Below are positions 1 to 36,532 of a stretch of DNA of 36,532 bases, piece after piece. How positions within the stretch are numbered: position 1 is the stretch's first letter; each line of letters starts with the position of its first letter. The DNA comes from Naasia sp. Its GTDB lineage: Bacteria; Actinomycetota; Actinomycetes; Actinomycetales; Microbacteriaceae. Position numbers and translations under genes: made by a program. The notes beneath the pieces are model-generated. The model made no database searches, was not told the DNA's origin, and saw nothing but the letters and a program-made list of their open reading frames with translations. The stretch covers positions 1 through 36,532 of the forward strand of contig NZ_JAODMK010000020.1 of NCBI RefSeq assembly GCF_025465545.1. The letters are read 5' to 3'.

Positions 1-399
1 GGGGCCAGTAGCGGTCGTGCCACCGTTTCCCGTCCCACCACCGCAGATCGTGGGGGTGCGCTGCCGCGCGGTACCAACCGGCTCGGCGCTTGGTCGTTGT
101 GCCGGTGCTCATGGCGGTGACACTAGCGATAGTGGGGACTCCCAGCCAGAGCCGTGCCAGTGGTTCGGCTCGATCGCGGACCCCGGCTCCTCCGGATCGT
201 CCATGGCCATGGTTCCGGTCTTCGCAGCAGTTGCCCTGGTGACCACCGTTCCGCTCGCCGCGGTGCTCCGGAACCTCGACCGCGCTTGGTAAGGCGGGGC
301 AGGTCGCGTCGCACTGTGGTTTCTCGCGGGACCTTCGGCACTGCATTTGATCGCGACGGGCGCGGACCATGTTGACGAACCCAGCGGACGGAGACTGAG
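1..399. other. Left-edge region without a recognised gene
   Basis: No reading frame here resembles a known protein on either strand. A short plus-strand frame ending at 292 finishes in a hydrophobic stretch (203-292) that could be a 29-residue membrane peptide, but it has no convincing ribosome binding site. The only clear element is the DosR-type palindrome at 328-342, which belongs to the universal stress gene that follows. Confidence 0.5.
328..342. promoter_or_regulatory. DosR-type box 1 (upstream of USP gene at 400)
   Basis: The sequence is GGGACCTTCGGCACT. It matches the core of the mycobacterial DosR/DevR consensus GGGACTWWAGTCCC in the GGGAC half, the W-W centre and the following G, with a degenerate right half. 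Its centre is about 65 nt before the ATG at 400, a usual distance for an activator site. The identical 15-mer occurs before the phosphoketolase gene at 12670-12684 on the other strand. Confidence 0.7.
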
Positions 400-1320
400 A
401 TGCACACCACCGAGACCCGAGCGAAGGTCGGCCCAGCCCGAGCGGAGCGTGCTGCTTCCGCGGATCCCGAGCACGTGCTGTTCGCCACCGATGGCGGCGA
501 TGCCGGAACAGGCGCTCTGGAGTGGCTGGCCCGTCGTGCGGAGCAGCGCCGACTCGATATCGACGTGCTCACCGTGGTCGAGCGGGACTGGACGACCATC
601 CAACTGCTCGAGGATGTGTTCCGCGACGCGGCAGAGGAGGTGCTGGATGCCGCCGAGGCCTACCTCGCACGGACCGCCCCCTCCGCCGAAGTCCGCACGG
701 CGATGTTCTTCGGCGACGCACGGGCCGAATTCGCGAACGCCTCAGCGAACGCCGATCTCCTGCTGGTCGGAAGCAACCGGACCGGAGCGCTCTCGGGCAT
801 GCTCGGAGCCAGCTTCTCCACCCGGCTCGTCGAGGCGGGGCAGTGCCCGGTGGTCGTCGTGCCGAAGACCTGGCGGCCTGGAACCGGCGCGGTGGTCGTC
901 GGCGTCCTCGGTGACGGGAGCGACGAAGCGGCGCTTCGGTTGGCCGTCGACGAGGCGACACTCCTCCACCGCGAGCTCCGGGTGATCCACGTGCGGGACT
1001 TCCCCGCCATGGTCCCGGACGCACTCGTGGAAGGTGCGGCCACCGCCGGTCTCGACGCCCAGGGTTCTCTGCTGTCGGAGGTCGTCGATCGGATCCGCAC
1101 CGCGAACCCCGAGCTGCTGGTGCGAGGAATCCTCGTCGAGGGACATCCCGCCGGCGCACTCCTCCGGGAGGCCGAGGGGGCCGAGCTCCTTGTCGTGGGC
1201 CGCCACGGCTGGAGGGTCATGGAGCGCTTCTTCATCGGCTCGATCAGCCGGGACATCATCGCCCGCCCGCCCTGCCCCGTTGCGGTGGTCCGGCCGGTCC
1301 CCGAGGATGCGCGGCAGTAG
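400..1320 (+). CDS. Two-domain universal stress protein (UspA family)
   Basis: This is a 306-residue protein with two tandem Usp domains (roughly residues 23-150 and 163-300), the arrangement common in actinobacteria. The second domain has a textbook nucleotide-binding motif, G-2x-G-9x-G-S (GRHGWRVMERFFIGS). In the first domain the equivalent stretch starts GSNRTG and ends AS, so the second and third motif glycines are lost. The start is supported by GGACGGAGA ending about 6 nt before the ATG. It is a close paralogue of the USP at 8663: both open with the FATDGG signature and share a WRPG-x-GxVVVGV linker. Usp proteins bind ATP in the cytoplasm and support survival under hypoxia and starvation; the exact role is unknown. 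DosR-type box 1 lies just upstream, so control by the DevR protein encoded here is expected. Confidence 0.9.
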   Translation: MHTTETRAKVGPARAERAASADPEHVLFATDGGDAGTGALEWLARRAEQRRLDIDVLTVVERDWTTIQLLEDVFRDAAEEVLDAAEAYLARTAPSAEVRTAMFFGDARAEFANASANADLLLVGSNRTGALSGMLGASFSTRLVEAGQCPVVVVPKTWRPGTGAVVVGVLGDGSDEAALRLAVDEATLLHRELRVIHVRDFPAMVPDALVEGAATAGLDAQGSLLSEVVDRIRTANPELLVRGILVEGHPAGALLREAEGAELLVVGRHGWRVMERFFIGSISRDIIARPPCPVAVVRPVPEDARQ

Positions 1321-1783
1321 CGCCCGAGGGCAGCCGGCTGCTCCTCGTCGCGCCTGAGCGGAAGGCGGCCCCCGTCCGCGCTTTCCCCTCCGTTCGATTG
1401 TGGAGAGCGCGTGTGCGTGCGAGCACTCCAGCCGAGCATGCGCACGGGTGGCGCCGGAGATCGGAGTGGATGCCCTTGTGTGGGCCCGCCCATGGCGGTG
1501 ATCTTCGCCGGCGCCACCGCACCGCAGGCCGGCTACGCCGAGTCGATCCAGGCGTATCCGGCGCGCTGGCCCCACGTTCGGCTCCCGGTGGGCGGTTTCC
1601 CGGGTGGTGCGCATCGTCCGCTCACCGTCAGGAGCCGGCGACCCGGAACCGGATGGCATCGCCACCGGCCGAGCCGCGCCGAGACCCGCCTCGCGGGACC
1701 AACGCCCCTAACGGCGCGAGGAGGTCTCCCGAAGGGTTGGGGCTCTGCTGCACCCGTGTGCAGCACGAGAGCGAGGCGGAACG
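1321..1783. other. 463-bp intergenic region before the ATPase gene
   Basis: No protein-coding sequence was recognised on either strand. The region holds a short GC-rich palindrome (GCAGCCGGCTGC near 1331) just after the USP stop, which might form a weak terminator, and DosR-type box 2 at 1695-1709. The rest looks like unstructured high-GC sequence or old gene remnants. Confidence 0.5.
1695..1709. promoter_or_regulatory. DosR-type box 2 (upstream of P-type ATPase)
   Basis: The sequence is GGGACCAACGCCCCT. It fits the five-site consensus GGGACCWWNGSCMCT of this window and matches the mycobacterial DosR core at 11 of 14 positions. Its centre is about 82 nt before the ATPase ATG. The preceding CTCGC is shared with box 1. 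Confidence 0.7.
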
Positions 1784-4549
1784 ATGAGCCAGATGGCCGC
1801 TCCTGGAGCACCGCGACTCGACGGGGGAGGCCCCGGGGAACCGTCCCCGCGGCCCCGGGAGACGCCGGGAAGCGCGCCGCTTCCCTCCCTGCTCCGCGAC
1901 CTCGGCACGAGCAAGGACGGGCTGGGGCGGCGGGAGGCGGAGCGACGCCTGTCCATCTACGGTCCGAACACTCTTCCCGCGGCAGCGACCCGGTCGGTCC
2001 TGGGGCTGCTGGCGGTCCAGCTCGTGCAGCCGTTCGCGCTGCTGCTCTGGCTCGCCGCCGCCATGGCCGTCCTGACGGAGACGCTCCTCCTCAGTCTCGC
2101 CGTCGTCGGAGTGATCCTCGTGAACGCGATCCTCACGGTCGTGCAGGAGCGCGGGGCGGCGAGGGCGGTCAGTGCGCTGGCGGCCTACCTGCCGGCCGTC
2201 GCCGAGGTGATCCGGGACGGCACCCTTCAGTCCGTTCCCGCCTCGCAGCTCGTTCCCGGCGACGTGCTGCTGATCACCGAGGGCGATCGGGTGTCCGCGG
2301 ACGCCCGGCTGGTATCCGGGGCCGTCCAGATGGACCTGTCGCCGCTGACCGGCGAGTCGGTGCCCGCGATGCGCTCCGCGGACGATGCCTCTCCCGTCGA
2401 GCGACTGGTCGACGAGCCGGACGTGGTGTTCTCAGGAACCGCATGCGTATCGGGGCAGGCGAGGGCGGTCGTCTTCGCGACCGGCGCGCACAGTGAGATC
2501 GGGCGGATCGCCGCCCTTGCCGGGCGGCAGAAGAAGAACGACGAGAGTCCCCTCGAGCGCCAGATCCGGCGCGTCACGTGGCTGATCGCCGCGGTCGCCG
2601 TGGGGATCGCCGCCGTCTTCCTGCCACTGGCGATGCTGGCAGGGCTCTCGCTGCCCGAGTCCGGGATCTTCGCGATCGGGCTCCTTGTCGCCAACGTCCC
2701 CGAGGGGCTGCTTCCGACGATCACCCTCGCTCTGGCGGTCGGCGTGAAGGTGCTCGGCAGGTCGGGTGCGCTCGTCACCCGGCTGTCCTCGGTGGAGACG
2801 CTGGGCTCCACGACGGTGATCTGCACCGACAAGACGGGGACGATCACCGCGAATCAGATGACGGCCACCGAGCTGTGGGCCGACGGCCGGTCGGTGCGGC
2901 TCTCTGCGGGAGCTCCGGTGCCCGCGGGCATGGCCGAGGTGATGGCGGACTGCAACCAGCTGGAACTGACGACCGATCCCATGGAGAAGGCCCTGATCGA
3001 GGCGGCGCGCCGCGCCGGGGCGGCTCCGCGACCGAGCGCCGCAGTGTTCGCGTTCGATGCGCTGCGGAAGCGGATGAGCGTCGTGGTGGCTGAGGGGCCG
3101 GCCTTCAGCTGCGAGATGAAGGGCGCACCGGAGCAGGTCCTGCCCCTCTGCCGCACCGTGCAGGCCGGTGGCGGCGCTCGCCGGCTGACGGAGGCGGACG
3201 CCGCCGCCATCGAGGGTGCCGTTGCGGAGCTCGGTGCCCGAGGGCTCCGTGTGCTCGGCCTCGCCCGACGCACCATGACAGCGGTGCCGGCCTCGGTCGA
3301 GGAGGCGGAGACGGATCTGACCTTCCTCGGCCTCGTCGCCCTCATCGACCCGCCCCGGCCGCAGGTCGCGGCAGCCGTTGAGGCGAGCCACTCCGCGGGC
3401 ATTCGCATCCACATGGTCACCGGGGACAACGGGGCGACCGCGCTCGAGATCGCGCGTCAGGTGGGGATCGTCCCGACGCGCCTCGTCTCGGGCGCGGAGT
3501 TGGACTCGATGAGTGAGCAGCAGCTCGATGCCGTCCTGTCCGCGCCGGGCGAGGTCGTGTTCGCACGAAGCACTCCCGACGGCAAGCTTCGGATCGCCGA
3601 GGCGCTGCGCGACCTGGGCCATGTCGTCGCGATGACCGGAGACGGCGTCAACGATGCGCCGGCGCTGCATGCCGCCGACATCGGGGTCGCGATGGGGCGC
3701 TCCGGAACCGATGTGGCGCGAGCGGCAGCGACGATGATCCTGGCGGACGACGACTTCTCGACCATCGTGACCGCGGTCAGGGAGGGCCGCCGCGTCTATG
3801 ACAACATCCGCAAGTTCGTGCTCTACACGTTCGTGCACCTCGTCCCGGAGGTCGTGCCCTTCGCGGTCTTCGCGCTGACCGGGGGCCTCGTCCCCGTCCC
3901 ACTGACCGCGTTCCAGATCCTCGCCATCGACCTCGGCACCGAGGTCCTTCCCGCCCTCGCGCTCGGCCGGGAGAGGGCGGAGCCCGACATCATGGCGAGA
4001 CCCCCACGGCAGCGGAACGAGCAGCTGATCACCGGGCGCCTCCTTGTGCGCGCCTGGCTCGTCATGGGGCTTGTCTCCGCGGTCCTCTCGATGGGGGCGT
4101 TCTTCCTGGTGCTGCTGAGCGCAGGCTGGACCCTCGGCGCCCCGACGGGGGAAGGGACCCCGCTTGCCGAGGCATACCGCCAGGCCACGACGACCACCTT
4201 CGCGGCCATCGTCGCGTGCCAGATCGGCTCCGCGATCGCGGCTCGCACCGAACGGGCATCGCTGCGCTCCATCGGCTTCTGGACGAACCGGCCGCTGATC
4301 GCCAGCGTGCTCGCGGCAGTGCTCTTCACCGCGGCTCTGTGCTACCTCCCTCCGCTGCAGCAGGCGTTCGGGACCGCTGCCCTGCCGGGCTGGGTCCTTC
4401 TCCTTCTGCTGTCCTTCCCGCCCATCGTGTGGGGGGCGGATGAGCTGTTCCGCGCCGCGGAGCGTCTCCACCTGCGGCGCACCCACGGCGAGCACCCGCG
4501 GGTGCTCGTGGCTCCGCAGTCCTCACCTGTCGTGCTCGGGTCCCGATAG
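1784..4549 (+). CDS. P2-type cation-transporting ATPase (CtpF/Na,K-ATPase-like)
   Basis: This 921-residue membrane pump couples ATP hydrolysis to cation export. It has the full P2 layout: N-terminal cation ATPase domain; actuator domain with TGES (189-192); phosphorylation motif DKTGT with the acceptor at D349; KGAPE nucleotide-binding motif; hinge GDGVNDAP (619-626); and a C-terminal block of membrane helices. Helix M4 reads VANVPEGLLPTITLALAVG with E307, and M5/M6 contain VHLVPEVVPFAVFA and AIDLGTEVLPALAL, resembling the Na,K-ATPase branch rather than the PEGLPA form of SERCA. The ion (Ca2+, Na+, K+ or H+) cannot be fixed from sequence. The start has GAGGCGGA about 5 nt upstream; a second ATG at 1793 is possible. 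CtpF, a P2 ATPase, belongs to the DosR regulon of Mycobacterium tuberculosis, and this gene likewise follows a DosR-type box. Confidence 0.9.
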   Translation: MSQMAAPGAPRLDGGGPGEPSPRPRETPGSAPLPSLLRDLGTSKDGLGRREAERRLSIYGPNTLPAAATRSVLGLLAVQLVQPFALLLWLAAAMAVLTETLLLSLAVVGVILVNAILTVVQERGAARAVSALAAYLPAVAEVIRDGTLQSVPASQLVPGDVLLITEGDRVSADARLVSGAVQMDLSPLTGESVPAMRSADDASPVERLVDEPDVVFSGTACVSGQARAVVFATGAHSEIGRIAALAGRQKKNDESPLERQIRRVTWLIAAVAVGIAAVFLPLAMLAGLSLPESGIFAIGLLVANVPEGLLPTITLALAVGVKVLGRSGALVTRLSSVETLGSTTVICTDKTGTITANQMTATELWADGRSVRLSAGAPVPAGMAEVMADCNQLELTTDPMEKALIEAARRAGAAPRPSAAVFAFDALRKRMSVVVAEGPAFSCEMKGAPEQVLPLCRTVQAGGGARRLTEADAAAIEGAVAELGARGLRVLGLARRTMTAVPASVEEAETDLTFLGLVALIDPPRPQVAAAVEASHSAGIRIHMVTGDNGATALEIARQVGIVPTRLVSGAELDSMSEQQLDAVLSAPGEVVFARSTPDGKLRIAEALRDLGHVVAMTGDGVNDAPALHAADIGVAMGRSGTDVARAAATMILADDDFSTIVTAVREGRRVYDNIRKFVLYTFVHLVPEVVPFAVFALTGGLVPVPLTAFQILAIDLGTEVLPALALGRERAEPDIMARPPRQRNEQLITGRLLVRAWLVMGLVSAVLSMGAFFLVLLSAGWTLGAPTGEGTPLAEAYRQATTTTFAAIVACQIGSAIAARTERASLRSIGFWTNRPLIASVLAAVLFTAALCYLPPLQQAFGTAALPGWVLLLLLSFPPIVWGADELFRAAERLHLRRTHGEHPRVLVAPQSSPVVLGSR

Positions 4550-4585
4550 GGCCTGCGCTTCCGGGTGTCGAACGCCGCCGCCCGA

Positions 4586-4600
4586 GGGACCTAAGCCCCT
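4586..4600. promoter_or_regulatory. DosR-type box 3 (upstream of DoxX gene)
   Basis: The sequence is GGGACCTAAGCCCCT. It matches the mycobacterial DosR core at 12 of 14 positions, the best of the five sites. Its centre is about 89 nt before the preferred DoxX start at 4682 and 44 nt after the ATPase stop, so the DoxX gene probably has its own promoter. Confidence 0.72.
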
Positions 4601-4681
4601 GTGAGCTCCGTTCCGCGCTGACCAGACTCGGCCTCAGGAACAGCATCCCGCGTCAGAGGAAGACCTACCAGGAAGATGGAC

Positions 4682-5275
4682 ATGACCGCTCACACTCTCG
4701 CCCCCAGCGCCTCAGCCACCCGCCGACTCGCGAACGCAGACAGGCAGGCGGAGGCGCGGACGGCACTCGTCTCGACTGCGCTCGGGCGCCGCAGCCTCGC
4801 CGTCCTCCGCTTCGCCACCGGCTTCATCTTCCTGTGGGCCTTCCTCGACAAGACGTTCGGTCTCGGCTTCTCGACCCCCCTCGAGCGCGCCTGGATCAAT
4901 GGGGGAGCGCCCGCTCAGGGCTTCCTCACGAGCCCGGCCGTCGTCGGTCCCCTCAAGGGCTTCTTCGCGGCGCTGGCCGTTCCCGCCACCGACGTCCTGT
5001 TCATGGCCGGAATGCTCGGGATCGGGCTCGCGGTTCTCCTGGGAGTCGGCTTGCGCGTGAGCGCGGCGGCCGGGACGGCCCTCATGGTCCTCATGTACCT
5101 GGCCGAGTGGCCCTTCACGCCGAACGCGGGCTCCACCAACCCGATCGTGGACTACCACCTCATCTACGCCCTGGCCCTGATCGTCCTCGCGGCCCTGTCC
5201 GCGGGGGACACCTGGGGCTTGGGGCGTCAGTGGAAGCGGATCCCCCTCCTCGGGCAGCGGCGCTGGCTTCTCTAG
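4682..5275 (+). CDS. DoxX-family integral membrane protein
   Basis: The protein has 197 residues with about four membrane segments: FATGFIFLWAFLDKTF, a helix around the GMLGIGLAVLLGVGL stretch, TALMVLMYLAEWPF and LIYALALIVLAAL. This is the layout of DoxX/DoxD proteins, membrane subunits linked to quinone or thiol redox chemistry in other organisms; the activity here is unknown. An in-frame ATG lies 6 nt earlier at 4676, but AGGAAG at 4670-4675 abuts that codon and sits at good spacing (6 nt) for the ATG at 4682, so the later start is preferred. It stands alone between the ATPase and the convergent devR gene, follows DosR-type box 3 and ends in a strong terminator. Confidence 0.82.
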   Translation: MTAHTLAPSASATRRLANADRQAEARTALVSTALGRRSLAVLRFATGFIFLWAFLDKTFGLGFSTPLERAWINGGAPAQGFLTSPAVVGPLKGFFAALAVPATDVLFMAGMLGIGLAVLLGVGLRVSAAAGTALMVLMYLAEWPFTPNAGSTNPIVDYHLIYALALIVLAALSAGDTWGLGRQWKRIPLLGQRRWLL

Positions 5276-5287
5276 CCGGGAAGAGAG

Positions 5288-5320
5288 GAAGGAGCCGTCG
5301 AGGCCCTCGACGGCTCCTTC
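5288..5320. terminator. Bidirectional hairpin terminator between DoxX and devR
   Basis: A perfect 14-bp stem (GAAGGAGCCGTCGA paired with its complement) encloses a 5-nt loop GGCCC. It sits between two convergent genes. There is no long T-run, as is common for actinobacterial terminators. Confidence 0.85.
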
Positions 5321-5338
5321 TTCACGCTGCGCGATCCG

Positions 5339-5971
5339 TCAGGGCTGCCGTGGATGCTTGGAGCCGTACACCGCCGCCTGGGTGCGGCGCTCCATGCCCA
5401 GTTTGTCGAGGAGCCCCGACACGTAGTTCTTCACCGTCTTCTCGGCGAGCTTGAGGCGCTCCCCGATCTGCCGGTTAGTCATCCCCTCGGTGATCAGGTC
5501 GAGGATCTGCCGCTCACGCAGGGTCAGCTCGATCTCGCTGCTCGACTCCTGCAGCCGCAGCAGGCGCTCCTCGGCCCGCCTGCGCAGGTCGGGGCGGATG
5601 AGCTGCTCTCCGGCGCAGACCCGCCGGATGGCGTCGACGAGGCCGGCGCCCCGGATGTCCTTGAGCAGCCAGCCCTGAGCGCCGGCGAGGAGCGCGGCTT
5701 CCTGTGCCTCCTCGTCGTCGAAGGCGGTGAGCATGAGGCAGGGCAGGTCGGGGCGGGTGGACCGGATGGTGCGGCACGCATCGATTCCTGTGCCATCCGG
5801 CAGCCGGACGTCCAGAACGACGACGTCCGGGGACGTCGCGTCGACCCGGGCGACCGCGGCGCGGACAGAGCCGGCTTCGCCGACGACTTCGAGGTCCGCC
5901 TCACGCTCGATCACGTCCGCGATGCCGCGACGCACCAGCTCGTGGTCATCGACAAGGAACACGCGGATCAC
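5339..5971 (-). CDS. devR: DevR/DosR-like response regulator (NarL/LuxR family)
   Basis: From the GTG at 5971 the protein has 210 residues. The receiver domain has acidic residues D8 and D9 and phospho-acceptor D54 in VVVLDVRLPDG, the same numbers as in M. tuberculosis DosR. The C-terminal LuxR-type helix-turn-helix reads LTLRERQILDLITEGMTNRQ followed by AEKTVKNYVS and DKLGMERRTQAAV. The contact residues K178, K181 and N182 match K179, K182 and N183 of DosR. An upstream ATG at 6010 would add 13 unconserved residues. The GTG is preferred because it makes a 4-nt GTGA overlap with the kinase stop, has GAGG 7 nt upstream and aligns exactly with DosR. It is cotranscribed with the kinase gene and probably binds the GGGACC palindromes in this window. 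Confidence 0.9.
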   Translation of the reverse strand: MIRVFLVDDHELVRRGIADVIEREADLEVVGEAGSVRAAVARVDATSPDVVVLDVRLPDGTGIDACRTIRSTRPDLPCLMLTAFDDEEAQEAALLAGAQGWLLKDIRGAGLVDAIRRVCAGEQLIRPDLRRRAEERLLRLQESSSEIELTLRERQILDLITEGMTNRQIGERLKLAEKTVKNYVSGLLDKLGMERRTQAAVYGSKHPRQP

Positions 5972-7674
5972 CCTCCCACCTCGTCCCGGCGGGGAGTCGG
6001 GATCTCCCATTCCAGGACCGCTCCGCCGCTCTCGGCAGTCCGCAGGCTGCTGCGCCCGCCCCAGCGTCGTGCGCGGTCCTCCAAATTGGCCGTGCCGCTC
6101 GCCCGCACTCGGCCCTGCACCCCGCGGCCGTCGTCAGCCACCCGAACGCCCACCAGGTCGGCGGCCGCGTGCACGGTCACGGTGACCGCTGTCGCGTCGG
6201 CGTGCCGGGCCGCGTTCGACAGGCCCTCCCGCACCACGGCCTCCAGATCCTCGAGAACATCGTCGGAAGCCAGGCCGTCCAGGTCTCCCTCGAAGACGAG
6301 CCGGGGTGCCGCGGTGAACATCGCCGCGGATTCACCGACCACGTTGAGGAGCCGATGCCGCGCTGAGCCGCCCCTCGGCTCCGCGGCGCGCAAGGCGAAG
6401 ACCGACTTGCGGATCTCGGCGATGGCCTCGTCGAGGAGCCCGGACACGAGCTCGATCTTGGGTTGCGCTCCCGACGGCACCCCCTGGACATCGATGCCGT
6501 TGAGCGACAGACCGGCGGCGAACAGCCGCTGGATCACGTTGTCGTGCAGGTCCCGGGCGATGCGGCTCCGGTCCTCGAGCAGGGCGACCCGCTCGCGCAC
6601 CTCGCGTGCTTCGCGCAGCTCCAGCGCCACGCTGGCGTGTGCGGCGAATTCGGTGACCATGTCGAGATCGGACTCGAGAAAGCGGGAAGCGCCGGCCGCG
6701 CGGATGAGCGCTAGGGCGCCCCGACGTCCGGCCGAGCGCTCCAATGGAACGAACATCGCCGGTCCGGTGAACACGCTGCTGTCCACTGACGCGGGGTGCT
6801 TCACGCCGAGTGAGAGCACAGGGTTGCCCGAAGCGATCACCTGACCGGCGACGCTGTCGGCGAAGGGGAACACCCGGCCCGCGAAGTCGTCGGCGGCCTC
6901 TCCCCACGCTCGCTCGGAGACGAGCGCGCCGGCCGGAGTCTGAGTGATCAGGATCACCGCGGACGCGTCCGTCAGGCCGATGATCGAGTCGGCGATGACT
7001 CGGAGCGGATCGGTGCCGTCATCGTTGAGCAGTGCCCCGCTCACATCGGCCGAGGCGAACGCCCACCGCTGTCGGCGCTCGGTCTCCCCGAACAGGCGCG
7101 CATTGTCGATCGCCACGCCGGCCGCGGCGGCGAGGGCCGTGAGGAGCTCTTCGTCTTCCGAGGAGAACGCCCCGTCCGAGCGGTTGGTCAGGTAGAGATT
7201 GCCGTAGACCTCGCCGCGCACCCGGATCGGTACCCCCACGAAGGAGCTCATCGGCGGGTGCAGCTCGGGGAAGCCCACCGATCGCGGGTCCTCCGACAGG
7301 TGCTCGAGCCTCACCGGGCTGGCATCCGTGATGACAGCGCCCAGGATGCCGTGTCCCCGCGGCAGGTGCCCGATCGCATCCGCCTGCTCCGGAGACAGCC
7401 CCACGTGGATGAACTGCTCGAGAGACCCATCGGGCGCGATCACCCCGAGGGCTCCGTATTGGGCACCCACCAGATCCACGGCGGCTCGGGTGATGCGCGT
7501 GAGCATGACCGAGAGGTCCAGGTCCTCCGCGATCGCCCGGGTGGCGGAGAGGAGGTTCCGCAGGCGGCCCTGGGTGGTGAGGACGTCCTTCGCCTTGTCG
7601 AGGAGGTCCCCGATCGCCCGTTCGAGCTCCGAGCGGGGCAGGTCGGGAAAGGCGATGGAGGACTCGCTGCTCAT
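5968..7674 (-). CDS. devS: DevS/DosS-like GAF-GAF sensor histidine kinase
   Basis: This is a 568-residue soluble kinase with GAF domain 1 (about 50-195), GAF domain 2 (about 215-355), a HisKA_3 dimerisation helix with phospho-acceptor H377 in RDLHDNVIQRLFAAGL, and a HATPase domain with N487 (EGLSNAARHA) and DDGRG (514-518). In DosS and DosT the heme of GAF-A is held by H149/H147 with a distal Y171/Y169. Here H139 (in ELHPPM) and Y161 (in GNLYLTN) occur in matching motifs with the same 22-residue spacing, so heme-based O2/NO/CO or redox sensing is inferred. The start has GGAAGG about 6 nt upstream. It overlaps devR by 4 nt. The gene is divergent from the USP at 7776, with DosR-type box 4 between them, implying autoregulation. 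Confidence 0.9.
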   Translation of the reverse strand: MSSESSIAFPDLPRSELERAIGDLLDKAKDVLTTQGRLRNLLSATRAIAEDLDLSVMLTRITRAAVDLVGAQYGALGVIAPDGSLEQFIHVGLSPEQADAIGHLPRGHGILGAVITDASPVRLEHLSEDPRSVGFPELHPPMSSFVGVPIRVRGEVYGNLYLTNRSDGAFSSEDEELLTALAAAAGVAIDNARLFGETERRQRWAFASADVSGALLNDDGTDPLRVIADSIIGLTDASAVILITQTPAGALVSERAWGEAADDFAGRVFPFADSVAGQVIASGNPVLSLGVKHPASVDSSVFTGPAMFVPLERSAGRRGALALIRAAGASRFLESDLDMVTEFAAHASVALELREAREVRERVALLEDRSRIARDLHDNVIQRLFAAGLSLNGIDVQGVPSGAQPKIELVSGLLDEAIAEIRKSVFALRAAEPRGGSARHRLLNVVGESAAMFTAAPRLVFEGDLDGLASDDVLEDLEAVVREGLSNAARHADATAVTVTVHAAADLVGVRVADDGRGVQGRVRASGTANLEDRARRWGGRSSLRTAESGGAVLEWEIPTPRRDEVGG

Positions 7675-7702
7675 CGAACGCCTTCCAGACCCGATCCAAG
7701 AG

Positions 7703-7717
7703 GGGACCTATGGCCCT
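7703..7717. promoter_or_regulatory. DosR-type box 4 (divergent devS / USP promoter)
   Basis: The sequence is GGGACCTATGGCCCT, matching the mycobacterial DosR core at 11 of 14 positions. It lies in the roughly 100-bp gap between devS (start 7674, minus) and the USP (start 7776, plus), 36 and 66 nt from the two starts. Being palindromic it could activate both directions. CCTATC around 7730-7735 is a possible -10 element for the plus-strand gene. Confidence 0.72.
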
Positions 7718-7775
7718 GATTGCCCCGAACCCTATCGGGCGACCATTGGAGCACGCCACTGCAGAGGAGCTCACC

Positions 7776-8645
7776 ATGACCATCCAGGCGGACCAGCATC
7801 GATACGAAGCCACCGCCCTCCCGGACGACCCGCTGGTGGGAGTGGGCGGCCAGATCCTCGTCGGCTTCGACGGGTCACCGGCAAGCGAGTCGGCACTGAC
7901 CTGGGCGGTCGCGCGCGCGACCACGAGAGGCGTCCGCAGGATCGTCCTCGTCGGCGTGGTCGACGACGACTCGGGCGCCATGGGACAGGACTATGCCGAT
8001 CTCGCCGCAGAGCAGGCGGCACGCTTGCTCTCGAGGACCGCGGACCGCGTCTCGGAGAAGCATCCTTCTCTGCTGGTCGACACTCGCCTCGCCCGCGGTT
8101 CGGTGGCAGTGGGGCTCGCGGGAGCCGGCTCCGACGAGGACCTCGTCGTGGTCGGCTCCGACAAGACCGGATACGCGCGTGGGCGGGTGTACGGGTCTCG
8201 GAGTCTCCAGCTGGCCGCAGTGGCTGGCGGGACCATCGCGGTGATTCCCGCCGTGGATCTCCGGCTTCGCGAGGGGGTGGTCGTGGCCCTGCAGGAGCCG
8301 GAGCGGGCCGGCGAACTGGCCCGCATGGGCGCACGGGAGGCCGTGCAGCGCCGCTCCTCACTCTCCCTCGTGCACGCCATCCCGCTCGAGAGCGGCCCGG
8401 AGCGGCACGCCTGCGCGGATCTCACCCTGGCCGCGGGGCGCGCGGCCGCATCACAGGAGTCTCCTCACCTCGAAGTGACCTCGTTCCTGGCGCACCGGCG
8501 TCCGGCAGAGGCGATCCTCAACCTTTCGAGGGACAAGGCGCTCCTGCTGGTCGGGCGCTCGCGTCGTCCCGAGCCGAACGTGCTCGGGGGGACCCTTCAC
8601 GAGGTCCTGATGAACGCGAACGTCCCCGTCGTGGTCGTCCGTTGA
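7776..8645 (+). CDS. Universal stress protein, two Usp domains
   Basis: The protein has 289 residues. The first domain starts at about residue 25 (ILVGFDGSPASESALTWAVARA, a typical Usp opening) and the second runs from about 160 to the end. The first nucleotide-loop equivalent is GSDKTGYARGRVYGS, with K where the second motif glycine is expected. The second is GRSRRPEPNVLGGT, also degenerate, so ATP binding may be weak or absent. An upstream in-frame ATG at 7710 lies within the DosR-type box; the ATG at 7776 has GAGGAG at 7-nt spacing and is chosen. This protein is only distantly related to the other two USPs of the window. It begins a likely operon with the USP at 8663 and the FMN-binding protein at 9579, divergent from devS. 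Confidence 0.87.
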   Translation: MTIQADQHRYEATALPDDPLVGVGGQILVGFDGSPASESALTWAVARATTRGVRRIVLVGVVDDDSGAMGQDYADLAAEQAARLLSRTADRVSEKHPSLLVDTRLARGSVAVGLAGAGSDEDLVVVGSDKTGYARGRVYGSRSLQLAAVAGGTIAVIPAVDLRLREGVVVALQEPERAGELARMGAREAVQRRSSLSLVHAIPLESGPERHACADLTLAAGRAAASQESPHLEVTSFLAHRRPAEAILNLSRDKALLLVGRSRRPEPNVLGGTLHEVLMNANVPVVVVR

Positions 8646-8662
8646 GAGAAGCAGAAGAAGCC

Positions 8663-9586
8663 ATGCACCTGATTCCCGATGCGACAGAGGCGCCCGCCAG
8701 CACCCCCGCCGAGGGCCGGTCGGAACCGACTGTCGAACGAGTAGCCTTCGCCACCGATGGGGGACCCGCCGGCAGTGGCGCCTTGGCGTGGATCGCGCGG
8801 CGCGCCACGAGGGGTGGGCTGCACATCGGCGTCGACCTGGTGCTCGAGCAGGACTGGGTGTCCGGCGGCCTTCACCTCGGCGACGCCGAGAAGGCGGCCG
8901 ACGCGGTGGTCGAGGCGGCCGTGACCTACCTTCGCCAGGAGGCGCCTGCCGCCGAGATCCATGGGAACGTGACCTGGGCCGACCCGCGTGAGAGGTTCGA
9001 ACAGCTCTCCGCAGCCGCGGATCTCCTCGTCGTCGGAACGAACAGGACCGGTCAGCTCGCGGGACCGCTCGGCGGAGGCTTCGCGATGAAGCTCGCCGAA
9101 GCCGCACGGTGCCCGGCGATCGTCGTTCCCCGCAGCTGGCGACCGGGCGAAGGCCCCGTGGTCGTGGGGGTCCAGGGCGACGCGAGCGACGAGGGGCCAC
9201 TCGGCTTCGCGGCTCGCGAAGCCCGTGCCTCCGGCAGGACGCTCCGCGTCGTCCACACCTGGCGGCTCCCCACTCTGCTTGCCAGCGAAGCCCTTCTGGT
9301 GCCGCCGGTCTCGGAGATCGCCCGGAGCCACGATCAGCTGCTCCGGAGCATCGTGGACCCGCTGCGGGCAGCGAACGCGGACCTGCGAATCGAGAGTCTC
9401 AGTCTCGAGGGGCCCGCGGCAGCGCTTCTGGCCGAGCAGGGTGCGGGGGCGGAGCTGCTCGTCGTCGGATCCCACCGGCTCGGCTTCCTCGACCGCTACT
9501 TCGTCGGGTCGACCAGCCGAACGGTCCTCTCGCGGCCGCCATGCCCGGTCGCGATCGTCGGCATGCCGGTCGAGTCCCATGAGTGA
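8663..9586 (+). CDS. Universal stress protein, paralogue of the gene at 400
   Basis: The 307-residue protein has two Usp domains. The first opens RVAFATDGGPAGSGALAWIA, and the join reads RSWRPGEGPVVVGVQGD, both paralogous to the USP at 400. The second-domain loop is GSHRLGFLDRYFVGS, which keeps the spacing of the G-2x-G-9x-G-S motif but has Arg for the second Gly. The first-domain loop is GTNRTGQLAGPLGGG. The start at 8663 is 18 nt after the preceding USP stop and has only a weak purine-rich binding site (AGAAGAAG). The stop overlaps the next gene by 8 nt. It is expected to be cotranscribed from the promoter carrying box 4. Confidence 0.87.
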   Translation: MHLIPDATEAPASTPAEGRSEPTVERVAFATDGGPAGSGALAWIARRATRGGLHIGVDLVLEQDWVSGGLHLGDAEKAADAVVEAAVTYLRQEAPAAEIHGNVTWADPRERFEQLSAAADLLVVGTNRTGQLAGPLGGGFAMKLAEAARCPAIVVPRSWRPGEGPVVVGVQGDASDEGPLGFAAREARASGRTLRVVHTWRLPTLLASEALLVPPVSEIARSHDQLLRSIVDPLRAANADLRIESLSLEGPAAALLAEQGAGAELLVVGSHRLGFLDRYFVGSTSRTVLSRPPCPVAIVGMPVESHE

Positions 9587-10046
9587 CGCCGCCTTCCCGT
9601 CCGCTGCCGGGGCTCCTGTGACGTCGCAGCTGTCCGAGACGGAGTGCTGGTCGATGCTCGGGCGAGCGGCAGTCGGACGCCTCGCCGTCAGCGTGGCGGG
9701 GGTGCCGGACATCTTCCCGGTGAGCTTTCTCGTCGACCGGGGAACGCTCCTGTTCCGGACGTCACCGGGCACGAAGCTGCTCGAGCTGACCATCAACAAG
9801 TACGTCGCCGTCGAGATCGACGGGATCGATGGCGACGAGGCGTGGAGCGTCGTCCTGCGCGGCATCGCCTCCCGGCTGGAGCGGAAGGCTGAGCTGGCTC
9901 ACGCAGACTCCTTGGCCCTCTCGTCCTGGCAGCCCATGTCGGACTTCGTCTACGTCTGCGTGGCGCCGATGACCGTGACCGGGCGCCGACTGCGGCGCGA
10001 GCCGCGGCCTGCTCTCCCGCGTGACGGCGGCCGGCTCCCGGTCTGA
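9579..10046 (+). CDS. Pyridoxamine 5'-phosphate oxidase-like FMN-binding protein
   Basis: This is a 155-residue protein of the split-barrel flavin-binding fold (PNPOx-like). Residues 18-120 carry the pattern: LSETECWSMLGRAAVGRLAV, then DIFPVSFLVDRGTLLFRTSPG, then a KYVAVEIDGID strand. Homologues include mycobacterial proteins of the DosR regulon (Rv3129 type), some of which bind FMN or F420; the substrate here is unknown. The ATG overlaps the USP stop by 8 nt (ATGAGTGA), so it is the last gene of the USP operon and probably translationally coupled. It is followed by a hairpin terminator. Confidence 0.82.
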   Translation: MSDAAFPSAAGAPVTSQLSETECWSMLGRAAVGRLAVSVAGVPDIFPVSFLVDRGTLLFRTSPGTKLLELTINKYVAVEIDGIDGDEAWSVVLRGIASRLERKAELAHADSLALSSWQPMSDFVYVCVAPMTVTGRRLRREPRPALPRDGGRLPV

Positions 10047-10063
10047 CGCTCGCTGATGGACGA

Positions 10064-10099
10064 GAGCCGGCCTCGGGGGAGTCCTCCCGCGGCCGGCTC
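10064..10099. terminator. Bidirectional hairpin terminator
   Basis: GAGCCGGCC (10064-10072) pairs with GGCCGGCTC (10091-10099), and the loop can pair further through GGGAG/CTCCC. It separates two convergent genes, the FMN-binding protein and the phosphoketolase. Confidence 0.75.
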
Positions 10100-10121
10100 G
10101 TGTGCGACAGCTTCTGAGCCG

Positions 10122-12635
10122 CTACTCGTTGTCTCCGCCGGTCGTCGCTCCCATGGACACCGCGCCCACGCCGGCGTTCGCCTCCGGCACGTCGCCCCGA
10201 ACCGCAGCCGTCCACGTCCACTCGGTGACAGCGGGGATGTCCTCGCCGTTCTCGCGGGTGTACTGGCGTGCCAGCAGGCGGGCATCCTGCATGCGCTGGC
10301 GAAGCGGCCCGCTCGTTCCGGCCAGCCCGGGCACGTGGTCGAGGACATCCATCACCAGGTGGTAGCGGTCCATGTCGTTGAGCATCACCATGTCGAACGG
10401 CGTCGTCGTGGTGCCCTCCTCCTTGTAGCCGCGCACGTGGATCAGGGCGTTGTCGGGGCGGCGGTAGGTGAGGCGGTGGATCAGCCACGGGTACCCGTGG
10501 TAGGCGAAGACCACCGGCGTGCCGGCGGGGAACAGCGACTCCCAGGCCGATTCGCCGAGTCCGTGCGGGTGCTCGCCCTCCGACTGGAGGCGCATGAGGT
10601 CGACCACGTTGACCACCCGGATCTTCAGGTCGGGCACCTCGGCGCGGAGGATCGAGACTGCGGCGAGGGTCTCCAGGGTGGGCACGTCGCCGGCGCAGGC
10701 CAGGACGACGTCCGGCCGCCGGCCCGCGACCTCGGTCCCTGCCCATTCGAAGATCCCGATGCCGCGCGTCATGTGCAGGATCGCCTCGTCCATGGTCAGC
10801 CAGCTGAACGTCGGCTGCTTTCCGGCCACCACCACGTTCACGTAGTCGACCGAGCGCAGGCAGTGGTCGTAGGTCGACAGCAGGGTATTCGCGTCGAACG
10901 GCAGGTAGACCCGCACGACATCGGCCTTCTTGTTGACGACGTGATCGATGAACCCGGGGTCCTGATGGGACAGGCCGTTGTGGTCCTGCCGCCAGACATG
11001 GGAGGACAGCAGATAGTTGAGCGAGGCGACGGGACGCCGCCAGGGGATCCCCTTCGAGACCTTGAGCCACTTGGCGTGCTGGTTCAGCATCGAGTCCACG
11101 ATGTGGATGAAGGCCTCGTAGCTGTTGAAGAGCCCGTGCCGGCCGGTGAGCAGGTAACCCTCGAGCCAGCCCTGGCACTGATGCTCGCTCAGCATCTCCA
11201 TGACCCTGCCCGCGCGGGCGAGGTGCTCGTCGGAGGCGAGGATCTCGGCGTTCCACTGCTTGTCGGTCACCTCGAGCACGGCGCCGAGCCGGTTCGATGC
11301 CGTCTCGTCGGGGCCGAAGATGCGGAAGTTGTGCGGATTGCGCCGGATCACGTCGGCGAGCCACTCGCCCAGCACTCGGGTCGGCTCGTGGACTGCTCCG
11401 CCAGGGGTCGGAACCTCCACGGCATAGTCGCGGAAGTCGGGGAGGTCGAGGTCCTGCTTGACCAGTCCGCCGTTGGCGATGGGATTGGCGCTCATGCGGC
11501 GCTCGCCCACCGGCGCGAGCGCGGTCGCGAGGACCACGGCGGCGCCGCGGTCGTCGAACAGCTCCTCCGGCCGGTAGGAGTGCAGCCAGTCCTCGAGGAT
11601 CCTCAGGTGCTCGTCGGTGTCACGCGCGTTCGCGAGGGGCACCTGGTGCGCGCGCCAGTTGTTCTCCGCCGGGTGGCCGTCGATCTCCTTCGGGCACGTC
11701 CACCCCTTCGGCGTCCGGAGGATGATCATCGGCCAGGCCGGCCGACCCTCCAGAGTGCCGGCCGCCGCCGAGGCCTTGATCTCTGCGATCTGGTCGAGCA
11801 CCCGGTCCATGGTCTCCGCCATGCGACGGTGCACCGCGGCCGGATCCTCGCCGTCGAAGCCGCCGGCGACGATGTACGGGGTGTGGCCGTAGCCGCGCAT
11901 CAGGCTGAGGAGCTCGCTCTCCGGGATGCGTGCCAGAACGGTCGGGTTCGCGATCTTGTATCCGTTGAGATGCAGGATCGGCAGCACGACGCCGTCGTGC
12001 AGAGGGTCCAGGAACTTGTTGGAGTGCCAGCTGGTGGCAAGCGGACCGGTCTCCGCCTCTCCGTCCCCGACCACGGCCGCGACGAGGAGGTCCGGGTTGT
12101 CGAAGGCGGCACCGTAGGCATGGGACAGCGAGTACCCCAGTTCGCCGCCTTCGTGGATCGATCCCGGAGTCTCTGGCGAGACGTGGCTCGGGATCCCTCC
12201 CGGAAAGGAGAACTGGCGGAAGAGGCTGCGCACCCCGTCCTCGTTCTTCCCGATGTGCGGATAGACCTCGCTGTAGGTGCCGTCGAGGTAGGCGTTGGCG
12301 ACCATGCCCGGTCCGCCGTGCCCGGGCCCGATCACGTAGATGGTGTTCAGATTCCGCTGGCGGATGACGCGGTTGAGGTGGGCGTAGAGGAAGTTCAGGC
12401 CAGGTGTGGTGCCCCAATGCCCGAGCAGTCGCGGCTTGACGTCCTCGCGCACCAGGGGCCGCCTGAGCAGCGGGTTGTCCATCAGATAGATCTGGCCGAC
12501 GGAGAGGTAGTTGGCCGTGCGCCACCACGCGTCCAGTTGAGCGAGCTCGCTGCTGCTGAGCCGCCGGGATGCGTCCGCGGCGGGGCCGGGTTCGGGAACG
12601 GAGGTTCGGGGGAGCGACGACGGCGCGATGGTCAT
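10122..12635 (-). CDS. xfp: Xylulose-5-phosphate/fructose-6-phosphate phosphoketolase
   Basis: The enzyme has 837 residues. It is thiamine-diphosphate dependent and cleaves xylulose 5-phosphate (and often fructose 6-phosphate) with inorganic phosphate to acetyl phosphate plus a sugar phosphate. Diagnostic stretches include [37 protein letters not shown], the ThDP/Mg site GDGEAETGP, and [18 protein letters not shown]. Length fits the family. An ATG at 12689 would place the DosR-type box inside the gene and add 18 unconserved residues. The ATG at 12635 is preferred, with GAGG about 9 nt upstream. Acetyl phosphate can yield ATP through acetate kinase, a route useful when respiration stops. No acetate kinase or phosphotransacetylase lies in this window. 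Confidence 0.92.
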
Positions 12636-12669
12636 CCCGTCAGCCTCGCCTCGCTTCTCCGGCCGCGCG

Positions 12670-12684
12670 AGTGCCGAAGGTCCC
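12670..12684. promoter_or_regulatory. DosR-type box 5 (upstream of phosphoketolase)
   Basis: Read on the minus strand this is GGGACCTTCGGCACT, identical over 15 bp to box 1. The centre is only about 42 nt before the ATG at 12635, so if it works at the usual -40 region the transcript would have little or no leader. Confidence 0.68.
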
Positions 12685-12738
12685 ATCAACGCGCGCTCCC
12701 TCCGATCTGGCAGAGGCCGGGATGTCGAACGGAGCGCG

Positions 12739-13257
12739 CTACTCCTCTTCCTCGAACCTCTGCAGCGCCTGGGCGTAGTCCGCGCGGCTGGCGCGGGTCT
12801 TCCACGACACCGTCAGCGACTTCTCGTCGTCCTGCTCCACGAAGTGGCCGCGATAGGGCAGCACCCGCAGGACCCGGAGACCGCGCTCCGCGGCCGCAGC
12901 GAGCTCGTCGGTGACCAGCGCCTCGAACGCGTCGCCGTCCGCCCGGGGCAGCGAAAGCATCCATGTGCGGCAGGCCTCCCGGTCCAGGCCGTTCCAGCCG
13001 CCCACATCCGCCCAGCTGCGGGCGGTTCCGCCGCCCAAGCCGCGCGCCGACGCCCAGGTCACGTCCCAGAGGGCGGTCCAGGCCTCCTTGGACAGGGTCC
13101 CCGGCATGGCTGACTCTCCGCGGTCGGGTACCGGATCGAGCTCCGGCACCGTCGTCCGGGTGCGCAATCGCCAGGCGTGCCGCAGATAGAGCAGCTCCAG
13201 CAGAGCGGGCTCCTCGTCGAGAACCGTCACGCTCGTCGCGGGCGTCGTGCTGTCCAT
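12739..13257 (-). CDS. Hypothetical protein, about 172 residues
   Basis: No family was recognised. The protein is acidic at its C terminus (ends FEEEE), soluble by composition and contains [17 protein letters not shown] and [20 protein letters not shown]. The ATG at 13257 has GGGGG about 8 nt upstream. In-frame ATGs at 13272 (GGAG 10 nt upstream) and 13314 are alternatives. It lies directly upstream of the phosphoketolase in the same direction, but box 5 in the 104-nt gap suggests the phosphoketolase has its own promoter. Confidence 0.6.
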
Positions 13258-13391
13258 GACCGGAACCCCCATGCGGATCCATCTCCACGAAGAGGCGCTC
13301 GGGCGCCGCCTCACTGAGGGAATTTCAGGCGGCGCGATGGAGGTTCCATCTCGGTTCGGGAATGTCGTGTCGCCCGGTCAGGAGCAGCCGA

Positions 13392-13682
13392 TCAGCGCGG
13401 GCGGAACACGATCGACGTCGTCCTGTTGTCGAGCGTCCCCATGGTGGAGCAGGTGGGAGAGCAGAGCCGCGACGCGCCGCCGTAGCTGCTGTCGACGTAG
13501 TGCTGGGACGCACAGCCCGCGTAGGCGGTGGCGGAGCTGATCCGGTCGTTCCAGCCGTAGTTGCCGGTACTGCGCCGCGGGCACCACGCCGATGTCGTCC
13601 TCGGGATGTCCGCGCCGTCCGCTGACGAAAGTCGTTCAGGCGTCGTGCGGGGGAACCTCGACGATCTCGTCGAAGCCTTCAT
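13392..13682 (-). pseudogene. Beta/gamma-crystallin-like domain remnant
   Basis: The last about 57 codons (13392-13565) look like the C-terminal half of a secreted beta/gamma-crystallin (peptidase-inhibitor I36-like) protein: YGWNDRISS, then SQHYVDSSYGGASRLCSP, then MGTLDNRTTSIVF. Two copies of the calcium-binding pattern (N/D)(N/D)xx(S/T)S are visible, NDRISS and DNRTTS, with a YGG turn and cysteines between. There is no signal peptide and no plausible start. The open frame runs upstream into the 3' end of the kinase gene (overlap 13636-13682), where codon use no longer fits the family. It is best explained as a 5'-deleted gene; a short intact protein made by readthrough is less likely. Confidence 0.5.
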
Positions 13683-14160
13683 CGATCAGGAGGACGGAGC
13701 TGAGCAGGCTGCGCCGGTGTGCGTGCCGGCCGAGCACGGCGTCGGGCACGCGCAGCTCAGGGAGGCGCCGGGCATTGCGCGCGGTAAGGACGGCGAGGGG
13801 AAGGTCGGGGAGCAGCATCGCCACCGCAGGCAGGCCGGCGGCGTGGGCGCGGCGCACGTGAGCGACCCGCTCGCGCCGGCGCAGGTGTGTCGCGTCGGCG
13901 AGGTAGCCCCGGCCGCTCGCGACCAGCTCGTTCGCGCGCTCCTCGCATCGTCGGATCGCCGCGAACGAGTAGTCCTGCAAGGCCCGCGGCTCAAGGCCTG
14001 CGGCGATGTCGCGCGCACGCAGTTCGGCCCGCTCGTCGTCCGGGCTCAGGACCGCGAGAGCCGATCCGTTCTCTCCGGCGAGTCGTCGCCGCAGCGTGGA
14101 CTTGCCGGACGCGGGTGCTCCGATCAGGACGATCACGGCCTCCGCAACCGGAGCCGTCAC
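13636..14160 (-). CDS. P-loop ATPase/kinase (AAA_33, polynucleotide-kinase-like)
   Basis: The 174-residue protein has a Walker A loop GAPASGKST at residues 14-22 straight after a hydrophobic strand (AVIVLIG), and the DATHLRRRERV region seen in zeta-toxin and polynucleotide-kinase-type P-loop proteins. It probably phosphorylates a small or nucleic-acid substrate; the substrate is unknown. Its ATG overlaps the stop of the upstream 85-residue gene by 4 nt (ATGA), so the two are translationally coupled. Confidence 0.75.
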   Translation of the reverse strand: MTAPVAEAVIVLIGAPASGKSTLRRRLAGENGSALAVLSPDDERAELRARDIAAGLEPRALQDYSFAAIRRCEERANELVASGRGYLADATHLRRRERVAHVRRAHAAGLPAVAMLLPDLPLAVLTARNARRLPELRVPDAVLGRHAHRRSLLSSVLLIDEGFDEIVEVPPHDA

Positions 14161-14414
14161 GCCACTTGATGCAGTGCCGCGACCTCATCGTTCGTGAGCT
14201 GCTGCGATGCCGGGTGCTCCACCAGTGCGATCACCCGGTTGGCCATGAACCGCGCGGTGCGGACTGGAGTGCCGCCCCGCGTCACCTCCGTGACCTCGAC
14301 CAGCCCGCGACCGTGGGTCACGTCAAGGCGGCGGCCCGCTCTCGTCGCCGCGATCTCGTACATCCGTGTGGTGCCGCCTGCATCGACGACGACCTCGACC
14401 CGGTCACCCTTCAT
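14157..14414 (-). CDS. Small hypothetical protein, 85 residues
   Basis: No family was recognised. The first 65 residues look beta-rich (VEVVVDAGGTTRMYEIAATR, then VTEVTRGGTPVRTARFMANR), and the end is helical. The start has a very strong ribosome binding site, AGGAGGAGGA, 3 nt before the ATG. It overlaps the kinase gene by 4 nt and follows the DUF1653 gene by 43 nt, so all three may form one minus-strand operon. Confidence 0.7.
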   Translation of the reverse strand: MKGDRVEVVVDAGGTTRMYEIAATRAGRRLDVTHGRGLVEVTEVTRGGTPVRTARFMANRVIALVEHPASQQLTNDEVAALHQVA

Positions 14415-14457
14415 GTGTCCTCCTCCTACCTCGGATACAACCGCGCTAACAACGGTG

Positions 14458-14715
14458 TTATTCCTGATCAGCCTGAGAATACGGGTGCGCGGGCATCGAC
14501 TGCTGGCGGGCGAAGCGAGGCACCTCGCGCTCGGCGACGCGAACCCTCTCCTCGAACATCGCCAGCGGCCGCACCCAGAGTCCGCGCTCGCCGTAGCGGG
14601 CCCGATAGACGACGAGCTGCTCCTCCGTCTCGGAGTGGCGGGCGACGCCGAGCACCTCGTAGAGGTTCCCCTTGTAGTGGCGGTAGGTGCCGGGGACGAT
14701 GCTTCCTTCAGTCAT
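14458..14715 (-). CDS. DUF1653 family protein
   Basis: The protein has 85 residues, almost all of it the DUF1653 domain: PGTYRHYKGNLYEVLGVARH, SETEEQLVVYRARYGERGLW, VRPLAMFEERV. These small, widespread bacterial proteins have no established function. An ATG at 14760 would add 15 unconserved residues; the ATG at 14715 starts just before the domain and is preferred, although neither has a strong binding site. It is the first gene of the probable operon with the 85-residue protein and the P-loop kinase. Confidence 0.82.
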   Translation of the reverse strand: MTEGSIVPGTYRHYKGNLYEVLGVARHSETEEQLVVYRARYGERGLWVRPLAMFEERVRVAEREVPRFARQQSMPAHPYSQADQE

Positions 14716-14944
14716 GGTCGCCCAGTCTGCCTGCTGTCGCGCATGGCAGGCGGACTGCACGGAGCCCCGGGCGACACGACGGCCGGCCGGGGCTCCAGGC
14801 AGAGAAGGACAGAAGCATCAGGTATGCGTCGCCGGTGCTCCCTCTTTGCCACCCGAGTCCAAGGTAGGACTGCTGCCCCGGCGGCGGCAGGGGTATCGCG
14901 CAAGCCCGGACCGGCGTAGCATCGGCAGGGTTTTCGAGATTCCC

Positions 14945-15448
14945 TCAGGGGTGCCCGCGCGGTCTCTCCAGATCGAGCACGAGCGACGGCAGGAACAGCG
15001 CGAAACGGCGATGGCCCTGGGCGCTCGTGCGCTGAAACGGCAGGGAGAGCACTTCGCTCGGATACTGCAGCTCCACTTGGAGGCGCCGCCCGAGTGTGCG
15101 GCGGCTCGGATCCGGTGCCTGCTGCACGGTGAGCCAGGTGAGGTCGTTGCGCCGATAGCAGGTGACCGACGGGCGCTTTCCCGGCCGCACCTTGCCGCGC
15201 ACCACGAGCGTGTCGGTGAAGACGACGATGTCGACCGAGAGGTCCTCGAGCGCGTCGGGGTCCTCCACCCGGACGCTCGCGAAGGAGACGCTGCGCTCGG
15301 CGACGAGCGCTCCGAGCTGCGCGATCATCTCGGCGGTCGGGCTGATCTCGCCGTAGGTGAGCTTCAGCTTCGCCCAATCGGCGGAGACCGCGGAGAGGGC
15401 ATCGTCGATGCGGTCGAAGAGCTCCGCGTCCGTCACTGCTCGTCCCAT
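14945..15448 (-). CDS. Hypothetical protein, 167 residues
   Basis: No family was recognised. The protein starts with a helical region (ELFDRIDDALSAVSADWAKL) and then alternates short beta-like strands (VSFASVRV, VDIVVFTDTLVVRGKV, PSVTCYRRNDLTWLTVQQ, RRFALFLPSLVLDLE). No membrane segment or signal peptide is visible. The ATG at 15448 has a poor binding site; a GTG four codons later is an alternative. It stands alone, facing away from the PspC gene. Confidence 0.62.
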   Translation of the reverse strand: MGRAVTDAELFDRIDDALSAVSADWAKLKLTYGEISPTAEMIAQLGALVAERSVSFASVRVEDPDALEDLSVDIVVFTDTLVVRGKVRPGKRPSVTCYRRNDLTWLTVQQAPDPSRRTLGRRLQVELQYPSEVLSLPFQRTSAQGHRRFALFLPSLVLDLERPRGHP

Positions 15449-15628
15449 GGACAGACGGCAGCGAGTTTCATTCGGGCAACGCTAGGTGGGGAGCTGGGGG
15501 GCTCTCAGGGGCTTGACTGTCGTCTGGATCCCGCGGACGGGCTGCTCGGCGTTTCCCAGCTTCGCGGGTTCGCCGCGGCGTGACGAGCACGGCTGGAGCC
15601 CGGGGTCGGGCAGTGCCATCATCGCCGC

Positions 15629-15817
15629 ATGGCTACTACTCTCACGCGTCCGCGGTCCGGCCGGCTCATCGCCGGAGTGTGTGCCGGCATCGCCCATCGG
15701 TTCGGCCTCTCGCCGTTCCTGGTCCGGGGGCTGTTCCTGCTGTCCATGCTGCTGCCGGGACCGCAGATCCTCGTCTATCTGGCGCTGTGGATCATCGTTC
15801 CCGCGTCCGACAGGTGA
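15629..15817 (+). CDS. PspC-domain small membrane protein
   Basis: This is a 62-residue protein that is essentially one PspC domain: RPRSGRLIAGVCAGIAHRFG, then a hydrophobic run VRGLFLLSMLLPGPQILVYL and ALWIIVP. Such proteins sit in the cytoplasmic membrane and are linked to envelope stress, but isolated short forms have no defined partner. There is no clear Shine-Dalgarno sequence before the ATG. The flanking gaps of 180 bp and 157 bp contain nothing else recognisable. Confidence 0.75.
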   Translation: MATTLTRPRSGRLIAGVCAGIAHRFGLSPFLVRGLFLLSMLLPGPQILVYLALWIIVPASDR

Positions 15818-15974
15818 GCCTGGGGCGCAGTGCTGAAGCAGACTGACACCCGCACGGCAACCCCGCTCGGGGCGCTCTTCCCTCGTGCGAGCATGAGCAC
15901 TCGGCGTCGCCGCTGCCCTTCCCTGTGGGTCGTCGGCCGGCAGGCGGCGAATGTGTCGGACCCGAGGAGTTCGC

Positions 15975-16985
15975 GTGCGCGTCTTCGCCTGCCCCCGCTG
16001 CGCCGCCTGGGTGGAATTCGAGGATCTCGTGTGCCTCCTCTGCGGGACCGCGCTGGCGTACACCCCCTCGCTCGACGAGATGCTCGCCTCGGACGGTCAG
16101 GTCCTCTGCCGGCTGCGGGACAGGATCTCCTGCAACTGGATCGCCTGGCCCGGGGGATCCGAGCACGAGTGCCTCTCCTGCAGGCTCAGCACGGAGCGGC
16201 CGGACGGCGACGATCCGGTCGCGATCAGTCAGCTGGCTGTGGCCGAGTACGCGAAGCGCCGTCTGGTGCGGCAGCTCGTGCACCTCGGTCTGCCGGTGGA
16301 GCGCCGGGAGGGAGACGACGGGCTCGCGTTCGTGCTGAAGTCACCGGCCGGCGGGGAACAGGTGCGGACGGGCCACGCGAACGGTGTGATCACCATCAAC
16401 CTCATGGAGGCGAACGACGCCCGGCGCGAGGAGCTGCGGATCCGACTGGGGGAGCGGTACCGCACCATGCTGGGACACGCGCGCCACGAGATCGGGCACT
16501 ACTACTGGCAGGTCCTCGTCGACGGCACCCACCGTTCCCCGGGGTTCCGCGACCTCTTCGGCGACGAGCGGCAGGATTACGGCTCCGCCCTCGCGTCGCA
16601 CTACGGCGGCGAGGGCTCCACGGACTGGGCGGCGGAACACATCTCCCAGTACGCCACCATGCATCCTTGGGAGGACTTCGCGGAGACGTTCGCCCACTAC
16701 CTGCACATCGCCGACGCCCTGGAGACCACGGCGGCCGTCGGAGTCTCCGTGAACGGGCCGACCGGGGTTGCCCAGCCTCTGGCCGGGAGCATCCGCTCGG
16801 CGGGCCTCGCCGACATCGCGGCGAAGTCGATGCTGCAGGTGCTCGCCGAGTGGCACGGCTTCTCGCTGGCCATGAATGCGGTGAACCGATCGATGGGGGA
16901 GCCCGACCTCTACCCCTTCGTGATCACTCCGGCGATCGCGCACAAGCTGGCGTTCGTGCACGACCTCGTCCGACAGCCGGGCTAG
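15975..16985 (+). CDS. Zinc-ribbon putative metallopeptidase (DUF2248-type)
   Basis: From the GTG at 15975 the protein has 336 residues. It begins with a zinc ribbon (CPRC at 6-9, then CLLCG), a second CLSC motif follows, and a gluzincin-like motif HEIGHYYW places H171, E172 and H175 as the metal and catalytic residues. A later conserved stretch HPWEDFAETFAHYLHI (from residue 230) may supply the third ligand. The family is a putative zinc-dependent peptidase of unknown substrate, probably cytoplasmic because no signal peptide is present. GAGGAG 5 nt before the GTG supports this start over an in-frame ATG at 15951. It faces the M1 peptidase pseudogene with only 22 bp between them. Confidence 0.82.
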   Translation: MRVFACPRCAAWVEFEDLVCLLCGTALAYTPSLDEMLASDGQVLCRLRDRISCNWIAWPGGSEHECLSCRLSTERPDGDDPVAISQLAVAEYAKRRLVRQLVHLGLPVERREGDDGLAFVLKSPAGGEQVRTGHANGVITINLMEANDARREELRIRLGERYRTMLGHARHEIGHYYWQVLVDGTHRSPGFRDLFGDERQDYGSALASHYGGEGSTDWAAEHISQYATMHPWEDFAETFAHYLHIADALETTAAVGVSVNGPTGVAQPLAGSIRSAGLADIAAKSMLQVLAEWHGFSLAMNAVNRSMGEPDLYPFVITPAIAHKLAFVHDLVRQPG

Positions 16986-17007
16986 TGGGCACCGGCCGGA
17001 ACCCCGC

Positions 17008-18207
17008 TCAGTCCTGCGGCTTCTCCGGAGCGTAGATCCAGGCGTCGAAGAAGGCGTCGAGCTGCTGGCCCGACACCTTCTCTGCGAGCCGCTCGAAGCC
17101 GGCCGTCGTCACGGTCGAGTAGGCGTACTGCGACGCCCAGGTGCGGAGGAGCGTGGAGAAGTCTTTCGCGCCGATCTCTGAGCGCAGCTGCACGAGCGTG
17201 AGAGCGCCTCGGTAGTACACCCCCGCGTCGTAGAGTCCCTCGGCCCCGGGGTCGCCCGGGGCGACGCTCCAGAACTCGTCATCGGCAGGGATGCTCCGGA
17301 TGTCCTCGGCCTGCTCGGCCACGGACCTCCCGCCGTCATGCTCTCCCCACAGCCACTCCGCGTAGGTCGCGAAGCCCTCGTTGAGCCAGATGTCCTTCCA
17401 CAGCTTCGGCGTCACGCTGTCGCCGAACCACTGGTGAGACAGCTCGTGGGCGACCGTGGCGTCATCGACGAAGCCGGCGTGGAGCGGACGCGACTGGGTC
17501 TCGAGCGCATACCCCAGGTCGTCGTCGTCCACGATCGCGCCGCTCGAGCTGAACGGGTACCGCCCGAACCGGTGGGAGAAGAACGAGATCATCGCCGCCT
17601 GCTTGGCCAGCGAGTGTTCCGCCGCGGCCCGCGCATCCCCGGAGAGGTCGCGATCCACGGCGTTGAGGATGCGCAGCCCAGACGCGGACCTCGAGCTGGT
17701 GATGTCGTAGTCACCGAATGTCGACCGTCGCCAGGTAGCTCGACATCGGCTTGGGCTCCGCCCAGCGGAAGGTGGTCCAGCCGCGAGTGGTGGTGGGCCT
17801 GCCGAGTGCCGAAGGGCACGACGGCGGTCGCCAACGGCCTTCCGCCCCCACCTGGTATCCGGTGAACGACTCGCCCGCGGACAAGGCGCTCTACACCTTC
17901 ACCGTCACTGCGAGACCGTGAGGTCCCGCAGGTCGAGGTTGAACGAGGAGAGCGCCCGAGTGGTCCGGATCCGGATGACCGCCGTCCCCCGCAGCGCCTG
18001 CGTCTCGGGCCGGTAGCGGAGAGCGAGGTCATAGCTGAGGGCGTCGTAGCCGGTGTTTCCCAGCCCGGGGAAGTAGGGGTCTCCCGAACTGGAGCCGCCG
18101 GCGACCGGCGCCGAGCAGCTCGGCTGAGCCGCCGCCGGAGCCGCGGTGCCGGCCAGGGCGATGGCGAGCCCCGCAGCGAGCACCAGGGAGTGAGGGAAGG
18201 GCCTCAT
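17008..18207 (-). pseudogene. M1-family aminopeptidase gene, rearranged and frameshifted
   Basis: The ends are clearly those of a secreted M1 zinc metallopeptidase. The N terminus (18207 down to 17911) has a signal peptide (SLVLAAGLAIALAGTAAPAA) and the first beta domain. The C terminus (17715 down to 17008) has [16 protein letters not shown], the zinc motif [11 protein letters not shown], and [14 protein letters not shown]. The middle is broken. One extra base at 17716 separates YLATVDI from GDYDITSS. About 60 residues expected after LDLRDLTVS are missing. Two further pieces of the same protein read on the opposite strand (17806-17841 and 17850-17909). No single frame gives a full protein, so it is called a pseudogene; an assembly error in 17,700-17,920 is the main alternative. 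Confidence 0.8.
17806..17909 (+). other. Inverted coding pieces inside the M1 peptidase pseudogene
   Basis: On the plus strand 17806-17841 translates as [12 protein letters not shown] and 17850-17909 as [20 protein letters not shown], in two frames. Both are standard M1 peptidase sequence, adjacent in normal family members in the order TWYPV...TVT-VPKG...NGL. Here both face opposite to the gene, yet their order along the gene is kept, so each piece seems flipped in place. Confidence 0.7.
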
Positions 18208-18262
18208 GGGGGAAGGCTGGTGGCAGCGGCGCCCCCGCCCGGGGCCCCGGAACGCCCGGCGG

Positions 18263-18496
18263 TCAGCGCGCGGCGGGAAGGAACGGCGAGACGAGCTGTG
18301 GACCGAGCACGAGGGCGACGTAGAGCGCGACCACCGATACGAGGGCTGCGTAGCAGAGCACCACCGCGAGTGAGCCGATCAGGAGCCCGCCCTGCAGCCA
18401 GAGTGGCATCGACTGCGGCCCCGCGTGCTCCGCGTCGGCCACGGCGCGGGCGAAGAGCTCCTCCATGTCGGTCGGCTCCCTGGTCACAGTCTGCAT
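18263..18496 (-). CDS. Small membrane protein, 77 residues
   Basis: No family was recognised. A short acidic N-terminal helix (EPTDMEELFARAVADAEHAG) is followed by a long hydrophobic region, LWLQGGLLIGSLAVVLCYAA and LVSVVALYVALVLGPQLV, which may form two membrane passes. The ATG at 18496 has GAGGGGA about 7 nt upstream. It is divergent from the SHOCT protein gene at 18631. Confidence 0.65.
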   Translation of the reverse strand: MQTVTREPTDMEELFARAVADAEHAGPQSMPLWLQGGLLIGSLAVVLCYAALVSVVALYVALVLGPQLVSPFLPAAR

Positions 18497-18630
18497 CCGG
18501 ACTTCCCCTCGCTCTCCTCCGACGCTAGCGGCGCCGCCTCGCCGGCGGAAGTCGGTCGTCCCGGACGACTGCGCCGGTGCGCCAGCCCGGACATCCGGAC
18601 CAACTAGAGTCGGCGGCGGAGAGGGGCGGC

Positions 18631-18939
18631 ATGTTCGGAGATCTTCCCGGCGAGGGCGCATTCACCCTGGTCTTCGGCGTCGCAGCCGTCGTGATCGGGC
18701 TGGGCTTCGTCGCCACGATCGTGCTCGCCGTGATCAACTTCCGGCGCGTCCGCGATGCCGGCCACAACCCGTTCACCCTCGAGACGGACCTCGCGACCCG
18801 GGCGCTCGACAGCGGTCTCCTCGCGCCTTCCCGCAGCGTGGAGGACCGGCTTCGGGAGCTCCAGGGCCTCCGCGACCGCGGAGTCATCACCGCCGAGGAG
18901 TACGCCACCGCCAGGGCGGACATCCTTCGCGGATCCTGA
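18631..18939 (+). CDS. Membrane-anchored SHOCT-domain protein
   Basis: The 102-residue protein has one N-terminal membrane helix (about residues 12-36, TLVFGVAAVVIGLGFVATIV) and a C-terminal SHOCT motif (SVEDRLRELQGLRDRGVITA then EEYATARADIL). SHOCT is a short oligomerisation domain found at the ends of many actinobacterial proteins; no enzyme domain is attached here. GGAGAGGGG 5 nt before the ATG supports the start. Confidence 0.75.
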   Translation: MFGDLPGEGAFTLVFGVAAVVIGLGFVATIVLAVINFRRVRDAGHNPFTLETDLATRALDSGLLAPSRSVEDRLRELQGLRDRGVITAEEYATARADILRGS

Positions 18940-19095
18940 CGACCGGCAGCGGCATTTCCGGCAGGTAACGCATTGCGCGTCGGCCGCCTGTCGCGCGCGG
19001 CGCGACGGCCGCTCGGTCGTACCCTTCCCTCACCAATCCAGGTCAGGGGGTCCAGTGGCACTCAGCAGCTCGCCTCTCGCTCAGCGGGACGAACG

Positions 19096-19368
19096 ATGAT
19101 CGACGGGAGCGCCGGCCTCTACGTCCGCACCTCGCCCGCAGTCCTGCCGAGCACGCTCGGTCCTGTGCTGCAGAAGCTCGTCGAGCTCGGTCGGGACATG
19201 CGCGAGCGTCCGGAGAGCCCCTTCGCGGCCGACCGGTTCTCGATGGAGTTCCGCGACCTGATCTCGCATCTGCTCCGCGAGAGCAGCGCCGACCCCGATC
19301 TCGTTCCGGATCTCGTGCACGTGCTCCTGCTGGAGCTGGCCAAGCAGCCGCGAGTCGTTCCGGTCTGA
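19096..19368 (+). CDS. Hypothetical protein, 90 residues
   Basis: No family was recognised. The protein is mostly helical by appearance (STLGPVLQKLVELGRDMRER, then MEFRDLISHLLRES and LVPDLVHVLLLELAKQ) and probably cytoplasmic. The ATG at 19096 has only a weak binding site of its own. A 14-codon frame starting with GTG at 19055, which has AGGGGG 4 nt before it, ends in a TGA that overlaps this ATG (ATGA), so translation may be coupled to that leader. Confidence 0.6.
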   Translation: MIDGSAGLYVRTSPAVLPSTLGPVLQKLVELGRDMRERPESPFAADRFSMEFRDLISHLLRESSADPDLVPDLVHVLLLELAKQPRVVPV

Positions 19369-19401
19369 GTCCGGCATCGCGGCGCGACGCAGGCGCATCG
19401 C

Positions 19402-20076
19402 CTAGAGCGGCCGGATGAGCTCCGGTCCGTCGTTGCGCACCGAGTTGACCGCCTTGCTGACCTCGTAGTGGGTGAGCTCATGGGCCACGTCGAGGGACGA
19501 CCGATCGAGCAGTGCGACCAGCTCGTCCGGCGTCAGCTCGTCGCCCAGCCAGTCGTCGTAGGCGTCCGGCGTGAGGCACGCCGGCATGCGGTCGTGCACC
19601 TCGCCGGGTGAGACGTGGGCGTCTCTGGTGATCACCGCCATGGACAGCTGCCAGCGATCCGGATCGTCCTCGTCCTTGGACGGATCGAGCCAGGCTCCGA
19701 CCAGGCCGGCCATCGCCAGTGCAGATCCGGGATCCGAGATGAAGTGCGGCTGCTTGCCGGTGGGGGTGACCGTCCACTCGTAGTAGCCGAGCGCAGGGAC
19801 GATGCAGCGCGCCTGCGCGAACGGCCGGCGCCACATGCCTGCGGTCGCCACCGTCTCGATGCGCGCGTTGATCGGGCGCTTCTGCTTCTCGGTCATCCAG
19901 GAGGCGCGGAATCCCCAGGACGCGAGCGGCGCCGTCCGCTCGCCATGCCGGAGCCGCACGATGGGCGCGAGATCGGTCGGTGCCACGTTGTAGTCGTCGG
20001 GCAGGTCCGCGAAATCGCCGAGCAGGTCGGGGAGGAGATCGGTGACGGCCTTGGTCACGACGTAGCGTCCGCACAT
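19402..20076 (-). CDS. SRAP-family protein (YedK/HMCES-like abasic-site crosslinker)
   Basis: This 224-residue protein is a full-length SRAP domain. Members form a covalent thiazolidine link between the N-terminal cysteine and abasic sites in single-stranded DNA, shielding them from cleavage. All key residues are seen: C2 exposed after Met removal (MCGRYV), N70 in NARIETV, E100 in GYYEW and H161 in HDRMP. The requirement for Cys at position 2 fixes the start at 20076. It is monocistronic, convergent with the gene at 19096 and divergent from the DUF7882 gene. Confidence 0.93.
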   Translation of the reverse strand: MCGRYVVTKAVTDLLPDLLGDFADLPDDYNVAPTDLAPIVRLRHGERTAPLASWGFRASWMTEKQKRPINARIETVATAGMWRRPFAQARCIVPALGYYEWTVTPTGKQPHFISDPGSALAMAGLVGAWLDPSKDEDDPDRWQLSMAVITRDAHVSPGEVHDRMPACLTPDAYDDWLGDELTPDELVALLDRSSLDVAHELTHYEVSKAVNSVRNDGPELIRPL

Positions 20077-20219
20077 TCATCCATTGTCTCCAAGCCGGCC
20101 GACACCGGGCGCAGCACCTTCGTCGCCCGTTTTGGGGCGGAAACCCCCGGGCGGGGGCGCCCCCTGCGGGGGGCGCAATGCGCTAGGGTCGGAACGTTTG
20201 ATTCACGAGCAAGGTGGCC

Positions 20220-20543
20220 ATGGGCAAGCTTTTTTACGGCGATGACGACTTCGGCATCGAGATGGACGATCGTCTTCTCGCACACGTGAAGATGGCGATC
20301 GTCGCCAAGCTGCGCCGCGACGAGAAGTTCACCTTCTCCTGGTCGCACGGCGTGGAGGGCGGCGGAGGTCGCAGCACCATCTGGGTGCACCCCTCCATCC
20401 CTCTGCGCTTCCGCTTCGACGGCAGCCGGCAGCCCATCCTCAATCGCGCGTGGATCGAGGCGCTCCTGCAGTCCGCCAACAGCACCGGCGGCCTCCAGCT
20501 CGTTCCCGAGCCTCCGCAGGAAGGTCCTCAGCCCCGCGGCTGA
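20220..20543 (+). CDS. DUF7882-type protein
   Basis: The 107-residue protein reads MGKLFYGDDDFGIEMDDRLL, HVKMAIVAKLRRDEKFTFSW, GGGRSTIWVHPSIPLRFRF and LNRAWIEALLQSANSTGGLQ. This pattern matches a small family recalled as common in Microbacteriaceae, often mislabelled as an ATP-dependent DNA ligase fragment although it has no ligase motif. Function is unknown. The ATG at 20220 is preferred (AAGG about 6 nt upstream); an in-frame GTG lies two codons earlier. It supports the family-level assignment of the window. Confidence 0.75.
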   Translation: MGKLFYGDDDFGIEMDDRLLAHVKMAIVAKLRRDEKFTFSWSHGVEGGGGRSTIWVHPSIPLRFRFDGSRQPILNRAWIEALLQSANSTGGLQLVPEPPQEGPQPRG

Positions 20544-20940
20544 CGCAGGCCGAACGAAGGTCGAGTCTCGACACAGGGGCTCGGCCTTCTTCCTTTCCGG
20601 GAGCGGGTGCCCCTCCTGCGTCGGACTCCGTCCGAGCCCGGGTCCCGTGCTGAGCGAAGCGCTGCCCCGTTCCTGAGAACTGCTCACGGGAAACCGCATT
20701 ACCGCATCTGCTGGGCGCCGCCGAAGCGCCGGCGCGGACAGTCGGGCGACTCTCAGGGAACTCGCGGTCCTCACCTGTCTCCTTCTCGGGAAAAGGGCTC
20801 GCGGGGCGGAAACTATACGCCCCGAGTGGCCCTTACGCGACGGGCTTGTTGGGCACCCCGGCCCGGTGGAACCGTGGAGGAATCCACAGCGATGCGCTCC
20901 GGGACCGTCCCGCGCCGCACCAGCACTGGAAGGGAAGACA
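20544..20940. other. 397-bp intergenic region before the LEA-like operon
   Basis: No gene was seen. A possible terminator for the DUF7882 gene uses AGGCCGA (20547-20553) and TCGGCCT (20581-20587) around an inner GTCGAG/CTCGAC hairpin, followed by TCTTCCTTT. A separate hairpin CGGGGCG-GAAACTATA-CGCCCCG (20802-20824) has an AT-rich loop and lies 117 nt before the next ATG. It could be an operator or overlap a promoter, but neither can be shown from sequence alone. Confidence 0.45.
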
Positions 20941-21858
20941 ATGTCGAACAGTTACCCAGTGAACCCCCCGTCCGCAGGGGCGACCTCGGAAGACGTCGTC
21001 GCGGTTGAGGAAGAGCTCGTCGTATACGAGGTCGACCCGGCGGGGACCCAGCCGACCGGCAAGACCGGAGCGGCGAAGCAGCAGGCCGGCCAGGTCGCGC
21101 AGGGCGCGGCCGATGCCGGCAAGCACGTCGCGGGCGTGGCGAAGGATCAGGCGAGCACCGTCGCCTCCGAGGCCAAGGCCCAGGCGGGCAACGTGGCCGA
21201 CGAGACCAAGGCGCAGGTGAGCAACGTCGCGTCCGAGGCCAAGGCGCAGGTGAGCAACGTCGCCTCCGAGGCGAAGTACCAGGCACGGGATCTGCTCTCC
21301 CAGGCCAGAAGCCAGGTCACCGAGCAGGCGTCGTCGCAGCAGAAGAAGGCCGCGACCGGCATCCGCACCATCGGGGACCAGCTGAGCGGAATGGCGTCCG
21401 GCACCGGCACGCCCGAGGCCGGCATGGCCAAGGACCTGATCGAGCAGGCAGCCACCCGACTCCAGGGCGTCGCGTCCTGGATCGAGGAGCGCGAGCCCGG
21501 CGACCTCCTTCAGGAGGTGCGGAACTTCGCGGCCCGCAGGCCCGGCACGTTCATCGCGATCGCCGCCGTGGCGGGAGTCGTCGCAGGACGCCTCACGAAG
21601 TCCGTCGTCGGTGCGGCCGCCGACGCCAAGGAGGACGCCGCCGCGGAGACCTCCGTGGTGCCGACCTACGACGCCACCACCTCGTACGACGCCACCGCGA
21701 CGTACCCGACGTCCTCGACCTACGTGGGCGATCTCGACAGCCCGCCCGTCGTGGGTGAGGGTGCCGGCCAGTTCGACCCGGTCTACGGCCAGAACGAGTA
21801 CGGCACGGGACTCGGCACGGGTGTCGGCGGATCGACCGTCGGGGATGTGCGCCGGTGA
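20941..21858 (+). CDS. LEA-like repeat protein with one membrane helix
   Basis: The 305-residue protein has an acidic N terminus, a helical Ala/Lys/Glu-rich region (residues 40-135) containing four tandem 11-residue repeats (71-114), one glycine-zipper-like membrane helix (about 202-218, PGTFIAIAAVAGVVAG) and a disordered Tyr/Thr/Gly-rich tail. The repeats (VSNVASEAKAQ type) resemble group 3 late-embryogenesis-abundant motifs, which form amphipathic helices and protect membranes and proteins during drying. The membrane part resembles YqjD/DUF883 proteins. The function is inferred only. AAGGGAAG about 4 nt before the ATG supports the start. It is the first gene of a tight operon with the Holin-X and DUF3618 genes. 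Confidence 0.75.
   Translation: MSNSYPVNPPSAGATSEDVVAVEEELVVYEVDPAGTQPTGKTGAAKQQAGQVAQGAADAGKHVAGVAKDQASTVASEAKAQAGNVADETKAQVSNVASEAKAQVSNVASEAKYQARDLLSQARSQVTEQASSQQKKAATGIRTIGDQLSGMASGTGTPEAGMAKDLIEQAATRLQGVASWIEEREPGDLLQEVRNFAARRPGTFIAIAAVAGVVAGRLTKSVVGAAADAKEDAAAETSVVPTYDATTSYDATATYPTSSTYVGDLDSPPVVGEGAGQFDPVYGQNEYGTGLGTGVGGSTVGDVRR
21151..21282 (+). repeat. Four tandem 33-bp units encoding 11-residue repeats
   Basis: The units encode ASTVASEAKAQ, AGNVADETKAQ, VSNVASEAKAQ and VSNVASEAKYQ. The last two units are nearly identical in DNA, suggesting recent duplication within the gene. Confidence 0.8.
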
Positions 21859-22271
21859 CCGACCTCCCCACGCCCTCCGAGGAGAGGGCGGCGACGACCT
21901 CCTTCGGTGAACTGTTCGGCCAGGTCACGAAGGACATGTCGACCCTGATCCGTCAGGAGGTCGAACTCGCCAAGGCCGAGCTCAAGCAGTCGGCCACTCG
22001 CGCCGGCGCCGGAGCGGGCCTCCTGGGAGGCGCGGGCTACGCGGCTCTCATGGCGGTCCTGTTCCTGTCCATCGCCCTCTGGTGGGGCCTCGGACACCTG
22101 ATCGACAACGGCTGGTCCGCGGTGGTGGTCGCCATCATCTGGGGAATCATCGGCGCGATCCTGTACTCCATCGGCCGCAAGCGGCTGAAGGAAGTCCAGG
22201 GCATCCCCCGCACGGCCGACTCGCTGAAGAAGCTGCCCGAAACGTTCAAGAGGAATGAGGAGAACCGATGA
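21855..22271 (+). CDS. Holin-X family membrane protein (Phage_holin_3_6)
   Basis: The 138-residue protein has an N-terminal amphipathic segment (FGELFGQVTKDMSTLIRQEV then ELAKAELKQ), two membrane helices (about 52-80 and 88-106) and a basic C-terminal tail. This is the actinobacterial Holin-X family, which despite the name is usually chromosomal and not part of a prophage; no phage genes are nearby. It probably works at the membrane with its operon partners. The GTG start overlaps the previous stop (GTGA), and its own stop overlaps the next ATG (ATGA). Confidence 0.83.
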   Translation: MTDLPTPSEERAATTSFGELFGQVTKDMSTLIRQEVELAKAELKQSATRAGAGAGLLGGAGYAALMAVLFLSIALWWGLGHLIDNGWSAVVVAIIWGIIGAILYSIGRKRLKEVQGIPRTADSLKKLPETFKRNEENR

Positions 22272-22999
22272 GCGACGATCCCGCCGTCATCCGCGCCAAT
22301 ATCGAAGCCACCCGTCAGGAGCTGAGCAGCGACGTCGACGCGCTGGCCGACAAGGTCACCCCGTCGAAGGTCGTGCACCGCCAGACGGACAAGGTGAAGG
22401 ACGCCCTGGGCTCCGTCAAGGAGAAGGTCATGGGCACCGCGTCCGACGTGAAGGACAAGGTGACGGGCACGGCGTCCGGCGCCGCCGACCACGTCAAAGG
22501 AGCCGCCCGCAGCACCAAAGGGGGCATCTCCGACGGAGTCGGCTCCGTCGGATCCTCGCTGAGCAGCGCACCGGGCGCCGTCGTCGACAAGGCGAAGGGG
22601 AACCCGCTCGCGGTCGGCCTCATCGCCTTCGGCGTCGGCATGCTCGCTGCTTCTCTCATCCCCGCCAGCACGGCGGAGAAGGAAGCGGCCAGCAAGGCCA
22701 AGGAGGCGGCACAGCCGATCCTCTCCGAGGCTGCCAAGGAGCTCGCGAGCAACCTGAAGGAGCCGGCCCAGCAGGCCGCCAACGCCCTCAAGGAGACCGC
22801 CACGGAAGCCGTGGACAGCGTGAAGTCGACGGCAACAGAGGCCGCCGACAGCGTCAAGTCCACCGCGACCGACGCAGCCGACAGCGTCAAGTCGACCACG
22901 ACCGACGCCGCGAGCACCGTCAAGTCCGAGGCCGGGTCCGCCGGTCAGGACGTGAAGGGCTCGGCGATGGACGCGAAGGACTCGGTCCGGAGCGCCTGA
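22268..22999 (+). CDS. DUF3618 protein with C-terminal 11-residue repeats
   Basis: The 243-residue protein opens with a DUF3618 domain (residues 4-40, DPAVIRANIEATRQELSSDV). Lys/Ala/Asp-rich helical sequence, one membrane helix (about 112-131, NPLAVGLIAFGVGMLAASLI) and a long LEA-like tail follow. The tail has four tandem 11-mers (179-222): TEAVDSVKSTA, TEAADSVKSTA, TDAADSVKSTT, TDAASTVKSEA. This is the same period and copy number as in the first gene of the operon, although the sequence differs. The start overlaps the Holin-X stop by 4 nt, and a strong terminator follows. A structural or protective role at the membrane is inferred. Confidence 0.85.
   Translation: MSDDPAVIRANIEATRQELSSDVDALADKVTPSKVVHRQTDKVKDALGSVKEKVMGTASDVKDKVTGTASGAADHVKGAARSTKGGISDGVGSVGSSLSSAPGAVVDKAKGNPLAVGLIAFGVGMLAASLIPASTAEKEAASKAKEAAQPILSEAAKELASNLKEPAQQAANALKETATEAVDSVKSTATEAADSVKSTATDAADSVKSTTTDAASTVKSEAGSAGQDVKGSAMDAKDSVRSA
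22802..22933 (+). repeat. Four tandem 33-bp units in the DUF3618 gene
   Basis: The units encode 11-residue repeats of the type T(E/D)AADSVKST(A/T). GACAGCGT(G/C)AAGTC recurs in the first three units. Confidence 0.8.
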
Positions 23000-23012
23000 C
23001 CCTTCTGCATGA

Positions 23013-23049
23013 CAAGGGGCCGCGGCTGCAACCGCGGCCCCTTGCTTTT
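23013..23049 (+). terminator. Strong intrinsic terminator
   Basis: CAAGGGGCCGCGG (23013-23025) pairs perfectly with CCGCGGCCCCTTG (23032-23044) around the loop CTGCAA and is followed by CTTTT. It ends the LEA/Holin-X/DUF3618 operon. Confidence 0.93.
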
Positions 23050-23085
23050 CCCCCTGCACCATTCCCACGAGAAGAGGCACCCAGC

Positions 23086-24153
23086 ATGACCGACGTCGGA
23101 GCCAGCGAGCGGCTGGCCAACGCCCCCGACCCCGAGGATCCACGCAAGCCCGACTCCGCCAAGGACCTGCACAAGCGGTCGTGGACCTACGTGCTGCGCA
23201 AGACGATGCGGGAGTTCACCTCGGACCAGTGCACCGACATCGCGGCGTCGCTCGTCTACTACTCGGTGCTCGCGCTGTTCCCCGCGCTGATCGCGCTCGT
23301 CTCCCTGCTCGGAGTGACCGGTCAAGGCCCGCAGGCGACGCAGACGCTGCTCCAGATCCTCGGACAGGTCGCTCCCGGCGACGCCGTGAAGGTCCTGAAG
23401 GGGCCGATCGAGGGCTTCGCGAACTCGCCGGCCGCGGGCTTCGCGCTGATCTCCGGCATCGTGCTCGCCATCTGGTCCGCGTCCGGCTACGTCGGCGCGT
23501 TCACCCGGGCCATGAACCGCATCTACGAGATCGACGAGGGCCGGCCGTTCTGGAAGCTCAAGCCGGTGCAGCTCCTCGTGACGCTGATCGGCGTGCTGAT
23601 GATCTTCGCGATCGTGGTGATGCTCATCATCTCGGGCCCGGTGACCCAGGCGGTCGGAAACGCCATCGGAGTGGGCAACACGTTCCAGACGGTGTGGGAC
23701 ATCGCCAAGTGGCCGGTGATCCTCCTCATCCTCGTGCTGATGGTCGCGATCCTGTACTACGCGACCCCCAACTCCAAGCAGCCGAAGTTCCGCTGGATGA
23801 GCCTCGGCGCGCTGCTCGCGATCGTCGTGCTCATCGTGGCCTCGGTGCTGTTCGGGCTCTACGTCACCAACTTCTCGAACTACGCCAAGAACTACGGGTC
23901 GCTCGCGGGCGTCATCGTCTTCCTCCTCTGGCTCTGGATCGCGAACATCGCACTGCTCTTCGGTGCGGAGTTCGATGCCGAGCTCGAGCGCGGCCGTCAG
24001 CTGCAGGGGGGAATCGCGGCGGAGGAGACCATCCAGCTGCCGCCGCGCGACACCAAGAAGAGCGAGAAGGCGGCCGACAAGGAGGAGAAGGACGTGGCAG
24101 ACGGCAAGCGCATCCGTGAGGACGCGGCGGCCCGCCAGCCCAAGAAGAAGTGA
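23086..24153 (+). CDS. YihY/BrkB-family inner-membrane protein
   Basis: The 355-residue protein has the YihY/BrkB layout of about six membrane helices: CTDIAASLVYYSVLALFPAL, a helix around FALISGIVLAIWSASGYVGA, LVTLIGVLMIFAIVVMLIIS, WPVILLILVLMVAILYYATP, ALLAIVVLIVASVLFGLYVT, and VIVFLLWLWIANIALLFGAE. The C terminus is long, cytoplasmic and charged (ends QPKKK). Members were once called ribonuclease BN by mistake; their real role in the envelope is unknown. AGAGG about 9 nt before the ATG supports the start. It is separated from the preceding operon by a strong terminator and followed by another hairpin. Confidence 0.88.
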   Translation: MTDVGASERLANAPDPEDPRKPDSAKDLHKRSWTYVLRKTMREFTSDQCTDIAASLVYYSVLALFPALIALVSLLGVTGQGPQATQTLLQILGQVAPGDAVKVLKGPIEGFANSPAAGFALISGIVLAIWSASGYVGAFTRAMNRIYEIDEGRPFWKLKPVQLLVTLIGVLMIFAIVVMLIISGPVTQAVGNAIGVGNTFQTVWDIAKWPVILLILVLMVAILYYATPNSKQPKFRWMSLGALLAIVVLIVASVLFGLYVTNFSNYAKNYGSLAGVIVFLLWLWIANIALLFGAEFDAELERGRQLQGGIAAEETIQLPPRDTKKSEKAADKEEKDVADGKRIREDAAARQPKKK

Positions 24154-24158
24154 CCGGG

Positions 24159-24196
24159 GCGGGAAGGGCGGGCCCGTCGCGGCCGGCCCTTCCCGC
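24159..24196 (+). terminator. Hairpin terminator after the YihY gene
   Basis: GCGGGAAGGGC (24159-24169) pairs with GCCCTTCCCGC (24186-24196) across a 16-nt loop. There is no T-run. Confidence 0.72.
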
Positions 24197-24228
24197 ACAC
24201 CGTCGGTGGCACCAGGCAGACTGACTCG

Positions 24229-25884
24229 GTGTACGTCGTCCTCACTCCGTCGCCGTCCGGCTCGACGGTGACTCGCGTCGATCCCTCCGGTCGCGTGGCA
24301 GGATCGCCGACCGAGGTGGGGAACGGGGAGCTCGAGGACTTCGTCCGCAGGCTCTCGGTCGAGTCTCCCCGGTGGACGTGGACCGACACCGCGGTGGCCT
24401 ATCCGCCGCTGCTCGACGCAGGCGTGCGGATCGAGCGCTGCCACGACCTCCGGCTGTGCCGGGCGATCCTCCGAAACTCCACGCTGACCGCGGGCAGCGA
24501 GGTGGCGACCGCGCCGCGGGACGAGTTGGACGGGGAGACCCCGTCGGCCGGGTCCGCATCGGCGCAGACCCTGTTCGACGTGCTGCCGGCCGGCACGGCG
24601 GGGGACCCCGTCGCCGAGCTGCAGAGACAGCTGGCCGCGGTCGCCGCCTGCGCCGAGCCCAACCGGCTTCGACTGCTGCTCGCCGCGGAGTCCGCAGGTG
24701 CGCTCGCCGCCGCCGAGATGCGGCACGCAGGGCTGCCGTGGAACGTCGATCGGCACGAGGCGCTGCTCGAGGAGCAACTGGGACCCCGTGTTCCGCCCGG
24801 GGTTCGCCCCGCACGACTGGAGGCGCTGGCGGGGGAGATCCGACGGGCGCTCGACGCGCCGCAGCTCAACCCTGACTCGCCCCAGGAGGTCCTCGCCGCC
24901 CTCCGCGGCGCAGGCCTCAACGTGCAGACGACGAGGTCGGCCGAGCTCCGGCGGATCGAGCACCCCGCCATCCCGCCGCTCCTCGACTACAAGAAGCGGT
25001 CTCGGCTGCTCACCGCCAACGGCTGGAACTGGCTCGACACCTGGGTGGTCGGCGGCCGTTTCTCATCCGACTTCCTCCCCGGCGGCGTGCCGAGCGGAAG
25101 GTGGGCCGCCCGCGGTGGGGGAGCCCTGCAGCTGCCCAAGCAGATCCGGTCCGCCGTGCTCGCCGACCCGGGGTGGAAGCTCGTCGTGGCGGACGCCGCC
25201 CAGCTGGAGCCCCGGGTGCTCGCGGCGATGTCGGGGGACACCGCCATGGCGGGGGCGGGGCGTGCCGGCGACCTCTACGAGGGCATCGTGGCGACCGGCG
25301 CGGTGCCGGACCGCAACTCGGCGAAGTACGCGATGCTCGGGGCGATCTACGGTGCCACCGCGGGCGAGGGCGGCCGACTGCTGCCGAAGCTCGCGCAGGC
25401 CTTCCCCCTCGCGATCGGGCTGGTCGAGACGGCGGCGCGCGCAGGGGAGAAGGGAGAGGCGGTCTCCACCCGGCTCGGGCGCAGCGCGCCCGCCGCAGGC
25501 CCCGGGTGGCGTGATGCGCAGACCTTGGCGGTCGACTCCGGCCTGGAGTCGCCCGAGCAGCGCCGGGCCCGTTCCGCCGCGCGGGAGCGGGGCCGGTTCG
25601 CGCGCAACTTCGTGGTGCAGGGCACCGCGGCCGAGTGGGCGCTGTGCTGGCTTGCCGAGCTGCGCCGCCGCCTCGTTCCCCTCACCGCCGAGGACGGCGC
25701 GCGCCCCGAGCTCGTCTACTTCCTGCACGACGAGGTCCTCGTGCACGCCCCGGCGGAGCAGGTGGATGCGGTGGCGGACGCGGTGCGGGCCGCCGCTCGG
25801 GCCGCCGGACGGCTGCTCTTCGGCGAGTTCCCCATCGACTTCCCGCTGGACGTGGTCATCGTCGACGACTACGGCCAGGCGTAG
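24229..25884 (+). CDS. Family-A DNA polymerase-like protein ("3'-5' exonuclease/polymerase" type)
   Basis: The 551-residue protein keeps the Pol I palm and fingers but no 5' nuclease domain. Motif A is VVADAAQLEPRVLAAMSGD with metal ligand D322. The O-helix reads RNSAKYAMLGAIYG, keeping the R, K and Y of Pol I but with Leu at the position of E. coli F762. NFVVQGTAAEWA matches the Pol I QGTAAD helix, and motif C is LHDEVLVHAP with D501 and E502. The N-terminal 150 residues occupy the place of the exonuclease domain but show none of its acidic motifs, so proofreading is probably absent. Actinobacteria often carry this second PolA-like protein beside a normal Pol I; its job, perhaps in repair, is unknown. 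The GTG start lacks a binding site and is tentative. Confidence 0.83.
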   Translation: MYVVLTPSPSGSTVTRVDPSGRVAGSPTEVGNGELEDFVRRLSVESPRWTWTDTAVAYPPLLDAGVRIERCHDLRLCRAILRNSTLTAGSEVATAPRDELDGETPSAGSASAQTLFDVLPAGTAGDPVAELQRQLAAVAACAEPNRLRLLLAAESAGALAAAEMRHAGLPWNVDRHEALLEEQLGPRVPPGVRPARLEALAGEIRRALDAPQLNPDSPQEVLAALRGAGLNVQTTRSAELRRIEHPAIPPLLDYKKRSRLLTANGWNWLDTWVVGGRFSSDFLPGGVPSGRWAARGGGALQLPKQIRSAVLADPGWKLVVADAAQLEPRVLAAMSGDTAMAGAGRAGDLYEGIVATGAVPDRNSAKYAMLGAIYGATAGEGGRLLPKLAQAFPLAIGLVETAARAGEKGEAVSTRLGRSAPAAGPGWRDAQTLAVDSGLESPEQRRARSAARERGRFARNFVVQGTAAEWALCWLAELRRRLVPLTAEDGARPELVYFLHDEVLVHAPAEQVDAVADAVRAAARAAGRLLFGEFPIDFPLDVVIVDDYGQA

Positions 25885-25936
25885 TCGGACGAGAACTCCG
25901 GGGACCATGGCCACGGCTGAGCGAAGAGCCGCGGAA

Positions 25937-25968
25937 GGGCGCCTCGAAATCAAGGCCCGAAGGCGCCC
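25937..25968 (+). terminator. Candidate terminator after the polymerase gene
   Basis: GGGCGCCT (25937-25944) pairs with AGGCGCCC (25961-25968) across a 16-nt loop, 25 nt before the next start. There is no T-run. Confidence 0.5.
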
Positions 25969-25992
25969 GGATCCGGACCCTACGCTGGAGCG

Positions 25993-27939
25993 ATGACCGA
26001 CACCGTCGTCGCCCCGTTCGGCTCCTGGACCTCGCCCCTCAGCGCGGCCGATGTGGCGGGCGGGTCGCACCCGGTCTCGGGTGCCCGCTATGTCGGCGAC
26101 CAGATCTGGTGGTCGGAGGTCCGCGCCACAGAGGGCGGCAGGTCCGGCGTCTACCGCGCCGGGGACGAGGGCGATCCGGTCGTGCTCCTTCCCTCGCCGT
26201 GGAACGCCCGCAGCCGCGTTCACGAGTACGGGGGAGGGGCCTGGACCGCGGATTCCGACTCGGGGCTCGTGTTCGTGGAGTTCTCGGACCAGCGCATCTA
26301 CCGGCTCGCCCCGGGCGACGAGCCGGAGGTCCTCACCCCCGACGCGCCAGGCACCGCGTACGGCGACCTGAGCTTCGCCGGCGACCGCGTCGTCGCGGTC
26401 CGCGAGGTGCAGACCGACGCGGGGGTCGAACGGGACATCGTGCTGATCCCGCTCGACGGCAGCGCGGCGGAGGATCCGGGACGGATCGTGTCCGTCGTCG
26501 CCGGCAGCGACTTCGTGGCCTATCCGCGCTTCTCGGCCGACGGCACCCGGCTCGCCTGGATCGCGTGGGACCACCCCCGGATGCCCTGGGACGGCACCGA
26601 GCTGCGGGTCGGCGAGCTCGAGGGCGATCGCGTCACCGGCTGGTACAGCCTGATCGGCGGGGAGACCGAGTCCGTCCTGCAGCCCGAGTGGGACGGGCTG
26701 GACGCGCTCTACGCGATCACCGACCGGACCGGATGGTGGAACCTCGTCCGGGTCGGTCTCGACGGTACCGTCGCGCCCCAGCTCGACCAGGAGCGGGAGA
26801 CCGGAGGCCCGCTGTGGAACCTCGGGCTCCGCTGGTTCCTGCCGCTCTCCGACGGCCGCATCGCCGCGGTGTCGACCCGCGGCAGCGATCGGCTGGAGCT
26901 CCTGAGCCCCGCCACCGGCACGGCCGAGCAGGCGCCCCTCGAACTCACCGGCATCGAACTCGCCGACGCGGCTCCGGGGCGCATCCTCCTCGAGGGTGGC
27001 AGCGCCCTGCTCGTCGACGGCCTGCGTGAGCTCGATCTCCGCACGGGGCGGCTCCGAGACATCCGGCTGGCCTACGACGCGCTGCCCGAATCGGACTACC
27101 TTCCGCTGGCTGAGGAGCGCACCTTCGACGGAGCGCGGGACGTGCACACTCTCGTGTACCCCCCTCGCAATCCCGCATTCAGAGGGCCGGAGGGGGAGCT
27201 CCCGCCCTACGTCGCGTTCGTGCACGGCGGCCCAACGGCCCAGTCGAAGGCAGGCGTCAACCTCGTCTTCGCCTACTACACGAGTCGCGGCATCGGTGTG
27301 GTGGACGTCAACTACGGCGGATCCACCGGCTACGGACGGGAGTACCGCGACCGGCTGCTCGGCCAGTGGGGCGTCGTCGACGTGGAGGACGTGATCGCCG
27401 CGGTGACGGGCCTCGCCGACGCCGGCCTCGCGGACCGTTCCCGGCTGGCGATCGAAGGCGGATCGGCGGGCGGCTGGACGGTCCTCTCCGCGCTCACCCG
27501 GAGTGACGAGTTCGCCTGCGGCGTCTCGCTCTACGGAGTCGCAGACCTCACCGCCCTGGCGGCGGAAACCCACGACTTCGAGGCCCGCTACACCGACGGC
27601 CTCGTGGGGCCGCTGCCCGAGGCGCAGGCGCTCTACGACGAGCGGTCGCCGCTGAATCACCTGGACGGACTCGACTGCCCGGTGCTGCTGCTGCAGGGAC
27701 TCGACGACCGCGTCGTCCCTCCCGCCCAGTCGGAGCGCTTTCGGGACGGCCTCCTGGCCAAGGGGATCCCGCACGCCTACCTGGTGTTCCCCGGGGAAGG
27801 GCACGGGTTCCGGAAGATGGAGACCCGCATCAGGGTGCGGGAGGCCTGCCTCTCCTTCTACGGGCAGGCGCTCGGCTTCACCCCGCCGGGGATCCCCGTC
27901 CTCCCGCTCTGGCGGCCGGCGGCGGCCGACCCCCGATAA
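25993..27939 (+). CDS. S9-family serine peptidase (prolyl oligopeptidase / acylaminoacyl peptidase type)
   Basis: The 648-residue enzyme has an N-terminal beta-propeller (about 30-370) and a C-terminal alpha/beta-hydrolase domain (about 385-635). The catalytic triad is visible: S491 in GGSAGG, D572 in GLDDRVVPP and H604 in GEGHGF. YVAFVHGGPTAQ supplies the oxyanion-hole region. It cleaves short peptides, and no signal peptide is present, so it is cytoplasmic. The start follows the preceding gene by about 110 bp. The following DUF1684 gene is 47 bp downstream on the same strand, so cotranscription is possible. Confidence 0.9.
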   Translation: MTDTVVAPFGSWTSPLSAADVAGGSHPVSGARYVGDQIWWSEVRATEGGRSGVYRAGDEGDPVVLLPSPWNARSRVHEYGGGAWTADSDSGLVFVEFSDQRIYRLAPGDEPEVLTPDAPGTAYGDLSFAGDRVVAVREVQTDAGVERDIVLIPLDGSAAEDPGRIVSVVAGSDFVAYPRFSADGTRLAWIAWDHPRMPWDGTELRVGELEGDRVTGWYSLIGGETESVLQPEWDGLDALYAITDRTGWWNLVRVGLDGTVAPQLDQERETGGPLWNLGLRWFLPLSDGRIAAVSTRGSDRLELLSPATGTAEQAPLELTGIELADAAPGRILLEGGSALLVDGLRELDLRTGRLRDIRLAYDALPESDYLPLAEERTFDGARDVHTLVYPPRNPAFRGPEGELPPYVAFVHGGPTAQSKAGVNLVFAYYTSRGIGVVDVNYGGSTGYGREYRDRLLGQWGVVDVEDVIAAVTGLADAGLADRSRLAIEGGSAGGWTVLSALTRSDEFACGVSLYGVADLTALAAETHDFEARYTDGLVGPLPEAQALYDERSPLNHLDGLDCPVLLLQGLDDRVVPPAQSERFRDGLLAKGIPHAYLVFPGEGHGFRKMETRIRVREACLSFYGQALGFTPPGIPVLPLWRPAAADPR

Positions 27940-27986
27940 CGCGTGTCGAGGTTGGCTGCATCCGGTTCGGGCGAAAGGATGGACGG

Positions 27987-28829
27987 ATGACCGACACCAC
28001 GACGACCCAGGCTGCACCGACGCCGACCGCCGAGGAGCGCTACTCGCGCTTCCGCTCGCGGCGGGATGAGGCGGTGGTCCAGCCCAAGGGCTTCCTCGCC
28101 CTCGTCAACACCCAGTGGATCGACTCCGAGCAGCCCATCTGGGGAGTGCCGGGCATCTGGGCGCCGCTTCCCGAGGGGGAGTCGGGGCTCAAGGTCACCG
28201 CGACCGCGGCAGACGGGATCACGGTAGACGGCCGGCTCGTGGACGGCGAGGCGATCGCTCGCGGGCGCGACTCCCCGGCGCCGTCGGAGATCGTCTTCAG
28301 CGACACGGTCAGCGGGACGGTCATCGCCGGGCACGACGGCAGCTACGGGCTCCGGGTCTGGGACTCCGCTTCGGACGCCATCCAGCAGTTCGGCGGCATC
28401 GACGCCTTCGACTACGACCCCTCCTGGGTCGTCTCCGGGCGGTTCGCACCCAATCCCGACGGGACCACCGCCGGCTTCGCGCACCTGAAGGACGAGCACA
28501 CGCGGGAGATGGTGATCCCGGGCGAGATCACCTTCGAGCACGACGGCACGGAGTACGCCGTCCTCGCCTTCAAGGAGGGGCGCGCCCTGCAGCTCGTGTT
28601 CTCCGACGCCACGAGCGGCGACTCCACCTACAGCGTCGGTCGCTTCCTCTTCGTCGCGCCGAACCCGGACGGCACCATCACGCTCGACTTCAACACGGCC
28701 GTGCTGCCCCCCTGCGCATTCAGCTACAACTTCAACTGCCCCATGCCGCCGAAGCAGAACCGCTTTCCCTTCCCCGTCGAGGCCGGCGAGAAGAACGTGG
28801 TCGCCAAGAGCGGCGAGCTGCTGCACTGA
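27987..28829 (+). CDS. DUF1684 family protein
   Basis: The 280-residue protein is recognised by the C-terminal signature RFLFVAPNPDGTITLDFNTA, then PPCAFSYNFNCPMPPKQNRF and FPVEAGE. An upstream part reads RYSRFRSRRDEAVVQPKGFL. Function is not established for this family. AAAGGATGG lies just before the ATG; an earlier ATG at 27979 opens only a three-codon frame. It is followed 8 nt later by the GH1-like gene, with which it is probably cotranscribed. Confidence 0.82.
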   Translation: MTDTTTTQAAPTPTAEERYSRFRSRRDEAVVQPKGFLALVNTQWIDSEQPIWGVPGIWAPLPEGESGLKVTATAADGITVDGRLVDGEAIARGRDSPAPSEIVFSDTVSGTVIAGHDGSYGLRVWDSASDAIQQFGGIDAFDYDPSWVVSGRFAPNPDGTTAGFAHLKDEHTREMVIPGEITFEHDGTEYAVLAFKEGRALQLVFSDATSGDSTYSVGRFLFVAPNPDGTITLDFNTAVLPPCAFSYNFNCPMPPKQNRFPFPVEAGEKNVVAKSGELLH

Positions 28830-28837
28830 GCCGCCCG

Positions 28838-30058
28838 ATGACGGAACGACACTGGTCCGCCGACGGGAAGCTGCACTTCGGCGTCGGGATCGAGGACACC
28901 TTCGTGCCCCAGGAGATCCCGGGATACCGCAGCCTGGACGAGTACGAGCTGACTCAGCACTACGACCGCTGGCAGGAGGATCTGGCGCTGGCCGCCGAGT
29001 CCGGTGCCGAGCTGATCCGCTGGGGGGTGCCCTGGTACCGGCTGGAGCCGCGTCCGGGCGAGTTCGACTGGACCTGGCTCGATCAGGTCGTCGAAGAGAT
29101 GCAGCGCCTGGGGCTGCGGTGCATCGTCGACCTCGTGCACTACGGCACCCCGCTCTGGCTCGAGGACTCCTTCCTCGACCCGTCCTACCCGGAGCGGGTG
29201 GCGTCCTACGCCCGCGCGGTTGCGGAGCGCTACGCCGGCATCTGGGACGACTTCACCCCGCTCAACGAGCCGGTCATCAACGCGGTGTGGGCAGGCGAGA
29301 TCGGCATGTGGCCGCCCGCGCTGCACGGCCAGGACGGCTTCCTCAAGGTGGCCGTCGCCCTGGCGCGCGGCATCGTGCGAACCCAGCAGAGCATCGCCGA
29401 GGTCAATCCCGCCGCGCGATTCGTGCACGTTGATGCGGCCTTCCTCTGGGACGGCGAGTCCGGCCCGATCCCGCTCGAGGTGCTGAGGGAACGGCGCTTC
29501 CTGCCGCTCGACCTCATCATGGGCCGCGTCGACGAGAAGCATCCGCTGCGCGGCTACCTCGCGGCGCACGGCGTCCATGCAGCCGAGCTGGCCTGGTTCC
29601 TGGCGAACCCGGTCGTGCCCGATCTGATCGGCGTCAACTACTACCCGGCGTTCAGCACCCAGCGCTTCCTCGCCGGGGAGACGTACGAGCCGGTGGAGGC
29701 GGGCGTCGACGGGCTTCGGCTCGTGCTGGGGGAGTACTGGGACCGCTACGGCATCCCCCTTGCGGTCACCGAGACGTCCCGCGCCGGAGAGCCAGAGCTG
29801 CGTGCCGAGTGGCTCCTCGAATCGCTGGACGCGGTGGACGCCCTGCGGGCGGAGGGGATCCCCATCGCGGCGTACACCTGGTTCCCCTTCCTCACCATCG
29901 TCGACTGGCTGTACCGAACCGGTTCCACGCCCGCCGACGAGTGGTTCGTGCATATGGGACTGGTGGACCTGGTCCGCGACAGTTCGGGCGTGCTCCGCCG
30001 TCATCGGACCGGCGCCTTCACTGCCTTCCAGGCGATCGCCAGACCCGCTGCCGGCTGA
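28838..30058 (+). CDS. GH1-like glycoside hydrolase (beta-glycosidase)
   Basis: The 406-residue protein has a TIM-barrel glycosidase pattern: IRWGVPWYRLEPRPGEFDWT, the acid/base motif PLNEP with E144, LIGVNYYPAF, and the nucleophile motif AVTET with E312. It is a little shorter than typical GH1 enzymes (about 440-480) and lacks the usual long substrate loops, so its sugar specificity cannot be given. No signal peptide is present, so it acts on imported substrates. Its start is 8 nt after the DUF1684 stop. The 6-nt gap to the convergent PadR stop holds no obvious terminator. Confidence 0.82.
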   Translation: MTERHWSADGKLHFGVGIEDTFVPQEIPGYRSLDEYELTQHYDRWQEDLALAAESGAELIRWGVPWYRLEPRPGEFDWTWLDQVVEEMQRLGLRCIVDLVHYGTPLWLEDSFLDPSYPERVASYARAVAERYAGIWDDFTPLNEPVINAVWAGEIGMWPPALHGQDGFLKVAVALARGIVRTQQSIAEVNPAARFVHVDAAFLWDGESGPIPLEVLRERRFLPLDLIMGRVDEKHPLRGYLAAHGVHAAELAWFLANPVVPDLIGVNYYPAFSTQRFLAGETYEPVEAGVDGLRLVLGEYWDRYGIPLAVTETSRAGEPELRAEWLLESLDAVDALRAEGIPIAAYTWFPFLTIVDWLYRTGSTPADEWFVHMGLVDLVRDSSGVLRRHRTGAFTAFQAIARPAAG

Positions 30059-30064
30059 CGGCCG

Positions 30065-30610
30065 TCAGACGAGGGGAGCGGGGCGTCGGCCGCGGCGGGG
30101 CCGCTCCTCGGACATTCCGCGAAGCAGGGTGCCGTGCTGCGCCGCGTCGGAGATGGACGCCAGCCATCGGCGAGCCGCGTGGGCCAGGTGATTCGCCGCC
30201 GCGGCGGCGAAGGCGGCGGGGTCCGCCGGGTCCGGCGGCGCGGCCGAGGTCGACCAGTTCTCGAGGTACGCGTCGACCACGGCCACCGGATCCGCCGTCA
30301 CCAGCGAGCAGGAGAGGAGCACGCGATCGAGCATCTCGGTCCAGTCGCGGTCGACCGGCTCACGGCCGTGCAGCCAGTCGGACGCCTCCGCCGCACCGGG
30401 CCCGGTGAGTCGGTACAAGGGGAGCGCATCGTCAGTGAGACCGGCACGCTCGATGAGTCCCTGGGTGGCGAGCCGGTCGAGTGTTCCGTAGATCTGTCCG
30501 ACGTTCACGCGTTCCCGATGCGCGGCGCGGGCGAGGAATTCGGTGTGCAGCTGCAGCCCGTAGGCCGGTCCCAGGGTGAGGATGGCGAGGATCCCGCTGC
30601 GAACCGACAT
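30065..30610 (-). CDS. PadR-family transcriptional regulator
   Basis: The 181-residue protein has a PadR winged helix at the N terminus (residues 2-80): VRSGILAILTLGPAYGLQLH, then NVGQIYGTLDRLATQGLIER. A C-terminal Vir_act_alpha_C-like helical region follows (VAVVDAYLENW, then AAANHLAHAARRWLASI) with a basic tail. Such regulators are usually repressors. An ATG at 30634 is possible, but GGAGGG at 7-nt spacing favours 30610. It is divergent from DUF3145; the target is unknown. Confidence 0.85.
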   Translation of the reverse strand: MSVRSGILAILTLGPAYGLQLHTEFLARAAHRERVNVGQIYGTLDRLATQGLIERAGLTDDALPLYRLTGPGAAEASDWLHGREPVDRDWTEMLDRVLLSCSLVTADPVAVVDAYLENWSTSAAPPDPADPAAFAAAAANHLAHAARRWLASISDAAQHGTLLRGMSEERPRRGRRPAPLV

Positions 30611-30682
30611 GGGCTGCCCTCCCTCCGGCATCATGCTATTTCGGCGAAAGCCGACGGCACGCGCACTGCGGCTCTTACAAGG

Positions 30683-30712
30683 TTGTCATTCCGGCGTGTC
30701 GTCCTGCATAAT
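30683..30712 (+). promoter_or_regulatory. Candidate sigma-A-type promoter for the DUF3145 gene
   Basis: A -35 element TTGTCA (30683-30688) and a -10 element CATAAT (30707-30712) are separated by 18 bp, in one of the few AT-rich stretches of the window. The expected start site gives a leader of about 100 nt. Confidence 0.5.
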
Positions 30713-30817
30713 TCAAGAACCGGAGATGCCGGGCTGTTAATTTCATAACGGTGCAACATCGGAATTCGTTCACCAGGTCGTAGGGGAAGACGCACCTAGC
30801 TGAACGGAGAAACAACC

Positions 30818-31321
30818 ATGGCTGCATCCATTGCCAGGGGTGTGCTCTACGTGCACTCCTCGCCTCGCGCGCTCTGCCCCCACGTCGAATGGGCGGCCGG
30901 ACGCGCACTCGGTCGTGCCGTGAACTTCACCTGGATCGACCAGCCCGTGCTGAAGGGTGCTCAGCGCACCGACTTCTACTGGGAGGGTCCGCAGGGGACC
31001 GGCGCGGCCATCGCGTCCGCCCTGCGCGGGTGGGAGCACCTCCGCTATGAGGTCAGTGAGGATGCCGGCGCGGGGACCGACGGCGCCCGCTGGATGCACA
31101 CGCCTGACCTCGGAATCTTCTATGCCCAGACGGACACCGCGGGCAACGTGGTGATTCCCGAGGACCGCATCAGGTACGCGATGGACATCGCCGGCGTGAA
31201 CGCGCTGGAACTCCACAAGGAGCTGCGGCTGGCGCTGGGACAGGCCTGGGACGAAGAGTTGGAGTCCTTCCGCCACGCCGGAGAGAACAGCCCCGTGGTC
31301 TGGCTGCACCGCGCCGGATGA
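30818..31321 (+). CDS. DUF3145 family protein
   Basis: The 167-residue protein is full-length DUF3145, an actinobacterial family: RGVLYVHSSPRALCPHVEWA, then NFTWIDQPVLKGAQRTDFYW, and VIPEDRIRYAMDIAG. Function is unknown, but the gene is repeatedly found beside the fatty-acid synthase II operon in Microbacteriaceae, as here. ACGGAGAAAC about 9 nt before the ATG serves as binding site. Confidence 0.88.
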   Translation: MAASIARGVLYVHSSPRALCPHVEWAAGRALGRAVNFTWIDQPVLKGAQRTDFYWEGPQGTGAAIASALRGWEHLRYEVSEDAGAGTDGARWMHTPDLGIFYAQTDTAGNVVIPEDRIRYAMDIAGVNALELHKELRLALGQAWDEELESFRHAGENSPVVWLHRAG

Positions 31322-31450
31322 ACCTGCCGCGACACGCCGGGCGACTCGCCCGCGGAAGTGCCGCGGGGCTCTACTCTGAGGTTGTTCGCATCGCGCTCTA
31401 ACCCGTTCGGGCTGTTTGGGTAACGGCCCTCGAACTTAGCGAAAGCGACA

Positions 31451-31491
31451 GAAGAGCCCCTGGTCGGATGGGTACCGGCCGGGGGCTCTTC
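31451..31491. terminator. Terminator between DUF3145 and the fab side
   Basis: GAAGAGCCCC (31451-31460) pairs with GGGGCTCTTC (31482-31491). An inner GGTCGG/CCGGCC pairing extends the stem, and ACCCCTTT follows. It serves the convergent genes on both sides. Confidence 0.85.
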
Positions 31492-31549
31492 ACCCCTTTA
31501 AGGCCTGGTCATGCCTCTTTTTCGGAGGCGGGAGCGGACCCGCGCGGAC

Positions 31550-31789
31550 TCAGCCGGGGCAGTGCAGTCGGGTAGGGACGGTTGCCGTTCCTCGCTCGAT
31601 CTGGTGCTCGCTCATCAGTCGGTCGCAGACGGGGCAGCGGGGCTCCAAGGGAGGCGCGTACGGCGCCTCGACCTTGCCCCGGCCGATGCCCACGTCGGCC
31701 GCTCCGGAGAAGGTGTAGGTGAAGCGGTTCCAGCGGTTCCAGAAGCCCTTGAGCCCGATGTACGGATTGGTCGGATTGCCTCTGCCCAC
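31550..31789 (-). CDS. Small zinc-ribbon-like protein, 79 residues
   Basis: The N-terminal part GRGNPTNPYIGLKGFWNRWN followed by RFTYTFSGAADVGIG is aromatic and basic. The C-terminal part has CPVC and a third Cys in LHCPG, with His in SEHQIERG, a likely incomplete or His-completed zinc site. Family unknown, but the composition and frame are clearly protein-like, and similar small genes are recalled downstream of fabF in relatives. The GTG start at 31789 has no Shine-Dalgarno. TACACT ends 8 nt before it, so a leaderless mRNA is likely. Confidence 0.7.
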   Translation of the reverse strand: MGRGNPTNPYIGLKGFWNRWNRFTYTFSGAADVGIGRGKVEAPYAPPLEPRCPVCDRLMSEHQIERGTATVPTRLHCPG

Positions 31790-32044
31790 GAACAGTTAGT
31801 GTACTCGCTGTCGCGCGGAGTCGGCTGAGAGGGAGGCGTCCGGGTCCGGCTCGCCTGGTCTCCTCCGGACCGCCCGGGGCGAGCTCGCCGCCCGGCGCGC
31901 ATCTGGCGGCGGCATCGCGGGCCTCCTCGCCCCTCGGCCGGTCGCCGGGGGCGGTCCTCGCCGACGAGAGCCTGCGTCCTTCGCGGCGCGCAGGACCCCG
32001 GTCTGAGCCGAGGTCCCCACCGCCCCGTTGAGGCCGGGAGGCGC

Positions 32045-33280
32045 CTAGACCGTCGCGAAGGCGACGACCGCGTTGTGGCCGCCGAAGCCGAACGAGTTGC
32101 TGATCGCCAGCAGGTCGCCCTCCGGCAGGGCGCGCGGCTGACGGACGACGTCGAGGTCGATCTCCGGGTCCATCTCGTTGAGGTTGATGGTGGGGGGAGC
32201 TGTCCTCTCCGCGAGGGCCAGCACCGTGAAGATCGCCTCGATGCCGCCGGCGCCCCCGAGGAGGTGGCCGGTGGAAGCCTTGGTGGCAGACACGGGGATC
32301 TCGCTGAGCCGGTCGCCGAACACGTGGTGCAGCGCGTGGTATTCGGCGATGTCGCCGACCGGGGTGCTGGTCGCGTGCGCGTTGATGTGACGCACATCGG
32401 CCCGGCTGTAGCCGTGCGTCTCGATCGCGGCGATCATGGCGCGGGCGGCCGCGGACCCCTCCGGGTCGGGAGCGGTGATGTGGTACGAGTCGCTGGTCAC
32501 CGCCCCGCCGATCAGCTCCGCGTAGATGCGCGCCCCGCGGGCGAGTGCGTGCTCCTCGGTCTCGAGGATGATCGCCGCCCCGCCCTCGCCGAGCACGAAG
32601 CCGTCGCGGGTCCTGTCGTAGGGCCGGGAGGCGGTCGCCGGGTCGTCGTTGCGCCTCGAGAGCGCCTGCATGGACGCGAACGAGGCAAGCGGAAGCGGGT
32701 GGATGGCCGCCTCTGATCCGCCCGCGATGACCACATCCGCGAAGCCCTGCTGGATGTGGTCGAAGGCGTTGGCGATGGACTCCGTGCTGGAGGCGCAGGC
32801 GGAGACGACCGTTCGGGCGAACGCTCGAGCGCCGAGGCTCATCTCGATGGCGGCCGCCGGCGCGTTGGGCATGAGCATCGGGACGGTCATCGGCAGCACG
32901 CGCCGGGGTCCACGCTCGCGCAGGGTGTCCCACGCACTCAGCAGCGTCCAGACCCCGCCGATGCCGGTGGACCAGTCGACGCCCAGGCGCTCCGGGTCCA
33001 TCTGCTCGATGCCGGCGTCCGCCCACGCCTCGCGCGCGGCGATCAGGGCGAACTGGCTCCCCGGGTCGAGGCGCTTGGCCTCGACCCGTTCGAGCTGCTC
33101 CTCCTGGGGGACCTTTGCCGACGCCGCGAAGGTGACCGGCAGCTCGTACTGAGCGACCCAATCCTCCGTCAGCGGGCGGGCGCCGGACTCGCCGGCGAGC
33201 AGAGCCGTCCAGGTCTCCCGCGCGGTCCCGCCGAGCGGCGACGTGGCGCCGATCCCGGTGACGACGATCTTCTTCGGCAT
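32045..33280 (-). CDS. fabF: 3-oxoacyl-ACP synthase II (KAS II)
   Basis: The 411-residue condensing enzyme extends acyl-ACP with malonyl-ACP in type II fatty-acid synthesis. The Cys-His-His triad is complete: C162 in VVSACASST, H302 in NAHATSTPVGD and H339 in KASTGHLLGGAGG. The gatekeeper-loop region GFGGHN is at the end. It is the last gene of fabD-fabH-acpP-fabF; the ATG follows the ACP stop by 38 nt and has GGGAG 11 nt upstream. No separate beta-hydroxyacyl dehydratase or enoyl reductase gene is in the window. Confidence 0.95.
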   Translation of the reverse strand: MPKKIVVTGIGATSPLGGTARETWTALLAGESGARPLTEDWVAQYELPVTFAASAKVPQEEQLERVEAKRLDPGSQFALIAAREAWADAGIEQMDPERLGVDWSTGIGGVWTLLSAWDTLRERGPRRVLPMTVPMLMPNAPAAAIEMSLGARAFARTVVSACASSTESIANAFDHIQQGFADVVIAGGSEAAIHPLPLASFASMQALSRRNDDPATASRPYDRTRDGFVLGEGGAAIILETEEHALARGARIYAELIGGAVTSDSYHITAPDPEGSAAARAMIAAIETHGYSRADVRHINAHATSTPVGDIAEYHALHHVFGDRLSEIPVSATKASTGHLLGGAGGIEAIFTVLALAERTAPPTINLNEMDPEIDLDVVRQPRALPEGDLLAISNSFGFGGHNAVVAFATV

Positions 33281-33318
33281 GGCAGTGGTGCTCCCGAGGT
33301 CAGGCAGGCGTCAAGGCG

Positions 33319-33567
33319 TCAGCCCTGGGCCTTCACGATGTAGTTGACGGCGTCGCCGACGGTCTTGAGGTTCTTCACTTCCTCATCGGGGATCTTCACG
33401 TCGAACTTCTCCTCGGCGTTGACCACGATGGTCATCATCGAGATGGAGTCGATGTCGAGGTCGTCCGTGAAGGACTTGTCCATCTCGACCGTGTCGGTCG
33501 CGATCCCGGTCTCATCGCTGACGAGCTCGGCGAGGCCGGCGAGGACTTCTTCAGTGGACAGTGCCAT
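33319..33567 (-). CDS. acpP: Acyl carrier protein
   Basis: The 82-residue acidic helical protein carries growing acyl chains on a phosphopantetheine arm at S41 in the motif DIDSISMM; most ACPs have DSL here and this one has DSI. A strong ribosome binding site, AAGGAGAACAA, precedes the ATG, fitting the need for abundant ACP. It lies between fabH and fabF in the same direction. Confidence 0.95.
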   Translation of the reverse strand: MALSTEEVLAGLAELVSDETGIATDTVEMDKSFTDDLDIDSISMMTIVVNAEEKFDVKIPDEEVKNLKTVGDAVNYIVKAQG

Positions 33568-33634
33568 TTGTTCTCCTTGAGGGGGTGTGGTTCGAGGCGG
33601 CTTCGAGCTTATCGGGAGGGGTATCGCCGTGCGG

Positions 33635-34633
33635 TCAGGGCAGGACGACGACCTGGGCGCCGTAGACCAGACCTGCGCCGAAGCCGATCTGCAGGGCGAG
33701 CCCGCCGGAGAGCTCCGGGTGCTCCTGCAGGAGCCGGTGCGTGGCGAGCGGGATCGATGCGGCGGAGGTGTTGCCGGTGGTGGCGATGTCCCGCGCGATC
33801 GCGACGCTCTCGGGAAGGCCCAGCTGCTTCGCGAACTCGTCGATGATGCGCATGTTCGCCTGATGGGGGATGAAGGCCGCCAGCTGGTCGGCGGTCACGC
33901 CGGCCTCAACCAGCGCCTCCTTCGCGACCTTGGCCATCTCCCACACGGCCCAGCGGAACACGGTCTGTCCCTCCTGGCGGAGCGTCGGCCAGGGGATGAC
34001 CCCGTCGCGGAAGTCGGTGAGCGTCCCGTTCATGCCCACGGCGTCGGCCTTGGAGCCGTCCGAACCCCACACCGTCTTGGAGATGCCGGGCGTCTCGCTC
34101 GGCCCGATCACCGCGGCGCCCGCGCCGTCGCCGAGGAGGAAGGAGATGCTGCGGTCGGTCGGGTCGACGAGGTCGGACAGCTTCTCGGCGCCGACGACGA
34201 GCGCATAGTGCCCCATGCCGGCGCGGATCAAGGCGTCGGCCTGGGCTATCGCGTAGGTGTACCCGGCGCATGCGGCGTTGATGTCGTAGGCCGCTGCCGG
34301 GTTGGCGCCCACCCGGTCGGCCAGGACCGCGGACAGCGACGGCGTCTGCCGGGTGTTGCTCACTGTGGCGACGAGCACGAGGTCCACCTGCTCCGGGGCG
34401 ATGCCCGCCGCGGCGATGGCCTCCTTCGACGCCTCGGTCGCCAGGTCGACGGCGCTGACGCCCCCGGAGGCGCGGGTGCGGGTGATGATGCCCGTCCGCT
34501 GCCGGATCCACTCGTCCGAGGAGTTGATGGGGCCGACCAGATCGTTGTTGGGGACGACCAGGTCGCCACGTGCGGCACCCAGTCCGAGGATGCGCGTGTA
34601 CTGCGCTCCGGTCGACTGCTTGAGCTCGATCAT
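33635..34633 (-). CDS. fabH: 3-oxoacyl-ACP synthase III
   Basis: The 332-residue enzyme starts fatty-acid synthesis by joining an acyl-CoA primer to malonyl-ACP. The catalytic triad is complete: C122 in DINAACAGYTYA, H257 in IPHQANMR and N288 in TTGNTSAASIP. The ATG at 34633 overlaps the fabD stop by 4 nt (ATGA) and has GGAG 5 nt upstream, so it is preferred to the ATG at 34657. In this group FabH usually accepts branched primers, consistent with iso/anteiso fatty acids, but specificity is not visible in sequence. Confidence 0.94.
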   Translation of the reverse strand: MIELKQSTGAQYTRILGLGAARGDLVVPNNDLVGPINSSDEWIRQRTGIITRTRASGGVSAVDLATEASKEAIAAAGIAPEQVDLVLVATVSNTRQTPSLSAVLADRVGANPAAAYDINAACAGYTYAIAQADALIRAGMGHYALVVGAEKLSDLVDPTDRSISFLLGDGAGAAVIGPSETPGISKTVWGSDGSKADAVGMNGTLTDFRDGVIPWPTLRQEGQTVFRWAVWEMAKVAKEALVEAGVTADQLAAFIPHQANMRIIDEFAKQLGLPESVAIARDIATTGNTSAASIPLATHRLLQEHPELSGGLALQIGFGAGLVYGAQVVVLP

Positions 34634-35550
34634 GCGTCTCCGTCCAGCATCGCCCACGCCGCGGCCAGGTCGTCAGGTGTCTTGATCGCGACCGCCGGCA
34701 CTCCGCGGAGGCCGCGCTTGGCCAGGCCGGTGAGCGCGCCAGCGGGAGCCAGCTCGATGATGCCGGTCACCCCCGCCTCCGCGAACGCCGCCATGCACAG
34801 GTCCCAGCGCACGGGGGAGGAGACCTGACCGACGAGCAGTTCGACGAAGGCGGCGCCCGAGTCGACCGTGCTGCCGTCCGTGTTGGTCCAGATCGGCAGC
34901 AGTGGGTCCTGAGGGTCGAGGGTCGCCGCCACGGCGCGCATCCGCTCCACGGCGGGCTCCATGTAGCGGGTGTGGAACGCGCCGGCGACCTGGAGCGGGA
35001 TCACCCGGCTGCCGGCAGGCGGGGTAGCGGCGAGTGCGGCGAGGCCCTCCTTGGCGCCGGCGACGACGATCTGGCCGCCGCCATTGAAGTTCGCGGGCGC
35101 GAGGCCGTGCTGCTCGAGGGCGGCGAGGACGGTGGCCTCGTCGCCGCCCACGACGGCGCTCATGCCGGTGTCGGCCTGTGCCGCCGCCTCCGCCATCGCA
35201 CGGCCCCGTTCGGCCACCAGGTGGATGGCCTCGGCGAAGGAGAGGATGCCGGCCCCTGCAGCGGCGGTGATCTCACCGACGGAGTGGCCGGCGATCCCGC
35301 CGACCTGCGCGTCGCGCCCGTCGGCGAGGAGGGAGTGCAGGGTCACCAGTCCGGCCGCCACGATGAGGGGCTGCGCGATGCTGGTGTCGCGGATGGTGTC
35401 CGCGTCCGATTCGGTGCCGTGCAGCAGGAGATCGACTCCCGATTCGGCTCCGAACTGGCCGACCAGCTCGCGGGCTCCCGGCTGGGCGAGCCACGGTCCG
35501 AGGAATCCGGGGGTCTGGGACCCCTGACCAGGGGCGACGACGACGATCAC
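34630..35550 (-). CDS. fabD: Malonyl-CoA:ACP transacylase
   Basis: The 306-residue enzyme moves malonyl groups from CoA to ACP. APGQGSQ at 6-12, the nucleophile S90 in GHSVGE, and H193 in GAFHTRYM are all present. The GTG start at 35550 has AGGATGG about 6 nt upstream. It heads the fab operon and overlaps fabH. The 115-bp gap upstream must hold the operon promoter, but no clear -35/-10 pair was seen, and the FasR/PucR-type regulator gene often found upstream in actinobacteria is absent; a GH10 gene is there instead. Confidence 0.95.
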   Translation of the reverse strand: MIVVVAPGQGSQTPGFLGPWLAQPGARELVGQFGAESGVDLLLHGTESDADTIRDTSIAQPLIVAAGLVTLHSLLADGRDAQVGGIAGHSVGEITAAAGAGILSFAEAIHLVAERGRAMAEAAAQADTGMSAVVGGDEATVLAALEQHGLAPANFNGGGQIVVAGAKEGLAALAATPPAGSRVIPLQVAGAFHTRYMEPAVERMRAVAATLDPQDPLLPIWTNTDGSTVDSGAAFVELLVGQVSSPVRWDLCMAAFAEAGVTGIIELAPAGALTGLAKRGLRGVPAVAIKTPDDLAAAWAMLDGDA

Positions 35551-35664
35551 CGGTCCATCCTGCCAAGCCTGCCCTGCCTGATCGGCGGATACGCCACTAA
35601 AGTTGCGCGAATTGCTTGGAGGTGCGGCACAGCAGTGGTGAGTGTGGGGCGGAACCGAGCCCGG

Positions 35665-36532
35665 TCAGCCCAGGATCTGCTGCAGGGCCGAGAACGCCGG
35701 CTTGGGGGCGTAGTCCCTGTCGAACAGCAGGGGAGCTGCCTCGCCCAGCTCGTCCCAGGAATAGCGATCGCTGAACCCGAAGACGGTCGTGCTGCGGCAG
35801 CCGGGCACGTCCAGGCAGGCGCGGAGGACGTCGCCGTAGAGCTGGGCCTGGAGGTCGAGCTGATCCTCGGAAGGGCCGGCGATCGCGACGTCGAGCTCGG
35901 TGATGTGGATATCGAGGCCCAGGTCAGCGAACCGGCGCATGTTGGCTCGAACGGACTCCACGTCCGGGGGGAATGCCGCGTCCACATGGAACTGCAGTCC
36001 GATGCCGTCGATCGGCACGCCGCGGACCACGAAGTCCTCGGCCATGGCATAGAGGAAGTCCGACTTCGGTCCGAGTTCCTCGGCGCCCGTCTCGTTGTAG
36101 ATCAGCTCCGCGTCGGGGTCGGCGGCCCGAGCGGCGCGGAACGCCCGCTCGATGTAGCCGCCGCCGAGGGCGTTCCGCCACACCGTCGATGCGAGCACAG
36201 CATCGCTGCCTCCCGTGTCCTGGGGGCCCCAGATCCCCTCGTTCACGACCACCCACCGGTCGACCTTTCCGCGATAGCGCGACACGAGCGTGCTGATGTG
36301 GTCGTCGAAAACCTGGCCCACCTCGTCCGCAGAGCCCGTTGCGGCCAGGTCCTGCACCCACGCGGGCAGCTCGAAGTCCCAGACGAGGAACATCCCGGTC
36401 ACGGTCTGGTCGTGCACCTCCGCGTAGTTGACGCTGACGTCGGCAGGCAGGAAGAAGTAGTCCTCGTCCTCGCCCCGCGTGGTGGCCCAGTAGAACTCGG
36501 TCGGCGCGGCCGAGTTGAACTGCTCGGCGAGC
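35665..36532 (-). CDS. GH10 family glycosidase (endo-beta-1,4-xylanase-like), 5' end outside window
   Basis: The frame is open to the window edge, so the N terminus is missing; about 288 residues are seen. The GH10 barrel is recognised by EQFNSAAPTEFYWATT, GMFLVWDFELPAWVQDL, the acid/base motif VVNEG, GIGLQFHVD, and the nucleophile motif ITELDV. Two normally invariant substrate-binding patches are altered: the usual NEMKW is TEFYW, and the usual LVWHxQxP is LVWDFELP. The catalytic glutamates are kept, so the protein may be active on a different substrate. A signal peptide, if present, lies outside the window. It follows no visible partner and points towards fabD. Confidence 0.82.
   Translation of the reverse strand, partial: LAEQFNSAAPTEFYWATTRGEDEDYFFLPADVSVNYAEVHDQTVTGMFLVWDFELPAWVQDLAATGSADEVGQVFDDHISTLVSRYRGKVDRWVVVNEGIWGPQDTGGSDAVLASTVWRNALGGGYIERAFRAARAADPDAELIYNETGAEELGPKSDFLYAMAEDFVVRGVPIDGIGLQFHVDAAFPPDVESVRANMRRFADLGLDIHITELDVAIAGPSEDQLDLQAQLYGDVLRACLDVPGCRSTTVFGFSDRYSWDELGEAAPLLFDRDYAPKPAFSALQQILG

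Follow-up and report, generated by a model that had tools for sequence, protein, structure and literature searches.

A DevS–DevR-type system with an adjoining predicted regulon in Naasia sp., and a phosphoketolase gene among its candidate targets

Five copies of a DosR-like palindrome surround a devR–devS gene pair in Naasia sp. (Microbacteriaceae), which raises the question of whether they are operator sites of the adjacent regulator and whether they make up the whole of its regulon. The stretch of DNA analysed (the window; 36,532 nucleotides of contig NZ_JAODMK010000020.1) holds GGGACCWWNGSCMCT at all five positions given in the original prediction, four on the forward strand and one on the reverse (Table 1). 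By chance 0.01 copies would be expected in the window, and five copies were reached in none of 100 shuffles. Across the 2.76 Mb genome, exact matches were confined to the same five sites, and the reversed control gave none. This exclusiveness is partly circular because the pattern was written from those sites: it admits neither A at position 1 or 11 nor G at position 6, and allowing a single mismatch or loosening the pattern brings in the four sites on contigs C27 and C46 listed in Table 1, plus others. The statement that there is no other copy therefore stands for the exact pattern but not as a claim of exclusiveness, and the uniqueness of the five sites, in part a product of how the pattern was drawn, was rejected.

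The predicted resemblance to the M. tuberculosis DosR core GGGACTWWAGTCCC, 11–12 of 14 positions in boxes 2–4, was confirmed (boxes 1–5 agree at 10, 11, 12, 11 and 10 positions), and C stands at box position 6 in all five. Boxes of the type GGGNC-N5-GNCCC are thus present upstream of the targets, with GNCAC in boxes 1 and 5, where A replaces one C. Since the window takes up its entire contig (C4) and base 1 is thus a contig end, the cluster may extend to the left.

Table 1 Boxes, −10-like elements and genes of the cluster, with further sites in the genome. DevR boxes 1–5 are matches to GGGACCWWNGSCMCT; offsets are counted from the box start.
Feature	Position	Strand	Remarks
DevR box 1	328..342	+	upstream of USP gene 400-1320
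DevR box 2	1695..1709	+	upstream of P2-type ATPase
DevR box 3	4586..4600	+	upstream of DoxX-like gene
DevR box 4	7703..7717	+	between divergent devS and USP-USP-PPOX unit
DevR box 5	12670..12684	-	upstream of phosphoketolase
−10-like element GACCAT	365..370	+	box 1; A/T at offsets 38/42
−10-like element AAGGGT	1732..1737	+	box 2; A38/T42
−10-like element CAGACT	4623..4628	+	box 3; A38/T42
−10-like element GACCAT	7741..7746	+	box 4; one-base shift, offsets 39/43
−10-like element GAGGCT	12642..12647	-	box 5; A38/T42
universal stress protein (USP), two USP stretches	400..1320	+	Pfam PF00582
P2-type cation ATPase	1784..4549	+	Pfam; top NCBIfam model, a PMR1-type Ca ATPase, does not reach its cut-off
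DoxX-like protein	4676..5275	+	weak Pfam DoxX match only, E 0.77, sub-threshold
devR, response regulator	5339..6010	-	Pfam; best solved relative M. tuberculosis DevR 3c3w, E 1.9e-61
devS, GAF-GAF-HisKA_3 kinase	5968..7674	-	Pfam; first GAF nearest 2vzw and DevS structures
universal stress protein	7776..8645	+	Pfam
universal stress protein	8663..9586	+	Pfam
pyridoxamine 5'-phosphate oxidase-like protein (Pyridox_ox_2)	9579..10046	+	Pfam PF12900
phosphoketolase (XFP), full-length, all three domains	10122..12635	-	Pfam
box and −10	C27:58539		upstream of USP gene
box and −10	C27:59899		upstream of unassigned, apparently broken frame
box and −10	C46:6266		upstream of USP gene
box and −10	C46:6817		predicted +1 meets ATG of P-type ATPase at 6866, hand count

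Pfam searches upheld the gene assignments made beforehand for the first USP, the P2-type ATPase, DevR, the kinase, the two further USPs, Pyridox_ox_2 and XFP; the DoxX assignment reached only a sub-threshold match, and this protein has a relative at 63% identity in locus L114. DevR is a NarL-type regulator, and its orthology to M. tuberculosis DevR rests on the 3c3w match together with an identical recognition-helix stretch, LAEKTVKNYVS. This identity fits the predicted retention of the DNA-contact residues. The first GAF domain of DevS has DosT/DevS structures as its top matches (2vzw being DosT) and retains His of HPPM and Tyr of LYLT, presumably the heme-ligating and the distal residue. The devS gene lies upstream of devR and overlaps it by 43 bases (window 5339–7674).

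To look beyond this genome, a 15-column matrix trained on the five window sites only was applied to 80 named loci encoding a DevR relative (the best 80 of 564; 1.48 Mb). At 16 bits or more, 86 matches were found in these 80 loci; column-permuted matrices (n = 40) gave 5.8 on average and 19 at most, and the reversed matrix gave 2; at 18 bits or more, there were 32 matches versus 0.55 for permuted matrices. At least one 16-bit match was present in 46 of the best 80 of 564 loci, and none in the other 34, perhaps because streptomycetes and their kin use another core. Position 6 was C in 73 of the 86 sites, T in 9 and G in 4. Training on C-bearing sites biases this count towards C, so the column was blanked; C then stood at 76/101 sites at 14.5 bits and at 22/35 at 18 bits. 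C at position 6, put forward as a distinguishing mark, is thus also the usual letter at other DevR loci, and was rejected as a trait of the window; three published Streptomyces rows have GGGACCTTCGGCCC, although the Streptomyces consensus has G at this position.

The flanks of these sites have a fixed layout. The offset of a −10-like element was learned from the box flanks of other genomes and only then read in the window. A38/T42 was found in 39 of the 86 flanks and A39/T43 in 19, amounting to 56 distinct flanks (best 80 of 564 DevR loci); over the range of offsets 16–74, all others stayed at or below 6 of 86, and the opposite orientation gave 4 and 6 of 86, so that the layout is one-way. In the window, the same reduced −10 (A at −11, T at −7) lies 22–23 bp past all five boxes, in one register for four of them. 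By this −10 placement the box centre would lie near −42, and a proximal box over −35 at a fixed distance from the −10 can be predicted for 5/5 boxes in the window and 56/86 elsewhere. The −10 signal rises with box score, unevenly: it was found at 18/22 boxes of at least 19 bits, 30/42 of 17–19, 8/22 of 16–17 and 11/22 of 14–16 bits, then, in descending order of score, at 17/61, 15/80, 27/260 and, at 5–8 bits, 84/1058, with a permuted-matrix background of 71/1467. The 22-bp spacers that separate box from −10 are never more than 75% identical to one another. The usual form of a −10 element is TANNNT. The −12 place in the L011–L090 flanks is not T-rich (T in 14/86, G in 41/86), and the −10 of DevR-type promoters is, as predicted from these flanks, one that keeps just A-11 and T-7.

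In 13 of the 56 promoters the predicted +1 coincides with an ATG or GTG that begins an open frame, and in 5 such a codon lies one base further on; in the window, the predicted +1 of the XFP gene is the A of its ATG (12635) by hand count. These start codons, that of XFP among them, suggest leaderless mRNAs, and the counts are to be read with the bias to short leaders of a start rule that takes the first candidate. Box 4 has no A/T at 38/39 in the direction of devS, so autoregulation of devR, a central trait of the mycobacterial system, is not evident.

Together, the matrix matches in other DevR loci and the fixed −10 make it very probable that the five boxes mark promoters activated by DevR, each box taking the −35 position, as in M. 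tuberculosis. It is highly unlikely that they are repressor or architectural sites instead. Although box position alone is silent on the sign of regulation, and genes change both ways in the published osdR mutant (PMC5069765), a predicted box centre near −42, a −10 kept at A-11/T-7 only and a one-way layout are what would be expected of an activator that replaces the −35 element. Moreover, the proximal box lies over −35 at M. tuberculosis DevR promoters (PMC3029386), and four USP genes near osdRK are down in the osdR mutant (PMC5069765).

A matrix of twelve OsdR sites taken from PMC5069765 found the same −10 at 36/93 sites of at least 13 bits in the same 80 loci (best 80 of 564), and two permuted OsdR matrices found it at 4/171 and 3/130 sites of at least 11 bits. 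The OsdR-type and window-type site sets overlap. Since the −10 also stands at OsdR-type sites, the promoter layout seems to be common to both although the core letters drift; in 33 of the best 80 of 564 loci, neither type of box was found with a −10. The layout would provide a transferable rule for DevR promoters: a box, 22–23 bp, A-N3-T and often a start codon at the predicted +1.

The five boxes had been proposed to define a compact regulon, with nearly every boxed unit within 13 kb. An open pattern (GGACBWWNGNCMCT) matched the genome 11 times versus 6 for the reversed control, and so is not very specific, and 9 of the 11 matches have a −10: the five window boxes and four outside the window, on C27 and C46. 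Five of nine box-plus-(−10) sites thus lie in the 13 kb, which does not bear out a complete compact regulon, and with the others on C27 and C46 the regulon would comprise at least three loci. This tally takes in open-pattern matches; the 152 two-mismatch matches were left out. The closer end of C27 is ~35 kb away from the sites on it, and USP genes are candidate targets on C27 and C46 as well as in the window. Five further candidates (C42, C50, C9:104499, C4:25901 and C27:58987) were set aside, being without the −10 signal. As a separate observation, a membrane-protein-like frame downstream of a DevR box in L006 (C27; ~7086–7870, minus strand) appears broken, a short frame at the predicted promoter being out of register with a longer one.

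A DevR orthologue is present in 3/8 same-genus relatives (G001–G008), at 79–80% identity, and this patchiness suggests that the cluster has repeatedly been lost or transferred. All three DevR-bearing genomes have boxes near devRS, 9/12 of them with a −10; the −10 signal is absent from the devS–USP box in L111 and L113, and in L111 no box reaches 10 bits in the 1.5 kb that precede XFP. Across the family, with our own genome excluded, the median number of pattern matches was 7 in genomes with a DevR relative (n = 7) versus 1 in those without (n = 12; p 0.002), for a with/without split drawn after E-values were seen and a test that leaves out nine other-family genomes (of 25) as well as five small genomes of the family (G013, G018, G020, G021 and G023). 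Within the genus only, 3 versus 5 genomes gave p 0.036, again excluding our own. Summed matches versus the reversed control were 64 to 40 with DevR and 21 to 74 without. In four of the seven family genomes counted as having DevR, the relative is only 52–61% identical, and three of the seven (G007, G009 and G015) have only 2–4 pattern matches.

In one family relative, G017, all 11 open-pattern matches genome-wide lie within 22.4 kb at devR, 9/11 of them with a −10. As in the window, tblastn relatives of the PPOX, USP, P-type ATPase and XFP genes lie around devRS; unlike in the genome of the window, all boxes are at devR. Tight clustering is therefore not peculiar to this window. The G017 cluster (L121/L122) is the densest DevR cluster seen, and eight of its boxes form four opposed pairs 18–70 bp apart. 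With tblastn, its devR, devS and XFP each come out split over two overlapping pieces that differ in frame, possibly through assembly indels.

These counts also bear on whether the boxes serve another NarL-family response regulator of the same genome. The DevR query has 20 matches in the genome, DevR included, so other NarL-type regulators exist; even so, we consider their ownership of the boxes very improbable, given that the next best match among those listed is 42% identical, that family genomes with NarL-type regulators and no DevR relative have few sites, and that window-type sites lie by devR in 46/80 loci of other genomes (best 80 of 564). That the boxes are chance palindromes in GC-rich DNA, picked by eye afterwards, has practically no probability left: although the pattern was written from the sites by the author of the original prediction and the two-mismatch search gave 152 matches versus 439 for its reversed control, the expectation in the window is 0.01, and this explanation is already contradicted by a matrix that works independently on other genomes and by a −10 signal at 5/5 window boxes versus 71/1467 in the background.

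We thus read the locus, with high confidence, as a DevS–DevR system of the DosS–DosR/OsdK–OsdR type with its core regulon adjoining. The boxes, their conservation beyond the genome, their fixed spacing and direction, the genes downstream and the extra sites on two contigs were all computed. For the mechanism, we infer ligand, phosphorylation, binding and activation from the sequences. DevS, a GAF kinase that keeps the heme-holding residues of its M. tuberculosis relatives, would sense low O2 (or NO/CO) and phosphorylate DevR. Phosphorylated DevR would bind the GGGACCWWNGSCMCT boxes, which would stand in for a −35 element, and recruit RNA polymerase to the reduced −10 (A-11, T-7) 22–23 bp downstream, so that the USPs, the cation ATPase, the DoxX-like and PPOX-like proteins and the phosphoketolase would be switched on.

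The freshest lead among these candidate targets is DevR control of the only phosphoketolase, a maker of acetyl phosphate. A single XFP was found in the genome, and acetate kinase is likewise single-copy. Relatives of XFP occur in 10 of the 80 DevR loci (best 80 of 564), and five of the ten have a box ≤300 bp upstream, 3/5 with a −10. In L011 and L022 a box with a −10 lies 840 and 1072 bp upstream of XFP, the sole candidate in L028 is a 10-bit site, and the sequences of L067 and L089 end at the gene start. Curtobacterium luteum JCM 1480 also carries a −10-bearing box ahead of XFP (L012:14650). All seven family genomes that have a DevR relative contain XFP, in just three of them (G004, G005 and G017) no more than 16 kb from devR, and so do 6/12 without one. 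It was therefore rejected as a DevR-only gene, and would be recruited, rather than tied, to DevR.

Acetyl phosphate activates both DosR (PMC12919924) and OsdR (PMC5069765) in vitro, so feedback from XFP to DevR, wholly inferred here, is possible. In a further study, acetyl phosphate is weighed as an in vivo donor and phosphorylation is dispensable when DevR is overexpressed (PMC4973870), which speaks against the need for such a donor. Whether DevR directly switches on the sole phosphoketolase, and acetyl phosphate then keeps DevR phosphorylated as a metabolic latch in actinobacteria outside Mycobacterium, is a doubtful proposal with a small chance of being right. If it were true, phosphoketolase flux following the DevS trigger would give ATP via acetate kinase and also hold DevR phosphorylated. 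Placing phosphoketolase under a dormancy regulator would give a testable link between low-oxygen signalling and acetyl-phosphate metabolism.

In M. tuberculosis, the DosR regulon is spread over the genome. Its boxes are tandem and cooperative, whereas the window has five single boxes; its core, as quoted in the original prediction, has T at position 6, whereas the window has C. The autoregulated Rv3134c–devRS operon, in which Rv3134c is presumably a USP, has the regulator before devS, whereas devS precedes devR in the window. The systems are alike in having a DevR orthologue, a kinase of heme-GAF type, a proximal box, predicted in the window, over −35 and USP targets (PMC3029386, PMC4973870 and PMC12919924). 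The DosR regulon of M. tuberculosis is given as ~50 genes (PMC5069765).

No description of a DevR regulon in Microbacteriaceae, or of a phosphoketolase within a DevR regulon, was found in the open-licence literature, covered mostly at title and abstract level. The idea of an undescribed kind of regulon, gathered around its own regulator, has a precedent in OsdR/OsdK of Streptomyces coelicolor, for which Urem et al. 2016 (PMC5069765) predicted eight sites that between them account for 20 of the 22 genes near osdRK. That pair is likewise of DevR/DevS type with the same box register, its sites lie around the pair, and USPs and a PPOX gene are among its predicted targets. Three table rows share the GGGACCTTCGGCCC core, some sites have the same GGGACC half, the consensus is GGGCCGATCGGCCCT, and a site with the core GGGACCTTCGGCCCT lies in an EMSA-bound region (all PMC5069765). 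By contrast, the regulator comes first in OsdR–OsdK and devS first in the window, and the OsdR targets include nitrate reductase and pyruvate phosphate dikinase where the window instead has phosphoketolase and a P2 ATPase; the word phosphoketolase is absent from the main text of PMC5069765. Beyond the Streptomyces system, the present locus brings additional candidate sites on other contigs, a constant promoter arrangement and phosphoketolase as a predicted target, and extends an experimentally known DevR/OsdR system to the Microbacteriaceae.
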